A stretch of DNA of 64,000 bases from Pseudomonas protegens CHA0 (GTDB taxonomy: Bacteria; Pseudomonadota; Gammaproteobacteria; Pseudomonadales; Pseudomonadaceae), in NCBI RefSeq assembly GCF_000397205.1, contig NC_021237.1, forward strand, positions 2,233,001-2,297,000. The letters are read 5' to 3'. The notes beneath the pieces are model-generated. The model was not told the origin of the DNA, searched no databases, and saw nothing but the letters and a program-made list of their open reading frames with translations. Positions 1 to 64,000 of the stretch are shown piece after piece (within the stretch, counting starts at the first letter, position 1; the number at the start of each line of letters is the position of its first letter). The position numbers and the translations under genes were made by a program.

Positions 1-67
1 CTGGTCTCCAGCACAGTGGTGTTTTTTTGCAAGGGCTTTTTGTTACGTTCCGCACGACAGGCGCGCA

Positions 68-96
68 TTGCTACGACAGGAACTGGGCGGCATAAT
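68..96 (+). promoter_or_regulatory. Sigma-70-type promoter of gap
   Basis: TTGCTA (68-73) is followed after 17 bp by CATAAT (91-96), a good fit to a housekeeping promoter. Transcription would begin near 103, giving a leader of about 30 nt before the GTG start at 136. Bases 1-67 hold nothing else I can support. Confidence 0.5.
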
Positions 97-135
97 GTAG
101 CCCCTTTTTTCTGCCCCTACATGTGGAAGGTTCCC

Positions 136-1584
136 GTGACTCAGAAGCCCGACCAGTGTCTTGGTGAATGGATCGACCGTGAAGCACTCGCAGAAGCGAT
201 GATTCCGCTTATCGGTCAGCTCTACCGCAATAACAACGTGGTGAGCTCGATCTATGGCCGCAGCCTGATCAACCAGTCTGTCATCGCGATTCTCAAAGCT
301 CACCGCTTTGCTCGCCACCGTTCCTCCGACGATAGCGAACTCTCCGTCCACGAAACATTCCCTCTGCTTAAAGCCATGAGCGAGCTCAAGCTCGGCGCGG
401 CATCGGTAGACCTGGGCAAGTTGGCGTTCAAATTCCGTAACGAAGGCAATGGCCGCAGCGCCGAGCAGTTCGTTCGCGAAGAAATGGCTGATGTGGTTGG
501 CCAGCAAAATGCTTCGGCCCGCAAAGGCACTGACGTAGTCCTGTACGGCTTCGGTCGTATCGGCCGTCTGCTGGCGCGCATCCTGATCGAGAAAACCGGT
601 GGTGGCGACGGCCTGCGTCTGCGCGCCATCGTGGTGCGCAAGGGCGCCGAAAACGACCTGACCAAGCGCGCCAGCCTGCTGCGTCGCGACTCGGTGCACG
701 GTTCGTTCAACGGCACCATCACCATCGACGAAGAAAACAACACCATCACCGCCAACGGTAACCTGATCCAGGTCATCTACGCGAAGAACCCGACCGAGGT
801 GGACTACACCCAGTACGGCATCAAGGACGCTCTGCTGGTGGACAACACCGGTGTATGGCGTGACGCCGACGGTCTGGGCCAGCACCTGGCCTGCCCGGGT
901 ATCGACCGCGTTGTTCTGACCGCGCCAGGCAAAGGCAAGCTGAAGAACATCGTTCACGGTATCAACCACAACGAAATCACCGCTGACGACAAGATCGTGT
1001 CCGCCGCTTCCTGCACCACCAACGCCATCGTGCCGGTGCTGAAGGCTGTGAATGACAAGTTCGGCATCATCAACGGTCACGTCGAAACCGTTCACTCGTA
1101 CACCAACGACCAGAACCTGATCGACAACTTCCACAAGGGCGATCGCCGTGGCCGTAGCGCCGCGCTGAACATGGTGATCACCGAGACCGGTGCTGCTACT
1201 GCTGCTGCCAAGGCCCTGCCTGAGCTGGCCGGCAAGCTGACCGGTAACGCGATCCGCGTTCCGACGCCAAACGTGTCGATGGCCATTCTCAACCTGAACC
1301 TCGAGAAAGCCGCCACCCGTGAAGAGATGAACGAGTACCTGCGCTACATGGCGCTGCACTCCGACCTGCACAAGCAGATCGACTTCGTCAACTCGCAGGA
1401 AGTGGTGTCCACCGACTTCGTGGGCTCGCGTCACGCCGGTGTGGTCGACGCTGAAGCGACCATCGTTCAGGACAACCGCGTTGTTCTGTACGTCTGGTAC
1501 GACAACGAGTTCGGTTACAGCTGCCAGGTAGTGCGCGTGATGGAAGACATGGCCGGGGTCAACCCGCCAGCGTTCCCACGCTAA
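136..1584 (+). CDS. gap: Glyceraldehyde-3-phosphate dehydrogenase, long form
   Basis: Cytosolic enzyme of central carbon metabolism that oxidises glyceraldehyde-3-phosphate to 1,3-bisphosphoglycerate. The Rossmann motif GFGRIG lies near residues 138-143 and the active-site SCTTN places the catalytic Cys at about 293. At 482 aa it is much longer than classical GAPDH (about 335 aa) because of a roughly 130-residue N-terminal extension, as in the long Gap paralogue of pseudomonads. I chose GTG at 136 because GGAAGG (125-130) sits 5 nt upstream. The in-frame ATG at 121 would add five residues and has no ribosome site, but databases may use it. A strong terminator follows. Confidence 0.93.
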   Translation: MTQKPDQCLGEWIDREALAEAMIPLIGQLYRNNNVVSSIYGRSLINQSVIAILKAHRFARHRSSDDSELSVHETFPLLKAMSELKLGAASVDLGKLAFKFRNEGNGRSAEQFVREEMADVVGQQNASARKGTDVVLYGFGRIGRLLARILIEKTGGGDGLRLRAIVVRKGAENDLTKRASLLRRDSVHGSFNGTITIDEENNTITANGNLIQVIYAKNPTEVDYTQYGIKDALLVDNTGVWRDADGLGQHLACPGIDRVVLTAPGKGKLKNIVHGINHNEITADDKIVSAASCTTNAIVPVLKAVNDKFGIINGHVETVHSYTNDQNLIDNFHKGDRRGRSAALNMVITETGAATAAAKALPELAGKLTGNAIRVPTPNVSMAILNLNLEKAATREEMNEYLRYMALHSDLHKQIDFVNSQEVVSTDFVGSRHAGVVDAEATIVQDNRVVLYVWYDNEFGYSCQVVRVMEDMAGVNPPAFPR

Positions 1585-1599
1585 GCGACTGCTGAAATG

Positions 1600-1627
1600 A
1601 AAACGCCCCGACTTGTCGGGGCGTTTT
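1600..1627. terminator. Bidirectional Rho-independent terminator after gap
   Basis: Perfect stem ACGCCCCGAC/GTCGGGGCGT with a short loop, flanked by an A run and a T run. It can end gap on the plus strand and the converging MFS gene on the minus strand. Confidence 0.85.
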
Positions 1628-1640
1628 TGTTTGTGGCTTG

Positions 1641-1690
1641 CGCCGGCAAGCCAGGTCGGCGCAACCGTAGGAGCTGGCTTGCCAGCGAAG
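1641..1690. repeat. REP-like palindromic repeat
   Basis: GTAGGAGCTGGCTTGCCAGC with its hairpin GCTGGC-TT-GCCAGC (1673-1686), next to a second GC-rich inverted repeat (from 1641), matches the intergenic REP elements common in the P. fluorescens/putida group. It lies between two converging genes, the usual setting. Confidence 0.6.
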
Positions 1691-1698
1691 CGTTTGTC

Positions 1699-3006
1699 TC
1701 AGGCGCCGCGCGCTGTTGCCGCTTGCGCGGTACGCAGTTCGTGGCGATTGCCGCGGAACAGCACCAGGGTGGCGATCAGCCCCAGCACCGCCGCGCCACT
1801 GAGCCAGATGCCCGGAGCCGCCTGATTGCCCAGGACGTGGATCAGGTAGGTGCAGGCTGCCGGGGTAAAGCCGCCGAAGGTCGCGGTGGCCAGGCTGTAG
1901 GCCAGGGAAAAACCCGTGGTGCGCACTTCCACCGGCATGATTTCAGTCAGGGCCACCACCATCGCGCCGTTATACGAGCCATAGAGGAAAGACAGCCACA
2001 GCTCGACGATCAGCAGGTGGCTGAAGCTGGGGTTGGCCACCAGCCAGGACAGTGCCGGATAAGCCGTGAAGATGGCCAGGATGGTCGCCCCCAGCAGCAG
2101 CGGCTTGCGGCCGATCTTGTCCGACAGTGACCCCATGACCGGCAGCCAGAAGAAGTTCGACAGACCGATGCACACGGTTACCAGCAGGGCGTCGAAGTCC
2201 GACAGGTGCAGTTCGGCCTTGCCGAAGGTCGGGGTGTAGGCGGTGATCAGGTAGAAGGACACGGTGGTCATCACCACCAGAGCCATGCCGGCGATGACGA
2301 TGCCGAAGTTCTGGCCGATGGAACGGACGATTTCCTGCAGCGAAGGGCGATGCTTGCGGGCCTGGAACTCCGGGGTCTCTTCCAGGGAGCGACGGATCAT
2401 GAAGATCGCCGGAACAATCATGCAGCCCACCAGGAACGGCACGCGCCAGCCCCAGTCACCCATTTGCTCGGGGCTCAGCCAGTGGTTCAGGCCTACGCCC
2501 AGCAGGCCGGCGAAGACCACTGCGGCCTGTTGGCTGGCCGACTGCCAACTGACGAAGAAGCCCTTGCGGCCCGGCGTGGAGATTTCGGCCAGGTACACCG
2601 ACACCCCGCCCAGCTCGACGCCGGCGGAAAAGCCCTGCAGCAGGCGACCCAGCAGCACCAGCAAGGGCGCGGCGACGCCAAGGGTGGCGTAGCCCGGCAC
2701 GCAGGCAATCAGCACGGTGCCCGCGGCCATCAGTGCCAGGGTAATGATCAGGCCTTGGCGACGGCCGTGACGGTCAATGTAGGCACCGAGGAAAATCGCT
2801 CCCAGGGGGCGCATCAGGAAGCCCGCGCCAAAGGTCGCCAGGGACAGCATCAACGAGGCGAAGGCGCTGTCCGCAGGAAAGAAGGTCTTGGCAATCGCCG
2901 TGGCGTAGAAGCCGTAGACCATGAAGTCGAACATCTCGAGAAAGTTGCCGCTGACAACGCGAAAGATCGCCTTGCCTTTGCCCGTGGTCGTGGACATTTT
3001 TTTCAC
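1699..3006 (-). CDS. MFS (MHS family) citrate/tricarballylate-type proton symporter
   Basis: Inner-membrane secondary transporter of the metabolite:H+ symporter family. The 435-aa product has about 12 hydrophobic segments. It has MHS landmarks: the N-terminal [14 protein letters not shown] region, RPLGAIFLG with DRHGRR in the loop between helices 2 and 3, and SDKIGRKP in the second half. Overall it resembles CitA/TcuC, so a tricarboxylate substrate is likely but not proven. GTG at 3006 opens the frame; ATG at 2997 (MSTTTG) is an equally possible start, and neither has a strong ribosome site. It converges with gap. Confidence 0.8.
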
Positions 3007-3277
3007 TCACTTTGGCTGTCTTGTTAGCAATCCCTGGTCGTTATGCGTCCCTTACTGCAAAGTCGGGGCTCGAGGCTGCACGCTGAACAGTTTTGTAACG
3101 ATATGTGTATGAAAGCCATCCGGCAACAAAAACTCTTGGGGTGGCAGGGCGGCTCTAGATCAAGGTTCTGCCCGTAGCCAAGGCGGTGGGACGCCGGGCA
3201 GGCGGCCTCCGTCTGTCGCATAATGGCCATTTGTACTGCCAGCTGGCCCAGCAGGGCGGTTGATCGGGAGGAACACC

Positions 3278-4300
3278 TTGTCGGGTAAGCAACGATCGCG
3301 ATGGAGCGCTTTGTACACCGCGCTGGTGCTGTTGGCCGGTTGTGGCGGCGAGCGCCTGGAAAGCCTCTCCGGGCCGACCATGGGCAGCACCTGGTCGGTG
3401 CAGTATGTGCGTCACGCCCAGGGGCCGGCGCCGTCCCTGATACAGGCTGAGGTCGAGGGGATTCTGGCCGAGGTCGACGGGCAGATGTCCACCTATCGCA
3501 GCGATTCGGACATCGAGCGTTTCAACGCCTTGCCCGCCGATAGCTGCCAGCCGATGCCGGAGCCGGTGTTGCAGTTGGTGCGAGTGGGTGAGCAGTTGTC
3601 CCGGGGCAGCGATGGCGCCTTCGACCTGACGGTGGAACCGCTGCTGGATCTCTGGGGTTTTGGCCCTCAGGGGCGAGAGGAAAAGGTTCCCGGCGCGTCA
3701 GCCCTGGCTGAGGTGCGGCAGCGGGTAGGGCACGCTCACCTGCGTATCGAAGGGCAGGAGCTGTGCAAGGATGCGCCGGTGGAGGTGGATTTCAACAGCA
3801 TCGCCGCCGGCTATGCGGTGGACCGCATCGCTGCCCGGCTCACGCAACTGGGGATCGACAGCTTCCTTGCCGAAGCCACCGGCGAGCTCAAGGCCGTGGG
3901 TCGCAAGCCCGACGGCTCACCATGGCGGATAGCCCTGGAGGAGCCGCGTGATGACCAGCAGGTAGCCCAGCGGGTGATCGCCCTGGATGGTTTTGGCGTT
4001 TCCACTTCCGGCGACTACCGTAATTACTTCGAGCAGGACGGCCAGCGTTACTCCCATACCTTCGATGCCCGGCTCGGCCAACCCATCGCCCACCCGTTGG
4101 CCTCGGTAACGGTGATTCATCCTTCGGCGTTGATGGCCGATGGCCTGTCGACGCTGTTGCTGATACTCGGCCCGGAGGCGGGCTGGGACTACGCGGAAAA
4201 ACACGGCATCGCCGGATTTTTTGTGATGCGCAGCGCTACAGGTTTCGTCACACGCAGCAACCCGGCTTTCGATGCGCTGCTGGCCGGGCAAAAACAATAA
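3278..4300 (+). CDS. apbE: FAD:protein FMN transferase, lipoprotein
   Basis: ApbE-family flavinyltransferase that attaches FMN to Thr/Ser of partner proteins on the periplasmic side. A TTG start at 3278 is set by GGGAGG at 3266-3271, 6 nt upstream. The short signal ends in the lipobox LLAGC near residue 22, so the protein should be membrane-anchored. Family motifs include GPTMGSTW after the lipobox, DFNSIAAGYAVDR, GEL(K)AVG, and the C-terminal Mg/FAD site around FDARLG and MADGLSTLL. As I recall, P. aeruginosa has the Na+-NQR operon, whose subunits ApbE modifies, between gap and this gene; here an MFS gene occupies that place. Confidence 0.9.
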   Translation: MSGKQRSRWSALYTALVLLAGCGGERLESLSGPTMGSTWSVQYVRHAQGPAPSLIQAEVEGILAEVDGQMSTYRSDSDIERFNALPADSCQPMPEPVLQLVRVGEQLSRGSDGAFDLTVEPLLDLWGFGPQGREEKVPGASALAEVRQRVGHAHLRIEGQELCKDAPVEVDFNSIAAGYAVDRIAARLTQLGIDSFLAEATGELKAVGRKPDGSPWRIALEEPRDDQQVAQRVIALDGFGVSTSGDYRNYFEQDGQRYSHTFDARLGQPIAHPLASVTVIHPSALMADGLSTLLLILGPEAGWDYAEKHGIAGFFVMRSATGFVTRSNPAFDALLAGQKQ

Positions 4301-4501
4301 CCTGGTGCGCTGTTGCGCAGCCTGTAGTGCAGGCAAAAGTAGCCTACGACGCGACCAAGGGTTAATGTGCGCGGCGTTGACGCTTCTATAGACTGTGCCC
4401 GGGTTCGTAACCGAGCCAAATTGATCCTTCATGCCGCTGGCCGCGGCATGATTTAGCCGGAGACGCCAGAAGGGTGTCTCGGCCTGTTCTGAGGAGTACG
4501 C

Positions 4502-5896
4502 ATGGCTGTCTACAACTACGACGTAGTGGTGCTGGGCTCAGGCCCCGCTGGAGAAGGTGCGGCGATGAACGCCGCGAAAGCAGGACGCAAAGTGGCGATG
4601 GTCGATAGCCGTCGCCAGGTCGGCGGCAACTGCACCCACCTGGGTACCATCCCGTCCAAGGCCCTGCGTCACTCGGTCCGGCAGATCATGCAGTTCAACA
4701 CCAACCCGATGTTCCGGGCCATTGGCGAGCCGCGCTGGTTCTCCTTCCCGGACGTGCTCAAGAGCGCCGAGAAGGTCATCTCCAAGCAAGTGGCCTCGCG
4801 TACTGGCTACTACGCCCGCAACCGGGTCGATGTGTTCTTCGGCACTGGCAGCTTCGCCGACGAGCAGACCGTGGAAGTGGTCTGCGCCAACGGCGTGGTG
4901 GAAAAGCTGGTAGCCAAGCACATCATCATTGCCACCGGCTCGCGCCCCTATCGCCCCGCGGATATCGATTTCAGCCACCCGCGTATCTACGATAGCGACA
5001 CCATCCTCAGCCTCGGCCATACCCCGCGCAAACTCATCGTCTACGGCGCCGGGGTCATCGGTTGCGAATACGCCTCGATCTTCAGTGGCCTGGGGGTTCT
5101 GGTGGAGCTGGTGGACAACCGCGGCCAGTTGCTGAGCTTCCTGGATTCGGAAATCTCCCAGGCCCTGAGCTACCACTTCAGCAACAACAACATCACCGTG
5201 CGCCACAACGAGGAATACGACCGCGTTGAAGGTGTGGACAACGGCGTGATCCTGCACCTCAAGTCTGGCAAGAAGATCAAGGCCGACGCCTTGCTCTGGT
5301 GCAACGGCCGTACCGGCAACACCGACAAGCTGGGCATGGAGAACATCGGGGTCAAGGTCAACAGCCGCGGCCAGATCGAAGTCGACGAGAACTACCGCAC
5401 CTGCGTGCCGAACATCTACGGGGCCGGTGACGTGATCGGCTGGCCGAGCCTGGCCAGTGCCGCCCACGACCAGGGTCGTTCCGCGGCCGGCAGTATTGTC
5501 GACAACGGCAGTTGGCGCTTCGTCAACGACGTGCCGACCGGGATCTACACCATTCCCGAGATCAGCTCCATCGGCAAGAACGAGCAGGAACTGACCCAGG
5601 CCAAGGTGCCTTACGAGGTGGGCAAGGCGTTCTTCAAGGGCATGGCCCGTGCGCAGATCGCCGGCGAGCCTCAAGGCATGCTGAAGATCCTGTTCCACCG
5701 GGAAACCCTGGAAGTCCTCGGCGTCCATTGCTTCGGCTACCAGGCTTCGGAGATCGTGCACATCGGCCAGGCGATCATGAGCCAGCCGGGCGAGCTCAAC
5801 ACCCTGAAGTACTTCGTCAACACCACCTTCAACTACCCGACCATGGCCGAAGCCTATCGGGTAGCGGCATACGATGGCCTCAACCGGCTTTTTTGA
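4502..5896 (+). CDS. sthA: Soluble pyridine nucleotide transhydrogenase
   Basis: FAD-dependent cytosolic enzyme that moves reducing equivalents between NADPH and NAD. The 464-aa product has the N-terminal FAD motif [10 protein letters not shown], a central NAD(P) motif [11 protein letters not shown] and the C-terminal dimerisation domain of the disulfide reductase fold. The redox Cys pair of that fold is incomplete: [11 protein letters not shown] keeps the first Cys and has Thr where the second would be, as is usual for STH. ATG is preceded by GAGGAG. A small hairpin (CATGCCG/CGGCATG) lies in the leader near 4430-4450. Confidence 0.95.
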
Positions 5897-5938
5897 GCGG
5901 CTCCGGCCGGTGGCCTGAGCCGGCCGGGGAGACCGATT

Positions 5939-6661
5939 TCAGCGATTCTCGAGGGTGGCGCTGGCCAAACCGGGAAAGTCTGTAATCAGGCTATCTACGC
6001 CGAAGTCGGCGAGCCTGCGCATCAGCGCAGGCTCGTTGACCGTCCATACCGACACATGCAAGCCCTGGCGCTGCGCCCGTTGCAGACGCTCTGGGGTGCA
6101 CAGCGTCCAGTTCAACGCCAGAATCTCGCAGCCATAGCTCTGGGCGACCTTCAATGGGTCGAGCCAGGCGTATTCGGCTACCAGTCCGCGGGACAGGTCC
6201 GGGGTCAGCTCCACGGCGGCCTTCAATACTTCCCGAGAACTTGAGGTCACGGTGACCTTGTCCAGCAGGCCGAAACGCTGGGCCATTTCGCGAATCGCCA
6301 GCACTGTGGTGGCGGCGCGAGTGCGCGAGGCGCTCTTGACCTCCAGCTGCCAGTGCTCGAAGTCGCATTTCTCGAACAGCTCTTCCAGGCGCGGAATGGG
6401 GCAGGGGTTGACCCAGCCCGGGCCGCCCTTGCGCGCGTCGTAGGTCACCAGCTCGGCGGCGGAATGCTCCACCACTTTGCCGCGCCGGTCTGTGGTGCGC
6501 TTGAGGGTCGGGTCGTGGATCACCATCAACTCGCCGTCCATGGACAGGTGCAAGTCGAGCTCGCAACGGCGCACGCCGTGCTTGAGGCACTCCTGAAAGC
6601 TGGTCAGGGTATTTTCGGGTGCTTCGCCTTTAGCGCCGCGATGGCCATAGATCAGGGTCAC
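5939..6661 (-). CDS. Glycerophosphodiester phosphodiesterase
   Basis: Hydrolyses glycerophosphodiesters to sn-glycerol-3-phosphate and an alcohol. The 240-aa protein is a single GDPD TIM barrel with no signal peptide, so it is probably cytoplasmic like UgpQ. Visible motifs are the N-terminal HRGA..EAPENT, ELDLHLSMDGELMVIHD (metal-binding and catalytic residues), QLEVKS, and the C-terminal SVWTVNE and DSLITDFP. The GTG start at 6661 follows GGAG at a 5-nt spacing. It converges on sthA. Confidence 0.9.
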   Translation of the reverse strand: MTLIYGHRGAKGEAPENTLTSFQECLKHGVRRCELDLHLSMDGELMVIHDPTLKRTTDRRGKVVEHSAAELVTYDARKGGPGWVNPCPIPRLEELFEKCDFEHWQLEVKSASRTRAATTVLAIREMAQRFGLLDKVTVTSSSREVLKAAVELTPDLSRGLVAEYAWLDPLKVAQSYGCEILALNWTLCTPERLQRAQRQGLHVSVWTVNEPALMRRLADFGVDSLITDFPGLASATLENR

Positions 6662-6711
6662 AATTGCTCCTTCACGGATGTTGTTCCTTAAGAGAGGGTC
6701 GGGCGTACTGC

Positions 6712-7299
6712 TCAGCCGGCGGCGGGGTCGCTCTGCTCCCGGGCCTGGCGGCGTTGCTGGGCCTGTTTCTGCAGGATATAGCGCGCCAGCAGCTGGCGTT
6801 GGGCATCGGTCAATGCTTCGAACTCGGTGCCGATCTCGAAGGTGCCAAAGCTCTGGGGCTCGCAGTGGGTGACCTTGGCCCGCAGCAGCAGGCCCAGGGC
6901 CTGCGGCATCAGCAACAGCTTCACCGCAAGATGGCTGCCGCTTGGGTAGCTCTGGTGATGGCTGAATTCGATGCCGCCCTCGGACAGAATGACCCGCTGC
7001 GGCTCGCCGAACTTGCCGAACACCGTTTGCGCCACCACCTGGCTGAGCAGGTCGATGCGTTTGTTCATAGCCTTGAGGTAGCTGGCCAGGGTGCGATCGC
7101 GCTCGCTGACCTGGCGCAGCAGATGCTGGGATTCGAATTCGCTCAGGTGCAGTTCACTGAGCAGATTGAACAGTGGGGACTCATCCTGCAACACTTCCTT
7201 GCTCGCCGCGTCGAGGGCGGACAAGGGGCTAATTTCCAGTGCGATCGTGTCCTCGATACGGTAGTATTCGCGGCGATCTTCTTCATCTAATGTCGACAT
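6712..7299 (-). CDS. PilZ-like domain protein, probable c-di-GMP responder
   Basis: The 195-aa protein begins with an RREYYRIED segment that resembles the RxxxR arm of PilZ proteins. Near residues 105-112 it has LSEGGIEF, a form of the (D/N)xSxxG strand. Between them is a helical, Leu/Glu-rich stretch that may be a coiled coil. The C-terminus is Gln/Arg-rich. It sits between the phosphodiesterase and lolC, as in other pseudomonads. Binding of c-di-GMP is likely but the aspartate of the second motif is not evident. Confidence 0.65.
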   Translation of the reverse strand: MSTLDEEDRREYYRIEDTIALEISPLSALDAASKEVLQDESPLFNLLSELHLSEFESQHLLRQVSERDRTLASYLKAMNKRIDLLSQVVAQTVFGKFGEPQRVILSEGGIEFSHHQSYPSGSHLAVKLLLMPQALGLLLRAKVTHCEPQSFGTFEIGTEFEALTDAQRQLLARYILQKQAQQRRQAREQSDPAAG

Positions 7300-7393
7300 G
7301 GCGAACCCATGGTAGAGGCAGTGGTCTGAGTGTAAAGCTGCTTACCAGGCCCCGCCACAAGGACGTCTTCTTTTCCTCTGCACAAGCCCCGAC

Positions 7394-8644
7394 ATGTTCA
7401 GACCTCTGTTTGCTTTTATCGGCACGCGTTACACCCGTGCAAAGCGTCGCAATCATTTTGTGTCATTCATTTCCCTGACTTCGATGATCGGACTCGCCCT
7501 TGGCGTGATCGTGATGATCGTGGTGCTGTCGGTGATGAACGGCTTCGATCATGAGATGCGCACCCGCGTGCTGGGCATGGTGCCCCACGCCACCATCGAA
7601 TCCGGCGAACCCATCAGCGACTGGCAAAGCCTGGCCGACAAGGTCAAGCAGAACCCCAAAGTGCTGGCGGTGGCGCCGTTCACCCAGATGCAGGGCCTGT
7701 TGACCAACAATGGCCAGGTGCAGAAGGTGCTGCTCAATGCCATCGACCCTGAGCAGGAGCGGCAGGTGTCGATCATCGACCACTTCATGCAGCAGGGGCA
7801 GTTGGACGCGCTGGCGCCCGGTAGTTTCGGCATTGTCATTGGTGACAAGGCGGCAACCAAGCTGGGTGTCGGCCTGGGAGACAAGCTGACCTTCGTCGCC
7901 CCGGAAGTCACGGTGACCCCGGCCGGGATGTTCCCACGGATGAAGCGTTTTACCGTGGTGGGCATCTTCCATGTCGGCGCCGGCGAGATCGACGGCTACC
8001 TGGGCCTGACCAACCTCCAGGACCTGGGTCGCCTGCACCGCTGGAAGGCGGATCAGGTACAAGGCCTGCGGCTGAAGTTCGACGACCTGTTCCAGGCCCC
8101 GCGCACCGCCTGGGAAATCGCCCAGCAGCTGGGTGAGAACCACTATTACGCCCGCGACTGGACCCGTACCCACGGCAACCTGTACCAGGCCATCCGCATG
8201 GAAAAAGCCATGATCGGCCTGTTGCTGCTGCTGATCGTCGCGGTGGCCGCGTTCAACATCATCTCGACCCTGGTGATGGTGGTGAACGACAAGAAGGGCG
8301 ATATCGCCATTCTCCGCACCCTGGGGGCGACGCCGGGAACCATCATGGCGATCTTCATGGTCCAGGGCACGGTGATCGGCGTGGTCGGCACCTTGATCGG
8401 TGCTGTGCTGGGGATGCTGGCGGCGCTGAACGTGAGTGCCGCGATTTCCGCCCTTGAAGGCCTGATCGGCCACAAATTCCTGAATGCCGACGTGTATTTC
8501 ATCGACTACCTGCCGTCGCAACTGATGGCCGAGGATGTGTTGATGGTCTGCGGCGCGGCATTGGTCCTGAGTTTCCTCGCCACCCTGTATCCAGCCTGGC
8601 GTGCGGCGCGCACCCAGCCTGCGGAGGCGCTACGTTATGAGTGA
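7394..8644 (+). CDS. lolC: Lipoprotein-releasing ABC transporter permease LolC
   Basis: Inner-membrane subunit of LolCDE, which extracts outer-membrane lipoproteins and hands them to LolA. The 416-aa product has the LolC/LolE layout: one N-terminal membrane helix (near [19 protein letters not shown]), a large periplasmic domain, then three C-terminal helices of the FtsX fold. The stop overlaps the start of lolD (ATGAGTGA), so the pair is translationally coupled. It is a paralogue of the lolE gene two genes downstream, with nearly identical N-terminal regions. Confidence 0.93.
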
Positions 8645-9335
8645 GTTGGGCATGAGTGAAAAAGCAATCCTGAGCTGCCGCGACCTGGGCAAGTCCTATG
8701 AGGAAGGCCCGGAATCGGTGGTGGTCCTGTCTGGCCTGCAACTGGAGCTGCACCCGGGTGAGCGAGTGGCCATCGTCGGCACTTCCGGCTCGGGCAAGAG
8801 TACCTTGCTCAACCTGCTGGGCGGCCTGGATACGCCATCCAAGGGCAGCGTCTGGCTGGCGGGCGAGGAGCTTTCTGCGCTGGGCGAGAAGGCCCGCGGC
8901 CAGTTGCGCAACCGCGCCCTGGGCTTCGTCTACCAGTTCCACCACCTGCTGCCGGAGTTCACCGCGCTGGAGAACGTCTGCATGCCGCTGCTGATTGGCC
9001 GCACGCCGATCCCGGAAGCCCGTCAGCGTGCCACCGCGCTGCTGGAGCGGGTCGGGCTCGGCCATCGGCTGGAGCACAAACCGGCCGAGCTGTCCGGTGG
9101 CGAGCGCCAGCGGGTGGCCATTGCCCGGGCGCTGGTGAACAAGCCGGGGCTGGTGATGCTCGATGAGCCCACCGGCAACCTCGACTCGCACACGGCCCAG
9201 GGAATTCAGGACCTGATGCTGGAGCTCAGTACCTCGATGCGCACCGCCTTCCTGGTGGTGACCCACGACATGAACCTGGCTCGACAGATGGACCGCGTAC
9301 TGCACCTGCAAGAAGGTCACCTGGTCGCTATCTGA
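8637..9335 (+). CDS. lolD: Lipoprotein-releasing ABC transporter ATPase LolD
   Basis: ATPase subunit of LolCDE. Walker A GTSGSGKS is at residues 48-55, signature LSGGERQR and Walker [10 protein letters not shown] follow, and THDMNLA holds the switch His. The product has 232 aa. I start at ATG 8637, 8 nt inside lolC, with GGAGG at 8623-8627 upstream; a second ATG at 8652 is possible. It is expressed with lolC and lolE. Confidence 0.95.
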
Positions 9336-9406
9336 TGCGCCCGCACACGGCGTCGGCGGCTGGGCTGTCGATGCCGGGTCATTAATCTTTCCAGGGTGCC
9401 TTGCCC

Positions 9407-10651
9407 ATGTTCAGACCTTTATCGATCTTTATCGGCACGCGCTACACCCGCGCCAAGCGGCGCAATCGTTTTGTCTCGTTCATTTCCATGACCTCGATGA
9501 TCGGCCTCGCCCTGGGCGTGTTGGCGATGATCGTGGTGCTGTCGGTGATGAACGGCTTCCAGCGGGAAATGAGCTCGCGCATCCTCGGCATGGTGCCCCA
9601 CGCCACTATCGTTGGGGTCAAGCCCATCGATGACTGGCAGCCGGTGGCCGCGGCGGCCCTGAAGAATCCGGAAGTCACCGCCGCGGTGCCCTTTACTGAG
9701 ATGGAGGGCATGCTCTCCTACAAGGGGGCGATGCAGCCGATCCAGATCAGCGGCATCGATCCGGCCCAGGAAGGCAAGGTGTCCATCGTTGCCCAGCATA
9801 TTGTCCAGGGCAGCCTGCAAGACCTGAAACCTGGCGAGTTCGGCGTGGTGATCGGCGAGATCACGGCCCGGCGCTTTCGCCTGAACGTCGGCGACAAGCT
9901 GACCCTGATCGTGCCTGAAGTGAGCACTGCACCGGGGGGGATCACCCCGCGCATGCAACGCCTCAACGTGGTTGGGGTATTCAAGGTGGGGGCCGAGCTG
10001 GATGGCTCCATGGGCCTGATTCATGTGGCCGATGCTGCAGAAATGCAGCACTGGCAGCCGAACCAGGTGCAGAGCGTGCGCCTGGCGGTCAAGGACCTGT
10101 ATGCCGCGCCAAAGGTCTCGGCGGATATCGCCAAGGGCCTGGGGGCGGACTTCCGCGCCGATGACTGGACCCACACCCAGGGCAGCCTGTTCAGCGCGAT
10201 GAAGATGGAAAAGACCATGATCGGCCTGTTACTGCTGATGATCGTGGCGGTGGCGGCATTCAACATCATCGCCACCTTGATCATGGTGGTGAATGACAAG
10301 GGGGCGGACATCGCGATCCTGCGCACCATCGGCGCCACACCACGGCAGATCATGGCGATCTTCATGGTCCAGGGGACGGTGATCGGTATCGTCGGCACCC
10401 TGATCGGTGGGGTGCTGGGGGTAATCGCGGCGCTGAACGTGAGTGAGCTGGTGGGCTGGCTGGAAAGAATCAGCGGCCAGCAGATCTTCAGCTCCGATGT
10501 GTATTTCGTCAGTAACCTGCCTTCTGAACTGCAGGGCGGCGACGTGGTGCTGATCTGTGGTGCCGGCTTCGTTCTGAGCTTCCTGGCGACCGTGTATCCG
10601 GCCTGGCGCGCGTCCAAGGTCGAGCCGGCCCACGCTTTGCGCTACTCCTGA
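9407..10651 (+). CDS. lolE: Lipoprotein-releasing ABC transporter permease LolE
   Basis: Second FtsX-type permease of LolCDE, 414 aa, with the same topology as LolC. The first 60 residues ([26 protein letters not shown]) and the C-terminal membrane block are very similar to LolC, showing an old tandem duplication around lolD. ATG at 9407 is preceded by AGGGTG; an in-frame TTG at 9401 is less likely. It ends the operon, followed by a paired REP-like repeat. Confidence 0.92.
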   Translation: MFRPLSIFIGTRYTRAKRRNRFVSFISMTSMIGLALGVLAMIVVLSVMNGFQREMSSRILGMVPHATIVGVKPIDDWQPVAAAALKNPEVTAAVPFTEMEGMLSYKGAMQPIQISGIDPAQEGKVSIVAQHIVQGSLQDLKPGEFGVVIGEITARRFRLNVGDKLTLIVPEVSTAPGGITPRMQRLNVVGVFKVGAELDGSMGLIHVADAAEMQHWQPNQVQSVRLAVKDLYAAPKVSADIAKGLGADFRADDWTHTQGSLFSAMKMEKTMIGLLLLMIVAVAAFNIIATLIMVVNDKGADIAILRTIGATPRQIMAIFMVQGTVIGIVGTLIGGVLGVIAALNVSELVGWLERISGQQIFSSDVYFVSNLPSELQGGDVVLICGAGFVLSFLATVYPAWRASKVEPAHALRYS

Positions 10652-10661
10652 GACCCGCCTT

Positions 10662-10711
10662 CGCCGGCCGCCGGCTCCTGTCCGATTGGTGCAGGAGCCG
10701 GCTGGCCGGCG
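10662..10711. repeat. Paired REP-like inverted repeat
   Basis: CGCCGGC..CCGGCTCCTG (10662-10680) faces CAGGAGCCGGCTGGCCGGCG (10692-10711), forming a long imperfect palindrome. It shares the GGAGC.GGC core with the element after gap. No T run follows, so this is a REP pair rather than a classical terminator. It lies between the converging lolE and copS. Confidence 0.55.
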
Positions 10712-10720
10712 AACAGTCCC

Positions 10721-12082
10721 TCAATCCTGCCTTGGCAACTCGATCACGAAACGGGTCCAGCCCGCCGCCGATTCGCATCGGATCTGCCCGCCGTGGGCAC
10801 GAATGATCGACTGAGTGATCGCCAGCCCCAACCCCGCATGTTCACTGCTGCCTTCGCGCCGTGCCGGGTCGGCCCGGTAGAAACGGTCGAACAGGCGCGG
10901 CAGTACATCCTTGGCGATCCCTTCGCCGGTATTCTCGATGCTCAGGCTCAGGTGCTCGGCACTTTCGTTGAGGCGCACCTTGACCGCGCCCCCGGCCGGA
11001 GTGAAGCGCAGGGCATTGTCCAGCAGGTTGGACAACGCCCGGCGCAGCATGCTGCGGTCCCCCGCAAAGCCGGCCTGGCCTTCACGGGTCAGTTCGATCT
11101 GTGCGTCTTCGGCCAGGGGGCCATAGAACTCCAGCAGCATGTCGGTTTCCTGGGCCAGCTCCAGCGCTTCGCGCCTGGGTGTAAGCAAGCCGTGGTCGGC
11201 CTTGGCCAGGTACAGCATGTCGTTGACCAGTTGCGCCATCCATTGCAGCTCCTCCAGGTTGCTGTGCAGGGCTTCGCGATAGTCCTCCAGCGGCCGGGGG
11301 CGGGTCAGGGTGACCTGGGTGTGGGTCAGCAGGTTCGACAAAGGGGTGCGCAGTTCGTGGGCGATGTCGGCGGAAAATGCCGAGAGGCGCTGAAACGACT
11401 CTTCAAGACGGCCCAGCATGGCGTTGAAGCTGCTGGCCAGTTCCGCCAGCTCGGCGGGCATCTGTTCCTGGGGCAGGCGCTGGGTCAGGGAACTGGCGGA
11501 GACCCCGGCGGCCACCGCGCCCATGCGCCGCAACGGGCGCAGGCCACTGCGGGCGGCCCAGGCGCCGAGCAGGGCAGTGGCCAGGGCCGAGAGGCCCACG
11601 GTGAGCCAGATCAGGTGTTGCATGCGCTGCAGAAAGTGCTGGTGATGGGTGATGTCGAGGATCAGGGTCAATTGCGGCGAGGCCGCCTGGCCGGGATTCA
11701 GCGCTGCTGTGTAGAGACGGTAGGCGGTGCCGGCCTGCTCCAGGCTGCGCAAGCCGGCACCGCCAGGCAGAGAGGCGGGCAGGCCGGGGGCGCTGTCGAA
11801 CCAGAGCTGGCCATTGACGTCGCCGACTCGTAGCTGCAGGTCCGGCTGGTGGCTCAGTTCGTCCTGCAGCCTGGCCTGGCTCGGGGAGAAGTCACCGGCC
11901 TCGTTGACATCCTGCAAGGCGCTGCGCAGGGCCAGCAGCTTGCCGTCCAGCAGTTGCTGATCCAGTTCGATGAAATGGGCTTCGCTGGCGCGGCTGAACA
12001 ACACCCCCGCCAACAATGAGACCACTGCGGTGCAGGCGGCGAACAGCAGCGCCAGGCGCCCGCTCAGGGACAGGCGGCGCAT
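10721..12082 (-). CDS. copS: Heavy-metal sensor histidine kinase, CopS/CusS type
   Basis: Membrane sensor kinase of a copper two-component system. The 453-aa protein has a first membrane helix near residues 10-28, a periplasmic sensor loop of about 130 residues, and a second helix near 165-185. A HAMP linker, the H-box DIAHELRTPLS, and N, G1 and G2 boxes (NLLDNALRF, GEGI, GLGLAI) follow. Its start overlaps the stop of copR by one base, so the two are coupled. Metal specificity is inferred from the adjoining cupredoxin and copper box. Confidence 0.88.
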   Translation of the reverse strand: MRRLSLSGRLALLFAACTAVVSLLAGVLFSRASEAHFIELDQQLLDGKLLALRSALQDVNEAGDFSPSQARLQDELSHQPDLQLRVGDVNGQLWFDSAPGLPASLPGGAGLRSLEQAGTAYRLYTAALNPGQAASPQLTLILDITHHQHFLQRMQHLIWLTVGLSALATALLGAWAARSGLRPLRRMGAVAAGVSASSLTQRLPQEQMPAELAELASSFNAMLGRLEESFQRLSAFSADIAHELRTPLSNLLTHTQVTLTRPRPLEDYREALHSNLEELQWMAQLVNDMLYLAKADHGLLTPRREALELAQETDMLLEFYGPLAEDAQIELTREGQAGFAGDRSMLRRALSNLLDNALRFTPAGGAVKVRLNESAEHLSLSIENTGEGIAKDVLPRLFDRFYRADPARREGSSEHAGLGLAITQSIIRAHGGQIRCESAAGWTRFVIELPRQD

Positions 12083-12762
12083 CAGGCCTGGCGCTCTTCG
12101 AGCACGTAGCCCATGCCGCGTACGGTATGGATCAGTTTGTTCGGGAAATCGTCGTCGATCTTCAGGCGCAGGCGGCGGATGGCTACTTCGATGACGTTGG
12201 TATCGCTGTCGAAATTCATGTCCCAGACCTGGGAGGCAATCAGCGACTTGGGCAGGACTTCGCCCTGGCGCCGCAGGAGCATTTCCAGCAGGGCGAATTC
12301 CTTGGCGGTCAGGTCGATGCGCTGGCTGCCGCGTTCTACCCGGCGGCGGATCAGGTCCAGGCGCAGGTCTGCCAGTTGCAGGCTGGTTTCCTGGGCCACG
12401 GCGCTGCCCCGGCGCAGCAGGCTGCGGACCCGGGCCAGCAGTTCGGAGAAGGCAAAAGGCTTGACCAGGTAGTCGTCGGCCCCCAGTTCCAGGCCGTGCA
12501 CCCGGTCTTGCACGGCATCCCGGGCGGTGAGGAACAGTACCGGCACTTCCAGCCCGGCGCTGCGCACCGCCTGGAGGATCTGCCAGCCGTCGCGACCCGG
12601 CAGCATCACGTCGAGAATCAGCAGAGCGTAGTCGCCGGTCAGGGCCAGGTGCTGGCCGGTGCTGCCGTCGGCCACCAGTTCGGCGTTGAAGCCGGCCTCG
12701 CTCAGGCCCTGGCGCAGGTAGTGGCCGGTTTTGGGTTGGTCTTCGACGATCAGCAGTTTCAT
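12082..12762 (-). CDS. copR: Copper-responsive OmpR-family response regulator
   Basis: DNA-binding partner of the adjoining kinase. The 226-aa product has a receiver domain with acidic pocket ED (7-8), phospho-acceptor Asp51 in ILDVMLPG and Lys in YLVKPF, then a winged-helix domain whose motif [15 protein letters not shown] is typical of the CopR/CusR/IrlR group. It is divergent from the cupredoxin gene across the copper box at 12827-12840 and probably autoregulates. Confidence 0.9.
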
Positions 12763-12826
12763 GGTGGGACTCGTGGCGGTTGGAACCCGGGCTTTATACC
12801 GTGCAGCAGGCCAGGGCAGTGCAAGC

Positions 12827-12840
12827 TGACAAAGTTGTAA
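12827..12840. promoter_or_regulatory. Copper box (CopR/CusR-type operator)
   Basis: TGACAAAGTTGTAA matches the CusR/CopR half-site arrangement TGACAA-N2-TTGTCA at all but two positions. It lies between the divergent copRS and cupredoxin genes. TTTATA at 12793-12798 could be the minus-strand -10 (TATAAA) of copRS. Confidence 0.6.
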
Positions 12841-12916
12841 TCTGCATGTCAGCTGGCTGGCAGCGGCAGGGCTCTAGAGTGTGCCACAGGCTGAATCCCG
12901 ATCTTGTTGGAGTCTG

Positions 12917-13471
12917 ATGATGAGTATGCAAAACCTGTTGTGGCGAAGCCGGTCGATCCTGGGGGGCTGCCTGATGCTGTTGAGCGCACCGCTCTGGGCC
13001 TCGCCGGCCGGCTCTTACGATTTTGGCCAGCCGGCGCCTGCGGCCAAGGCCACTCGCAGTGTCGAGGTGGTGATGGGGGACATGTCGTTCAATCCCAAGG
13101 CCCTGGAGATCAAGGCCGGCGAGACGGTGCGATTCGTGCTGATCAACAAGGGGCAGTTGCTGCACGAGTTCAATCTGGGCAACGCGGCCATGCATGCCGA
13201 GCACCAGCAGGAAATGCTCAAGATGCAGCAGAGCGGCATGCTCACCCCGACCGGCATGAAGGCGATGGATCATGGAGCCATGGGCCACGGCTCAATGGCA
13301 GGCATGGACCATGGCATGCAGCATGACGATCCCAACAGCGTGCTGGTGGAGCCGGGCAAGCAGGCCGAACTGACCTGGACCTTCAGCAAGAGCGGCAACC
13401 TGGAGTTCGCCTGCAACATTCCAGGGCACTACCAGGCCGGGATGGTGGGCAAGCTGACGGTCACCCCATAG
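12917..13471 (+). CDS. Periplasmic cupredoxin-fold copper-binding protein
   Basis: Small copper-binding protein thought to protect the periplasm or carry copper. A signal peptide of about 30 residues ends near LWASPA. The mature part is one cupredoxin domain: an N-terminal copper ligand region in LLHEFNLG, and CNIPGHYQAGM at the C-terminus gives the Cys, His and Met of a type 1 site. An inserted Met/His-rich stretch (MDHGAMGHGSMAGMDHGMQH) adds likely extra Cu(I) sites. ATG codons at 12917, 12920 and 12926 compete; GGAG at 12909-12912 best suits 12920. It is likely activated by CopR. Confidence 0.85.
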   Translation: MMSMQNLLWRSRSILGGCLMLLSAPLWASPAGSYDFGQPAPAAKATRSVEVVMGDMSFNPKALEIKAGETVRFVLINKGQLLHEFNLGNAAMHAEHQQEMLKMQQSGMLTPTGMKAMDHGAMGHGSMAGMDHGMQHDDPNSVLVEPGKQAELTWTFSKSGNLEFACNIPGHYQAGMVGKLTVTP

Positions 13472-13539
13472 GCATCCGGGGCTCAAAGGCGGGAGCAAAG
13501 GCTGATAGAATCCGCTGATTCTTCAGTCAGGTTTCCGCC

Positions 13540-14370
13540 ATGCATCCCGCAGCCGAACATTCGCCGCTGGGCAAGTCCAGTGAATACGTCTCCACTTACA
13601 CCCCGTCCTTGCTGTTCCCGATTCCCCGGGCGGCAAAATGGGCCGAGCTGGGCTTGAGTGCCGATACCCTTCCTTATAAGGGCGTGGACTACTGGAACTG
13701 CTTCGAGTTGTCCTGGCTGCTGCCGTCGGGCAAGCCGGTAGTGGCTATCGGTGAGTTCAGCATTCCCGCCGATTCGCCGAACATCATCGAATCCAAGTCG
13801 TTCAAGCTGTACCTCAATTCGCTGAACCAGACGCCGTTCGATGATCGGTCGACCCTTGAGGCCACCTTGCGCACTGATCTGTCGGCTGCTGCCGGCAAGC
13901 CGGTAGGCGTGCGGATCCGCAGCCTGCAGGAGGTCGAGGCCGAAGGCGTGGTGGCGCTGCCTGGGGTGTGTATCGATGATCTGGATATCAGTGTCGACAG
14001 CTATGAGCACCCGCGCCCCGAACTGCTGCGCTGCGATGCTTCGCGCGTGGTGGAGGAGAGCGTGCACAGTCATCTGCTCAAGTCCAACTGCCCGGTAACC
14101 AGCCAGCCGGACTGGGGCAGCGTGGTGGTGCAATACCGGGGCGCGGCTCTGGATCACGCCAGCCTGCTGGCCTATCTGGTGAGCTTCCGCCAGCACTCGG
14201 ACTTTCACGAACAGTGCGTGGAGCGGATCTTTCTCGACCTGCAACGCTTGCTCAAGCCGGAGAGACTCACCGTGTATGCGCGTTATGTGCGCCGCGGTGG
14301 GCTGGATATCAACCCTTACCGCAGTACCGAAACCGCGGATTTCGCCAATCACCGGTTGGTACGCCAGTAA
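13540..14370 (+). CDS. queF: NADPH-dependent 7-cyano-7-deazaguanine reductase
   Basis: Reduces preQ0 to preQ1 in queuosine biosynthesis, in the cytosol. The 276-aa length is that of the two-domain (YqcD-like) bacterial QueF. Visible motifs are the N-terminal substrate region ending in [11 protein letters not shown] and, in the second half, [12 protein letters not shown] with the catalytic Cys. A perfect 15-bp hairpin terminator follows the stop directly. Confidence 0.95.
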
Positions 14371-14407
14371 AAGCAAAGCCCCGCTCCTAGAGCGGGGCTT
14401 TGCTTTG
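14371..14407. terminator. Bidirectional terminator between queF and the DUF4404 gene
   Basis: AAGCAAAGCCCCGCT and its exact complement enclose a 5-nt loop, with a T-rich 3' side on both strands. It ends queF and can also end the converging gene at 14431. Confidence 0.88.
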
Positions 14408-14430
14408 TGGGGTTGGCTACCGGGGGGTGC

Positions 14431-14694
14431 TCAGATGCCGATGTTGCCCAGGGTCTGGACGATATTGCGCAGGGTTCCGGCAATCGCCGGGTGCTCCAGT
14501 TCGAAGCGTTCCACGGCCAGGTTGACGCCGTCGGCGAGGCTGGCGTCCTGGGTGCCGGTCTCCAGTTTGAGTTGCAGTTCGATCTGCTGCATCAGCTCTT
14601 GCAGATTGTTGCGCTCGGCTTCGGAAAGCGGTGGGTTCTGTTCCAATTGCTCGCGCAGGGTGTCGAGTTGTTCTTGCAGTTCGCGGGCAGGCAT
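14431..14694 (-). CDS. DUF4404 family small protein
   Basis: An 87-aa, almost wholly helical protein rich in Glu, Gln and Leu, with heptad-like spacing at the N-terminus (LQEQLDTLREQLEQ) typical of DUF4404 proteins. No signal peptide or membrane segment is present and its function is unknown. ATG is preceded by AGGGAGA. It stands alone between converging terminators. Confidence 0.75.
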   Translation of the reverse strand: MPARELQEQLDTLREQLEQNPPLSEAERNNLQELMQQIELQLKLETGTQDASLADGVNLAVERFELEHPAIAGTLRNIVQTLGNIGI

Positions 14695-14816
14695 GGCGTT
14701 CTCCCTTTATTGATAGGCACAGGGATGGACCGCGCTGTCGAGTCAAAGGTCCATGCCCACGGCTTAGAGTAATCCACTCCCAGGCGCTGTGCATGATCCT
14801 GATCAACAGGCTTATG

Positions 14817-15437
14817 TCAGGGTTTTTCACCCTTGAGCCGGCGCAGTTCGATGTCCGCCAGGCAGGTGTTCAACTCCCCCAGATGGTCGATGACCGAATG
14901 CACCCCCAGGCCGAAGAGCTGCACCGTGGCCTTGCCACGCTTGAATTCCCGTTCTTGCTGGCTCAGGGCCTGCCATTCGCTGGGGGTCATGCCGCACAGG
15001 GAGCCGCAAGAGGCCAGGCCGATGGTCCAGAGGCCGGCATTGAGGCCCGACTGCAGCAGTTGGGGTTCGCCGCTGACCAGGACACAGCCGTCGATGCCTT
15101 TGACGTTGAGCGCCATCAGCGCCTGCCAGCAGGCATCGGGTGCAGGCCAGGGGGCGGGGGAGTGAGGTGCCGGCGTGATCCAGTCCGGCAGGACGGCAGC
15201 CAATTGGCGGCTACTGGCGGGGAGCAGCTGCTCCAGCCAGGCGCAGGGGATGCCTTGCTGATGCAGGCGCCGCAGCGTATCCAGTGCGCCAGGTGTGGCT
15301 TGGGCTTGCTCCGGATCAGGTTTGTCCGTGGCTTGCTGGCGCATCCGCGCGCCGAAATCCACCAGGCAGCCACTGAGGCCGAAGAGTACGGCAGTCAATG
15401 GGCGGGCGGGTTGCACTGAGGCGTCGGCGTGGGGCAT
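14817..15437 (-). CDS. HAD-like protein with degenerate catalytic motif
   Basis: The 206-aa product resembles phosphonoacetaldehyde-hydrolase-like members of the HAD superfamily. Motif I reads LFGLSGCLVDFG where the family has LFDLDGTLVDFG. The nucleophile Asp is Gly (about residue 20) and the acid/base Asp is Ser (about 22), so phosphohydrolase activity is unlikely. Later parts such as VLVSGEPQLLQSGLNAGLWTIGLASCG still match the HAD core. ATG at 15437 is chosen because AAGGA lies 7 nt upstream; longer readings to 15485 lack this. A binding or regulatory role is possible. Confidence 0.7.
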   Translation of the reverse strand: MPHADASVQPARPLTAVLFGLSGCLVDFGARMRQQATDKPDPEQAQATPGALDTLRRLHQQGIPCAWLEQLLPASSRQLAAVLPDWITPAPHSPAPWPAPDACWQALMALNVKGIDGCVLVSGEPQLLQSGLNAGLWTIGLASCGSLCGMTPSEWQALSQQEREFKRGKATVQLFGLGVHSVIDHLGELNTCLADIELRRLKGEKP

Positions 15438-15641
15438 GTCAGCGTCCTTGAAATACCCTTGGAGGCTAGCGGCAGAACATGACATGCAGGTGACAGTACG
15501 GTGAATGGCAGCAAGGTTGGCTGAACCCTGACTGAAGACGGTTTGCGGTGATGCTGCCTAAACCGGCATATCCGCTTTATACTCCTGAACTTATCCTCAG
15601 GGCATAGCCCCACGAGAGAACAATCGAAGGAGTTTCCTGCT

Positions 15642-16328
15642 ATGCGCTGGAGCCGTTATCTAGTTCCACTATGTATGAGTGCCGGTGTGACGCTGGCTCC
15701 CCTGGTTGCCCAGGCGGCCGAAGATGATCCATGGGAAAGCATCAACCGTCCCATCTTCACCTTCAACGATACGCTGGATACTTATGCCCTGAAGCCTCTG
15801 GCACAGGGCTATCAGGCCGTCACTCCGCAGTTTCTGGAAGATGGCATCCACAACATGTTTCGCAACATCGGTGATGTCGGCAACCTCGCCAATGACATCC
15901 TCCAGGCCAAACCTGGTGCTGCCGGTGTCGACACTGCGCGACTGTTGATGAACACCACCCTGGGCCTGGCGGGCTTCTTTGATGTCGGTACCAAGATGGG
16001 CCTGCAGCGCAATGACGAAGACTTCGGCCAGACCCTCGGTCATTGGGGCGTGGGCAGCGGTCCCTACGTGATGCTGCCGTTGCTGGGGCCAAGCACCCTG
16101 CGTGATGCGCCGGCCAAGTATGTCGACAGCTACACCGAACCCTACCGCTACATGAATGACATCCCCGCGCGCAACATCACCATGGGTGTGGATGTCGTCG
16201 ATACCCGTGCCAGCCTGCTCTCGGCGGACAAGCTGATTCGCGGTGACAAATACACCTTCATTCGCAATGCCTACCTGCAGAATCGCGAATTCAAGATCAA
16301 GGACGGCAAGGTCGAAGACGACTTCTAA
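15642..16328 (+). CDS. mlaA: MlaA/VacJ family outer-membrane lipid asymmetry protein
   Basis: Outer-membrane component of the Mla pathway that removes misplaced phospholipids. The 228-aa product has DDPWESINRPIFTFND at the mature N-terminus and the family's amphipathic region near GLAGFFDVGTKMGL, GHWGVGSGPYVMLPLLGPS. The signal peptide ends with AQA-AED, and I see no lipobox Cys before it although MlaA is classically a lipoprotein. The ATG follows AAGGAG. TATACT at 15578-15583 may be its -10. A hairpin terminator follows. Confidence 0.9.
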   Translation: MRWSRYLVPLCMSAGVTLAPLVAQAAEDDPWESINRPIFTFNDTLDTYALKPLAQGYQAVTPQFLEDGIHNMFRNIGDVGNLANDILQAKPGAAGVDTARLLMNTTLGLAGFFDVGTKMGLQRNDEDFGQTLGHWGVGSGPYVMLPLLGPSTLRDAPAKYVDSYTEPYRYMNDIPARNITMGVDVVDTRASLLSADKLIRGDKYTFIRNAYLQNREFKIKDGKVEDDF

Positions 16329-16353
16329 GCTCGACTGTCCTGCACAAACTGAA

Positions 16354-16378
16354 AAGGCGGCCTGATGGCCGCCTTTTT
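16354..16378. terminator. Terminator between mlaA and PilZ gene
   Basis: AAGGCGGCC-TGAT-GGCCGCCTT hairpin followed by a T run on the plus strand and preceded by an A run, so it can serve both converging genes. Confidence 0.85.
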
Positions 16379-16393
16379 CATGGGTTGGAATCT

Positions 16394-16693
16394 TTACTTC
16401 ATTTTAAGGATTGTAAGTCCAAGTTTCTGGCCGCCACCTTCTTGTGGGTTGACCCATACCACTTCTGTCTCTGCTTCCAGCCCCCTGAGGGCTGCGTGCT
16501 CTGAGTCGATACGTACACTCAACTGATCGCCGACCTGGAACGAACGTGGTGCCTGAACCTGCATGCCGCTGCTGGAAAGATCGATGCAGACCGCTTCGAT
16601 CACCTGCCCCTGATGGATCAGCGTGACCTCTGCATCCACCCGCATGCGGATGTAATCGCGCTTTTCGCTGTAGTCACGCTGGTTTTGGTTCAT
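16394..16693 (-). CDS. PilZ domain protein
   Basis: A single-domain c-di-GMP receptor of about 99 aa. Both ligand motifs are intact: KRDYIRMR (RxxxR) near residue 12 and DLSSSGMQV ((D/N)xSxxG) near residue 40. ATG at 16693 (MNQNQRDY) follows AGGATGGAA; ATG at 16702 would add three residues. It faces away from rssB, and the neighbouring order mlaA-PilZ-rssB-rssC-tal-dusA is the pseudomonad norm. Confidence 0.88.
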   Translation of the reverse strand: MNQNQRDYSEKRDYIRMRVDAEVTLIHQGQVIEAVCIDLSSSGMQVQAPRSFQVGDQLSVRIDSEHAALRGLEAETEVVWVNPQEGGGQKLGLTILKMK

Positions 16694-16969
16694 GGGTTCC
16701 ATCCTGCGATTGAGTTGCGGTTTTAGCGGTTTTTATAACTCCCGGTGATTTGCGGTGTAAAGACGTCAGGCGACCATCGGCATGAGCTTGAAACGCCCCG
16801 CGGATGGGAGTACCGTCTGCGCCTTAGAAGGGCACCTCTGATGGTCGGGCGTGCAGGGCTCAAGGTCCTGGCCGGGCTTGCAGAGTGGCTAGAAAGCGAA
16901 TCCAGTAGCGTGCCTCAGGCCCCAGGCCAGAGCACCTACGCCAACCTAATTCTGGCGCCGTTTGCCCAC

Positions 16970-18154
16970 ATGCAAAAAACCAGTGCCACGCTGCTGATAA
17001 TCGATGACGACGAAGTAGTGCGCGCGAGCCTCGCGGCCTATTTGGAAGACAGTGGCTTCAGCGTACTGCAGGCCGCTAACGGCCAGCAGGGTCTTCAGGT
17101 ATTCGAGCGCGACAACCCCGATCTGGTGATCTGCGATCTGCGCATGCCGCAGATGGGCGGTCTCGAGCTTATCCGTCAAGTGACCGAACTGTCCCCGCAA
17201 ACCCCGGTGATCGTGGTTTCGGGTGCGGGCGTCATGAACGATGCGGTTGAAGCCCTGCGCCTAGGCGCGGCGGACTACCTGATCAAGCCGCTGGAAGATC
17301 TGGCTGTGCTCGAGCACTCGGTGCGCCGCGCCCTGGATCGTGCTCGCCTGTTGCTGGAAAACCAGCGTTACAGAGAGAAGCTTGAAGCCGCGAACCGCGA
17401 GCTCGAAGCCAGCCTCAATCTGCTCCAGGAAGACCAGAACGCCGGTCGACAGGTGCAGATGAACATGCTGCCGACCAGCCCCTGGTCGATTGACGAATTC
17501 AACTTTGCCCACCAGATCATCCCGTCGTTGTACCTGTCGGGTGATTTTGTCGACTATTTCCGTGTCGACGAGCGCCGGGTGGCCTTCTACCTGGCGGATG
17601 TTTCCGGTCATGGTGCGTCGTCGGCCTTTGTCACCGTGCTGTTGAAGTTCATGACCACCCGTTTGCTGTTCGAGTCCAAGCGCAATGGCACCTTGCCGGA
17701 GTTCAAGCCTTCGGAAGTGCTAGGCCATATCAACCGTGGCCTGATCAGTTGTAAGCTGGGCAAACACGTCACGATGGTCGGTGGAGTCATCGACGAGGAG
17801 ACTGGCTTGTTGACCTATAGCATTGGCGGGCACTTGCCGTTGCCGGTGTTGTACACCCCCGACAGTGTGCGTTATCTGGAAGGGCGTGGTTTGCCGGTGG
17901 GCCTGTTCAACGAGGCCACCTACGAAGACCACATTCTGGAGCTGCCGCCGGTGTTCAGCCTGACGCTGATGTCCGATGGTATCCTGGACCTTTTGCCCGA
18001 GCCTACACTCAAAGAGAAAGAAGCAGCCTTGCCCGAACGGGTGAGGGCAGCGGGCGGCAGCCTGGATGGCTTGCGGCAAGTTTTTGGATTGGCCACGCTA
18101 GGGGAGATGCCGGATGATATCGCCCTGTTAGTGTTGAGCAGGAACCTTCAATGA
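16970..18154 (+). CDS. rssB: Response regulator with PP2C/SpoIIE phosphatase domain
   Basis: A 394-aa regulator: receiver domain (residues 1-120, phospho-acceptor Asp56 in VICDLRMPQMGG), a coiled-coil linker (about 125-160), and a PP2C-like serine phosphatase domain with GDFVDYF, DVSGHGASSAF and SDGILDLLPEP. By analogy with partner-switching modules it should dephosphorylate the STAS protein coded next. ATG at 16970 gives the RssB-like length; the frame is open back to 16745 but that part has no domain. No strong ribosome site is visible. Its stop overlaps the next start by 4 nt (ATGA). Confidence 0.87.
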   Translation: MQKTSATLLIIDDDEVVRASLAAYLEDSGFSVLQAANGQQGLQVFERDNPDLVICDLRMPQMGGLELIRQVTELSPQTPVIVVSGAGVMNDAVEALRLGAADYLIKPLEDLAVLEHSVRRALDRARLLLENQRYREKLEAANRELEASLNLLQEDQNAGRQVQMNMLPTSPWSIDEFNFAHQIIPSLYLSGDFVDYFRVDERRVAFYLADVSGHGASSAFVTVLLKFMTTRLLFESKRNGTLPEFKPSEVLGHINRGLISCKLGKHVTMVGGVIDEETGLLTYSIGGHLPLPVLYTPDSVRYLEGRGLPVGLFNEATYEDHILELPPVFSLTLMSDGILDLLPEPTLKEKEAALPERVRAAGGSLDGLRQVFGLATLGEMPDDIALLVLSRNLQ

Positions 18155-18633
18155 GTACCGGTAGAATCCAGTTCGCCGAGCAGGATGGCACCTTCGTCCT
18201 GAAGTTCGTCGGTGAAGTGCGCCTGACCCTGTGTTCGGCGCTGGATGCGACTATTGAGCGGATTTTCACCGCGCTGAATTTTTCGGCGATCGTGATCGAT
18301 CTGACAGAAACCCGCAGCATCGACAGCACCACCCTGGGCCTGCTGGCCAAGCTCTCGATCCTGTCGCGGCAGAAAGTCGGTCTGTTGCCCACCGTCGTCA
18401 CCACCCACGAAGACATTACCAGGCTGTTGCAGTCCATGGGCTTCGATCAAGTGTTCAACATCGTCGATCGCCCGATTCCCTGTCCGGAATGCCTGACCGA
18501 CCTGCCGTCCCAGGACCAGTCGGAAGAAGTGGTACGGGTCAAGGTCCTGGAGGCGCACAAGATACTCATGGGCCTTAATGACTCCAACCGTGAAGCCTTT
18601 CACGATCTGGTGAATGCCCTGGAGCGTCACTGA
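18151..18633 (+). CDS. rssC: STAS-domain anti-anti-sigma factor
   Basis: A 160-aa STAS protein, the likely substrate of the RssB phosphatase. The phosphorylatable serine is expected in TRSIDSTTLG (Ser56 or Ser59). Residues 1-105 are the STAS core; the tail has a Cys pair (IPCPECL) and a helical end. Translationally coupled to rssB. Its final target (an anti-sigma factor) is not in this window. Confidence 0.85.
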   Translation: MSTGRIQFAEQDGTFVLKFVGEVRLTLCSALDATIERIFTALNFSAIVIDLTETRSIDSTTLGLLAKLSILSRQKVGLLPTVVTTHEDITRLLQSMGFDQVFNIVDRPIPCPECLTDLPSQDQSEEVVRVKVLEAHKILMGLNDSNREAFHDLVNALERH

Positions 18634-18654
18634 TCGACTGAAACGCGAGCGCAC

Positions 18655-18689
18655 AAAAAAGGGCGAACTTGTGAGGGTTCGCCCTTTTT
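18655..18689. terminator. Bidirectional terminator between rssC and tal
   Basis: GGGCGAAC (18661-18668) pairs with GTTCGCCC (18677-18684), with an A run before and a T run after, between converging genes. Confidence 0.87.
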
Positions 18690-18706
18690 GCGTTGACGCG
18701 AAGCGA

Positions 18707-19633
18707 TCAGAGCTTGGCAGCCAGCAGGGCTTCGAGCTTTTCCTGGTCACGGGCGAACTGGCGGATGCCTTCAGCCAGCTTTTCGGTGGCCATGGCGTCT
18801 TCGTTGGAAGCCCAGCGGAACTGTGCTTCGTTCAGGCTCTGGCGAGCTTCACCGGTCTTGCCCGGGCTCAGCTTGCGTTCCAGCTTGCCGGTGTCGGCGG
18901 CCAGCTTCTCAATCAGATCCGGGCTGATGGTCAGGCGATCGCAGCCGGCCAGTTGCTCGATCTGGTTGAGGTTGCGGAAGCTTGCCCCCATGACCACGGT
19001 CTTGTAGTCATTGGCCTTGTAGTAGTTGTAGATGCGGGTAACCGACTGCACGCCCGGATCGTCAGCGCCCTGATAGTCGTTGCCGGTAGCCTTCTTGTAC
19101 CAGTCGTAGATCCGCCCTACGAATGGCGAAATCAGAAACACCCCGGCTTCGGCGCAGGCCACGGCCTGGGCGAAGGAAAACAGCAGGGTGAGGTTGGTCT
19201 GGATGCCTTCGCGCTCCAGCTTTTCGGCGGCGCGTATGCCTTCCCAGGTAGAGGCGATCTTGATCAGCACCCGATCACGGCCGATGCCGGCCTTGTCATA
19301 CAGCTCGATCAGCCGATGGGCGCGCTTGAGCATGGCTTCGGTATCGAACGACAGGCGGGCATCCACCTCAGTGGAAATACGGCCCGGAATGACCTTGAGA
19401 ATCTCCTGGCCGACAGCCACGCCGAAACGGTCGCTGGCCAGGCCGACATCGCCTTTGCAGTCGTTGACGCAGGCATTCAGCAGATCGGCATAACCCGGGA
19501 TGGCCGCAGCCTTGAGCAGCAGCGAAGGGTTGGTGGTGGCATCCACCGGCTTGACCCGGGCGATGGCGTCGAAGTCACCGGTATCGGCCACTACGGTGGT
19601 GATTTTCTTCAGTTGTTCCAGCTTGGAAGTCAT
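18707..19633 (-). CDS. tal: Transaldolase
   Basis: Cytosolic class I aldolase of the non-oxidative pentose phosphate pathway. The 308-aa length fits the TalB group. Motifs are [12 protein letters not shown] at residues 31-42 and the Schiff-base lysine in [23 protein letters not shown] and [12 protein letters not shown] are also typical. It is transcribed towards rssC and ends at the shared terminator. Confidence 0.96.
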
Positions 19634-19810
19634 GAGCGTGCTCTGTCCTATGGGTCTGACGACATTACCCGAGCGCTGTCAGGCGCTCAAGGGCGCGGAA
19701 TGCTAACTACGGCCCCAAAGTCCGTGACCTGAAAACAGTCGTTTGAATGCTGGGGCACTGTCCAGTAGATACGATGCCAAAAGCCCGGCCAGGTTCAACC
19801 CGGCCGACGC

Positions 19811-20821
19811 TTAACGTCCTTCCAGCAACTGCCCGGCCTGATCCAGCAGGGCCAGCGGATCCTGGGTCTTGTGGATATCCACCGACAACAGCTGGCGGAA
19901 CTTGCGAGCACCGGGGAAGCCCGTGCCCAGCCCTAGGACATGGCGCGTGATGTGGTGCATGGCGCCCCCGGCAGCCAGGTGCTCGGCAATATAGGGGCGC
20001 AACCGGGCCAGCGCCTCGGCCCGGGAAATCACCGGCTCAGTGCTGCCAAACAGCTGCTGGTCTACCTCGGCCAGCAGATAGGGGTTGTGATAGGCCTCAC
20101 GGCCCAGCATCACCCCATCGAAAGTCTGCAGATGTTCATGACAGGCCTCGAGGGTCTTGATCCCACCGTTGAGGATGATTTCCAACTGTGGGAAATCCGC
20201 CTTCAATTGCGCCGCCACGTCGTAGCGCAGCGGGGGAATGTCCCGGTTCTCCTTGGGCGAGAGGCCTTCGAGAATGGCGATTCGTGCGTGCACGGTAAAG
20301 CTGCTGCATCCGGCTTCCATGACCTGGCCGACGAAATCGCATAGCTCGGCATAACTATCGCGACCGTTGATACCGATCCGATGCTTGACCGTCACGGGAA
20401 TCGACACCGCATCGCGCATGGCTTTCACGCAATCGGCCACCAGCGCCGGATGGCCCATCAGGCAGGCACCGATCATGTTGTTCTGCACCCGGTCGCTGGG
20501 GCAACCGACGTTGAGGTTGACCTCATCGTAGCCATGCTCCTGGGCCATGCGCGCGCACGCCGCGAGATCCGCCGGCGTGCTGCCCCCCAGTTGCAACGCC
20601 AGAGGGTGCTCGGACGGGTGGTAGCGCAGGAAGCGCTCGTGATCACCATTGAGCAGCGCACCCGTGGTGACCATTTCGGTGTAGAGCAAGGTGTGCTTGG
20701 ACAGTAGGCGCAGGAAGAATCGGCAGTGACGATCCGTCCAATCCATCATAGGTGCAACGCTAAACCGCCGGGACAGCGTAGGGCTTGAGTTTACTGGGGC
20801 TATAGCTGAATTCTGGACCAT
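19811..20821 (-). CDS. dusA: tRNA-dihydrouridine synthase A, 5' end supplied by prophage
   Basis: FMN-dependent enzyme that reduces U20/U20a in tRNA; 336 aa. The TIM barrel starts at SVAPMMDWTDRH, and NVGCPSDRVQ holds the catalytic Cys. The prophage attachment core cuts the gene within MMDWT. Codons upstream of it (20750-20821) come from the phage and give a new N-terminus beginning MVQNSAIAPVNSSPT, after which SRRFSVAPMMDWT is restored. The original 5' end lies at 57668-57751. The gene therefore remains complete but depends on a phage-borne start and promoter region. Confidence 0.95.
   Translation of the reverse strand: MVQNSAIAPVNSSPTLSRRFSVAPMMDWTDRHCRFFLRLLSKHTLLYTEMVTTGALLNGDHERFLRYHPSEHPLALQLGGSTPADLAACARMAQEHGYDEVNLNVGCPSDRVQNNMIGACLMGHPALVADCVKAMRDAVSIPVTVKHRIGINGRDSYAELCDFVGQVMEAGCSSFTVHARIAILEGLSPKENRDIPPLRYDVAAQLKADFPQLEIILNGGIKTLEACHEHLQTFDGVMLGREAYHNPYLLAEVDQQLFGSTEPVISRAEALARLRPYIAEHLAAGGAMHHITRHVLGLGTGFPGARKFRQLLSVDIHKTQDPLALLDQAGQLLEGR
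20736..20749. other. Left attachment core (attL)
   Basis: GTCCAATCCATCAT, identical to 57675-57688. It codes MMDWT(D) of DusA on the minus strand. Beyond the core towards the phage the match continues with only third-position changes (20750-20774 versus 57689-57713). Confidence 0.9.
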
Positions 20822-20840
20822 TTTGCTCTACGTGTTTAAG

Positions 20841-20920
20841 ACGTGTTTTCGGGCGTTTTCAGGCGTTTTTTAAGGCTCGGTGGTACGATGTACCACTTAA
20901 AAACTGACGCGTACCACTTT
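20841..20920. repeat. Arm-type and tandem repeats beside attL
   Basis: Three tandem 10-mers of the form (A/G)NG(T/C)GTTTT(C/T) start at 20841, 20851 and 20861. Next come the perfect dyad GTGGTAC-GAT-GTACCAC (20880-20896) and GTACCACTTT (20911-20920) just before the integrase start. AAAGTGGTAC occurs again at 57608 near attR. These look like integrase arm sites or integrase operators; they also overlap the region that must now drive dusA on the minus strand. Confidence 0.5.
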
Positions 20921-20924
20921 CGAT

Positions 20925-22076
20925 ATGGCGACTATCAGGGCAAGAAAACTGGCAGATGGGAGCGTGAGCTACACGGCTCAGATCCGCATCAAGCGCGACG
21001 GAGTGCAAGTTTACCAAGAGAGCCAGACCTTCGCCCGAAAACAGGCCGCTCAGGCCTGGGCGCGTAAGCGCGAGTCGGAGCTCGATGAACCTGGCGCGAT
21101 CGAGCGCGCGAGCCGCAAGGGCGCGACGCTCAAAGAAATGACCGAACGCTACCTGGTAGAGGTCGAGAAAGCCCGGCCGTTGGGTAAGACCAAGCGCGCG
21201 ACACTCAATGCCATTGGTGAGACGTACCTCGGCGAGCTGACCGACACGGACATCAATACTCAGTGCTTGGTCGATTTCGCGCTTTGGCGGATGAGCAAGG
21301 AAGGTGGCGGGGTTCAGCCACAAACCGCCGGCAATGACCTGGCGCACCTCGGTGCTGTTCTAGCGATTGCCAAGGATGCGTGGGGCTACCAAGTGGACCC
21401 GCTCGCCATGGGCGGAGCCCGGCGTGTACTGCGCAAGCTGGGTTACAACCTGAAAAGCCGTGAGCGCGACCGCCGGCTGACTTTGGACGAGTTGGGAAGG
21501 GTGCTGACGCACTACCAAGACATGCAGGCGAGGCGCCCAACTGTCATCAATATGCTGAAAGTCGTGGGCTTTGCCCTGTTCTCTACGCGCCGGCTGGATG
21601 AAATAACCCGTATTCGCTGGGCCGACGTCGACGAGCATGGTCAGCGAGTGCTGGTGCGCGACATGAAGAACCCCGGTCAGAAGATCGGCAACGATGTCTG
21701 GTGCTACCTGCCGGACGAGGCGTGGCAGATTCTCCAGACGATGCCAAAGGCCGGCGACGACATATTCCCCTACAGCCCTGAATCTATCTCCACTTCCTGG
21801 ACGAAAGCCTGCAAGTTTTTGAACATCGCAGATCTGCACTTCCATGACCTTCGCCACGAAGGCATCAGCCGTCTGTTCGAAATGGACTGGGATATTCCGC
21901 GTGTGGCGAGCGTTTCAGGGCATAGGGATTGGAACTCGATGAGGCGCTACACCCACCTGCGCGGGAAGGGTGATCGTTACGTGGGATGGGAATGGCACGA
22001 GAAGATGTTGAGGGCGCCCGTACAACTGGGCGCCGCGTCAATGAAGTGGCTCAGTAGGCGGGTTTTAACCCGTTGA
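20925..22076 (+). CDS. int: Tyrosine recombinase (dusA-type phage integrase)
   Basis: Catalyses prophage integration and excision at dusA. The 383-aa product has an N-terminal arm-binding region, a SAM-like core-binding domain (about 65-170) and a catalytic domain. Catalytic residues visible are Arg in FSTRRLDEI, HDLRHEG, SGHRDW, and the nucleophile Tyr in MRRYTHL. The start lies 176 bp from the attachment core and has no clear ribosome site; palindromic GTGGTAC sites sit directly upstream. Its 3' end overlaps the converging PrtN-like gene by 26 nt. Confidence 0.95.
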   Translation: MATIRARKLADGSVSYTAQIRIKRDGVQVYQESQTFARKQAAQAWARKRESELDEPGAIERASRKGATLKEMTERYLVEVEKARPLGKTKRATLNAIGETYLGELTDTDINTQCLVDFALWRMSKEGGGVQPQTAGNDLAHLGAVLAIAKDAWGYQVDPLAMGGARRVLRKLGYNLKSRERDRRLTLDELGRVLTHYQDMQARRPTVINMLKVVGFALFSTRRLDEITRIRWADVDEHGQRVLVRDMKNPGQKIGNDVWCYLPDEAWQILQTMPKAGDDIFPYSPESISTSWTKACKFLNIADLHFHDLRHEGISRLFEMDWDIPRVASVSGHRDWNSMRRYTHLRGKGDRYVGWEWHEKMLRAPVQLGAASMKWLSRRVLTR

Positions 22077-22326
22077 GCTGGTTGTGCTCTTTAACCGCGG
22101 CCGCGCGCTGTAGATCTAAGTAGGCGGCCAGGTCGGTGAGGTGGATGCCCTTGGCCGACTTCTGGCTCGGTTCCATGCGGGTAATGGGCAGTTTGATCTG
22201 ACCATTCATCACCTTGCGCTGGAACACTTCCGGCGTTAGATGCGTGAAGTAATCCCGGCACACCAGTTCCAGCGAGATAATCGCCTGGCCGTCGTATTGG
22301 GCCATCAGAATAAAGGCTGTGTTCAT
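22051..22326 (-). CDS. PrtN-like activator
   Basis: The 91-aa product matches the pyocin activator PrtN in length and layout: LMAQYDGQAIISLELVCRDYF at the N-terminus, then LTPEVFQRKVMNGQIKLPI and KGIHLTDLAAYLD. PrtN turns on pyocin genes in P. aeruginosa; relatives in prophages are thought to act on phage or host genes. It is the last gene of the leftward early operon and overlaps the previous gene by 4 nt. Confidence 0.8.
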   Translation of the reverse strand: MNTAFILMAQYDGQAIISLELVCRDYFTHLTPEVFQRKVMNGQIKLPITRMEPSQKSAKGIHLTDLAAYLDLQRAAAVKEHNQLNGLKPAY

Positions 22327-22949
22327 GGTGCATTCCTCGCACCGCAGTTCGGGCAGTCGTCGAATCGCTGACGCTCGCTGAGGAAGCGGCCGCAGCCGTC
22401 GCAGTTGGTGAGGTTGCTGTATTTCCTTGTACGCTGGACCTTGATCTTGGGCAACCGCAGGCCAGCAGCCCGGAGCGCCTGTTTGTGATCGAGCAGCGAG
22501 GCCCGAACGACGGGGCGCGAACGCTCAACTATGTAGCCGCATGGCCATAGCTCAAATTCCTTCGACCGATACCCGACAGCATCTGATGCCCCCGGGTGAA
22601 TCGCCTGTTCCAGGTCAGCGGTTGGCCCTTTCCCGCCGAGCCAGACGAGGTCGTTCCCGTCCCATGTGCATGCGTAGGCCACATACACACGGCCGTCATC
22701 GTTACGGTAGGCCTCGGCTTCAGACCGGGTCAGGTACTGGCAGTCAACTCCGATTTCCGCCCGTGCCCGAACATACGCTGCGGGCCAGGGCAGGTCGGTG
22801 TCGCGGCTCTCGAACTGCTTCACCGCGCGCTCGATAGTGAATTGCTCGGCCTCGTCCAGGTTCGAGGTGTACCCGCCGCCGGACTTCCAGAACATGGCGC
22901 GGCTGCCGACGTTGTTGCGGCTGTCCTGTAAGTAGAAAAGGTCAGACAT
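22323..22949 (-). CDS. Phage protein with C-terminal zinc ribbon, unknown function
   Basis: A 208-aa protein whose C-terminus carries CxxC-x11-CxxC (CDGC...CPNC), a probable zinc ribbon. The N-terminal part has WKSGGGYTSNLDEAEQFT, common in phage proteins that annotate only as hypothetical. ATG at 22949 is set by a perfect AGGAGG; the frame upstream lacks a better start. Early operon. Confidence 0.7.
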   Translation of the reverse strand: MSDLFYLQDSRNNVGSRAMFWKSGGGYTSNLDEAEQFTIERAVKQFESRDTDLPWPAAYVRARAEIGVDCQYLTRSEAEAYRNDDGRVYVAYACTWDGNDLVWLGGKGPTADLEQAIHPGASDAVGYRSKEFELWPCGYIVERSRPVVRASLLDHKQALRAAGLRLPKIKVQRTRKYSNLTNCDGCGRFLSERQRFDDCPNCGARNAP

Positions 22950-22963
22950 TGTGGGCCTCCTGT

Positions 22964-23215
22964 TCAAAGTTGAAATGACTGGCGGGTGAGCAGCGGCTGG
23001 ATCTGCTGAGCAGCATCGATGTCGCCGGCTGGCTGGATGTCGCAAACGAAGTAGTTTCGCTTGCGGTTTTTTTCAGTGAGGTCGGCTGTGAGTTGTCGGG
23101 CAGTAATTCCGCACTGCTGATATGAGTCAGGCCCAATCCAGCGTTGAACCGGGATCACCTGACAATCCGTGCGGGCGGCACTGGTGCACAGGTACAGCAA
23201 AAGGAATACGTTCAT
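22964..23215 (-). CDS. Small phage protein with N-terminal hydrophobic segment
   Basis: The 83-aa product starts MNVFLLLYLCTSAART, which could be a signal or membrane segment, followed by a polar domain with two Cys. It overlaps the upstream gene by 4 nt and precedes the zinc-ribbon gene by 14 nt, so it belongs to the early operon. No family recognised. Confidence 0.55.
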   Translation of the reverse strand: MNVFLLLYLCTSAARTDCQVIPVQRWIGPDSYQQCGITARQLTADLTEKNRKRNYFVCDIQPAGDIDAAQQIQPLLTRQSFQL

Positions 23216-23676
23216 AGGACCTCCTGCTGCGCGACGCTGTGTGCTTCCGGTTCACACGCCAGCAGCAGTCCTGCCATGTAGTCGATGGCCTGCATTGCGT
23301 CGTCGTTGTTTTCGCCGAACACCCTACGGGCTGTCGCTTCTGCGAGAGCTACGGCTGCCCGCCAGTCTGCGGGCGGCTGTTTGGTAGGTTCGTCAGCCTC
23401 CCAGCCAATGGCACGCCGGCGACGCATTAGATTAAGTGCGTCGGCGGCGCCCTGGGTGAGGTGCGCAGGCTGGCGACAATTACCGGCCGCCAGGTCATCG
23501 ACGAACTCCTCCAGGGCATCCATGGCTGCCAGGCCGTGACCAAGGCTCCAGGCGACTACTTCACCGCCCTCGACTTCCTGCGGGATGGTTTGACCAGTGG
23601 ATCGACAGATGACGATGGTGTCGTAGCGCGGTGTGGTAGCCTCTGCGGTGCCGCCTTGGGGTTGATTCACTTGCAT
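23212..23676 (-). CDS. Hypothetical phage protein
   Basis: A 154-aa helical, Ala-rich cytosolic protein. MRRRRAIGWEADEP in the middle and AMQAIDYMAGLLLA near the end recall small accessory proteins of phage early regions, but I assign no function. Translation starts behind the first copy of the repeated leader (CCCCAAAGGAGAAGCACC before ATG). Confidence 0.6.
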   Translation of the reverse strand: MQVNQPQGGTAEATTPRYDTIVICRSTGQTIPQEVEGGEVVAWSLGHGLAAMDALEEFVDDLAAGNCRQPAHLTQGAADALNLMRRRRAIGWEADEPTKQPPADWRAAVALAEATARRVFGENNDDAMQAIDYMAGLLLACEPEAHSVAQQEVL

Positions 23677-23724
23677 GGTGCTTCTCCTTTGGGGTGGTCG
23701 GTGTCGAGGGGTTGCAGCCCCTCG
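23674..23724 (-). repeat. Repeated RNA leader, copy A
   Basis: On the minus strand, a hairpin (7-bp stem CGAGGGG/CCCCTCG) encloses the conserved GCTGCAAC segment and is followed by CCCCAAAGGAGAAGCACC and ATG. Copies B and C stand before the next two upstream genes. Confidence 0.6.
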
Positions 23725-23745
23725 GCACCACTCTTTCGGAACAAT

Positions 23746-24042
23746 TCAGCCGGCGATGCGAACCAGGAAAATTTCCAGGTCCTTCAAGCCATCGTTCTCG
23801 TCGTGAGCTGTCTGCCACTTCAATACTTCGTCGATTTGCTGGCGGGTGCAGTCATCCACGAGCAATGTGCGTTCTCCGCGCTCAATCCTTACTTCCATGA
23901 TCGAAAGTAGGCCCTCTTGGGCGTATGCATCCGCGTGGATGATGCTGGTGGGCTTTCCTTGCGCGTTTCGCTGCTCCTCGATCTGCCTTATTTGGCGGGT
24001 CTTTCCCGTTTCCCTGGCGCCTTTGATGACCTTGATATGCAT
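23746..24042 (-). CDS. Short P-loop NTPase-like protein
   Basis: The 98-aa product has Walker A GARETGKT at residues 8-15 and a Walker B-like LLVDD near residue 62, too short for a full NTPase. Both pieces resemble a second small P-loop protein coded in the lysis cassette (43884-44363). Preceded by leader copy B. Function unknown. Confidence 0.6.
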   Translation of the reverse strand: MHIKVIKGARETGKTRQIRQIEEQRNAQGKPTSIIHADAYAQEGLLSIMEVRIERGERTLLVDDCTRQQIDEVLKWQTAHDENDGLKDLEIFLVRIAG

Positions 24043-24086
24043 GGTGCTTCTCCTTTGGGGTTGCCCAGGCGTTGCAGCACCTGGGC
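24040..24086 (-). repeat. Repeated RNA leader, copy B
   Basis: GCCCAGG (24063-24069) pairs with CCTGGGC (24080-24086) around the conserved octamer GTTGCAGC. The block AAAGGAGAAGCACC-ATG follows on the minus strand, identical to copies A and C. Confidence 0.6.
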
Positions 24087-24093
24087 GGTTGGG

Positions 24094-24222
24094 TTAGCGG
24101 ACGATGGCCAGCAGTGCGTCCGGTGCGAGGTTGCCCAGGACGATCAGGACAGCCAGCGCCGCGGCGCTGCAGGTCAAGGTGATCGCGTTGTCACTCAAGG
24201 TCGGTTCGTTATCGTCTTGCAT
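24094..24222 (-). CDS. Small membrane protein, 42 aa
   Basis: Begins MQDDNEPTLSDN and has one hydrophobic helix (TCSAAALAVLIVLGNLA, residues 17-33). Preceded by leader copy C with the strong ribosome site AAAGGAG. Conserved leader, spacing and start suggest a true gene. No family recognised. Confidence 0.6.
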   Translation of the reverse strand: MQDDNEPTLSDNAITLTCSAAALAVLIVLGNLAPDALLAIVR

Positions 24223-24264
24223 GGTGCTTCTCCTTTGGGGTGCCGAAGCGTTGCAGCGCCTGGC
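24220..24264 (-). repeat. Repeated RNA leader, copy C
   Basis: Same CCCCAAAGGAGAAGCACC-ATG block and conserved octamer GTTGCAGC (24250-24257). The stem is weaker: GCG/CGC plus GCC/GGC. It lies between the primase stop and the 42-aa gene. Confidence 0.55.
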
Positions 24265-24276
24265 GGGTTGGGTAGA

Positions 24277-27102
24277 TCAGGCTTGGAAGTGCCAGCACTT
24301 CATGATGGGTTGCTTGGCTATTACGGCGTTGCTGGTCCGGGCCTGGTAGGCACGAACAGCGCTGTCAGTCGATTTGTTTGGGTGGAGCAGCTTCCGGGAC
24401 CGGGAGTCTTTCAAGCGATCCCGCAGTTCGCTGATGTCTGCGATTTTTTGGCGATGCTCGGCCGCGACCTTCACGAAGTCGTTGAGGTTGATGGCGATCA
24501 CGTTTTCATTCTTGCTGTGATTGACCACTGGCCCATCGGCGTCCAGGCCTTCGAGGTACTCGTAGACCTCCCAGAATTCGGTCACCACCGGATGGTCGGA
24601 ACTGATCGAGGCTTGGCGCTCGAGGGCCATGCTGATGATCAGGGCGCGGGTGCCGCTGATTTGCTGATCGCTGAGTTTCACAACGGTCTGCAAGCAGTCC
24701 AGGAGGGCGAGCAACTGGGCGTGGTTTTTGTTGATACGCTCGACCCGGATATAGCCGCGCAGGTTGTTGCCACAGTGCTTACAGGCGCTTCCCTCGTCGT
24801 GGAACGGCGTGGCGCAAGCGAAACAGTGGGAATGAAGAGTTCGCAGCTTGGCCTCGTATCCCGGCAGGCGCTGGCCGAACAGGTCCATGATGTCCTGCTC
24901 TTTGCGTACGGCCTGGAGCAGAAAGTTGCTCAGGGTCGAGCCTTCCAGGGAGTTGAGCAGGTCGGCCGCTGCGCGGCTTTCTGGCGTTACGTTGGGGCGG
25001 ACAAAGTGCAGTTTGACGATCCTGGTCATGATCGCTTCAGAAGCCACCACGGGGGCGTTCTGGCTGATTGCGATGGTGCCGCGGAACGGGGGCTCGTAGG
25101 TCTCGTTGCCGGCTGTCTTTACGCCTTTGGTCGCCAGGGTGCCGCCGCCGTAGTAGTCCTTGAGCTCGTCCCATTCAAAGGTTTTGGCGTGTGCCTTGTC
25201 GTCACCGCTACGGTCTGACTCCAGCAGAACGATAGGCATACCCGAAACCTGGCCCATCAGACGGCTTCGGCCGGCCTTGGTGGATTTGGACGGGTCGAAG
25301 CCTTCATAGCCCTCACGGCCCAGCAACTTCCACAGCAGGGTGAGCAAGGTGGTCTTGCCGGCGCCCGCTTCGCCTGTAGCTTCCAGGAACGGAAAGGACT
25401 GGTAGCGGCTACGGATCTGTTCGGCGAACAGGGAGCCAAACCAGAAGGCCAGGGCCACGATGCCCTGGGTGCCGAAGCACTGCCAGAGTAGGCCCAGCCA
25501 GCGCGGATCGTAGTGCTTGTCATCTTTGGTCAGGCCGATCTTCACACCCTTCTGCAGCGACTTCAGCTTGAGCTTGCCCATCTCGAAGAACTCCTCCTCG
25601 TTGATGCTGATGAGCTGGCCCTCACGAACGGCTATATCGTTGAAGACGTAGCAGCCGTATTCCTTGCTATAGCCGACGTAATCGATGGTCTGCACGGTTT
25701 TGATGGCGTACAGCTGGTCCTTCATGATCTTGTCCAACTGCTGGCCGCTGCCGGTGAATACGGCCCCTGCGGCCATGCCAAGCAGGCGCTTCTTGAACTC
25801 GCTGGCAGCGGCGACCTGGCCACCGGTGAAGGTGTTCTTCACTGAGCCGCCGTCGTGGGGGAAGTCGACCCGGAAGAAGTACCAGGATTCGTCCGTAATT
25901 TCGTTGCGCTGGAAATACAGAGCCTTGGGGTAGCAGTTGGCGATTTCGACGACGCAGCCAGCAACGTTCAACGCTTTCTCTCGCAGTTGCCGCTCGTTGA
26001 GGACTTGGGCGTCCTGGTCGTCGCTTTTCTCCAGGGCCTGCTTGGCGCTGTTGAACTTGGCAAGGTCCAACTTCCACCAGTACAGGCGGGAGTCGAAGCA
26101 GAAATGAAACTCCTCCCGCTCGCGCCACTGGTACATGAGCAACGCCTTGTCGGTGGCGCTTTCAGCGATCAGCAGGGCGCCATGGTGGCGTGCTTCGGTG
26201 AGGTCCTTGTCGATCCGGTGTGCCCGTTCAACTTCATCCTCCATGAAGGCCCAGCGCTGGTGCAGATCGTTCCAGTCGACCTTGCGAGCGTCGGGTTGTG
26301 GGATCTGCGCCGCCTCGCAAATGAATCCCAGCTCGCGAGCACGCTTGACCCAGGTCCGGGTGTATTTATGCGCCCCCGGCTCGTTGTCCAACGCCCAGAT
26401 AAGCTTGGGCGGCTTGCCTGCTCGGGCGGCGATCAATGCCTTCAGCGACTCTTCAGGAAAAGCATTGGAGGAAAGTGCCGACACTGCTGATATGCCGTTG
26501 TGAATCAGTGCAATGGCGTCGAAGACTCCCTCGACAATCCACAGTTCGTTGACCTGTAGCAGATCCAGACAAGGCGGACACCACCAGTAGCCCTTGTAGC
26601 TTTGCCCTGGCTGAAAGCGGGCCTTCTTTTTGCCGAAGCGCGAGGGCTGATCAATCAGCCGCTCCCAGTAGCCGCCGTGATCCAGGGGGAAGCGCACCGT
26701 CGCGGAGCCGATGTTCAGCTCCCCGTCGAAGTAGTTGTCTTGGGTGAACCATCCTGTGATGAGTTCCAGCCGGAAGCCGCGGGAGAAGGTGAGATAGGCT
26801 TTGGCGCTGGCCGTAGGGTTGTCATCGGTAGCCGGAGCGCGCTTGCTCCAGTTGTCGAACAGATCGGGGTACAGCTCCTTAGTGGGCGCCATGTACTTGC
26901 AGTTTTGCTCCCTGCCACAGCGGATGAACCAGGGCTCGTCGTGGCGGGAGAAGAGGCGTCGCTGATTGCACTGAGGGCAGGTGCCCTTGCGCATGTACTT
27001 CGTGCCAGCCATGTGCTGGAGGCCGAAGTCGGCCTCCAGGCGCTGGATAACATCAGCGCGGATCTGGTGTTCCATCGGCTTTTGCATGGACTTGCGGTTC
27101 AC
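24277..27102 (-). CDS. Toprim primase / DUF927-type helicase
   Basis: Large replication protein of 941 aa. In order: an N-terminal zinc finger (C42, C45, C62, C68); a Toprim-like primase region with WIVEGVFDAIAL and ALDNEPGAH (about 185-300); and a DUF927/SF3-like helicase region with Walker A GEAGAGKT at 577-584 and VLLESDRSGDDK. A zinc ribbon (CFAC..CKHC) and a C-terminal module of about 95 residues follow. The last module also ends the antirepressor at 53148. This layout recalls P4 alpha-type replication and replaces P2 gene A. GTG start follows GGAG. Confidence 0.88.
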   Translation of the reverse strand: MNRKSMQKPMEHQIRADVIQRLEADFGLQHMAGTKYMRKGTCPQCNQRRLFSRHDEPWFIRCGREQNCKYMAPTKELYPDLFDNWSKRAPATDDNPTASAKAYLTFSRGFRLELITGWFTQDNYFDGELNIGSATVRFPLDHGGYWERLIDQPSRFGKKKARFQPGQSYKGYWWCPPCLDLLQVNELWIVEGVFDAIALIHNGISAVSALSSNAFPEESLKALIAARAGKPPKLIWALDNEPGAHKYTRTWVKRARELGFICEAAQIPQPDARKVDWNDLHQRWAFMEDEVERAHRIDKDLTEARHHGALLIAESATDKALLMYQWREREEFHFCFDSRLYWWKLDLAKFNSAKQALEKSDDQDAQVLNERQLREKALNVAGCVVEIANCYPKALYFQRNEITDESWYFFRVDFPHDGGSVKNTFTGGQVAAASEFKKRLLGMAAGAVFTGSGQQLDKIMKDQLYAIKTVQTIDYVGYSKEYGCYVFNDIAVREGQLISINEEEFFEMGKLKLKSLQKGVKIGLTKDDKHYDPRWLGLLWQCFGTQGIVALAFWFGSLFAEQIRSRYQSFPFLEATGEAGAGKTTLLTLLWKLLGREGYEGFDPSKSTKAGRSRLMGQVSGMPIVLLESDRSGDDKAHAKTFEWDELKDYYGGGTLATKGVKTAGNETYEPPFRGTIAISQNAPVVASEAIMTRIVKLHFVRPNVTPESRAAADLLNSLEGSTLSNFLLQAVRKEQDIMDLFGQRLPGYEAKLRTLHSHCFACATPFHDEGSACKHCGNNLRGYIRVERINKNHAQLLALLDCLQTVVKLSDQQISGTRALIISMALERQASISSDHPVVTEFWEVYEYLEGLDADGPVVNHSKNENVIAINLNDFVKVAAEHRQKIADISELRDRLKDSRSRKLLHPNKSTDSAVRAYQARTSNAVIAKQPIMKCWHFQA

Positions 27103-27147
27103 AGCAGCGGCTCCACGGGAGGAAATTGGTCTTGCAGGATCATCGGG

Positions 27148-27381
27148 TTACTTCCCTTCGCCGAGACTGTGTTTAAGGGCGCCGATCAGGCGTTTCTGTG
27201 CGGCCATCACAGGGAAGGCCGCGAGTAGCGAGCCGTGCCGCAGGCCTTCGGGGATCATGCGAAAGCGGTCGTCATACCAGTGCTCGTTGAACTGGGCGCT
27301 GTAGTCAGCCCGGAGCGTTTGAAGCAGGGCTTCGGCCTGTTCGCGAGGCAGTTTTGCGGTGATGGCGATGTCGATTTCCAT
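27148..27381 (-). CDS. Hypothetical early phage protein
   Basis: A 77-aa protein, MEIDIAITAKLPREQAEALL at the start, without signal or membrane segment. ATG at 27381 is chosen over the longer frame (27411) because GAGG stands 6 nt upstream. It lies between the primase gene and a second unknown gene in the early operon. Confidence 0.5.
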   Translation of the reverse strand: MEIDIAITAKLPREQAEALLQTLRADYSAQFNEHWYDDRFRMIPEGLRHGSLLAAFPVMAAQKRLIGALKHSLGEGK

Positions 27382-27457
27382 GATCCACCTCAGATTTCGG
27401 GCAAAGCTCACCCAAACCCACAGGAAACGGGGCAGGGCGGGATGTTTTAAAAGGGTG

Positions 27458-27829
27458 TTATCGAGGGTGCGGCTTGAGAGCAGAGTCGCGCTGGGTGAGC
27501 AGAGTCTGTGGCAGAAGCCTTGCCGGGACTGGGTAGCGCAGATCGGCCCGGGTATCGATCAGATGCACGACCTTGCAGCCAGGACTGGAGCCCCAATCGA
27601 TACCAATCCATTTACGCTGCTGGATCACCTGCAGGTCGGTCCAGGCGTTGTGCACCAGCTGTTCAGCCATGAATACCGGCACTTCCAGGGCGGTCGTTAG
27701 GTGTCGGACGCAGTTGTCGTAGAGCCTGTCGGAATCCACCAGGTACTGCGCTTCATGTCGTTGCAGATAGGCAAACGCCGCACGTTGCATGCTGCTGTGG
27801 TAGTCATGGGGCAGGTGTTCGTGATTCAT
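27458..27829 (-). CDS. Hypothetical early phage protein
   Basis: The 123-aa product, rich in His and Arg, has a helical centre (AEQLVHNAWTDLQVIQQRKW). ATG at 27829 overlaps the stop of ogr by 4 nt, so the two are coupled; GGAG lies 8 nt upstream. No family recognised. Confidence 0.55.
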   Translation of the reverse strand: MNHEHLPHDYHSSMQRAAFAYLQRHEAQYLVDSDRLYDNCVRHLTTALEVPVFMAEQLVHNAWTDLQVIQQRKWIGIDWGSSPGCKVVHLIDTRADLRYPVPARLLPQTLLTQRDSALKPHPR

Positions 27830-28116
27830 GGCGCACACTCCATTTCCATTTGGTCGAGCAGATCGGGTTGATCGTTGGCGGTCTTCATTGCCGCACGGCG
27901 TAAGGCGATGTCGGCGACCGGAAGGCGCACGGATGGGTTAGCCATGCCGCTGGGGCTCATCTCGTGGGTCATCTCGAATTCAGCGCGTACTGACCAACCA
28001 CAGGCCTCGTTGGTGCACTGCAGGTAGGCCACCCGCAAGAAAATGTGGGTGCCCTCGCTGGTGCGAATGCGCATGCGGCTGAGGCAGTGCGGGCAGACCA
28101 GTTTGTAGGTGCTCAA
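27826..28116 (-). CDS. ogr: Ogr/Delta-type zinc-finger late activator
   Basis: The 96-aa protein carries C-x2-C-x22-C-x4-C (C8, C11, C34, C39), the zinc finger of the P2 Ogr / P4 Delta family. These activate late promoters by contacting RNA polymerase. Its likely sites are the dyads at 37333, 41809 and 49294. In P2 ogr lies beyond gene D; here it is the third early gene, coupled to the CII-like gene by a 4-nt overlap. Confidence 0.88.
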   Translation of the reverse strand: MSTYKLVCPHCLSRMRIRTSEGTHIFLRVAYLQCTNEACGWSVRAEFEMTHEMSPSGMANPSVRLPVADIALRRAAMKTANDQPDLLDQMEMECAP

Positions 28117-28586
28117 TGCTGGCGCTCCTTGCTGTGCAGTAGGATCGTGGCCAGCACCTCAGAATGTCGTGCCGACATGTAGCGGTGATGTGCGGCGAGG
28201 ATGGCCTCCGCTTCTCCAGGTTCTATAACGCCGTCGTTCAGGGCTTTGGCGATGATCTGGTCGACATAGCCGCGTTTGGCGGCGGCATTCACCGAGCGGC
28301 TGTAGAGATCGACGTTGTCCAGGGTTTCGGGGTTGGCCAGGGGCACAAACATTCCACCGTAGAGGCTGGCGATGTACTCGGGTAAATGAGTAGTGCGGGA
28401 GTCCTGTTCCAGCAGGTGGATCTGTTCATCGCTGAGCGGTCGGCTTCCGGCGTTCTCGTAAACGTGGTTGTCGAATTTCTTAAGTTCGTAGCCGAGACGT
28501 GCGGCTGCACACTCACGACCACCTGGGTAATCGCAGATCACCGCGCTCATTACCTGCCGTTTGGTTACTAGAACCGGGCGTTTCAT
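28113..28586 (-). CDS. YmfL/CII-like phage regulatory protein
   Basis: The 157-aa product starts MKRPVLVTKRQVMSAVI and continues YPGGRECAAARLGYELKKFDNHVYENAGSR. This is the pattern of the YmfL family, a helix-turn-helix group related to lambda CII in role. ATG at 28586 removes an unrelated N-terminal reading. It follows the Cro-like gene in the leftward early operon, where CII proteins usually stand. Confidence 0.75.
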   Translation of the reverse strand: MKRPVLVTKRQVMSAVICDYPGGRECAAARLGYELKKFDNHVYENAGSRPLSDEQIHLLEQDSRTTHLPEYIASLYGGMFVPLANPETLDNVDLYSRSVNAAAKRGYVDQIIAKALNDGVIEPGEAEAILAAHHRYMSARHSEVLATILLHSKERQH

Positions 28587-28615
28587 CTTCTGGTTTTCTC
28601 CCTGAGCCAACGGGC

Positions 28616-28828
28616 CTAGTTTGTGACGACGCCGTCTTTGATTCCGAGTAGTACCGCGGCGCGGTGAGACTCTCCGCGTAGGCATTTCTTCTGTCCGTTC
28701 AACACGGCATACACCGTGGATGGGGTGAGGTTGTGCTGATCGGCCCAGTCCTTGGCTGATAGACCTTGATGCGCGAGCCTCTCGCGGGCTTCCTTGCACG
28801 CTTGCTCCGTGGGGTATCCGTTCGGCAT
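28616..28828 (-). CDS. Cro-like DNA-binding protein
   Basis: A 70-aa protein with a helix-turn-helix (LSAKDWADQHNLTPSTVYAVLNGQKK). First gene leftward from the divergent repressor, so most likely Cro. Start ATG 28828; the longer frame to 28894 reads through the operator region and is not preferred. Confidence 0.75.
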   Translation of the reverse strand: MPNGYPTEQACKEARERLAHQGLSAKDWADQHNLTPSTVYAVLNGQKKCLRGESHRAAVLLGIKDGVVTN

Positions 28829-28835
28829 AGTCTCG

Positions 28836-28922
28836 TTTCGTGTGATTTCGTGTGATGACAGGCGAAGTATTTCCCATGAATGTGGGAATGTCAATTCGTA
28901 ATGGAGACATTTGTGGGAATTG
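28836..28922. promoter_or_regulatory. Immunity operator region
   Basis: Between cro and the repressor lie a tandem TTTCGTGTGA (28836-28855), the dyad TTCCCA-N6-TGGGAA (28871-28888), and a second dyad CAATTC (28892-28897) / GAATTG (28917-28922) that overlaps the repressor start. TGTGGGAAT recurs at 28881 and 28912. These are the natural candidates for repressor and Cro sites. Confidence 0.6.
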
Positions 28923-29233
28923 GTGATCGCCTAAAAGAAGAGCGCGAGCGGCTGGGCTTCAACCAGACCGAATTCGCGGCAAAGGCTGGTGCCTCGAAAA
29001 ACAGCCAGTACAACTATGAGAAGGGCGACCGTAGCCCGGATGCCTGTTACCTGGCAGCAGTGGCTGATCAGGGTGTAGATGTGCTGTACGTCGTGACTGG
29101 CCAGCGCGTCTCTATGGACGAAAGTTCGCTATCGCAAGATGACCTGGAAATCGTGCAGCACGTTCGGGCGTTGGGTGACGAGGACAAAGGCGCCGTAATG
29201 CGCCTACTTAGGGCTTTCACTGATAAAAAATAG
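28913..29233 (+). CDS. CI-type phage repressor (HTH only)
   Basis: The 106-aa product has an XRE helix-turn-helix (GIGDRLKEERERLGFNQTEFAAKAGASKNSQYNYEKGDRSP) and a short helical tail. It lacks the LexA/S24 peptidase domain, so RecA-driven self-cleavage is not expected. GTG at 28913 is preferred because TGGAG (28902-28906) is 6 nt upstream; in-frame ATGs at 28880 and 28901 lack ribosome sites. Divergent from cro. Confidence 0.85.
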   Translation: MGIGDRLKEERERLGFNQTEFAAKAGASKNSQYNYEKGDRSPDACYLAAVADQGVDVLYVVTGQRVSMDESSLSQDDLEIVQHVRALGDEDKGAVMRLLRAFTDKK

Positions 29234-29244
29234 GGAGTAGGGCT

Positions 29245-29592
29245 GTGTCAAAACGGATTTGTGTATCAGTGCTGGTTTCTACACTGCTTGCTCTAGGGGG
29301 CTGTGGTGCCGAAGAAAAAAGTCAGAAGATTTCAAGCGAGGAGTACGGCGATGCTTGGCCGTTCACCGTAGATAGTGTTGATCTTCTGTGCGACGGCCCA
29401 TCACCGAAAGCCTTGGCAAGAGCATCTAATGGAACGGTTTACGCGCTGAGTGGCAGCGCCCGCAGTCAGGCGAAAGAGCGTGGTTGGGCGGATGGCCATG
29501 AGATCACCAAACCCAACCCGACGATGCCATCCATCAAGATGGACTACAGCGATATTGTTCAACGTGCGCAAGCCCTCTGCACTGGCGCATAA
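29245..29592 (+). CDS. DUF2511-like lipoprotein, lysogenic accessory gene
   Basis: The 115-aa product has a lipoprotein signal ending LALGGC. The rest has WPFTVDSVDLLCDG and ends with ALCTGA, matching DUF2511 (YebY-like) exported proteins. GTG start follows GGGAG. It is 11 nt behind the repressor, so it should be made in the lysogen, fitting a lysogenic conversion or exclusion role. No function is proven. Confidence 0.7.
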   Translation: MSKRICVSVLVSTLLALGGCGAEEKSQKISSEEYGDAWPFTVDSVDLLCDGPSPKALARASNGTVYALSGSARSQAKERGWADGHEITKPNPTMPSIKMDYSDIVQRAQALCTGA

Positions 29593-29722
29593 CCTCGCAA
29601 AGAAAACCCCTTTCGTAGGCTGGTTACACGCCGAAACATGCTGAAAATCGCTCATTCCCCGGGTGCTTTGTTTGGCACCGATTTAGGTGTCGGGTACCCG
29701 AACGTGTGAAATGGAGTGATGC

Positions 29723-29884
29723 ATGTTGGTGAAAAATGAGCTGCGAAGCGATCTGCCTCAGCCGATTGAGTTGGCTGGACTGAATGAGCGTGAGCGGATG
29801 GTCTTGCAGCTGTTCAGACTGCTTGATGAGGTGGCTCAAGAAGACATTATTCGTTTTCTGAATGTCCTTTTGGGTAACAAGTAA
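29723..29884 (+). CDS. Small hypothetical protein, 53 aa
   Basis: MLVKNELRSDLPQPIE followed by a helical segment (LNERERMVLQLFRLLDEVAQEDIIRFLNVLL). GGAG lies 7 nt before the ATG. No signal peptide. Too short for the usual gene finders but with good codon use and start context, downstream of the repressor. Confidence 0.6.
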   Translation: MLVKNELRSDLPQPIELAGLNERERMVLQLFRLLDEVAQEDIIRFLNVLLGNK

Positions 29885-29948
29885 AAAAATACGCTGAGGC
29901 GGTGCTTATTAATTCTAGGACAAGTGCCGTCGTTAAATGGAGAGAGTA

Positions 29949-30563
29949 ATGTCGATGAAGCAAATTGTTTGTGCGGCTCTTGTCTGTTTTGGTGTTTCCA
30001 TGCAAGTACAGGCTCAGCCGGATGTGAAACCGAGAATTTACGATTCTTTTGAGTTTCAAGGTCTAGTTTTGCCCGGTACCGCATTGGATGCAAAAAAAAC
30101 CGGCTTCAAAAATTGTGAATTCTCAGTTTATGTTGGATACATATGTAAGCGTGAGATTCCTGGCGAGATCTACGGAGTTAGGCTGAAGAGCGCGGAAGTC
30201 AAACTGAATGATGAGGCAAATTTTTCGGGTGAAAGCACCACCACTGATAAAAGTAAGTTGAGTGGTGTACCAATAGAAAAACTTTCATATGGTTCTATAT
30301 CTTTAAAGTTTGATAGTAAAGAGGAAAAGGCGTTTCAAGAAAAGTTGAAACTAGATGGTTGGGTGGAGCTGTCTCGTCGGTACTATACTTACTATAAGCG
30401 CGGGGTTAATGTGGAGATCGTTATAACTCGCTGGGAAGCAACTTTACACCCTGTTACGACAAAAGAAGTTAATGAGATTCTAGATCGGTTGGAAAAAGAA
30501 AATCAGGAGCGTGCAAAAAAAGATGATGCGGTGAAGAAAGCACAGGATTTCATGAAGTCATAG
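29949..30563 (+). CDS. Exported protein of unknown function, low GC
   Basis: The 204-aa product has a signal peptide ending near VQAQPD, a region with two Cys (FKNCEF, GYICKRE) that may form a disulfide, and a charged helical tail (DRLEKENQERAKKDDAVKKAQ). ATG at 29949 has GGAGAG upstream. Base composition is clearly AT-richer than the phage core, which marks a recent accessory gene. Probably periplasmic and expressed in the lysogen. Confidence 0.65.
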   Translation: MSMKQIVCAALVCFGVSMQVQAQPDVKPRIYDSFEFQGLVLPGTALDAKKTGFKNCEFSVYVGYICKREIPGEIYGVRLKSAEVKLNDEANFSGESTTTDKSKLSGVPIEKLSYGSISLKFDSKEEKAFQEKLKLDGWVELSRRYYTYYKRGVNVEIVITRWEATLHPVTTKEVNEILDRLEKENQERAKKDDAVKKAQDFMKS

Positions 30564-30641
30564 CACCTGTGGTGTGAGTTTCCGATCTGCACAACAGCGA
30601 AAGGCTTTGGATAAAACCGTTGCCTATACCCATCGAAGAGC

Positions 30642-30668
30642 CCGGCTTTGCGCCGGGTCCTTTGTTTA
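30642..30668. terminator. Terminator between accessory gene and gene D
   Basis: CCCGGC-TTTGC-GCCGGG followed by TCCTTTGTTT on the plus strand; it ends the rightward lysogenic transcript before the converging late operon. Confidence 0.65.
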
Positions 30669-30679
30669 AGCAGGGGGGG

Positions 30680-31948
30680 CTATGCTGTTTCCGCCTGCAT
30701 CTTCTTCCATTCCCGATCGACAGCCCGCTTCGCCGTCGTCTTGCTCGCATACAACCACCTCAGCCGCCGCGGCTTGCTCTGATCCCCAGCCGTGATGGTC
30801 TTCTGTTTGCCGGTCTTCTTGTCGCGGTAGTAGGCGATGATCCCTGTGTAATCCCCTTTGTTCTCTTCTGCCAACCCTTCGACGGTGTCCTCGGGCAGCT
30901 TGCTTTCAAGTTCCAAGCTGACGGTGTAGCCGCTGTCAGCACTGAGGCTGTGCTGCACGTTGCCGCCGTACCAGATAATCGCATCGATCTCGGGCTTCAC
31001 GCCTTCCAGGGTATAGGTCAGCTCGGGGATCAGATCCGGCCGGCCCACGGCCAGGGTGTAGCTCAGGGTGGCGCTGCCACGCTGCAGACGATTGAATTCG
31101 GCCCGGGCAGCTCGCAGTGCTGACTGGCGGTCGCTGAAGGTGTGACGCAGGTCCTTGAGGTTGTCGCCGCCGCCGGCGATGGCCTCTTGTTTCTTGGCAC
31201 TGTTCACGTCGTAGAAGTAGGCCCGCACGCCGTCGTAGCTGTCGCGGTCGGCCTGCAAATATCGGTGCTGATCACCATCGGCACGGGTGAGGGTGATGTG
31301 TGGGAGCTCCATGCCGCTGGCGCTCTTGCCGCCGCCGGCCGGAATGCACAGCAGGCAGCCAGCCTTGACGGTGACCACGGCGTCGAACTCTTCACCGACT
31401 CGGCTGATCAGGTTGGCGTCTGATTCGTTGGCCTGGTCGAGCTGCAGAATAGGAAGGCCGTCCAGGGCGCCGGCGATGGTAGCGGTCAAACCGTTACCGA
31501 TGGCGATATCGCCCAGGACATCGCCGAGGGTGGTGTTGCTCCAGCTCCGCTCGCGTTTGGTTTTCAGCCCTTTGCGCAGATCGGCCGAGCGCGCCCGGAT
31601 GCTGAGCACGTCCGGAGCACCGCTGTGCTCGGTCTCGTCGACGGTGTAGGTGCCTTTGTCCACCAGGCCAGTATCACTCCAGCCCAGCCAAAGCCTGATC
31701 ACGGCGCCCTTCGGCGGAATAGCCAGCAGCCCGTCATGATCGCTCAGGGTGATGCTGAGCTGATCGGCTTCAATGCCGCGGTTGTCGGTCAGTTGCAGAC
31801 TCATCAGGCGCGGGCTGATGAGTTGGGCGATATCGTTGCCATCTACAGTGATGCGGAAGGCCGGGACAGCATAGGCGGCGTCGCGGCGGTACCGGTCGGC
31901 GGCGTCTTCGATAAAGCCCGTGACGCGGGCGAGGGCGGCATCAATCAC
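30680..31948 (-). CDS. D: Late control D / baseplate hub protein
   Basis: P2 gpD homologue, 422 aa, part of the tail hub (gp27-like). Typical stretches are FRITVDGNDIAQLISPRLMSLQLTDNRG near the N-terminus and ADQLSITLSDHDG, LWLGW. The C-terminus carries an extra basic tail (KTTAKRAVDREWKKMQ). It is the last gene of the FI-D operon and overlaps U by 4 nt. Confidence 0.93.
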   Translation of the reverse strand: MIDAALARVTGFIEDAADRYRRDAAYAVPAFRITVDGNDIAQLISPRLMSLQLTDNRGIEADQLSITLSDHDGLLAIPPKGAVIRLWLGWSDTGLVDKGTYTVDETEHSGAPDVLSIRARSADLRKGLKTKRERSWSNTTLGDVLGDIAIGNGLTATIAGALDGLPILQLDQANESDANLISRVGEEFDAVVTVKAGCLLCIPAGGGKSASGMELPHITLTRADGDQHRYLQADRDSYDGVRAYFYDVNSAKKQEAIAGGGDNLKDLRHTFSDRQSALRAARAEFNRLQRGSATLSYTLAVGRPDLIPELTYTLEGVKPEIDAIIWYGGNVQHSLSADSGYTVSLELESKLPEDTVEGLAEENKGDYTGIIAYYRDKKTGKQKTITAGDQSKPRRLRWLYASKTTAKRAVDREWKKMQAETA

Positions 31949-32385
31949 AGCAGCATCCTCAAGATACTTACGCCAGTGCTGCCGGCGGCCCCGATCAGGT
32001 CTATCCGGTCGTCATCGATGCGCTTGAGGTTGAGCGTGAACTCCAGGCGCCGCGGCGTGCCATCACGGAAAAACACCGTCTTGGTCTCGCTCAGGCTCTC
32101 GATCACCCACAAACCGTAGATCCGGCCGCTGCCTTCGACCATGGGCCAGGCCTTGCCGGTGTTCGCCATCAGCCGCAGGGTGTCGAGGCTCAGCACAGAT
32201 CCGGCCAATTCGGGCAGGATGACGCCCGGCAAGGTGATCGAGTCGTCGCCTCGGCCCACAAACTGCCTGGCTGGAGCGGCGCCGATGCGGGTATTGCTGA
32301 CGTGTCGCCACTCGGTCTGTCGTTGCAGCTCCTGGTAGGCGGCTGTGGAAAGGCTGAAGACGAACATGCCCAAGGCCATCATCAT
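31945..32385 (-). CDS. U: Tail protein U
   Basis: P2 gpU homologue, 146 aa (P2: 159), a tail terminator/assembly protein. GMFVFSLSTAAYQELQRQTEWRH and IGLAxxxQFVG-type text (RIGAAPARQFVGRGDDSITLPGVI) are characteristic. Overlaps D. Confidence 0.93.
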   Translation of the reverse strand: MMMALGMFVFSLSTAAYQELQRQTEWRHVSNTRIGAAPARQFVGRGDDSITLPGVILPELAGSVLSLDTLRLMANTGKAWPMVEGSGRIYGLWVIESLSETKTVFFRDGTPRRLEFTLNLKRIDDDRIDLIGAAGSTGVSILRMLL

Positions 32386-32391
32386 GGCGAT

Positions 32392-35013
32392 TTACTCCAG
32401 GTCGGACAGTTGGCTGCGCTTGCGGGCGCCTTTTTCGCTTTCAATGCGCGCAAGTTCTGCCCGCACGGCGCGGCCGATTGCCAAGGCATCCATGCCAGGC
32501 GTGGGGTGGATGTTGATTTCGTAGGTGTCGTGGCTGTCGTAGGTGGCCGCAGCAGCTGGGCTGATGGGGGCGCGCGTATCGACCGAGAGGCCGGGCATGG
32601 CAGCAACGCCCAGGCCCATGCTGCCTGCCATGGCGAGCTGCTGACCGAGGTTGTTCACCGCGTTCAGCGGGCCTTTCTGGCCGGCCTGCAGTCCTTGGGT
32701 CAGCCCTTCCATGGTGAAGCCGCCGAGTTCGGCGAACACCCGCGACGGGCTGTGGATGTCGAGCTTTTCCTTGAACCATCCAATGGTTGAATCGCCGATC
32801 GCGCCGATGGTCTCTTTCACCTTGCCCATGCCGGCGAGGAGGCCATTCACCAGGCCATTGACGATCATGTTGCCGAACTCGGTGAACTGGGTCGGGAGAT
32901 CGAGGCCCAGGTAGTTCAGGACCTCGGCGAATGCCCGGTAGATGATCCCGATGGGGCTGAAGTTGGCCAGGACGGTCAAGATGCCTCCAATGCCTCCGTC
33001 GAACCCGGCTTTGATCTCGTTCCAGAGGCTGATGACATAGGCCTTCACCGCGTCCCAGTTCTTGTAGATCAAGTAAGCGGCACCTGCGAGGACAGCCACG
33101 ACGGCAGCGATTGCCAGTACCACCGGGTTTGCCGCGAGCCCCCACATAGCAATGCTGACCGTGCGCAGAGCCGCGATCAGCGGACCGCCCAGGGCCATCG
33201 CCAGCACGCGGACTCCCTGGCCAATCAGGCCGAGGGCGCCGCTGCCCTTGATGCCGAACAAGGTCAGGGCGTAGCGCACCATGGCGAAGGGACCAATCAT
33301 GCTTGCCAGGCCGATGCTGAGGCCGCCCATGATGGTCATCAGTAAGGCGATGCCGGCGACGGTCTTGGCGATCTGGCGGGTCAACTCGGGGTTGGCCTTC
33401 ACCCAGGCGCCCACACGGTTTGCCACTTCTCCCAGCGACTGGATGAGCTCCTTCAGTTCTGGGGCCATCACATTGCCAACGTCGGCCATGGCGTTGGTCC
33501 AGCTACCCTCGGCGGCTTCCAGAACGTTTGCCAGCGTCGACAGCTGCACGTTCACTCGGGTCCGCAGGTCGGCTTGGGTCTGCATCTTGCCCTCGACTTC
33601 GCGATAACCGGCAATGCCCTTGGCCATCATGGTGTTGAGGGTGGTGAGAGTCTCGCTGTCGTCGCCGAACATGCTTTTGATCAGGTCGAGGCGAACCTCG
33701 GTGTTCAAGCCCTTGAGCTTCTCCAGCTGGGCATACATCTTCTCGATGCCGCCGAACTCGCCTTTGCCGTCGGTGAAGTCGAGCTTCAGCGAGATCCCGC
33801 GTTCGGCCTTCAGGTCATCCAGTAACTTCTGGATTTTTGCGTTGGCCATCGCGCCCTGGAAAATCTTCCGGTAGGCGTTACCCGCCGCGCCGCCTTCCAT
33901 ACCGGCCTGATCCATCATCACCAGCAGGGGAGTGAGAACCTTGCTCGCTTCCAGGCCCTGTTTCTTGATGATGTCCATCACCGGGGAGATCTTGCTGAAG
34001 CCCTGCAGCATGTTGCCGCTGTCGACGCCCAGGTAATAGGTGCGCTGGATGGTATCCATCAGCGCCATCATGTCGCCTTCGGTGGTCCTTGTGGCGTCCT
34101 GCATTTTCGCCGCGAACTCTGCGGCGGCGGTCACCGGCATCTGCAACTGAACGCCCAGATACGCAGCAGCCTCGCCGGTACCACCGAGGATGTTGGTCGC
34201 CGTTAGCCCCTGGCGCCGGAGCATTGTCATCATTTCCTGGAAGTCGGCAGTGGTGCCGGGCAGGCGGTCACCGAGCTGCGTGGCCAGGGTCGTCATTTTT
34301 TCGAACTCGGCAGCAATGGAGCCGTCCGGCGCCATCATCGACACCTTCAGCTGGGTCGCGGCGTTCTCTGCCGGAGCGAAGGCGTCTACTGCTGCCTTCA
34401 ACGGCCTGCTCAGGGCATAGCCGGCACCAAGCCCAGCGGCGCCGCTTGCAGCCATCCCTCCGGATACGCTTTGAGCCTTCTCGTAACTCCTCTTCGCATT
34501 AACGAGCTGTCGTTGCTGCCCGGCCAGACGCCTGAGTTTGGCTTCCTGCTGCCCTATGGTCTGGTTGGTCTGGGTGATTTTGCTGCGCAAGTCACGCTCA
34601 GCTTGCCCGAGGTTGCGGGTGCTGATGCCGGCGTCGTAGAGCTTCGTGCGCAAGCCCTGGAGCTGCTCGCCCTGTTGCTGGTGTTGTTGCTTGAGCCGCT
34701 GCGCCTCTCGGATCGCTGAACGCATATCCCGGGTCATGGCCTGGGTCGGCGCACCGGTGGCAGCGAACTGCTGGCTGAGCGCTCGCACGCGATCACGGGC
34801 GGCGCCGAGAGCCTGCTCGGTCTGCTCTGCGGCTGCTCGCTGGGTGCGCCAGGCGCTGATGTCTTTCTGCTGCGCGTTGAGTTGCTTGAGGTTGTCCCGG
34901 GCATCCTTCAATGCTCGCGCAGCGCCGATGCTGCTCTTGTTGATCGACTTCAGGGGGCCGGTGGCCCTGTCGATGGCGTTGAGTAGCACCTGAAGTTTGA
35001 GGTCATTCGCCAT
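32392..35013 (-). CDS. T: Tail tape measure protein
   Basis: P2 gpT homologue, 873 aa (P2: 815), which sets tail length. An N-terminal coiled coil (residues 1-200, many Gln/Arg heptads) is followed by a TP901-type core near GTTADFQEMMTMLRRQGLT. Hydrophobic segments follow (IAKTVAGIALLMTIMGGLSIGLASMIGPF and others, about 540-680), and then a soluble C-terminus. The start lies 8 nt upstream of the E' stop, so the two overlap. Confidence 0.94.
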   Translation of the reverse strand: MANDLKLQVLLNAIDRATGPLKSINKSSIGAARALKDARDNLKQLNAQQKDISAWRTQRAAAEQTEQALGAARDRVRALSQQFAATGAPTQAMTRDMRSAIREAQRLKQQHQQQGEQLQGLRTKLYDAGISTRNLGQAERDLRSKITQTNQTIGQQEAKLRRLAGQQRQLVNAKRSYEKAQSVSGGMAASGAAGLGAGYALSRPLKAAVDAFAPAENAATQLKVSMMAPDGSIAAEFEKMTTLATQLGDRLPGTTADFQEMMTMLRRQGLTATNILGGTGEAAAYLGVQLQMPVTAAAEFAAKMQDATRTTEGDMMALMDTIQRTYYLGVDSGNMLQGFSKISPVMDIIKKQGLEASKVLTPLLVMMDQAGMEGGAAGNAYRKIFQGAMANAKIQKLLDDLKAERGISLKLDFTDGKGEFGGIEKMYAQLEKLKGLNTEVRLDLIKSMFGDDSETLTTLNTMMAKGIAGYREVEGKMQTQADLRTRVNVQLSTLANVLEAAEGSWTNAMADVGNVMAPELKELIQSLGEVANRVGAWVKANPELTRQIAKTVAGIALLMTIMGGLSIGLASMIGPFAMVRYALTLFGIKGSGALGLIGQGVRVLAMALGGPLIAALRTVSIAMWGLAANPVVLAIAAVVAVLAGAAYLIYKNWDAVKAYVISLWNEIKAGFDGGIGGILTVLANFSPIGIIYRAFAEVLNYLGLDLPTQFTEFGNMIVNGLVNGLLAGMGKVKETIGAIGDSTIGWFKEKLDIHSPSRVFAELGGFTMEGLTQGLQAGQKGPLNAVNNLGQQLAMAGSMGLGVAAMPGLSVDTRAPISPAAAATYDSHDTYEINIHPTPGMDALAIGRAVRAELARIESEKGARKRSQLSDLE

Positions 35014-35122
35014 CGGTGGAGCTCCGTACCCTGGCGCGCTCGCGCCAGTCCATCAGTTCCTGCAGACCCAACTGGTCCATGTCAGCCGGCGCCCAGTGAA
35101 AAACCACGGCCAGATCGGCCAT
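35003..35122 (-). CDS. E': Tail protein E' (downstream part of E+E')
   Basis: A 39-aa open frame, MADLAVVFHWAPADMDQLGL..DWRERA, typical of the GpE' family. It can be translated alone from ATG 35122 but is chiefly expected as the -1 frameshift extension of E: the frame runs without stop back to the slippery site at 35173. The fusion would be 152 aa. It overlaps the tape measure start. Confidence 0.85.
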   Translation of the reverse strand: MADLAVVFHWAPADMDQLGLQELMDWRERARVRSSTDGE

Positions 35123-35130
35123 GGCGTCCT

Positions 35131-35460
35131 CTACGCAACGAGGGATACTTCCGTCTTCACCGACTTCTGCAACAAAAAACCGGAGATCTTGCTACCGCAG
35201 GCCAGCAAGTCGGCAGGGTCCATGGCTGCGGCTTCCGGGGCGGTGATGCCTGGGTTGCTGATGCGAGGCAGGATCTTGATCAGGGTCGCAACGTCCATAT
35301 TCAGCAGCTCGACCAGGTGCACGCCGCGCAGCTCGCCGGCTTGTGGTTTGCGCAGGGTGATCATGTCGATAGTGGTCTTGCCCCGGGTGATCGGTGTGTC
35401 GAGGACTACGATGTTGTCTTCGACTTCGGCAGGGGCTTGGGTGTTGTCGTCGGTGTTCAT
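35131..35460 (-). CDS. E: Tail assembly protein E
   Basis: P2 gpE homologue, 109 aa, a tail assembly chaperone. LDTPITRGKTTIDMITLRKPQAGELRG and the C-terminal ISGFLLQKS are typical. The slippery heptamer lies at codons for F-L 15 residues before the stop. Confidence 0.9.
   Translation of the reverse strand: MNTDDNTQAPAEVEDNIVVLDTPITRGKTTIDMITLRKPQAGELRGVHLVELLNMDVATLIKILPRISNPGITAPEAAAMDPADLLACGSKISGFLLQKSVKTEVSLVA
35173..35179 (-). other. Programmed -1 frameshift site (T TTT TTG)
   Basis: On the minus strand the heptamer TTTTTTG is in the frame X_XXY_YYZ of gene E (GGT TTT TTG). A -1 slip enters the frame of E' with no intervening stop. The same heptamer is used by P2 to make E+E'. Confidence 0.85.
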
Positions 35461-35513
35461 TGGGGGCTCCAGGTTGCAGTGCTTTCCACTCTCGGGCCGA
35501 GAGTGGCAGGGGG

Positions 35514-36029
35514 TCAGATGCCGAGGGCTTGGCGCTGTTTCTCCAGCATGTCCACGCCGTTGACCTTCTCGATGAAATTGAGCAGGTCGATTTCGATGAT
35601 GTCTTCGTTGTCCACGGTCAGCTTGTAGTAGCTGCAGGTGGTGGTGATGCTGTGCTCGGTGTCTTCACCGGGGGAGGCGTCGCCCATCTCGATGGTTTCG
35701 TGCCGGCCACGTACCACCACCTCGACGGTGCTGACGTCGCCGGTGTCGTCCTGCTGAAAGGCGCCGGAGAAGCGCAGCATGATTCCGGAGGCATTCACCG
35801 AGCCGAACTGGCGCAGGGCGATCAGGTCGATGCCGCCGGTCTTCCATTCGAACTGGATGCCGTCATCGGAGAAGCCCAGGTCTGCCTTGACCGAGCCGTT
35901 CATGCCGCCGCCCCGGTAGGCTTCCATCTTGCGGCCGAGGGGCGGCAGGGTGACCGACTTGACCACGCCCAGGTAGCTGTTGCCGTCGTTGAACAGGTTG
36001 AGGTTTTTCAGTTTGCGAGGCATGGCCAT
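35514..36029 (-). CDS. FII: Major tail tube protein
   Basis: P2 FII homologue, 171 aa (P2: 172). MPRKLKNLNLFNDGNSYLGVVKSVTLPPLGRK and the EYRGGGMNGSV-type stretch (EAYRGGGMNGSVKADLG) are diagnostic. Forms the inner tube of the contractile tail. Confidence 0.95.
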   Translation of the reverse strand: MAMPRKLKNLNLFNDGNSYLGVVKSVTLPPLGRKMEAYRGGGMNGSVKADLGFSDDGIQFEWKTGGIDLIALRQFGSVNASGIMLRFSGAFQQDDTGDVSTVEVVVRGRHETIEMGDASPGEDTEHSITTTCSYYKLTVDNEDIIEIDLLNFIEKVNGVDMLEKQRQALGI

Positions 36030-36086
36030 GGTGGTGTTCTCCGGTGTCCTGGCGCGGGGTGACTCCCTTCGCGGGGGAGCCCCTGG

Positions 36087-37256
36087 TTAGCTGTTGATCT
36101 TGCTGGCGAATTCCATGAGGTAGCGGTCGGTGATCCGCTGCCGCAGGGTGAGGTCTTCCAGCGGTGGTACCGGCGTGTAGTCGTAGTCAAGGAACAGCTT
36201 GCCGGCCTTGAGGGTGTCCTTGTCGTTGGCGTCTTCCTGGTACCAGCAGTTGCCACCGATCAGATATCCGGCCGAGATCAGCTCGCGGAACTTGGCGTTG
36301 ATGCCGTTGATGATGTCTTTCACCAGGGTCGGGGTCATTGGCTTGTCCACGGCCCACATGTGCGCCTCGGCCATGGTGTCGGCGAGGATCTGCGCGGTAC
36401 GGGTGTAGTTCTCGAAGGCGAACAGCGGATCGTCGCTGCAAGTCCGGCTGCCCCAGAAGCGGAACCCGCCCTCGTTGATCAGGGTGGTGACCTCGTTGGA
36501 GTTGAGGTAGTTGGCGTCGGTGGCCGGGTTCTGCAGGTCCCAGAACACGTCGGCGCTGATGCCGGTAGCCCCGTTGACCGCGACGTTGGACAGGGTCTTG
36601 TGCCAGCCTACCTCCTGGTCGATCTTCGCCCGCAGGCCCAGGGCGCAGGCTACTGCAGATGCTTTGGTAGTCGCGTTGGCGGTGGTGTCCCAATGTTCGA
36701 AATCCGGCCAGATCACCATGACTTCCCGGGCGCCGAAGTTCTCGCGGTAGGCGACGGCCTCTTCCTTGGTCTTGCTGTCCCGGGCGCTGACATAGCAGAA
36801 GGCCCGCAGTTGCTGGCCGATCGATACCAGTGCGGTCGCTACTGGCAGGCTATCCAGGCCTGGCACGCCGAGGATGCGCGGCACCATGCCGACACGGGCT
36901 TTGGCGGCGAGCAGGGCTTTCATGCCGGTGTATTTACCGTCGGCGGTGGTGGTGCCGATCAGGGCGCTGGTGGTCGCGGCTTCGGTTTCGCCTTCCTTGA
37001 CCCGCACCACGATCACGTAAGGCTTGGTCTGGTCGGCGATGGCCTGCAGGCTGGCGCCCAGGGTGCCCTTGGTGCCGGCTTTGCCGACCGCGGTCTGAAC
37101 GTTGGTCAGCAGGACCGGGGTATCGAGCGGGAATGCCAGCGGATCAGCGTCGTCGGCAGTGCAGACCAGGCCGATAACAGCGGTGGGGATGGTGCGAATG
37201 GGGCGGGTGCCGTCGTTGAGTTCGAGGACCCGCACGCCGTGAAGATAATCGGCCAT
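36087..37256 (-). CDS. FI: Tail sheath protein
   Basis: P2 FI homologue, 389 aa (P2: 396). MADYLHGVRVLELNDGTRPIRTI at the start, YVSARDSKTKEEAVAYRENFG and FRFWGSRTCSDDPLFAFENYTR in the C-terminal half are hallmarks of contractile sheaths. ATG at 37256 is preferred over the longer frame. First gene of the FI-D block, behind the Ogr-type dyad at 37333. Confidence 0.95.
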   Translation of the reverse strand: MADYLHGVRVLELNDGTRPIRTIPTAVIGLVCTADDADPLAFPLDTPVLLTNVQTAVGKAGTKGTLGASLQAIADQTKPYVIVVRVKEGETEAATTSALIGTTTADGKYTGMKALLAAKARVGMVPRILGVPGLDSLPVATALVSIGQQLRAFCYVSARDSKTKEEAVAYRENFGAREVMVIWPDFEHWDTTANATTKASAVACALGLRAKIDQEVGWHKTLSNVAVNGATGISADVFWDLQNPATDANYLNSNEVTTLINEGGFRFWGSRTCSDDPLFAFENYTRTAQILADTMAEAHMWAVDKPMTPTLVKDIINGINAKFRELISAGYLIGGNCWYQEDANDKDTLKAGKLFLDYDYTPVPPLEDLTLRQRITDRYLMEFASKINS

Positions 37257-37332
37257 GGATTTTGCCTGCGCAGTGAATGGGGTGACAGTGCACAGGCTGC
37301 CGCGCGCGCGTCGGATCAGCGAGCGCGCAGGC

Positions 37333-37353
37333 TTGTAGGGGAGTGGGTTACAG
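37333..37353. promoter_or_regulatory. Putative Ogr site of the FI-D operon
   Basis: TTGTA-N11-TACAG, centred 87 bp before the FI start, so transcription about 55 bp from its centre would give a 32-nt leader. The same geometry is found at the two other late block heads. Confidence 0.6.
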
Positions 37354-37770
37354 GTGCTCGGGTAGCCAGACGGGTGCTGGCGGGCGGTGTTCGGTGCGGT
37401 GAAATTTGTCGGCTTCGGGCCAGTCACGCAGCGCCCGGCGATAGGTCTGGAGCTCGGCGTACTGCTCGGCTGTCAGGGTTGTGGCCGCGCCGTCCTCCAG
37501 TTCGTCGCGGTGCCGGGTTACGACGCTATCTGTAGTGCTGAGGCGCTGATCACGCCATGCCCGTTCAACGGCTGCAAGATCCTCCGCGCTCGGTGGCGGT
37601 GGGTCGGTAAGCACCGGGAAGCCGTCCTTGCCCCAATCAATGACCAGGCCCGCTGCCTGACCTGCCATTAACTCCGCGTGCCTTTCAGCGGCGATTTCAA
37701 CGACATCCTTCGGCATGGACATGTGAATGGTTGAGTCGTAGAAGCTGCGAGTGGATTTCGAACTGAACAT
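37348..37770 (-). CDS. Tail fibre assembly chaperone
   Basis: The 140-aa product has the two usual parts of phage tail-fibre chaperones. One is an N-terminal region with HMSMPKDVVEIAAERHAELMAGQ and WGKDGFPVLTDPPPPS. The other is a C-terminal YRRALRDW..PVWLPEHL stretch. It stands directly downstream of the fibre gene, in the place of P2 gene G. Confidence 0.8.
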   Translation of the reverse strand: MFSSKSTRSFYDSTIHMSMPKDVVEIAAERHAELMAGQAAGLVIDWGKDGFPVLTDPPPPSAEDLAAVERAWRDQRLSTTDSVVTRHRDELEDGAATTLTAEQYAELQTYRRALRDWPEADKFHRTEHRPPAPVWLPEHL

Positions 37771-37779
37771 AGACCCTCC

Positions 37780-39327
37780 TCAATTTCCTAGGGCGATGAA
37801 AAAACCACCAAGTCCGGCAGTCGGCACCCCTGTTGTGCTCGTCATTGCCGTGGCTTTGATTCCGTTTGTGCCCTTGTCTACCAGGGAAAACACTGTCGCT
37901 CCTCCGTTTCCGAGAATTGCCGCGCTCAAGCACGCATTGGGGAACGCAATGTAATAGACAGCATTCCAGTTACCCATTGCTCCTCCTGCCGACACAGCAC
38001 TCCCCCATTGCAAAATTAAGCCCCCCGGCAGTCTCTGATAACCGGCTGGTGCTAACGACGCAGCAAAGCTCGCGGCATACTTGAGCATCGCCACACCCGA
38101 GGCGATCCATTGCGTCCCATTGCTTACCAGCGATACGGACTCGCCATCGTTCACGGTGATGTTTGATGCTGGCGCAAGCGCACTGTTCAGAAAAATAGTG
38201 TCAGTGCCCTGGCGCAGAATCGAACACGACAAAGACGATGCACCAATGTTGATTACGGACCCCACCGGCACGCTACTTAGCAGAGGCAGGGTCAACGTGT
38301 TGCAGGTCCCGAACACGTTGATATGAGCATTGACCTGCGACGGCTGAATAACCTGTCCCGCCGTACCGTAGCTGAAAGCCCGGCCGAATCCGCCGATGGC
38401 CCGCTGTACGAACTCTGCCGTAGCCAGCGCCTTGTTGTTGGCGAACTGTGCTGGGGTCGGCGCCGTAGGATCGCCCAGGAGGGCCGGCGAGTTGATTGGC
38501 GCGAACCCTTCAGTCACGTTTTGAAAGACCAGGGGCGTAGTGCCCACGATGATTGTGCCGTCGGTGATCAACTGCCAGCGAGTGTCGGCCAGGGTGCTCC
38601 CTTGTTCCACGGACACAATCAAGGCCGAGGTCACCTTTGCGCTGGTGTCTGCGTCTGCGGTGCGCGTCCAGGCGCCCGCCGCTGCGCTGTATAAGCCATT
38701 GTCCTTGGCTGCGGCTTGGTTCTTCACCAATACCCGGTCACCCGCTACCAGCGCCACACCGTCTACGCTTTGCAGCCCGGCCAGGGCGATGTTGGCGGTG
38801 GTTGCAGCCCGTACCGATTGTTTGCTGTCGAGCTTGTAGATCTCTTCCAGGACCTTCGAATCAACATAGGTACGGGTGGCGAGCACGATACTCGGGTCGA
38901 TCTTCAGCTCGACGTTGGCCGTGTTGCTGACGATCAGGTTCATGCGCACGACCTGGGTGCGGCCTGAGCCCTGGGACAGCAGCGGCTTGAAGCTGGGCGC
39001 GCAGTTGGCAACGGCCACCAGGTCGCCAGCGGTGTCGTACAGGCCAATTTCGCGAATCCACCAGCCGCCGACGCTTTCAGGAATGACCTGCTCGGCGATG
39101 ATGATGTTGGAGTTGTTCGGGTCAACCTTCAGCTGATTCAGCGGCGCCCGCCGGCGCTCGTTGATCAGTTGGGTCTGCTGCTCGTTCGGCATTGGTTCGG
39201 TGTTGTTGGCATCACCCACGCCCATCTGAGCGAACGTCCAGGGCACGCCCAGGGCATCGGCATTGGCCTGCTTGGCCTTGCCTACGGCGGTAAGGATCGC
39301 GAAAAACTGGCTGTTCTGGTCTGTCAT
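37780..39327 (-). CDS. Tail fibre protein
   Basis: The 515-aa product has the conserved phage tail-collar N-terminus (MTDQNSQFFAILTAVGKAKQANA, then IREIGLYDTAGDLVAVAN) that attaches to the baseplate. A repeat-like middle and a receptor-binding C-terminus (GLILQWGSAVSAGG..YYIAFPNACLSA..GFFIALGN) follow. The N-terminal 170 residues are P2 gpH-like; the rest is unrelated to gpH (669 aa) and the tip is of lower GC, as expected for exchanged host-range domains. Overlaps I by 4 nt. Confidence 0.88.
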   Translation of the reverse strand: MTDQNSQFFAILTAVGKAKQANADALGVPWTFAQMGVGDANNTEPMPNEQQTQLINERRRAPLNQLKVDPNNSNIIIAEQVIPESVGGWWIREIGLYDTAGDLVAVANCAPSFKPLLSQGSGRTQVVRMNLIVSNTANVELKIDPSIVLATRTYVDSKVLEEIYKLDSKQSVRAATTANIALAGLQSVDGVALVAGDRVLVKNQAAAKDNGLYSAAAGAWTRTADADTSAKVTSALIVSVEQGSTLADTRWQLITDGTIIVGTTPLVFQNVTEGFAPINSPALLGDPTAPTPAQFANNKALATAEFVQRAIGGFGRAFSYGTAGQVIQPSQVNAHINVFGTCNTLTLPLLSSVPVGSVINIGASSLSCSILRQGTDTIFLNSALAPASNITVNDGESVSLVSNGTQWIASGVAMLKYAASFAASLAPAGYQRLPGGLILQWGSAVSAGGAMGNWNAVYYIAFPNACLSAAILGNGGATVFSLVDKGTNGIKATAMTSTTGVPTAGLGGFFIALGN

Positions 39328-39944
39328 GGGTAGATGTCCATGGTGTCGATGTTGTGTTCTCTGCCACCCAGGCGGATAAAACCGCTGACCTCGATGTCGC
39401 GTTGGGTAGGGGGGTAGACGTCGATTTCGTCGCCATCGCTGAAGCCGGCGCCGAGGAAGATGCGGCCGGTGATCTCCAGGCTTATAGCCATGCCGGTCAG
39501 GTGACGAGTCACGGGCCTGGCGTCATCCACAAGCCAGGTTAGTTCCTGGTACATCTCCTCGGTGATGCCGGTTTCGAGCACGCCGATCTTGATGGCAAAG
39601 GTTCCCGGCACACCTTCCGGTACTGCCTGCCACCATTCGAGGACCTCGATCAGGTACCCCAGCGGTTCCACCACGCGGCGCAGGGCGCCGATGGTGCCTT
39701 TGCGTGAGTGGATGTAGTGGGATGAGCGAATCGCCGAGCGCTTGGCAGTCTCAGGCCAATTGCTGTCCCAGCGGTCGACAGAGAAGGCCCAGGCGAGATA
39801 GGGCAGTAGCTCAACCGGGCAAGTGCCGGGGTTCCAAAGCTGGCGCAGCGGAATCGGCACACGCTGGATCTGCGCCAAGGCCACAGCGGCCTGGCGTTCG
39901 AGTGCTGTGGAGTTGCCAGGCAGCAGCGGCTGAGCGCTCATCAC
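39324..39944 (-). CDS. I: Baseplate/tail protein I
   Basis: P2 gpI homologue, 206 aa. LLPGNSTALERQAAVALAQIQRVPIPLRQLWNPGTCPVELLPYLAWAFSVDRWD is the family signature region near residues 7-60. Overlaps J and the fibre gene by 4 nt each. Confidence 0.93.
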   Translation of the reverse strand: MMSAQPLLPGNSTALERQAAVALAQIQRVPIPLRQLWNPGTCPVELLPYLAWAFSVDRWDSNWPETAKRSAIRSSHYIHSRKGTIGALRRVVEPLGYLIEVLEWWQAVPEGVPGTFAIKIGVLETGITEEMYQELTWLVDDARPVTRHLTGMAISLEITGRIFLGAGFSDGDEIDVYPPTQRDIEVSGFIRLGGREHNIDTMDIYP

Positions 39945-40852
39945 TCATCCCCCCGGCTCAATACGATGTTGGTGCAGTAGGGCGCCTGGGCTTTGCTGGC
40001 GACGATATCGACCCAGTTGTCCAGCAGCACCTTGCGCATGCCTTCAACGTGCAATGCCGCGTGGACTGCTGACTCGGTGACCTCCATCCCCAGGCGTCGG
40101 CGCTGATGCACATAGGCCTGCAAGCTCTTTTCCGCCGCGGCCAGTATGGGTTCGGCTTCTGGGCCGCTGGATAGCGGGTAGAGCTTGGCCTTGACCTGGT
40201 AGCGCAGGATGGTCGCGCCCTGGACGATCAGGCGGTCGGCCACCGGGCGGCGGTCGTCATCGCTGAGGTAGCTGCTGACCACGGCGAGCAGGTCCGCCGG
40301 CGCTGTGCCGTCGCCCAGCAGGCTCTGCACCGTCACGACTGCCACGGCCGGCGATGGGCTTTCGGCGGTGGCGTCGGCGACACGGCCATCAGCAGCCCGG
40401 GCGTGGAAGATGTAGCTGTTGCGAGGGCCGGCCGTGCTCAGGCCTTCCCAGGCCATCTGCGCGCGCTCACGGAGGCTGTCGTCGCCCTCCATAATTCGAG
40501 GTAGTGGAGGTACGGCGCTCGGCTTGGCCTCCTGAACTACCAGACGCTTGACGTTGTAGTTGGCGGCCAACTGCTCCAGGTCGGTGCCTTTGGCGGTCGC
40601 CAGTAGGTTGGCAAGCGCTGCCTCGTTCACCCGTTGGCGCCAGACCATTTCCCGGTAGGCGTTCTCCTGCAGCAGCTTGGCCATAGGCTCGGAATCCATA
40701 TTGAGGCGGGCAGCGATCTCGGCCTGCTCCTCGGCCGGCCACAGGCTGATGGCATAGGCCTTGCGCTCGGCGAGGATCAACTCGTAATCGATCTGCTCGA
40801 CGATCTGTGGCGGTGGCAGCTGGCTGAGATCGATGGCGGCGAAGGTGTTCAT
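39941..40852 (-). CDS. J: Baseplate assembly protein J
   Basis: P2 gpJ homologue, 303 aa (P2: 302). The IDLSQLPPPQIVEQIDYELILAERK start and the REMVWRQRVNEAALANLLATAKG helix are diagnostic; it forms the baseplate wedge. Confidence 0.94.
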   Translation of the reverse strand: MNTFAAIDLSQLPPPQIVEQIDYELILAERKAYAISLWPAEEQAEIAARLNMDSEPMAKLLQENAYREMVWRQRVNEAALANLLATAKGTDLEQLAANYNVKRLVVQEAKPSAVPPLPRIMEGDDSLRERAQMAWEGLSTAGPRNSYIFHARAADGRVADATAESPSPAVAVVTVQSLLGDGTAPADLLAVVSSYLSDDDRRPVADRLIVQGATILRYQVKAKLYPLSSGPEAEPILAAAEKSLQAYVHQRRRLGMEVTESAVHAALHVEGMRKVLLDNWVDIVASKAQAPYCTNIVLSRGDE

Positions 40853-41193
40853 GCGCTGGCCCCCAGTTGGAGTGTGACGGCCAGGTTGAGCGGTTCATTG
40901 GTATCGACTCGACGACATTCAATATCCAACACCGACTGCCCTTGCAGCGTCGCACCCTTGAACTGCACCTGACTCAGGCTGACGCGGTGTTCCCAACGCA
41001 TCAGCGCCATAACGGTGGCGGCATAGACCCGCAGACGGGTTAGATCATTGAACGGGTGGTCGACCAGCTCGGGCAACAGGCTGCCGTACTCCCGGCGCAT
41101 GACGCGGGTGCCGAGGCGAGTGCTGAGGATGTCGCTGCACGACTGTTCGATGTGTTCGGTGGTGCTGATCGCTGCGCCGGTATCTCGGTTCAT
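40849..41193 (-). CDS. W: Baseplate assembly protein W
   Basis: P2 gpW homologue (gp25-like), 114 aa. EQSCSDILSTRLGTRVMRREYGSLLPELVDHP contains the R..G...R/MRREYGS signature of gp25 proteins. Coupled to V and J by 4-nt overlaps. Confidence 0.94.
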   Translation of the reverse strand: MNRDTGAAISTTEHIEQSCSDILSTRLGTRVMRREYGSLLPELVDHPFNDLTRLRVYAATVMALMRWEHRVSLSQVQFKGATLQGQSVLDIECRRVDTNEPLNLAVTLQLGASA

Positions 41194-41762
41194 TCCGGGG
41201 CTCCTGTCTTGGCTCCGCCCGGCATCACTCCACCATGCAGGTGCTTGACCAGGCTGATGCCGGCCGCGACCACGTCCTGCGACACGGTGACCTTGCCGGT
41301 GACGGTCTGATTGCCGGTCTGGGTGTAGTCGCCCTGGTGGGTGATTGGGCCGAGGATGGTGATGCCGCCCTCGCTGACCAGGTTGGTGGTACCGCCCGGG
41401 GCCAGGGTGGCATTCAGGTGATGGGCGACGCTGTCGTACTCGATCACCGTGCCGTCGCTGTAGCTGCGGCGGTGGAGTCCGGCGCGGTCACCGTTGGCCG
41501 GGGCGTTGTCGCTGAACAGGCCGGTTAAAGCCACGCCGTTGCCAAGTTGGCCCGAGGGGCTGATCAGTAAGACTTGCTCACCGGCGGTGGGCGGGTCCCA
41601 CTCCTTGTCGGAACCGGCGCGCAGGGTCAGCCATGGCAGCCAGGTCGTGGTCAGTTCACCGGTTTTCACACGCACGCGCGGGGGCTTCATCTGGACTTCG
41701 GCGACAACGCCGAAGCGGACAAGGTTTTCAATCAGGCGGGCGAGGGTGGCTAGATCGTTCAT
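41190..41762 (-). CDS. V: Baseplate spike protein V
   Basis: P2 gpV homologue, 190 aa (P2: 211). An OB-fold N-terminus (LVRFGVVAEVQMKPPRVRVKTGEL) is followed by a beta-helical spike; GEQVLLISPSGQLGNGVALTGLFS is typical. First gene of the V block. No ribosome site precedes the ATG, and the Ogr-type dyad is centred only 57 bp upstream, so its mRNA may have a very short leader. Confidence 0.93.
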   Translation of the reverse strand: MNDLATLARLIENLVRFGVVAEVQMKPPRVRVKTGELTTTWLPWLTLRAGSDKEWDPPTAGEQVLLISPSGQLGNGVALTGLFSDNAPANGDRAGLHRRSYSDGTVIEYDSVAHHLNATLAPGGTTNLVSEGGITILGPITHQGDYTQTGNQTVTGKVTVSQDVVAAGISLVKHLHGGVMPGGAKTGAPE

Positions 41763-41808
41763 GACGCCGATGGTGGCGCCGCGCGCGTGCGGGTGCAGCT
41801 TTGGCTCC

Positions 41809-41829
41809 TTGTATGAGGAACCGGTACAA
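41809..41829. promoter_or_regulatory. Putative Ogr site of the V operon
   Basis: TTGTA-N11-TACAA, a perfect 5-bp dyad, centred 57 bp before the V start. Confidence 0.65.
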
Positions 41830-41878
41830 TCGAAACGCGATTAAAATCGCAGTTTTGATGGTTAACAGGGAGGTGATT

Positions 41879-42436
41879 ATGTTGCTTGAGATATTAGGTA
41901 AGGCACCGACTGAGGCTTGGGTCGGTCTTGGTGGTGTGATATTTGGTTCGCTTCTTACGACTTTTGGTGTTTGGTTAACAAATCGGTCAAACGCTAAACA
42001 AGCTGCTCAGAGATTGGAGCATGAAGAAAGAGTATCTAGTGAAAAGGTTCGTAAAGAACGCTTAGAGGAGCTTTATGTTCTTGTTGGTGTTTGGGGTGAT
42101 AAGGCTGTAAGTGATTTTGAAGATTTTGTTTCTAAGATGCGCGGTTTTAACTTGGATGAGCCTAGCTCTTCAGATGGAAAAGTACGTGGCGAGTCGCCGT
42201 TAATCAGGATTGGAATGATAATCTCCATATATAGTGATACGGCAGTCGATAGCTTTGGAGCTGTTCAAGAGTCTTTTGGTAAAGTAGGTAATCTTCAGTT
42301 TGAATCCTATATGGTCGCTGACGAAGTGGTTAAGCTTCGAGAAGTTATGGGTCTTATGAGTGTGGCTATTCAAGAATTTCAGACTGCGCTTAGAGAGTTT
42401 AAGGCCGCCATTGCCGTCGAGGCTCGATCGGTCTAG
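41879..42436 (+). CDS. Single-pass membrane protein, low-GC accessory gene
   Basis: The 185-aa product has one N-terminal membrane helix (VGLGGVIFGSLLTTFGVWLT, residues 14-33), a charged coiled coil (residues 37-60, RLEHEERVSSEKVRKERLEEL), and a helical C-terminal domain. ATG follows a perfect AGGGAGG. It is on the strand opposite to the late genes, strongly AT-rich, and sits between S and V, where the late operon is split. The small hairpin GCGAT-TAAA-ATCGC lies in its leader. Best read as a lysogenically expressed accessory gene (exclusion or defence); no family recognised. Confidence 0.75.
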   Translation: MLLEILGKAPTEAWVGLGGVIFGSLLTTFGVWLTNRSNAKQAAQRLEHEERVSSEKVRKERLEELYVLVGVWGDKAVSDFEDFVSKMRGFNLDEPSSSDGKVRGESPLIRIGMIISIYSDTAVDSFGAVQESFGKVGNLQFESYMVADEVVKLREVMGLMSVAIQEFQTALREFKAAIAVEARSV

Positions 42437-42443
42437 GTTTTAT

Positions 42444-42902
42444 TTATTGGCTTGTTAGTTTTTTTAGTAGGCTGTCTCGAATTAAATCTAAATCTTCATT
42501 AGTAAAACCTAATACTTCCCGCTGTTCATACTTCACCTCTGGCGCCCCACGCTCGGCCCGGTCCTTCAGCCCGTATTGATGCACACGCGCAATACGGGCT
42601 ACCCGCCCAGTAAACCCAACACTGATCGCATTACCATCTCCCTGAACCTTCAAGAAGCTCGCTGTGCGCAGCTTCTTGAACATCTGTACCTGGCGCTTGA
42701 TGCGTCCTTGTTTGCCCCGTAGGTTCCGCTGTTTGCGCGGTGCGTACTTGCTCCCGTCCGGGTTGCGCTGGGCAATGATCCGTTGTTGCTGGCTGCGGCG
42801 CAGGGCCTGGCCGATGCTTCGGGCGAGCTGATTACGGGCGGCCGGCTGCAACTGCCCCAGCAGACCCGCGGCCCAGTCCTCCAGTGCTTCAAGATCAGCC
42901 AT
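42444..42902 (-). CDS. S: Tail completion protein S
   Basis: P2 gpS homologue, 152 aa (P2: 150). AGLLGQLQPAARNQLARSIGQALRRSQQQRIIAQRNPDG is diagnostic. The last codons (from about 42520 down) become AT-rich like the neighbouring accessory gene, suggesting that the insertion brought a few bases of S with it. Confidence 0.93.
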   Translation of the reverse strand: MADLEALEDWAAGLLGQLQPAARNQLARSIGQALRRSQQQRIIAQRNPDGSKYAPRKQRNLRGKQGRIKRQVQMFKKLRTASFLKVQGDGNAISVGFTGRVARIARVHQYGLKDRAERGAPEVKYEQREVLGFTNEDLDLIRDSLLKKLTSQ

Positions 42903-43347
42903 TGGGCACTATCCATTCCGGGCCGCTTTCGGGCCATGGTGGGTTGCGCTGTGGTTCACCTGGGTGGCTGATAGTGGTGTTGCCTGCATCATCCGTGCGA
43001 ACGACCACGCGCTCGGTGAGGGAAAGGGTCAAGCTCATGTCTACCTTGCTCTTGTCGATGAGGTCCGCCTCGAACTTGATGCCATCGGCGGACTTGTCGA
43101 GGTTCTCCAGCAGTTCGGACTGGTTCACCCGGAGCCACTCCAGCAGCGGCAGCATGACGCTGTCGGGGTGGCCGGCGAAGTCGGTCAGGATCACTTGCAG
43201 GTCGTAGTTGTACTCGAACGAAAGGCTGGCGGCAGCCGTGCAGCGGACCTTGCCGTTGTCGATGAAGATCAGCAGCCGGTCGGAGTTGTGGCGCAGTTCC
43301 GGGACTCGTTCCAGCAGGAAGGCCTTCAGGCTGTCGGGTTTGTTCAT
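42895..43347 (-). CDS. R: Tail completion protein R
   Basis: P2 gpR homologue, 150 aa (P2: 155). MNKPDSLKAFLLERVPELRHNSDRLLIFIDNG is typical. ATG at 43347 overlaps the stop of the Rz1 gene; the longer frame to 43395 is not used. Confidence 0.92.
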   Translation of the reverse strand: MNKPDSLKAFLLERVPELRHNSDRLLIFIDNGKVRCTAAASLSFEYNYDLQVILTDFAGHPDSVMLPLLEWLRVNQSELLENLDKSADGIKFEADLIDKSKVDMSLTLSLTERVVVRTDDAGNTTISHPGEPQRNPPWPESGPEWIVPNG

Positions 43348-43601
43348 GGTTTGGCCTGCTGGTAGCGGTAGATCATGTCGACCTGGCCCGCGCATTCGGC
43401 CCAGGCGGCCTCGGCGGAGTCCTGGTCGGTGATCAAGTCGCCGTTACTGGTTGGGCTGGTCGCCGGCAGGCTGCAGGGCACCACGGCCGGACAGCCACTG
43501 ACGATAAGCGTCGGCGCCGGTGAGGGCGGGGCGCTCGCGCAGCCGGCGAGCAACATCAGGCAAGGGCTGGTCAGCCCAAGCGCGCAGATCAGCGTTTTCA
43601 C
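43344..43601 (-). CDS. Outer spanin subunit (Rz1-like lipoprotein)
   Basis: The 85-aa product has a lipoprotein signal ending MLLAGC and a short Pro-rich mature N-terminus (ASAPPSPAP). The gene begins inside Rz in another frame, the classical nested arrangement (P2 lysC). Acts with Rz to fuse inner and outer membranes at lysis. Confidence 0.88.
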   Translation of the reverse strand: MKTLICALGLTSPCLMLLAGCASAPPSPAPTLIVSGCPAVVPCSLPATSPTSNGDLITDQDSAEAAWAECAGQVDMIYRYQQAKP

Positions 43602-43887
43602 GTTTCAGCCCCTCGATGGTGCGTTGTCGTTTGGCGAGCCCCTGGCGTAGCAGGTCCTGTTCGGTGCGCAGACGGGCCTGGGCCTCGCGTTCGCTGGAAA
43701 GAACAGCCTCTAGGGCGTTGGCTTTGCCCTCGCTGCGTCCGGCCGCGGCCAGCGCGTCCTGGGTGTTTTTCTCTGCCAGTGCTCGGTTCTTGTCGGCGAC
43801 TTCAATGCGTTGTTGCTGGCCCCAGAGCAGCAGCCCCAACACGCCGACCAGTGCCAGGCCCAGCAGGATCTGGCGGATGGTGCTCAT
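43444..43887 (-). CDS. Inner spanin subunit (Rz/LysB-like)
   Basis: A 147-aa protein with an N-terminal membrane anchor (ILLGLALVGVLGLLLWG, residues 7-23) and a long periplasmic coiled coil (NRALAEKNTQDALAAAGRSEGKANALEAVLSSE...). P2 LysB equivalent. Coupled to the upstream P-loop gene by 4 nt. Confidence 0.88.
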   Translation of the reverse strand: MSTIRQILLGLALVGVLGLLLWGQQQRIEVADKNRALAEKNTQDALAAAGRSEGKANALEAVLSSEREAQARLRTEQDLLRQGLAKRQRTIEGLKRENADLRAWADQPLPDVARRLRERPALTGADAYRQWLSGRGALQPAGDQPNQ

Positions 43888-44363
43888 TTGAGGAACTCCC
43901 CCAGGATCAACTGACGGTACTGCTCATCGGTATAGGCCGCGCGGGCCTCCTCGTAGTAGGCCTCATCGATTACCCCCGGTATCAGAAGATGGCGCTGATA
44001 GCTGCCACCGTTGAGCTCGATCAGTTGCAACAGCAGATCCGTTTCCGGGGTATCAACCCTCAGGTCGCGGATTCGGCTCGCCGTCGTTGCGTAGTACCCG
44101 CCGTTGCGGACCTTGGTCGACTTGAGCCAGTCGAACTCGTCGTAGATCCAGATAGCTCGTTCCTGGTTGACATCATCAGGAGGGGCCTGACGGTCTGAAA
44201 GTACGACAACCCCTGGCAGGCGTCCGCGTAAATCCTTCGTTTGTCGGGTGACGAAAATCACCGTCTTGCCTTGGGTGGTGAGGTCGTTTGCGATTTTCAC
44301 CAGGCGAGTGGTTTTCCCTGTCAGGCGACCTGAGATTTCGAGGTAGGCAATCTTGGCGGTCAT
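43884..44363 (-). CDS. Small P-loop protein in the lysis cassette
   Basis: The 159-aa product has a Walker A-like SGRLTGKTT (residues 11-19, first Gly replaced by Ser) and Walker B WIYDEFDW (about 92-99). The fold looks like a truncated P-loop NTPase. Related text occurs in the 98-aa early protein at 23746. It lies between endolysin and spanins, linked to both neighbours by 4-nt overlaps, where P2 has no such gene. It could control lysis timing or be a late-expressed accessory gene. Confidence 0.65.
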   Translation of the reverse strand: MTAKIAYLEISGRLTGKTTRLVKIANDLTTQGKTVIFVTRQTKDLRGRLPGVVVLSDRQAPPDDVNQERAIWIYDEFDWLKSTKVRNGGYYATTASRIRDLRVDTPETDLLLQLIELNGGSYQRHLLIPGVIDEAYYEEARAAYTDEQYRQLILGEFLK

Positions 44364-44566
44364 GCGCGGTACCAGCCGAGTTTGTTCATGGCGCCGACGT
44401 CAAGGTGTTCGAGCGGGCCGCGAATCACAATCACCCGACAACCCGGGTCGACGAATTGCAGCGCCTCGGCAAGCAGCTCCATGGCTTCTGGCTCGGTGTT
44501 TTCCGGCACGACCAGGACATCACCGTCTTCAACCTTCAGCTTGTGCACCGCTTCGAGATCGATCAT
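44360..44566 (-). CDS. Small unknown protein in the lysis cassette
   Basis: A 68-aa acidic protein (MIDLEAVHKLKVEDGDVLVVPENTEPEAMELL..). The frame is fixed by 4-nt overlaps with the endolysin gene upstream and the P-loop gene downstream. No signal peptide or membrane segment. No family recognised. Confidence 0.65.
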   Translation of the reverse strand: MIDLEAVHKLKVEDGDVLVVPENTEPEAMELLAEALQFVDPGCRVIVIRGPLEHLDVGAMNKLGWYRA

Positions 44567-45405
44567 GCCGGTACCTCCTGACCGCAGCTGCAGGCGCTAT
44601 GTCGCTCATAGGCGCGCTGGAGCTTGGTGTCGTACAGGTTGCGTTGGTAGTTCGGCCCGTTGTACTGCCTGGCGAAGTCGGACCACTTGCGGGCCTTCAG
44701 CGCTTTGTGGAGGGCCGGATCGGTCTCGATGAAGCGGACGAAGGCCTCAAACTGGCGGGGCTCGCTCGCGCTCATGGCCGTCACGAAGTCCTGCACGCTG
44801 GCATAGCCGAGGCGCTTCCAGTGAAAGCCCATGATCTGGAAGGCGCCCCAGGAGGCAGACTCCAGGGCCGCGGTGTCATCGATCAGGCGGGCCGTGGCCA
44901 GGCGCTGATGCTCAGCAGGGCCGCCGGCATAACCACCCGGGTTCGGATTGATGATGGCCGGGTACTGCGCCGCAAGCTCGTCGGCGTGGCGCTTGAGTTC
45001 TGCCGGGTCGTCGCCTGGGTAGCGTGGCGTCTTCAATTGGCGGTACATGATGTGCCGCTCAAACAGGATCGCCGGCTTGCCGTTGGCGAAGAAGCCCTTG
45101 CCGTTCGATTCGACCTCATTGACCGCGTAGACACTGGCGAGGGGCAGATCCAGGCGCTGGGCGGCGCTGACCAGGTCGGCGTTCTTCAGCAGCAGAGCGC
45201 AATCGCCACCGACCAGGCTGGTTTGGGTTTTCTCGCCGGCGATACCGTCCACCACCAGGCCGGCCTTGAGCTGGTAGGCGCGCACGGCCGCTTCGGTGGC
45301 GTCGCCGTAGTCGCCGTCCACCACCAGGATGGCCCCGTGGCTGTTGAGGTTCTTCTGCAGGCTGCGTACCGCTTGCGAGCGATCGCCGTGCCGGAGTGTG
45401 TTCAT
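44563..45405 (-). CDS. Endolysin: peptidoglycan-binding domain plus N-acetylmuramidase
   Basis: The 280-aa product has an N-terminal PG_binding_1 domain (residues 5-65, LRHGDRSQAVRSLQKNLNSHG...VDGDYG) and a DUF3380-type muramidase domain with VNEVESNGKGF (likely catalytic Glu), ILFERHIMYR, ASWGAFQIMG. No signal peptide, so release depends on the holin. It replaces the shorter P2 K lysozyme. Confidence 0.92.
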   Translation of the reverse strand: MNTLRHGDRSQAVRSLQKNLNSHGAILVVDGDYGDATEAAVRAYQLKAGLVVDGIAGEKTQTSLVGGDCALLLKNADLVSAAQRLDLPLASVYAVNEVESNGKGFFANGKPAILFERHIMYRQLKTPRYPGDDPAELKRHADELAAQYPAIINPNPGGYAGGPAEHQRLATARLIDDTAALESASWGAFQIMGFHWKRLGYASVQDFVTAMSASEPRQFEAFVRFIETDPALHKALKARKWSDFARQYNGPNYQRNLYDTKLQRAYERHSACSCGQEVPA

Positions 45406-45725
45406 AGCTGCTCTACCTTGCGGTTGAAAAACTTGCGGGCCGCGGCGCGGGTGCCCTCGACGCCGAGCAGGCCGATCACGCCGCCGAAAAACGGGGCGGT
45501 CGATGCCGGGATGCCGAGCAACGCCAAGCCGTGGCTGGCAGCCAGGGCCAGCGCCCCGCAGAGCGGCGCCTCGATCAGCACTCGGCGTAGGGTGCCCCCG
45601 CCATACATGATCCGTAGGGCCGCGATGATCAGCGCCAGGACGCCGGCGTACAGGGTCGGCCAGTTCTGTTCGAGCCAGGCGGCGAGCCAGGCCCAGGTGT
45701 CGGGACGGTCAGGCATTCGCTTCAT
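45402..45725 (-). CDS. Holin
   Basis: A 107-aa protein with about three hydrophobic stretches (LYAGVLALIIAALRIMYGG, LCGALALAASHGLALLGI, FFGGVIGLLGVEG) and a basic tail, as in lambda-family holins. ATG at 45725 (MKRMPDRPD) or 45716 (MPDRPDTW) may both be used, a dual start common in holins. Overlaps the endolysin start by 4 nt. Confidence 0.82.
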   Translation of the reverse strand: MKRMPDRPDTWAWLAAWLEQNWPTLYAGVLALIIAALRIMYGGGTLRRVLIEAPLCGALALAASHGLALLGIPASTAPFFGGVIGLLGVEGTRAAARKFFNRKVEQL

Positions 45726-45770
45726 TCCAGGGTCCAGGGTGGTAGGTCTCAAGGAGGCGGCTCAAGTGGA

Positions 45771-45983
45771 TCAGTCCCATAGGTTCACCATCTGCCGCTG
45801 TGGGGCTGTGGTCTGGGCTTCGGGCATTTGAACGGCGAGGCCTTGCGGCAGGGTGGGGCCGTGATCAGCCAGCCCGGGGTTGGCCTCAAGCACCGCCTCG
45901 GTGACGCCGGCGGTGCGGCCGTAGTGACGCCAGCAGAGAGCGTCGACGGTGTCGTTTTGCAGGGCGCGAAGGGTGACAGCCAT
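45771..45983 (-). CDS. X: Tail protein X
   Basis: P2 gpX homologue, 70 aa (P2: 67), a small LysM-like tail protein. DTVDALCWRHYGRTAGVTEAVLEANPGLADHG is the family motif. Confidence 0.94.
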   Translation of the reverse strand: MAVTLRALQNDTVDALCWRHYGRTAGVTEAVLEANPGLADHGPTLPQGLAVQMPEAQTTAPQRQMVNLWD

Positions 45984-46444
45984 CAGATCAGTTCCACGGT
46001 GGTGCGCTTGGTTCTCAGGAAATCGCGGATGGCCCAGCGTTGGTCGCGGTGGTAGTCATCGATGTTCGGGGCCAGTTCTTCGGCCTTGCGGTTGCCCGTG
46101 TTGGTGCTGTCGTAGGAGCGGTAGCGTTCACAGACCTCAGCGCCAACACCGGCCTCGATCGCTCGGCGGTACAGGTGGACCTGGGCGGACTCATCCTTGA
46201 CCAGAGGGCTGGGGACGTCTTTCAGTTCGGCATAGCCTGCAGCTTGCTGGGCTATGCGCCAGTCATCGAGCTCCCGGTTGACGCTGATGGCGGCGTTGAT
46301 CACCGCTGTTTCCAGACGAGCCGGGGTGACGCTGCTGTCGATGCGCAAGGTTGCGCGTAGCTGGTCCAGATCGATCGAGGGCCAGAATGGGTCGGTGTTG
46401 ATGTGGCCGCTTGGCGTGGTGCCGCCGGCTACGAATCCGCTCAT
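45983..46444 (-). CDS. L: Head completion/stabilisation protein L
   Basis: P2 gpL homologue, 153 aa (P2: 169). FWPSIDLDQLRATLRIDSSVTPARLETAVINAAISVNREL is typical. Stop and start of X overlap by one base. Confidence 0.93.
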   Translation of the reverse strand: MSGFVAGGTTPSGHINTDPFWPSIDLDQLRATLRIDSSVTPARLETAVINAAISVNRELDDWRIAQQAAGYAELKDVPSPLVKDESAQVHLYRRAIEAGVGAEVCERYRSYDSTNTGNRKAEELAPNIDDYHRDQRWAIRDFLRTKRTTVELI

Positions 46445-46559
46445 GGTGCTGCGCTCAATAAGTCGCCGGTGGTCGGGGCTTCACGTTCAGGCGGAGCGGT
46501 CTGGCCGATCCGCCCCGAGCCGGCGGGGTGCGTGGGGACGCTCGGTTAACTGCGTGCCC

Positions 46560-47267
46560 TTAAGGGGCGGGCGCAGTGTGTTTCTTGAGGAGGCGCTCGA
46601 CGCGCTCCAGATCCTTTTTGCCGCCGCAGTTGCTGTGCAGCTCGATGGCGCGGGCCAGGTGTGTCTTGGCCTGTTCCAGGGGCTGCAGGGCAGTGTCTGC
46701 GGGGGCGTCATCAGCGACCTGAGCAGAAAGCGCCTTGCCGATGGCCAGGTGCAGTTTGGCCCGGGCCTGGTCCGGCATGTCTTCCTTGGTGGTGATCTGC
46801 TCGGTGCGCAGTAGCAAATCCAGGTCAAAGCTGCCGCCGGCTTTCTGGGCCTTCAACGCGGCTTCGGCGATCTCTTCGGCGACAATGGTGCCGGTGGTGC
46901 GCTCGAAGCGATCCGGCATCAGCAGCTGGTGCTCGATCACGTAGGCGGCGATGTCCAGGGCACCCTTGAAGTCGCCGGCGTCCATGCGCCAGACCATCAG
47001 GGTGGTCAGCACCTGGTCTTGGGCACCTTTGCCCTCGGCGAGCATGCCTTCGACGTAGGGCTCGTACTCCGGCAGTAATTGCCGCTTGAGCTCTGCCTTG
47101 CCCTCGGTGGACTGCACCTGTTTCAGCCGCAGGTAGTCCTGTTGGAGTTTGGCGAGGTGCAGCTCGTAAATGGTGGCGCCTTCCATTGTCAGGGCTGGCC
47201 CGGCGACAGCAGCCGCTGCAACGGCTGCTGTTACGCGTTGGAAGTGACGACGGCAGGGGTTGGTCAT
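46560..47267 (-). CDS. M: Terminase endonuclease (small) subunit M
   Basis: P2 gpM homologue, 235 aa (P2: 247). RRHFQRVTAAVAAAA at the N-terminus, then MVWRMDAGDFKGALDIAAYVIEHQLLMPDRFERTTGTIVAEEIA, is diagnostic. Cuts cos and binds DNA with gpP. A 115-bp gap to L contains no gene I can support. Confidence 0.94.
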   Translation of the reverse strand: MTNPCRRHFQRVTAAVAAAAVAGPALTMEGATIYELHLAKLQQDYLRLKQVQSTEGKAELKRQLLPEYEPYVEGMLAEGKGAQDQVLTTLMVWRMDAGDFKGALDIAAYVIEHQLLMPDRFERTTGTIVAEEIAEAALKAQKAGGSFDLDLLLRTEQITTKEDMPDQARAKLHLAIGKALSAQVADDAPADTALQPLEQAKTHLARAIELHSNCGGKKDLERVERLLKKHTAPAP

Positions 47268-47278
47268 GATTGCCGGCC

Positions 47279-48286
47279 TCAGCTCAGGGTGATGTTTTCG
47301 GCCATGGCAGCGCAGCCCAGGTCTTCGATCACGTAGCTTTCATTGACCGATTCGAAGTTTTCGATGCGGTCGCGTTTGGCGTTGTCGACGACGGTGCGGC
47401 GGCGGGTGCCTTCCTGCCAATACAGCGACAGGTTGTCGAGGCGGGTCACCAACAGGCCGTTGGCCGGGAAGTGCGGCACCCGAACGGCTGGCAGGTTGCC
47501 AATGCGCTTTTGGCTGGTGACGATATCGGCCGCGAGCATCTCGGTCGGCGCCTGGGTTTTGTTGATGATCGGGAAGTACTTGTCGGCCAGTAGCTGGCGA
47601 CCGCAGACCACCACCAGTTCGGTGTCTTCCTGGTACCAGGGCTCAATGAACTCGTTGACCATGCTGACGACCAGGGCGTCGATGTTTTCGAAGTCCTTGC
47701 CCGCACCGATCTGGATCTTGCCGCTGCCGTCGACCACTTCGTGCAACACGCGAGCGGCGTTTTCCAGGCGCATTTTCTGCAGCCAGCCAATGTTCACGTC
47801 TTGCAACAGCGGGTTGGTGGATGGGTTGGAGGTTGCGGCGCGGCTGGTGCCGTTCCAGCCGATCATGATCCGGTTGAGGGCCTGGGCCTTGATGATGGCG
47901 TCACGAATGCGCGCCTGAAAGTCCTTGAACTTGGCCCACTGGTCGAGCTTCTGGTAGCGAATCCCAGTGTCGAAGTTGGTCTGAGTGCAGGCGTACCCGC
48001 GATTGTCCAGGCCGCTCGGGTCGCGGGGCTCACGGTCCTTGACGGTGGTGTCGGTGGTGCTGGCAATGGTCCCGTCGATGCCGATGCCGATCTTCTCGCC
48101 CGACTGTTCGGAGACGCCGTAAACGTTGATGGCGCTGAGGAAGGCGCTGGACTCCTGAATGCGGGTTTCCAGGGTCTGGGCAACGCTGGGGGCGGCAGTG
48201 AATTTGGTGGTGACGTCGCTCACGCCGTGCAGCTGCGCGAGTTGTTGCAAGTAGGCGTTGTACAGGACGCGGGTATCGTTACGCAT
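47279..48286 (-). CDS. N: Major capsid protein N
   Basis: P2 gpN homologue, 335 aa (P2: 357), HK97-fold capsid. MRNDTRVLYNAYLQQLAQLHGV, GWNGTSRAATSNPSTNPLLQDVNIGWLQKMR and the C-terminal SYVIEDLGCAAMAENI are characteristic. Confidence 0.95.
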   Translation of the reverse strand: MRNDTRVLYNAYLQQLAQLHGVSDVTTKFTAAPSVAQTLETRIQESSAFLSAINVYGVSEQSGEKIGIGIDGTIASTTDTTVKDREPRDPSGLDNRGYACTQTNFDTGIRYQKLDQWAKFKDFQARIRDAIIKAQALNRIMIGWNGTSRAATSNPSTNPLLQDVNIGWLQKMRLENAARVLHEVVDGSGKIQIGAGKDFENIDALVVSMVNEFIEPWYQEDTELVVVCGRQLLADKYFPIINKTQAPTEMLAADIVTSQKRIGNLPAVRVPHFPANGLLVTRLDNLSLYWQEGTRRRTVVDNAKRDRIENFESVNESYVIEDLGCAAMAENITLS

Positions 48287-48330
48287 GGTGTTCTCCGATG
48301 TTCCTTGGCTTGGTGGTGTCCGTGTTGGGA

Positions 48331-49209
48331 TCAGCAGTCGGTGACGAGAGCCCCGTCACCACCCGTAGCCGCGGGGCGAGCGGTGAACTGCGGTTGCTGG
48401 CTGGTGCCGGCAGGCGTCTTTTCGAGCTTTTCCATCAGCGTCGAAAAATCGGCAGCCAGTTTTTCGTGCTTGGCCAGTAGGCTTTCGCGGGCGGCCTTTT
48501 CGGCGGCGAAGGCCTGGCCCTGGCCGGCGACGTGCTCAGCCATGGCCTCGACGGCCTCGCCGAGCTCGGTGAATAGAATGGCGTCCTTGCCTTCCTTGTC
48601 CTTGCTCTTACCGAGCAGGTCGAGCACGCGGCTGAACAGGCCAGCGACCTTGCCGCCTTCGTCCTCGACTTCCTCGAATTCAAGGGCCACCTCGATGGCC
48701 TCGGAAAACAGGTTGCTGGAGTCGCGCTTGCGGGCTGCCAGCGGGTTTTTGTCCGGGTTCTGGGCGCTGAACGTCAGCATTTCGGTACCCAGGCTGGCCG
48801 GGGTATCGGTCACCGCGATGCCGTCCAGGTAAGCGCGGCCGGTGTCGGCGAACTTCGGGCGGATCTCGATGCTGGTGTAGAGCTTCTGTCGGGCCTTGTT
48901 CATGTTCACTAGGTCGGCAGTGGGTTCGATCTGGGCGAACAGGGCGAGCTTCTTGGCGCCGGCAATCTCGACCTCTTCGGTCTTCAACGCGACCACATCG
49001 CCGTAGGCGCGGAACGGGCTGTCCGGCAGCAGGCTGCGCATGTGCTCGATCCAGACCCGAGCGCCGTAGGTGTTCAGGCTGTAGGTCTCGGCAGCGTCGA
49101 CCAACCATTGCCGTTCGATCTGGCGGCCATCGGTGGTGGCGCCTTCAACGGCGACGCGGAAGAACTTGGAACGGTGTTTCTTGGTTGGGGTGTCGGTTTT
49201 GCCGGCCAT
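48331..49209 (-). CDS. O: Capsid scaffolding protein O
   Basis: P2 gpO homologue, 292 aa (P2: 284), a scaffold with an N-terminal serine protease region that matures the capsid. KFFRVAVEGATTDGRQIERQWL and TYGARVWIEHMRSLLPDSPFRAYGDV are typical; the C-terminus is coiled coil (AEKAARESLLAKHEKLAADF). ATG at 49209 with GAGG upstream. First gene of the O block. Confidence 0.94.
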   Translation of the reverse strand: MAGKTDTPTKKHRSKFFRVAVEGATTDGRQIERQWLVDAAETYSLNTYGARVWIEHMRSLLPDSPFRAYGDVVALKTEEVEIAGAKKLALFAQIEPTADLVNMNKARQKLYTSIEIRPKFADTGRAYLDGIAVTDTPASLGTEMLTFSAQNPDKNPLAARKRDSSNLFSEAIEVALEFEEVEDEGGKVAGLFSRVLDLLGKSKDKEGKDAILFTELGEAVEAMAEHVAGQGQAFAAEKAARESLLAKHEKLAADFSTLMEKLEKTPAGTSQQPQFTARPAATGGDGALVTDC

Positions 49210-49293
49210 GCGTGAATCCTCAGTGCGGTGGCTGTGTGCCTTGGCGATGAGGGCATGTTGTTGAGCGCGGGCGAGACGGGCAACGAGGCGCTG

Positions 49294-49314
49294 TTGTAGA
49301 TCCGCGGCGTACAA
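49294..49314. promoter_or_regulatory. Putative Ogr site between O and P
   Basis: TTGTA-N11-TACAA, a perfect 5-bp dyad in the divergent O/P region. Its centre is 57 bp before the P start and 95 bp before the O start, so it could serve either or both directions. Confidence 0.65.
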
Positions 49315-49360
49315 GGGGCGGCGCGGGAAGTGTTCGCGCGCGGGCGGCAGCATCTGCGCC

Positions 49361-51118
49361 ATGAATGCCATCGTCGATTTGCCCACCGATCATCGCCGCC
49401 ACGCCAAACACCTGTATTGGCAGGGCTATCGCGTGTGCGAGATCGCCGAGCTGATCGGGGAGAAGGAAAAGACCCTGCACAGCTGGAAGGCCCGGGACGA
49501 ATGGGACCGGGCCACGCCGCTGGAGCGCATCGAAGCGGCCACCGAAGCGCGCCTGGTGCAGTTGATCCTCAAGGACCCCAAGTCAGGGGCGGACTACAAG
49601 GAAATCGACCTGCTGCACCGCCAGCTGGAGCGCCAGGCGCGAATCCGGCGCTTTACCGAGGGCGGTACCGAAACCGAGCTGAACCCGAACCTGGCCAAGC
49701 GTAACGAGGGGCCGAAGAAGGCACCGAAGCGCAACGAGTTCGATGAAGAACACATCGAAAAGCTGACCGAGGCATTCATCGATGGCTGTTTCGGCTATCA
49801 GCTGGACTGGTACAAGGCGGGCAACCAGCGTACCCGCGCCATCCTCAAGTCCCGGCAGATCGGCGCGACGTTCTACTTTGCCCGGGAGGCGCTGATCGAT
49901 GCGTTGACTACTGGGCGCAATCAGATCTTCCTGTCGGCCTCGAAGAATCAGGCGCACATCTTCAAGGCCTACATCCAGGCCTTCGCCCGTGAGACGGTCG
50001 GTATCGAGCTGACCGGCGATCCGATCATCTTGGGCAACGGCGCCGAGCTGCACTTCCTGGGGACCAACGCCCGTACGGCCCAGGGTTATCACGGCAACTT
50101 CTACTTCGACGAATTCTTCTGGACCTTCAAGTTCAAGGAACTCAACAAGGTCGCCAGCGGCATGGCGATGCAGAAGCAATACCGCCGGACCTACTTCTCG
50201 ACGCCGTCGAGCATGGCGCATGAGGCCTACACCTTCTGGACCGGTGAGCGCTTCAACAAGGGCAAGCCGGCGGCTCAGCGGATCAAGCTCGACGTGTCCC
50301 ACAACGCCCTGCAGCAGGGGCGGCTCTGCGAGGACCGGATCTGGCGCCAGATCGTCACCATCCTGGACGCGGAAGGGCGGGGCTGTGATCTGTTCGATCT
50401 GGACGAGCTGCGGCTTGAGTACGACGCCGAGGCCTTCCAGAACCTGCTGATGTGCCAGTTCATCGACGACGGGGCCAGCATCTTTCCGCTGGCAATGCTG
50501 CAGCCCTGCATGGTGGACAGTTGGGACCTCTGGGCAGAGGACTACAAACCCTTCGCCGCGCGGCCGTTCGGCGATCGCCAGGTCTGGGTGGGCTATGACC
50601 CGGCGGAAAACGGCGATAGCGCAGGCATGGTGGTGATCGCTCCCCCCATGGTACCCGGCGGCAAGTTCCGAATCCTTGAGCGACACCAGTTCCGCGGCAT
50701 GGACTTCGCGGCCCAGGCCGAGGCCATTCGACAGGTCACCCAGCGCTACTGGGTGACCTACATCGGGATCGACATCACCGGCATGGGTTCAGGCGTGGCG
50801 CAGCTGGTGAAGTCGTTCTTTCCGAACATCACCACCTTCAGCTACTCGCCCGAAGTCAAAACCCGCCTGGTGCTGAAAGCCTACGACGTGATCAAGAACG
50901 GCCGGCTGGAGTTCGATGCCGGCTGGACGGATATGGCCCAGTCGCTGATGGCTATTCGAAAGACCGTCACCGCCTCCGGGCGCCAGTTCACCTACACGGC
51001 CGGTCGCACCGACGAAACCGGCCATGCCGACTTGGCGTGGGCGACCTTCCACGCCCTGCACAACGAACCCCTCGAAGGGCAGACCACGGCGAACACCGGA
51101 TTTATGGAGTCCTACTGA
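49361..51118 (+). CDS. P: Terminase large subunit P
   Basis: P2 gpP homologue, 585 aa (P2: 590), the packaging ATPase. An N-terminal helix-turn-helix (YWQGYRVCEIAELIGEKEKTLHSWK) is followed by the ATPase motif LKSRQIGATFYFAREAL, the Walker A variant of this family, and FYFDEFFW as Walker B. The C-terminal nuclease-like part has WVGYDPAENGDS and GIDITGMGSG. The ATG lacks a ribosome site. Confidence 0.95.
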   Translation: MNAIVDLPTDHRRHAKHLYWQGYRVCEIAELIGEKEKTLHSWKARDEWDRATPLERIEAATEARLVQLILKDPKSGADYKEIDLLHRQLERQARIRRFTEGGTETELNPNLAKRNEGPKKAPKRNEFDEEHIEKLTEAFIDGCFGYQLDWYKAGNQRTRAILKSRQIGATFYFAREALIDALTTGRNQIFLSASKNQAHIFKAYIQAFARETVGIELTGDPIILGNGAELHFLGTNARTAQGYHGNFYFDEFFWTFKFKELNKVASGMAMQKQYRRTYFSTPSSMAHEAYTFWTGERFNKGKPAAQRIKLDVSHNALQQGRLCEDRIWRQIVTILDAEGRGCDLFDLDELRLEYDAEAFQNLLMCQFIDDGASIFPLAMLQPCMVDSWDLWAEDYKPFAARPFGDRQVWVGYDPAENGDSAGMVVIAPPMVPGGKFRILERHQFRGMDFAAQAEAIRQVTQRYWVTYIGIDITGMGSGVAQLVKSFFPNITTFSYSPEVKTRLVLKAYDVIKNGRLEFDAGWTDMAQSLMAIRKTVTASGRQFTYTAGRTDETGHADLAWATFHALHNEPLEGQTTANTGFMESY

Positions 51119-52167
51119 TGAGCAGACGTAACCGCGGAAAACAGCTGGTAACCGCCAATGCCCCGAAAGAAGGGGAGCTGCTGCAGGCCGAGGCCGGCCC
51201 GGTGGAGGCCTTCACCTTTGGGGACCCGATGCCGGTGCTGGATGGCCGCGAAATCCTCGACTACCTGCAGTGCTGGCTCAATGGCCGCTGGTACGAAACG
51301 CCGATGTCCATGGATGGCCTGGCCAAGACCACCCGTGCCAGCGTGTATCTGCAATCGGGGCTGAACTTCAAGCGCAACATGCTGGCCCGCACCTTCATCC
51401 CCCACAAGCTGCTCAGCCGACAGGCCTTCGAGCAGTTCGCCCTGGACTGGCTCTGGTGCGGTAACTGCTACCTGGAGAAGCGCAACAACATGCTGCGCAA
51501 CACCTTGGCACTGGTCCCGCCGCTGGCCAAATACATGCGCCGCGGCGCCGATCTGGTGACCTACTACCAGGTGAGGGGCTGGAAGGACGAGCACGAATTC
51601 GCCCCAGGCTCCATCTGCCACCTGCGGGAGGCTGATATCAATCAGGAGATTTACGGCCTGCCGGAGTGGTTGGCGGCGCTGCAAAGCGCACTGTTGAACG
51701 AGAGCGCCACGCTGTTCCGCCGCAAGTACTACAACAACGGCAGTCATGCGGGTTTCATCCTCTACATGACCGACGCGGCGCAGAAGGAAGAGGACATCGA
51801 TTCGCTACGTGCCGCGCTGAAAAACTCGAAAGGCCCGGGCAACTTCCGCAACCTGTTCGTCTACGCACCCGCCGGGAAGAAGGACGGCATCCAGCTGATC
51901 CCGGTCAGTGAGGTGGCGGCAAAGGACGAGTTCAGCTCAATCAAGAACATCAGCCGCGACGATTTGCTCGCGGCCTTGCGCATTCCGCCACAGTTGATGG
52001 GCATCGTGCCGCAGAACGCGGGCGGTTTCGGGTCGTTGCGGGAGGCTGCTGAGGTTTGGGCGGTGAACGAGCTGGAGCCGTTGCAGGCGCGCCTGGCCCA
52101 GGTCAATGAGTGGCTGGGTGAGGAGGTTGTCAGGTTCAGGGAGTTTGAGTTAAGCGCGAGGGAGTAA
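51118..52167 (+). CDS. Q: Portal protein Q
   Basis: P2 gpQ homologue, 349 aa (P2: 344), the portal vertex. FTFGDPMPVLDGREILDYLQCWLNGRWYE and the C-terminal PPQLMGIVPQNAGGFGSLREAAEVW are diagnostic. ATG overlaps the P stop (TGATG). Confidence 0.95.
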   Translation: MSRRNRGKQLVTANAPKEGELLQAEAGPVEAFTFGDPMPVLDGREILDYLQCWLNGRWYETPMSMDGLAKTTRASVYLQSGLNFKRNMLARTFIPHKLLSRQAFEQFALDWLWCGNCYLEKRNNMLRNTLALVPPLAKYMRRGADLVTYYQVRGWKDEHEFAPGSICHLREADINQEIYGLPEWLAALQSALLNESATLFRRKYYNNGSHAGFILYMTDAAQKEEDIDSLRAALKNSKGPGNFRNLFVYAPAGKKDGIQLIPVSEVAAKDEFSSIKNISRDDLLAALRIPPQLMGIVPQNAGGFGSLREAAEVWAVNELEPLQARLAQVNEWLGEEVVRFREFELSARE

Positions 52168-52226
52168 GATCCGCAAAGTGAGTATATGAGGTCAGACCCA
52201 CATCTGAAGTGGCTTTTACTGGAGGT

Positions 52227-52249
52227 AAAAAACCCCGCCGAAGCGGGGT
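52227..52249 (-). terminator. Terminator of the 37-aa gene
   Basis: On the minus strand ACCCCGC-TTCG-GCGGGGT is followed by a T run. It lies 11 nt beyond the stop of the gene at 52261-52374. On the plus strand there is no T run, so it does not end Q. Confidence 0.8.
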
Positions 52250-52260
52250 CTGTATGTGGT

Positions 52261-52374
52261 TTAAAAAATGTCGTGGTGATCGCGTAGCCAAGAAAAAACG
52301 CGATACGCCTGGGCCATTTGCACAAAGGCACAGAAACCCTTCCACATACGGTGAGCAAATTTGGAAAGCTCCAT
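52261..52374 (-). CDS. Small protein of 37 aa with its own transcription unit
   Basis: Starts MELSKFAHRMWKGFCAFVQM and ends FSWLRDHHDIF: amphipathic, aromatic and basic. A perfect AGGAGG lies 6 nt before the ATG and a strong terminator follows the stop. The upstream minus-strand region (52375-52560) can fold into several hairpins, suggesting a structured 5' leader. Resembles the setting of small phage toxins or regulators; no family recognised. Confidence 0.65.
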   Translation of the reverse strand: MELSKFAHRMWKGFCAFVQMAQAYRVFSWLRDHHDIF

Positions 52375-52850
52375 AAGCAGCCTCCTCAAAGAAGCCCGAC
52401 ACAACCACCGCCTTAACCGGGCTGAGCGGTGATGGTAACTGAAAGGTGGTCGAACGCTTTCAGCGTGCCAGGCATTAATCGGCCCTTCCATCCCGGCACG
52501 TTTTCCAGACGTGGTGAAGGGGCTAGGGCCATGCAAGACCCTTGCCCTACGTAATACCCCAAAACGCGGGATAGGAAAAAGCACTTTGACGCCTTTTTGA
52601 AGTATATTTTCCAGACCTGACGGAAGGCCTTGACGCGGGCGTTCGAGGTTGTTCTAGGTGTTGTGGGGGCACTAGGATAAATGACGTCATCGGCGATCTT
52701 TTCGCTACGTTTCGCCAAGGATCGCTACGTTTCGCTGAGTTACTACTTGCACGGTGATGCGGATAAGCACCCGCTCAAACGATGAGCTCAACTGGTTACC
52801 TGTGTTGACGCCATTGCGTAATGACGACGTCGTCAATTAAGATCGATTTG
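52375..52850. other. Structured non-coding region with repeats
   Basis: No supported gene. It holds an 18-bp repeat (52450-52467, again at 52851-52868), a hairpin CGTGCC..GGCACG followed by TTTT (52465-52504), and CTGAAAG/CTTTCAG (52439-52463). The palindrome ATGACGTCAT (52681-52690) and a direct repeat TCGCTACGTTTCGC at 52702 and 52722 follow. The perfect palindrome TGACGACGTCGTCA (52822-52835) is the last element. Confidence 0.6.
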
Positions 52851-52930
52851 TCGAACGCTTTCAGCGTGTCTGCGAACCCAACCTCCAATTGGGCCGCACA
52901 AAACAACCGCCCCTCCAAGGCGGTTTTTTT
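52851..52930 (+). ncRNA. Candidate small RNA with twin CCTCCAA loops
   Basis: The 18-mer with a small ACGCT-TTC-AGCGT hairpin is followed by two hairpins with the same 7-nt loop CCTCCAA: CCCAA/TTGGG (52877-52893) and AACCGCC/GGCGGTT (52905-52925). The second runs into a T7 tract, making a Rho-independent terminator. The loops could pair with GGAGG ribosome sites. On the other strand the loops would read TTGGAGG, like RsmA/CsrA targets. No promoter was identified with confidence. Confidence 0.4.
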
Positions 52931-53088
52931 GTGCCTACGATTTCTCAATCGTGTCGTCACAGCGGCGGTAGTACTGGTAGCTGATCCCGCACGCTTAGCT
53001 CCCTTCTGCTGTAGTTCTTCCCAGAATGTGTCAATCACAACGCAGGGAGTCGTGGGGTATTGACGTTAGTGGCGTGCTTCAATGCTCG

Positions 53089-53111
53089 GCGCGCCGTCGT
53101 GCCCTCACCTC
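53089..53111. repeat. 23-bp repeat, first copy
   Basis: GCGCGCCGTCGT-N5-CACCTC; matches 54196-54218 at 21 of 23 positions. The two copies flank the antirepressor gene, and the second contains the cos-like site. Bases 52931-53088 hold nothing else supportable. Confidence 0.6.
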
Positions 53112-53147
53112 AACCGTTGTCATTTCGACAGTGGTGTGGTGGGTTGC

Positions 53148-54008
53148 TCAGTCAGCGGCCTGCTCTACAGTGAAAATCCAGCATCTGACACTTTGTGCCT
53201 TGCCTTCTTCGTTGCGGGCATGCGCTGAGTGGCTGCATTTGTTGGCTTCGACAAATCGCGGATGTTGGCTAAGGCGTAAGGCGTGTCGCAACTCGGATAG
53301 GTGGGGCATTGCGCAGCGTTGTGCCTGGGCTGCTCGAGTCACTTCATTCAAGTTGATAGCAAGCTTCCCTGGTGCCACGGCGTGGTTGAGCTTGTGACCC
53401 TCCGGTTGCGCGCTGAGGTGGTAAAACAGATCCCAGAACTCTGTGACCAGATCCGGAACATCCGGTTCAGCCCTGCTTATCGCTTCAAGTGCCGGTGTCG
53501 ACAACCCCAACTGGCGAGATGTTTGATCCAGTTGCTCATGGAGTGCGGCACGCAACGCGTTATTACGTGTTCTGTTCAACTCTTTGAGTAGCGTGATGCG
53601 GTGGCGGGAGAGTGCAATCTGCTGATTGACGTTCGGTGCCCCAGCCCGTTCGGCGCTACCTTTGGTCCAGTAACTCCACAATGCGTCGTCGCATTCTTCC
53701 TGGTAGCGGGTGATCTTATCGCGCAGCTCGGTGGGCACTTTATTGGGGCTGATTGAGTAGAGCCAGGCTGGGAGTTTGCGGAGGGGGAGGCAGACCATGT
53801 CGTATTGCTTACCATCACCACCAGTTGTGGTCATTTCAACCATAACTGAGTTGAATTTTTCACTGAGCTTCCGGTATTGGGTTTTCCAGTCCATCCCCAT
53901 ATTGGTAACGATCGGTTTCATTGCTACCAGCGGCTCATTGTCTTTGCCGACAAGGACAACGGTGTCCTCATAGAACGGGACGGGCATCACGTGCTGGGCT
54001 GTTTGCAT
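53148..54008 (-). CDS. P22 Ant-type antirepressor
   Basis: The 286-aa product has the P22_AR N-terminal domain (residues 1-115: PVPFYEDTVVLV, PIVTNMGMDWKTQYRKL, MVCLPLRKLPAWLYSI) and a C-terminal module (about 185-286: DLVTEFWDLFYHL, LAINLNEVTRAA, HLSELRHAL, RCWIF). The C-terminal module recurs at the end of the primase. Antirepressors inactivate phage repressors, which may be the induction route here because the repressor has no peptidase domain. Confidence 0.85.
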   Translation of the reverse strand: MQTAQHVMPVPFYEDTVVLVGKDNEPLVAMKPIVTNMGMDWKTQYRKLSEKFNSVMVEMTTTGGDGKQYDMVCLPLRKLPAWLYSISPNKVPTELRDKITRYQEECDDALWSYWTKGSAERAGAPNVNQQIALSRHRITLLKELNRTRNNALRAALHEQLDQTSRQLGLSTPALEAISRAEPDVPDLVTEFWDLFYHLSAQPEGHKLNHAVAPGKLAINLNEVTRAAQAQRCAMPHLSELRHALRLSQHPRFVEANKCSHSAHARNEEGKAQSVRCWIFTVEQAAD

Positions 54009-54026
54009 GGGGATACTCCCTGCCTA

Positions 54027-54044
54027 TATCGAGGATGCCCGATA
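54027..54044. promoter_or_regulatory. Dyad upstream of the antirepressor
   Basis: TATCG-N8-CGATA, a perfect 5-bp dyad 19 bp before the antirepressor start: a possible operator. Confidence 0.4.
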
Positions 54045-54202
54045 GTAGCGGCGCCCATCTGCGGTTCACAACGTCTCCTCGCTCTGCATTGACCAACAAA
54101 CCCTACCTTCCTAGCGGCACGGGCAGCTGTGGGGGTAGGGGCAGGCGCACTGTTTTGGTGCGGCCTAAGGCCGATTCGGATCGTTCAGCCCCGGCGCGCG
54201 CC

Positions 54203-54221
54203 GTCGTCCCCCCACCTCGCC
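54203..54221 (-). other. Candidate cos site
   Basis: The minus strand reads GGCGAGGTGGGGGGACGAC. As I recall the P2 cos end begins GGCGAGGCGGGG, so 11 of the first 12 bases agree. It lies beyond the 3' end of Q, where P2 has cos. Bases 54222-54465 hold nothing else firm; a 15-codon frame at 54313 follows an AGGAGGT sequence but is too short to call. Confidence 0.5.
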
Positions 54222-54465
54222 TGCGGGCTAAATGGGTCGCTTTTTCTGCACCCCTGCAACCTATTCAGAACAGCGCCGGCCTGGGCGCTCTGGCACGTCC
54301 CTGAGGAGGTAAATGCCTGCGGAACCCTGCGAAGGTAGGCATGTTTTCAGCGCCTGCTGATAGGGGGATAGCCTGCCGAATCTGAGAGGAGCCTCGGGAA
54401 AAGGGTTAGTTTTTTTCTGAGGCTGCTGAGAAGGGGGGAAAGGCCCGGATTTACTGGGCTTGAGA

Positions 54466-54674
54466 CCTAACTTTCATGGGTTAGTTTAGGTTAGGTTTAA
54501 GGTTAGCAATTTGTAAGTTATTGAATTTAAAGGAATTTATAAATCTTAAAATTAACATCTCAAAAGGTTAGAAAATAACCCAGACCTAACCAAAAACTAA
54601 CTTTTATCACTCGGCTGAAAGCCGCATATCACAAGGCCTTCAGCGGTGTTAGTAAAAAACTAACCGTCCTAACC
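54466..54674. other. GGTTAG motif cluster, candidate replication origin
   Basis: Exact GGTTAG at 54479, 54489, 54501 and 54566, and its complement CTAACC at 54586, 54660 and 54669. Partial copies lie at 54467, 54597 and 54648. The cluster surrounds a very AT-rich stretch (54507-54565) and a hairpin CGGCT-GAA-AGCCG (54612-54624). Iterons beside an AT-rich segment are the usual form of an origin for a phage primase-helicase. Confidence 0.5.
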
Positions 54675-54833
54675 TTTTTCCGATGGGTCAACATGAAACG
54701 CCGAAGGCACCTAGGGGGCGGCGCTGGCTGAGGTCTCGCTGCTGTTTGCGCATGCATTCACACAAACGGACCCCGAAACGGCCCCCAACTGATTGCAGTC
54801 ATGTACATGCACCGCTGGAGGCCTTGAAATACT

Positions 54834-54880
54834 TGGAGCGGGTGAAGGGAATCGAACCCTCGTTATCAGCTTGGGAAGCT
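54834..54880 (-). pseudogene. 3' fragment of tRNA-Gly(CCC)
   Basis: Read on the minus strand: anticodon loop TTCCCAA, 3' arm of the anticodon stem, variable loop, T arm with GGTTCGATTCC, acceptor 3' strand CACCCGC, then TCCA. The 5' half (acceptor 5' strand and D arm) is missing and the 5' side of the anticodon stem pairs poorly. This is the part of a tRNA gene that integrating elements duplicate. The dyad TATGCAC/GTGCATA lies just beyond (54889-54925). The rest to 55052 holds nothing supportable. Confidence 0.7.
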
Positions 54881-55052
54881 TAACTGGCTATGCACATCTA
54901 TAAAGGACGGGGTCTTTCGTGCATACCAACTGATAGGAGGGACTTCCTGTCGCTTATTTTGGGGGGTATTCGATGGTGTTCAGATTTTTGAAACTATTTT
55001 TTATGCATGCCAAAGCCCGCTGATGCGAGCTTTTGGACAGTGCTTTTGTAGT

Positions 55053-55667
55053 TTAGGCTAACAAATCAATATAGCTATTTATCTCTAGTGTTGGGGGGGA
55101 TAATAGTGGTTTGATCATTGCAGTGTGCTGCTTGAAGGTAAAGGGCTTAAATGTCGCAGCATAATCATTCAGAAGTCCCTTTAAGCGCTCAGCAATGGTT
55201 TTAACCTTATTAATAAACTCGTCATGACTTTGGCATTTTGTTCTGATCTGTAAAGGGTCGCACACTAACCATAGATTTAGGCTTTCTAATTCATATTCAA
55301 TGTCGATGAATATGTGCTGAAAATCTTGGGGGAAAAACCTATGGAAAATAGTATTAAATTTTTCTTCTATGTCGGACTTTTTTATGTTTTTAAATCTTGA
55401 TGACTTTAGCTCGGCTATGTAGAAATGGTATTTTTCATTCGATCCTTTGACTATCGCTATTCCATCTACTGACTTTGGGGGGGCTGCAAAGGTCGGGGTG
55501 CAATAATAATCGTCTGGTTTGAGTATTACAATTTTGTTGCTGTCAAGGTCCCCATTATCTAAAAGTAAGGTGGTTCCAATTTCAACTTCCATACCTTGTT
55601 CAGACAAGGTATGTCTAATTAGTTGTTGCATGGAGGGGTCAGCGTATATGCTTGGGATCAATTGCAA
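55053..55667 (-). CDS. Probable PD-(D/E)XK nuclease-like partner protein
   Basis: A 204-aa soluble protein. VDGIAIVKG.. with Asp68 and YIAELKSS with Glu86-x-Lys88 give D-x17-E-x-K, the spacing of a PD-(D/E)XK nuclease core. Strand predictions around them (hydrophobic runs IAIV and FYIAEL) agree. The C-terminal half is helical. It overlaps the ATPase gene by 10 nt, so it is made with it. Low GC. No exact family recognised. Confidence 0.6.
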   Translation of the reverse strand: MQLIPSIYADPSMQQLIRHTLSEQGMEVEIGTTLLLDNGDLDSNKIVILKPDDYYCTPTFAAPPKSVDGIAIVKGSNEKYHFYIAELKSSRFKNIKKSDIEEKFNTIFHRFFPQDFQHIFIDIEYELESLNLWLVCDPLQIRTKCQSHDEFINKVKTIAERLKGLLNDYAATFKPFTFKQHTAMIKPLLSPPTLEINSYIDLLA

Positions 55668-57136
55668 TCATCCTTGTTGTTTTGAGAGTTCTCACCCATA
55701 AGCAGTTCCATACGCTCGTTTATCAAGTCTTCTGATGCATCACCAAAGTTTTCGTCATTTATGCCAAACTCATCAACGATCTGAGGGATTCCAATGCTGC
55801 CTTTTTCCTCCATTAGAAATAAGTCGCATTGTACGTCTTTACTTGGCAAAATTCCTTCGATCACTAAGTTACTAGCTTTGTTGAACACGTAGTTGCTGTG
55901 TGAGGTCATAATCACGGAAACTCCTAGCTGAGCAAGATCCGCATAAAACCTGGTCATTTTAATTTGATTTATTGGGTGTAAATGTGCTTCGGGCTCTTCA
56001 ATGATAAGTATTTTCTTGAAGTCAATTGGAGTCGTTTTATTTCTTCGTCTCAAACGAGCTTTAATTGAAGACTCTTCGGTATTCCATGCTATGACATGGC
56101 GAATGTAGGCAACAATAGGTGCGGTTTCAGACACCATTGAAGATGTAGAGGATATATCTAGCCGTAATGTCGTACCGTTAGGCCTGTAGAATAGCTTCTT
56201 TTCTTCGAAGTCAAACTCAATGCAGCCCTTTAAAACGTCAGCTTCAATGTTTTTTGCAAGTTTCTCAAATTGCTGTACGTTTCTATCTATCGCTACAATG
56301 TTGGTGAGTCTAATGAAATAGTCGCTTAACTGACCTGAAATGCCCGGCAACTCAATTTTAGATGTAAGAAATGACCGGCTTTTAGAAAGCTCTGCGATAA
56401 TTTGCCCAAATGCGGATAGCGCTTGATATAGACCTGAACGAGATGCAGGTAGGTAATCGATATCTAGAATGTTTTCTGCTGCATCTACTAATGACTGAAT
56501 GACTCTTCGGACGCAAACTGATTTTACTTTCCTTATTATGTCTTCGGCGTCTTCAGTGGTTGATATATATATGACGAGGTCTTTGCCAATTATTGTGGTG
56601 TTTCTATTTTGCTTGGAGTATCTGAGAATTACGCCATGATTAAATTCTATATTGGCAACTTTGAACTCATCAATGTTTCCCTCCAAGGAAAAGCTAACGC
56701 TGCCTAGATCTACAGATATCTTGGCTATGTTGGAGTCTGAGAAGCTATTGGAAATAGAGTTGTGTTCGGAATAAGAGCTTCTGACTTTTTTTGAGAACTC
56801 TTCACCAACGCTGTGCTGTAAAAAGTCCTTTGCGAGATGACGGTAAAAAGTTAAGGCGTTGAGGGATTTTGACTTCTTATCTTTTATTAGATTTTTGAAA
56901 TCGGTAACTTCTTGTTTTGGAGAGTCTTCCTCTTCGTCAGCGATTTCATACAAAAACATCCTTCTATTGAAGGAGGTTATTGAGCTGAATTCAAGCAGGC
57001 TTTTTACCATGAAATAAAATATGGTTAATACGTAGGATTTTCCTACGTTGTTGTCACCTACTATTAGATGGAATTTTTTTTGTGTGTCAAAAGTGAATTC
57101 TTTAACCGGGCCGAAATTCTCAATTTTAACTTTCAT
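55658..57136 (-). CDS. ABC/OLD-like ATPase, candidate defence protein
   Basis: The 492-aa product starts with MKVKIENFGPVKEF and Walker A GDNNVGKS (residues 27-34). A long insert of about 300 residues follows, partly helical. Then come Walker B IIEEPEAHLHP (E380-P386) and the switch His413 in TSHSNYV. This is the RecF/OLD/AAA_15 layout used by many anti-phage systems. AT-rich against the phage core. It forms an operon with the nuclease-like gene at the prophage's right end. Confidence 0.8.
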   Translation of the reverse strand: MKVKIENFGPVKEFTFDTQKKFHLIVGDNNVGKSYVLTIFYFMVKSLLEFSSITSFNRRMFLYEIADEEEDSPKQEVTDFKNLIKDKKSKSLNALTFYRHLAKDFLQHSVGEEFSKKVRSSYSEHNSISNSFSDSNIAKISVDLGSVSFSLEGNIDEFKVANIEFNHGVILRYSKQNRNTTIIGKDLVIYISTTEDAEDIIRKVKSVCVRRVIQSLVDAAENILDIDYLPASRSGLYQALSAFGQIIAELSKSRSFLTSKIELPGISGQLSDYFIRLTNIVAIDRNVQQFEKLAKNIEADVLKGCIEFDFEEKKLFYRPNGTTLRLDISSTSSMVSETAPIVAYIRHVIAWNTEESSIKARLRRRNKTTPIDFKKILIIEEPEAHLHPINQIKMTRFYADLAQLGVSVIMTSHSNYVFNKASNLVIEGILPSKDVQCDLFLMEEKGSIGIPQIVDEFGINDENFGDASEDLINERMELLMGENSQNNKDDCN

Positions 57137-57667
57137 GGTTGTATTGACTTGAATTTGGTATGAGGTTGAATAGCTTTAAAGCAGAATATAATTTGTATGT
57201 CTGGCTTTTGTGTTTGTGGTGATTTAGATATGTCCATATATTCGCACCGTATCAGTTTGGCTTATTAGTGACTAATTTAGCATCCTTGCTTATAGCTGGG
57301 CTCTGCCATAAAAGATTCACAAAGCCAATAATCTATTGAAGGCTGAAATTCTTTATTTCATGTCGAGATAAGCTCGCCTTTTTTGAGTCACCTCTGGTCT
57401 ATTGCTGCCCCAATCATAGCCACTCACACTCAATTTCACTAGCGTCTATTGAGGATTGGAGTATGTCTCTGTATGCCAGCAGCTGAGATTGATCAGTTGA
57501 GACCCGTTGGGTAGAGGTTGGCACATTTCAGTCACACCAAGCACCACCCCAAGTCGTCTGCATTTAGGAAGGGGGAAGCTCAGCTATTATGGGAAAGGGT
57601 TGGTACAAAAGTGGTACAGGCTTTCACTCGTTTGCTGTACACGCCCTAAGTTAGAAGGAGAATAGGA
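57137..57667. other. Non-coding right end of prophage
   Basis: About 530 bp without a convincing gene. It should hold the promoter of the ATPase operon (AT-rich near 57137-57260) and integrase arm sites close to attR. Confidence 0.6.
57608..57617. repeat. Putative integrase arm site near attR
   Basis: AAAGTGGTAC, the exact complement of GTACCACTTT at 20911-20920; TTGGTAC precedes it at 57600. Confidence 0.45.
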
Positions 57668-57751
57668 TTAGTAGGTCCAATCCATCATCGGCGCCACGCT
57701 GAAGCGCCGGGAAGGTTCTGAACGGGAAGGGCTTGAAGCGGTAAAGGGCAT
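57668..57751 (-). pseudogene. dusA: Displaced original 5' end of dusA
   Basis: Codes 27 residues, MPFTASSPSRSEP then SRRFSVAPMMDWT, and stops in phage DNA after one more codon. The last 13 codons encode the same residues as the phage-borne end of the intact dusA at 20821, differing only at third positions outside the core. Confidence 0.9.
57675..57688. other. Right attachment core (attR)
   Basis: GTCCAATCCATCAT, identical to the left core. The host sequence to its right is the original start of dusA. An inverted repeat CAACCGCC/GGCGGTTG lies in the old leader near 57775-57799. Confidence 0.9.
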
Positions 57752-57869
57752 GGGATGTTTGTCGCTTTGCGGGGCAACCGCCTGTGGTCATGGCGGTTGT
57801 CGGGGTGACGAATTGGCGCAGTTTATCAGGAAGTGCCACGCCGACGTTGTGCTCTGAGCCTTTGCCGGA

Positions 57870-58769
57870 CTAGCGAGGCTGTCCGAGCATCCGTCCCAGC
57901 TGCGCCAGCCAGTGGTAGCCCACCACGAAACTGAATCGTAGCCAGACACCCGCGCAGATGCTCCAGGAGAGGACCCGGGGATAGTCCTCACGAAAAAACT
58001 TGCCATAGAAGCGGATCATGCCTCGGTGCTTGTGCCATTCGACGAACACCGGGCGGGTGCGGCTGCAGGCGCCCCAGGCGTGAAAGATCCTGGCCTGGGG
58101 TACGAAGCAGACTTTCCAGCCTTCCTGGCGAAAGCGCATGCACAGGTCCAGGTCCTCGCAGTGCAGGAAGTAGCCTTCGTCCCAGCCGCCGACGCTGTCC
58201 AGGGCTTTGCGCTTGACCAGCATGCAGGCGCCGGAAATGGCTTCTACCTGCGTCGGACGGCTGGGCAGGGGCTCGCGGTGCAGAAGAAAGTCGGAGAACA
58301 GTCGCGGCGAGAGCCAGGCCAGGCCCGACAGGTTAAGGGCGCGTACTACTGCTCGCCGTGGGGTGGGGAAGACCCGACGTCCACCGGGCTGTTCGCTGCC
58401 GTCGAAGTTGCACAGCAGGCCACCTGCCATGCCCAGATCGTGGGTGTGGCGCAGGGCGTCGATCATTCCTTGCAAGGCGCCCGGTTGCAATACGGTGTCG
58501 GGGTTGAGGAACAGGATGTGTGGCTGCTCGCAGTGACTGGCGCCTAGGTTGCAGGCCGCGGCGAAGCCGGTGTTGCTTGGGTTGCGCAGGATGAGCAGGC
58601 GTTCATCGGCAGCGAACCGGGTGGCAACCTGCTCCAGGCTGCCGTCATGGGAGGCATTGTCTACCAGCACCAGCCGGTTGATGTCCTGGGCCAGCACCGA
58701 GATCACGCAGTCCTCCAGCAGAAGGCCGGCGTTGTAGTTGACCACCACCACATCACAGGAACGCGGCAT
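57870..58769 (-). CDS. GT2-family glycosyltransferase (rhamnosyltransferase-like)
   Basis: A 299-aa GT-A enzyme: VVVVNYNAGLLLEDC at the N-terminus, LVDNASHDGS, and FLNPDTVL with the DxD-type region. YFLHCEDLDLCMRFRQEGW is the acceptor-side motif. The C-terminus has one or two hydrophobic segments. Likely adds a deoxyhexose or similar sugar to a surface polysaccharide. Overlaps the upstream gene by 17 nt. Confidence 0.85.
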   Translation of the reverse strand: MPRSCDVVVVNYNAGLLLEDCVISVLAQDINRLVLVDNASHDGSLEQVATRFAADERLLILRNPSNTGFAAACNLGASHCEQPHILFLNPDTVLQPGALQGMIDALRHTHDLGMAGGLLCNFDGSEQPGGRRVFPTPRRAVVRALNLSGLAWLSPRLFSDFLLHREPLPSRPTQVEAISGACMLVKRKALDSVGGWDEGYFLHCEDLDLCMRFRQEGWKVCFVPQARIFHAWGACSRTRPVFVEWHKHRGMIRFYGKFFREDYPRVLSWSICAGVWLRFSFVVGYHWLAQLGRMLGQPR

Positions 58770-59856
58770 GGGCCCCCTCGAAGCGTTTTGCCCAGGAGTT
58801 GGCTTCGCGGAACTTCAAGGTCTCGGCCAGGGGCTCGGTAAACGTCAGCGCCTGGTGGATCACTCGGGAGATGTCGTCGAGGCTGTCGCTGAGAAACACT
58901 CCCGGAAGATGGCGCCTGGTGCCCATTTCGCCGAATACGGTGCTGACCACTGGCAAGCCCAGGGCCCGGTACTCGTAATATTTGATCGGGTCGACGTAGC
59001 GGGTGATGTCGTTGCACTTGAACGGGATCAGGCCGACATCGAACTCGGCCATGGCTTGCAGCGCGGCCTCGTGGGACAGCGCCGGCAAGCACCGGATATT
59101 GTCCGGCAGTGCCCTGGGCGAAGGTCCGTGCTGGGGGCCGATCAGGCGTACCTCGGCCCCGGGAAAGGCCACGGCCAGGGCAAGCACGAATTCCCAGTCG
59201 AACCACTTGGCGAGGGTGCCGATGTAGCCGAACACCGGCCGTGTTCCATGTGCTGCGCGCCGGGACAGGGGCAGGGCGGGCAGGCGTTCGCTGGCGCAAC
59301 CATTGAGCAGCAGCCGGGTATCGACCTGTTGCCGTTGCCAGTAGCGCTGCAAAGTCGTGCAAGAGGCCAGGGCGGTGACCACAGCCCGGGCGGTCTGGTG
59401 CTGGCGCCGGTGCATGGCACGGCGCGACCAGCCGCGATAGAACGCCGGTACGTTGTCCATGACGTCATAGAAACTGCCGGCGAAGATCGGTTCCTGCAGC
59501 AGTTGCAGGGCCAGCCTCGAGGGTTTGCCGATGCCGAGCTGGGTCGGTGCCTGGGCAAAATGGCGGATCTGTTGCTTGAGCTCCTGCCAGAACAGGCGAT
59601 TGACCCAGCCCGAGCCGGGCAGGGGCTCTATGGGCAGGGCCCGGGGCCTGGCCAGGGTCAGCCAGTCCGGCACGGCGACGGTCGGGCCCTGGTATGGCGG
59701 GCGGGTAAGCAAGTCGGCCAGTACCGGCAAGCGCGTGGGATAGGGTTCGACCCACAGCACGGGGGCCTGGGTGGCCGCATGGAACTGGCGCACCAGTTCA
59801 TGGGGGCGCTGCGCGAAGCTGTGCCAGCTGACCGGTGACAGATAGACCAGCCTCAT
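58753..59856 (-). CDS. GT4-like glycosyltransferase
   Basis: The 367-aa protein has the two-Rossmann GT-B layout: an N-terminal half beginning MRLVYLSPVSWHSFAQRPHEL, a middle FGYIGTLAKWFDWEFV, and a C-terminal nucleotide-sugar site PIKYYEYRALGLPVVST. ATG at 59856 overlaps the stop of the upstream gene. Sugar specificity unknown. Confidence 0.82.
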   Translation of the reverse strand: MRLVYLSPVSWHSFAQRPHELVRQFHAATQAPVLWVEPYPTRLPVLADLLTRPPYQGPTVAVPDWLTLARPRALPIEPLPGSGWVNRLFWQELKQQIRHFAQAPTQLGIGKPSRLALQLLQEPIFAGSFYDVMDNVPAFYRGWSRRAMHRRQHQTARAVVTALASCTTLQRYWQRQQVDTRLLLNGCASERLPALPLSRRAAHGTRPVFGYIGTLAKWFDWEFVLALAVAFPGAEVRLIGPQHGPSPRALPDNIRCLPALSHEAALQAMAEFDVGLIPFKCNDITRYVDPIKYYEYRALGLPVVSTVFGEMGTRRHLPGVFLSDSLDDISRVIHQALTFTEPLAETLKFREANSWAKRFEGAHAAFL

Positions 59857-61925
59857 GATGGCTCCCTGGCGGTGTGGGGAGTCCAGGGTCGGCCCCATTT
59901 CGCCTCGTACAGGGCCTTGTTGCGCTCAAACAGTTGTTGGCGCTGGCTGCCGGGCATCTGGCTGAACGAGGCAGAAAGATGGTGATAAATGAACACGTCT
60001 TCGGCAAAGGCGCAGGACAGCCCTGCTTGCTCGACCCGGCGGCAATAGTCGTCGTCTTCGAAAAAGCCCAGACCGAAGGCTTCATCCAGGGGCCCGACGC
60101 GCTCATAGGTCGACCTGGGCATCATGACCGCGAAGAAACCGAGGGTGGCGCAGGGCACCAGCTGGCCGGCATGGCGCCAGGTGTATTGGCGGGCGCGGCC
60201 AGGCATCTCCTCGAGGCTGCGGTAGCTGATCTCGATCTTCGCTTCGTTGCCGATGTTGTTGGTTACCGGCCCGATCAGGCCGAGCCCCGGGTTGCGTTGC
60301 AGGTGGCGGCGCAGGGTCTGCGCCCAGCCAGTGGTGACCTCGGTGTCGTTGTTGAGCAAGACCAGGAACTCGCCCCGAGCCCGGGCCAGGCCCTGATTGT
60401 TGGCCGCGGAGAAACCCAGGTTGCCGGGGTTGAGGATGAGCGAGTGAGCGCTGTCGCTGACCCACTGCCGAAGGAATTCGACGCTGCCGTCGGTGGAGGC
60501 ATTGTCGACGACAATGATTTCCAGATTGCGGCCCAGAGCATCGGCGGCCAGGCTGGCCAGGCAGGCGCGGGTGAATGCCAGGTTGTTGTAGGTCACTACT
60601 ATCACGCTGATCAGGGGCCCGGTTTGCTCGCCTTCAACCAGGGCCTTCAACTGTTCTACCCGGTGCTCCCACGTCTGTTGTGCGGCGAATTCCTGGCGCT
60701 GGCGGGAAGTGCTGTCGCAGGCAGGTTCCTGCAACGCCTGGGCGATGGCTTCGATAAAGGAGGGGGTATCCCTGGCAATGGATACCTGCTGGCCGAACTC
60801 CTGCAGCTCGGGCAGATCCACCGCCACCACCGGCTTGCCGGCACTCAGGTATTCGTAGACCTTGACCGGGTTGGTGGCCAGGGTCAGTGCCTCGATGCGA
60901 AACGGCAGGATGCAGACATCGAAGGCCTGCAGGTAGGCGGACAGCTGTGCGTAGGGGATTTCACCGGTCAGCCTGACGTTGGCATGGCGCTGCAGGCGCG
61001 CACCAACCCGCCCGGTATCTGCGCCTATCAGCAGGATCGTGCAGTGCCTGAAGGCTTCGGCGATGGCGGCCAGCAGATCCACATCGAACCACTGGGCGAG
61101 CGCGCCGTAGTAGCCGATCACGGGACGGCCTTGCGGGTCCTGATAACACTGGGCCGGGGGCTTGGAAAAATAGGTGAAGTCGGCGGCATTGCGCAATACG
61201 GCGCGTTGCCCGGTGCTTGCAGGTGGGCAGTGCCGACTCCAGTGGCGTTCCAGCCACGCCGAGGCAAACAGCGTGATATCGGCCTCGCGCAGCAGCTCAT
61301 GCTCCAGTTGCAGGAGGTCCGGGGCGTTGTTGCCGAAGCCCTGATGGTCGTCCATGCAGTCATAGACCAGGCGGCTGGCCGGCAGCGCCCCGGCCACGGG
61401 GGCCCAGAACGGGTGCTGGACCAGGGAGATCACCTGGCTCGAATGGGCCCAGCTCAATAACTCGCCGATGCTGCGACGCAACTGCTGGACCACGGCCTCT
61501 TGCGGGGCAGCGTGGTAGAGGAGCGGGGCTGTGCGTGCAAACAGCCGCACTTCGAACAGCCGCCCTCGGTCATCCAGCGGGCGCAAGGTAAAACCGTCGC
61601 GAGCGTCGTCCTCCAGGCTGGCCGAGACATAGAAAACCCGGCGTCCGCTGGTGCTCAAACCGCGGGCCAGGTGCTGGGGACGCTGCTGGCGGAAATCCCA
61701 GTCGATGGCACCCCAGACCACGTAATCCGGCCATTGCGGGTCGGCCGCCGGTAGCACGCTACAAGCGGGTACGAAACTCTTGGCGGCCCGCTGATGCCGA
61801 CGCAGGGCCCGCCAGCCAGGTCCCAGCACGCCGTGATACAGGCGCCGGATCAAGGCTTTCAGCAGGTAAGGCAGCGGCAGGCGGTGATAGACGCGGCGCC
61901 AGCGCTGGAACAGGGCGGTGCTCAT
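59853..61925 (-). CDS. Two-domain glycosyltransferase (GT4-like plus GT2)
   Basis: A 690-aa fusion. Residues about 60-430 are a GT-B domain with IGYYGALAQWFDVDLLAAIA and VKVYEYLSAGKPVVAVD. Residues about 440-690 are a GT2 domain with ISVIVVTYNNLAFTRACL, VVDNASTDGS, VLLNNDTEV and FFEDDDYCRR. The same order appears in the partial gene at the window's right edge. Two linkages of one polysaccharide could be made by this protein. ATG at 61925. Confidence 0.85.
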   Translation of the reverse strand: MSTALFQRWRRVYHRLPLPYLLKALIRRLYHGVLGPGWRALRRHQRAAKSFVPACSVLPAADPQWPDYVVWGAIDWDFRQQRPQHLARGLSTSGRRVFYVSASLEDDARDGFTLRPLDDRGRLFEVRLFARTAPLLYHAAPQEAVVQQLRRSIGELLSWAHSSQVISLVQHPFWAPVAGALPASRLVYDCMDDHQGFGNNAPDLLQLEHELLREADITLFASAWLERHWSRHCPPASTGQRAVLRNAADFTYFSKPPAQCYQDPQGRPVIGYYGALAQWFDVDLLAAIAEAFRHCTILLIGADTGRVGARLQRHANVRLTGEIPYAQLSAYLQAFDVCILPFRIEALTLATNPVKVYEYLSAGKPVVAVDLPELQEFGQQVSIARDTPSFIEAIAQALQEPACDSTSRQRQEFAAQQTWEHRVEQLKALVEGEQTGPLISVIVVTYNNLAFTRACLASLAADALGRNLEIIVVDNASTDGSVEFLRQWVSDSAHSLILNPGNLGFSAANNQGLARARGEFLVLLNNDTEVTTGWAQTLRRHLQRNPGLGLIGPVTNNIGNEAKIEISYRSLEEMPGRARQYTWRHAGQLVPCATLGFFAVMMPRSTYERVGPLDEAFGLGFFEDDDYCRRVEQAGLSCAFAEDVFIYHHLSASFSQMPGSQRQQLFERNKALYEAKWGRPWTPHTAREPS

Positions 61926-61950
61926 TGTCGCGCCCCGGATACAGAGCGAG

Positions 61951-62973
61951 TCAAGGCACGGACTCCGACTGTTTCGGGGTCGCGGCAACGATCACGAAAT
62001 CGCTGTTCAGGGTGCCCGACTCGATCAGCCCGTCTTCGATGTCGAACAGCATCCGCAGCACCCGCATCGCTTGGGGATCATCGGCCTTGAAATTGCCGGC
62101 GATGCCATGCAGCAGAAATTGCAGCAGGGTGCCGCCGCAGGTGTTGAGGGCCTGGATCTGGAAGTGCTGTTCCACCACCTTGAGGATGTCCTGGGAGCGC
62201 ACCGCCTCGGACGGATCAACCTTCACCACCTCTTGTGGATCAGGGAGCGGTACGTTGTTCTGCACCTGACCGTAGGAACCCTGGACAAAAGAGCGGCGCA
62301 TGGCCGGGGGAATCAGGGCGAAGGCATGGCTGATGGCTGCGCACTGGGCCTGGTCAAAGGCAAAGTGATTGGCGCCGACATACTCGTTGAAGAACAGCCA
62401 GCCGTCTGCCTTCAAGGCCTGGCGGACATTGGCGCAGACCTTTTCCAATTGGCGAATGTGATGCAGTGAACCGTTGAACCAGACGGCGTCGTAATGAGCG
62501 CTGGGCAGTTGCACCCGCTCGACGTCGGTAAGGCTGTAGTGCAGGGTCCGGGCCCCCAGCGCCGCCGCTTCTGCCCGGGCGGTGTCCAGCGCCGCCGGGG
62601 CGATATCCACGGCGTCGCAGTCCTGGAAGGCCTGGAGTTTGTAGAGCTCGCGTTCCAGGGTACCGGTGCCGCAGCCGATGCTCAGCATACGCGGCACCGG
62701 TAACCGGTCCGCCAGAAAGGTGTTCAGGCAATAGGGTACCCAGTGAGCATGACCGCTGCCGGCCGTGGCCTTTTGCTGATGGCGTTGTTGCACCGCAGGC
62801 ACTGCCAGCCAGTAGACATCCGCAGAAAACGCATCCGAGCCAGCCTGGTTCTGTGACCAGTGCTCGGCGGTCTGCGCCTTGCGCTGCTCCTCGCTCATGT
62901 CGTCCGGGGGAACAGGGGCTGCGACTGCCCGACCACTGAGCTGTTGAATTATTTTTTTCAGCACGTTCGGCAT
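61951..62973 (-). CDS. Class I SAM-dependent methyltransferase
   Basis: A 340-aa protein with the SAM motif MLSIGCGTGTLERELY (about 95-110), the acidic residue in CDAVDIAPAAL and WFNGSLHHI. Lies between two glycosyltransferase genes, so it probably methylates a sugar of the same glycan, perhaps a chain-end cap. Other substrates cannot be excluded. Confidence 0.82.
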   Translation of the reverse strand: MPNVLKKIIQQLSGRAVAAPVPPDDMSEEQRKAQTAEHWSQNQAGSDAFSADVYWLAVPAVQQRHQQKATAGSGHAHWVPYCLNTFLADRLPVPRMLSIGCGTGTLERELYKLQAFQDCDAVDIAPAALDTARAEAAALGARTLHYSLTDVERVQLPSAHYDAVWFNGSLHHIRQLEKVCANVRQALKADGWLFFNEYVGANHFAFDQAQCAAISHAFALIPPAMRRSFVQGSYGQVQNNVPLPDPQEVVKVDPSEAVRSQDILKVVEQHFQIQALNTCGGTLLQFLLHGIAGNFKADDPQAMRVLRMLFDIEDGLIESGTLNSDFVIVAATPKQSESVP

Positions 62974-63002
62974 CTTCCTTGTGGGTGTATCGGGCTGCCG
63001 AT

Positions 63003-64000
63003 TCAGTCGGTGAGCTTCATTTTCGTGGCGTCGGCGTTCGCTCTACGGCGTGCTTGGCGATGGGGTTGCCAGGGCCCCCACTTGCTTTCGAAGTAGGCCT
63101 GGTTCTTGTCCCATAACCGCTGGTATTCGCCGCTGGTGATAAGGGCCTTGAACGAGGCCTGGCCGTAGTGGTGGATGTAGCTGTCCTCGGCGCATACGGT
63201 GCGCAAGCCGGCGGCCTGGACTCGCCGGCTGTAGTCGTCGTCTTCGAACATGCCGATGCCAAAGGCTTCATCCAGCCAGCCCACCTGATCCAGCACTTCG
63301 CGGCGCATCGCTACGCAAAACATGGCCAGCATCGGGATGTCGAAGCAGCGCCCGCGGTACTGGCTGGCGCGCCGGTCGGCGAAGTCCTCCATGTCGTCGA
63401 GGTCCTGGTAGTCGATGCTGACCCGGGCCTCGTTGCCCACCGCATTGGTGGTCGGCCCCACCAACCCCACCTCCGGGTCGTCGAGGTGGCGCAGCAGGGG
63501 CGCGAGCCAGCCCTTGGGCACCACGGTGTCGTTGTTGAGCAGGACCAGGTAGTGGCCCTGCGCAAGGCGCAGGCCCTGGTTGTTGGCGGCGGCGAAACCC
63601 AGGTTCTGTTCGTTGAGCACGATGCTCACATTGGGTTCGCTGCGGGCCAGGTAGCGCAGGTAGTTGCGGGTGGAGTCCTGCGAGGCGTTGTCGACGATGA
63701 TCAGTTGCAGGTTCGGGTAGGCGCAATTGCGCAGCAGGCTGTCGATGCAGCCGCGGGTCAGCTGCACATTGTTGTAGGTGACGATGATTACCGAGACCTT
63801 CGGAAACAGTTCGACCAGCGCATCGCGCGTGTCTTCGAAGCGTTGCCGCCAATCGTTTTCCCTGGCCAGTGCCAGCCGTTGGTCCCAGCGCTGCAGATCG
63901 GTTTCCCCGAGGGCTCTTTCGATCTGCGTGACAAAGGCAGACGGCCCGTCGGCGAAATACAGGTAAGGCTCGTAGATCTGCATCTCCAGCAGCGGCACTG
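63003..64000 (-). CDS. Glycosyltransferase, partial (5' end outside window)
   Basis: The visible 332 residues contain a GT2 domain: VSVIIVTYNNVQLTRGCI, IIVDNASQDST, LVLLNNDTVVPKGWL, GMFEDDDYSRRV. About 65 residues precede it that look like the end of a GT4 domain, so the full protein is probably a fusion like the one at 59853. The frame is open to the right edge. C-terminus basic (RQARRRANADATKMK). Confidence 0.85.
   Translation of the reverse strand, partial: VPLLEMQIYEPYLYFADGPSAFVTQIERALGETDLQRWDQRLALARENDWRQRFEDTRDALVELFPKVSVIIVTYNNVQLTRGCIDSLLRNCAYPNLQLIIVDNASQDSTRNYLRYLARSEPNVSIVLNEQNLGFAAANNQGLRLAQGHYLVLLNNDTVVPKGWLAPLLRHLDDPEVGLVGPTTNAVGNEARVSIDYQDLDDMEDFADRRASQYRGRCFDIPMLAMFCVAMRREVLDQVGWLDEAFGIGMFEDDDYSRRVQAAGLRTVCAEDSYIHHYGQASFKALITSGEYQRLWDKNQAYFESKWGPWQPHRQARRRANADATKMKLTD

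Follow-up and report, generated by a model that had tools for sequence, protein, structure and literature searches.

WonAB, a gene pair of a Vibrio prophage, joins an OLD-type ABC ATPase (WonA) to a nuclease of a variant PD-(D/E)xK type (WonB) (Adams et al., 2025, PMC12137116). According to the accessible portions of that report, protection requires both genes and is lost on mutating residues of the ATPase or of the nuclease, and overproduced WonB is toxic only together with WonA and an active ATPase, a dependence that for its authors rules out simple sequestration. Infected cells still replicated phage DNA, with a 2.7-fold defect, and kept their chromosomal DNA intact, and translation came to a halt (PMC12137116). 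WonAB, also covered in a review (PMC12409358, in its accessible text), is placed by its authors in a larger family with ABC ATPases as sensors and nucleases as effectors, whose other members include operons of the type “OLD-ABC ATPase + novel REase”, credited there to Krishnan et al. (2020), and PD-T4-4, described as similar in organisation to WonAB (PMC12137116). The available text on PD-T4-4 gives its domains as a PF13175 ATPase and a PD(D/E)XK nuclease, with PF11645 listed as the nuclease domain (Vassallo et al., 2022, PMC9519451; PMC10952713). Islands and prophages, in turn, integrate at the place in dusA that is occupied here and are flanked by 21-bp semiconserved repeats, Prophage 03 of Pseudomonas protegens Pf-5 being a dusA case listed as a P2-like lysogen, as far as the accessible part of that study goes (PMC4482086).

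Described here is a gene pair in the window, the whole stretch of 64,000 nucleotides of P. protegens CHA0 that was analysed. Its two genes overlap and are inherited together, the motifs of its ATPase are intact, its second protein keeps a conserved set of nuclease-type residues, and it occupies a cargo position in a prophage integrated in dusA.

The dusA prophage and its cargo

The prophage and its surroundings comprise the following features.

19811..20821, minus strand: dusA (tRNA-dihydrouridine synthase A), 336 aa, the integration target, from the sequence and with support from PMC4482086
20736-20773, no strand: attL-like repeat inside the 5′ end of dusA, found in a DNA search of the genome itself with the right flank
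20925..22076, plus strand: integrase of the dusA prophage, 383 aa, by a PHROG integrase match
54834-54880, minus strand: 3′ fragment of a tRNA-Gly(CCC) gene, outside the system, agreeing with the 3′ part of the intact gene at 47 of 47 bases
57675-57712, no strand: attR-like repeat that closes the prophage on the right, sharing 33 of 38 bases with 20736-20773

The two 38-bp repeats fix the ends of the prophage and so bear out an initial annotation of this DNA, which had placed the pair at a prophage edge. Together with dusA and the integrase at the left copy, and with published dusA integration, these dusA-type repeats define a prophage of about 37 kb (36,977 bp with both repeats included), in which the pair is the last gene set before the right repeat. 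PHROG matches to terminase and portal proteins fall on ORFs at 49361-52167. The gene at 19811..20821, which from its sequence we take to be dusA, encodes a protein 87-90% identical to proteins in L006, L013, L014 and L017, and the integrase is about 69% identical to proteins in those four loci and in L005. The tRNA fragment beside the pair, also pointed out initially, is real, and its intact counterpart sits 660 kb away; as the insertion site it was rejected, because the dusA repeats bracket the prophage, and it may be left over from an earlier insertion or capture event.

GC content is 0.382 in the pair, whereas the prophage (20774 to 55000) has 0.599 and the window as a whole 0.600, in agreement with the earlier remark that its composition departs from that of the phage core. 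Elsewhere in the same prophage, low-GC ORFs at 29937-30563 (0.41) and 41801-42436 (0.43) are possible extra cargo. As a separate observation, the C-terminal third of the Ant antirepressor (53148-54008) matches the C-terminal end of the phage DNA primase family phrog_1139, and a 941-aa primase-like protein of the prophage (24277-27102) seems, by eye, to have a similar end domain.

Relatives of the pair adjoin an integrase in two loci (L005 and L006, integrase 69-70% identical), the latter with dusA as well, and lie near baseplate genes in L001 and L007 and near terminase and portal genes in L002, whose terminase is 81% identical to that of the window. Another relative (60% for the ATPase, 50% for the partner) is found in L004 (IMGVR_UViG_2511231183_000001), a contig that also encodes a Zot-like and a single-strand-binding protein, which we take to be typical of filamentous phages; given this content, the module is probably carried on filamentous prophages too.

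A search with the dusA repeat gave two matches in each of four other genomes. Three of these have both repeats on a single contig, separated by 39-46 kb, and dusA and an integrase of 68-69% identity accompany the first; the fourth (G376) has its repeats on different contigs and was excluded from the cargo reading. Inside the second repeat, L152 encodes two proteins with a CAP12/Pycsar TIR domain, L153 a RelA/SpoT protein, an HNH protein and an AAA_15 ATPase, and L154 a protein of 833 aa that matches TPR and, weakly, ATPase models. Four of the nine proteins scanned there, namely both further L152 proteins, one from L153 and that of L154, had no match in PADLOC. The far end of these candidate dusA elements, all from genomes of the same genus, is a cargo slot.

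An ATPase and a nuclease-like partner

The features of the pair, in the order of transcription, are these.

57136..55658, minus strand: ABC/OLD-type ATPase (AAA_15), 492 aa, from the ORF, motifs, conserved columns, a structure model and matches to solved folds
55675-55671, minus strand: likely ribosome-binding site AAGGA, nine bases upstream of TTG 55661
55658..55661, minus strand: TTGA, the 4-nt stop/start overlap of ATPase and partner, read from the sequence
55661..55053, minus strand: PD-(D/E)XK-type nuclease-like partner, 202 aa, from the ORF, homologue alignments, motif and topology

The ORF of the ABC/OLD-like ATPase, its Walker A motif (GDNNVGKS, residues 27-34) and H413 are where the initial annotation had put them; EEPEAHLHP was likewise correctly recognised there, with a span that runs over residues 380-388 rather than 380-386. 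K33, residues 380-388 and H413 are invariant columns in an alignment of 34 sequences, and PASRSG at residues 230-235 is conserved. We take SSMVSE at residues 332-337 to be signature-like, E380-E381 to be the Walker B/catalytic glutamates and H413 to be the H-loop. Only AAA_15 and AAA_21 passed Pfam cut-offs. The structure model has a pLDDT of 81.2, a helix at 469-490 closes the chain after the ATPase fold, and a structure search gave the retron/Septu PtuA ATPases and Rad50/SMC heads among the nearest solved folds.

The overlapping partner had been put at 204 aa, which is its length from the alternative start TTG 55667 (55667..55053). The ORF stands, and its 202-aa form (55661..55053) is the likelier gene, since 15 of the 18 homologues in its alignment begin at the codon two positions downstream, TTG 55661, and since this start gives the 4-nt overlap and has AAGGA nine bases before it. 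D68 and the E86-x-K88 motif had been correctly located in 204-aa numbering; by that numbering all 79 aligned sequences, which include near-duplicates such as P0149 and L032, share D52, D68, E86 and K103, and 77 of them share K88. The smaller alignment A1 comprises 18 of 21 proteins (P0001, P0007 and P0008 were omitted as near-copies or short). At the presumed active site, ELR replaces ELK in two homologues (L022:9406-9966 and L023:1615-2178).

Structure prediction, proposed initially as a check on the nuclease fold, yielded a partner model (pLDDT 89.9) with the expected PD-(D/E)XK core, and structure searches with it gave weak matches; by motif and model topology the partner looks like a PD-(D/E)XK-type nuclease. 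A PADLOC run, another check then suggested, matched the ATPase to the PD-T4-4_A, AriA and PDC-M47A models and the partner to none at E <= 1. Nor did any Pfam, NCBIfam or PHROG model match the partner, Pfam giving one chance-level hit, so that the small protein still has no counterpart among named systems in these libraries, as first noted.

Evidence that the two genes form one unit

Conservation of both ATPase and partner in relatives argues against chance ORFs. The 4-nt overlap recurs at L103 and L105, and in all 18 two-gene loci the junction between the genes measures -32 to +13 nt, with the first possible start taken. Among viral loci, the ATPase is directly upstream in all six that have a partner, and a partner is present in all eight whose match spans the entire ATPase with at least 34% identity, six of which are the contigs of the partner search; at L110 and L111, viral loci with a full-length ATPase at 22%, the downstream ORF was unmatched by the partner profile at E <= 1. 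Thirteen genome loci (L022-L034; ATPase identity 30-48%), the best from 80 of at least 302 matches and by record titles from Gammaproteobacteria, Bacteroidota and others, include ten with the partner, the remaining three showing a short remnant (L030, E 0.00096), an end just past the ATPase (L031) and a 657-aa ORF (L024). Distances between ATPases and between partners correlate with r = 0.960 over 19 pairs, a value reached by none of 2000 permutations, which shows co-inheritance of the two proteins, not contact.

Profile comparisons connect the partner of the window with smaller ones. Its profile matches that of partners of ~170-190 aa, which were collected with this same profile, at E 5.6e-40; the latter match partners of ~150-165 aa, found beside more distant ATPases, at E 2.1e-7 (probability 94%, with D, E and K aligned); and the direct comparison of the two ends of this chain is weak (E 0.0013). 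D and E are invariant in the ~150-165-aa set and the lysine is missing in two of ten, the alignment (A5) holding 10 of the 13 small partners of A4, with L056, L058 and L110 omitted as poorly aligned. This set may be that of the published OLD-ABC ATPase + novel REase operons. The smaller partners share conserved cysteines, which the branch of the window is without.

Distant ATPases of the same type followed by D...E-x-K proteins of ~150-207 aa also occur at L035, L038, L050, L063, L064, L083, L087, L110, L111, L155 and L156, loci that by their record titles span bacteria and archaea and form a broad family, to which PADLOC, in the five tested, gave nothing beyond weak hits. In the wider locus scan the ATPase filter passed 39 of 126 loci, to which the interpretation was confined, and missed some true ATPase loci, e.g., L025, L026 and L028.

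Possible function

Taken alone, a role of the pair in defence is very probable, and the initial proposal of an ATPase with a PD-(D/E)XK-like nuclease, carried as prophage cargo and following the logic of defence systems, is supported. With its mechanism included, the explanation that we regard as likely is that of a two-component anti-phage or anti-superinfection module, an OLD-ABC ATPase with a PD-(D/E)XK nuclease, borne as cargo by the dusA prophage. The ATPase would dimerise around ATP at its SMC/PtuA-like head and hold the nuclease under control, a phage trigger would alter the state of the ATPase, and the nuclease would then act and infection stop. The outcome would most likely be cell killing or arrest, as with the translation arrest of WonAB, rather than restriction of incoming DNA; for translation arrest specifically we would put the chances at about even.

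More tentatively, the pair may represent a branch of its own, mobile with phages, in the ATPase–nuclease family, lacking the conserved cysteines of the family and having proteins longer than those of WonAB, and may then have a different trigger or a different target (RNA, or phage DNA). If so, dusA elements would trade sensor–nuclease modules at their ends, thereby excluding rival phages.

An ATPase that resembles Rad50/SMC heads and Septu PtuA might instead recognise foreign DNA or slide on it while its partner cuts directly and the cell survives, and many PD-(D/E)XK enzymes are DNases. Such restriction-like degradation is nevertheless unlikely, for the operon holds two genes only, and WonAB, in the accessible account, leaves phage DNA replicating and the chromosome intact and stops translation (PMC12137116). 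Considerably less probable is a plain toxin–antitoxin pair that retains the prophage, the nuclease being the toxin and the ATPase the antitoxin: overlapping genes and a prophage location would suit it, as would the toxicity of overproduced WonB, but that toxicity, as reported in the available text, requires WonA and its ATPase activity (PMC12137116). A phage core function, as a replication, packaging or recombination nuclease, is very improbable even for a pair inside a prophage and ~3 kb from the portal gene, given its GC content (0.38 against 0.60), its varying position among phages (L001, L002, L004, L005, L006 and L007) and the lack of any match in 50,697 phage records, a list that may omit near relatives of the genome of the window.

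Under the defence reading, the pair offers a candidate open to testing in a model strain that probably protects plants. It links to the published WonAB, a system that awaits identification of its nuclease target and phage trigger, and provides a second, diverged protein set for finding key residues; moreover, both ends of dusA prophages become places to seek further Pseudomonas defence genes.

Comparison with known systems

Three named systems were compared and rejected. Septu, whose ATPase fold, like that of retron PtuAB, is among the closest solved structures to the ATPase of the window, has an HNH nuclease, PtuB, whereas the partner here is without an HNH match and carries D68, E86 and K88. 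PARIS is defined by an AriB (DUF4435) partner or fusion; its AriA model is matched by the ATPase of the window (E 5.5e-23), but PADLOC recognises nothing in the small protein at E <= 1. Gabija has a TOPRIM nuclease domain in GajA and the helicase GajB; the ATPase has no TOPRIM match and its neighbour no helicase match.

The PADLOC candidate PDC-M47 is, like the present pair, an ATPase with a small D...ExK protein (L150 and L151); we found no open-access paper using its name. The ATPase matches PDC-M47A at E 3e-19, and the ATPases can be aligned in part (E 3.8e-15, 94 columns); PDC-M47B has no direct HMM match to the partner, and two comparisons of the partner profiles showed weak similarity (E 0.0036 at probability 9%, E 0.0003 at 40%). 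PD-T4-4_A matches the ATPase at E 9e-23, and the partner is without a match to PF11645 or, in PADLOC, to PD-T4-4_B at E <= 1; a remote relation is possible.

The description “undescribed” in the initial annotation no longer fits, for WonAB and others of the same two-gene architecture have been published (PMC12137116, in its accessible portions). Like the pair of the window, WonAB is a prophage operon of two genes, in which the gene of a small PD-(D/E)xK-variant nuclease follows that of an OLD-type ABC ATPase, and WonB has an essential lysine; gene order and predicted fold classes are also those of the OLD-ABC ATPase + novel REase operons, as the available text presents both. The distance from E300 to H333 in WonA, 33 residues, equals that from E380 to H413 in the present ATPase (32 should E381 be the counterpart), while K34 to R182 is 148 residues against 200 from K33 to R233, if that arginine is equivalent, and WonB is given as 16.1 kDa with K71 against 202 aa with K88 in 204-aa numbering (PMC12137116). 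The residue spacing of WonA was found at none of the loci fetched. The accessible open-access literature on WonAB and OLD-ABC ATPases yielded no name for the branch of the window, and absence from print is not claimed. This branch, then, is matched to no named system and has a two-gene architecture already published for WonAB, to whose family, likened by published description and not by sequence, the pair probably belongs; on present evidence, it would work as WonAB does.
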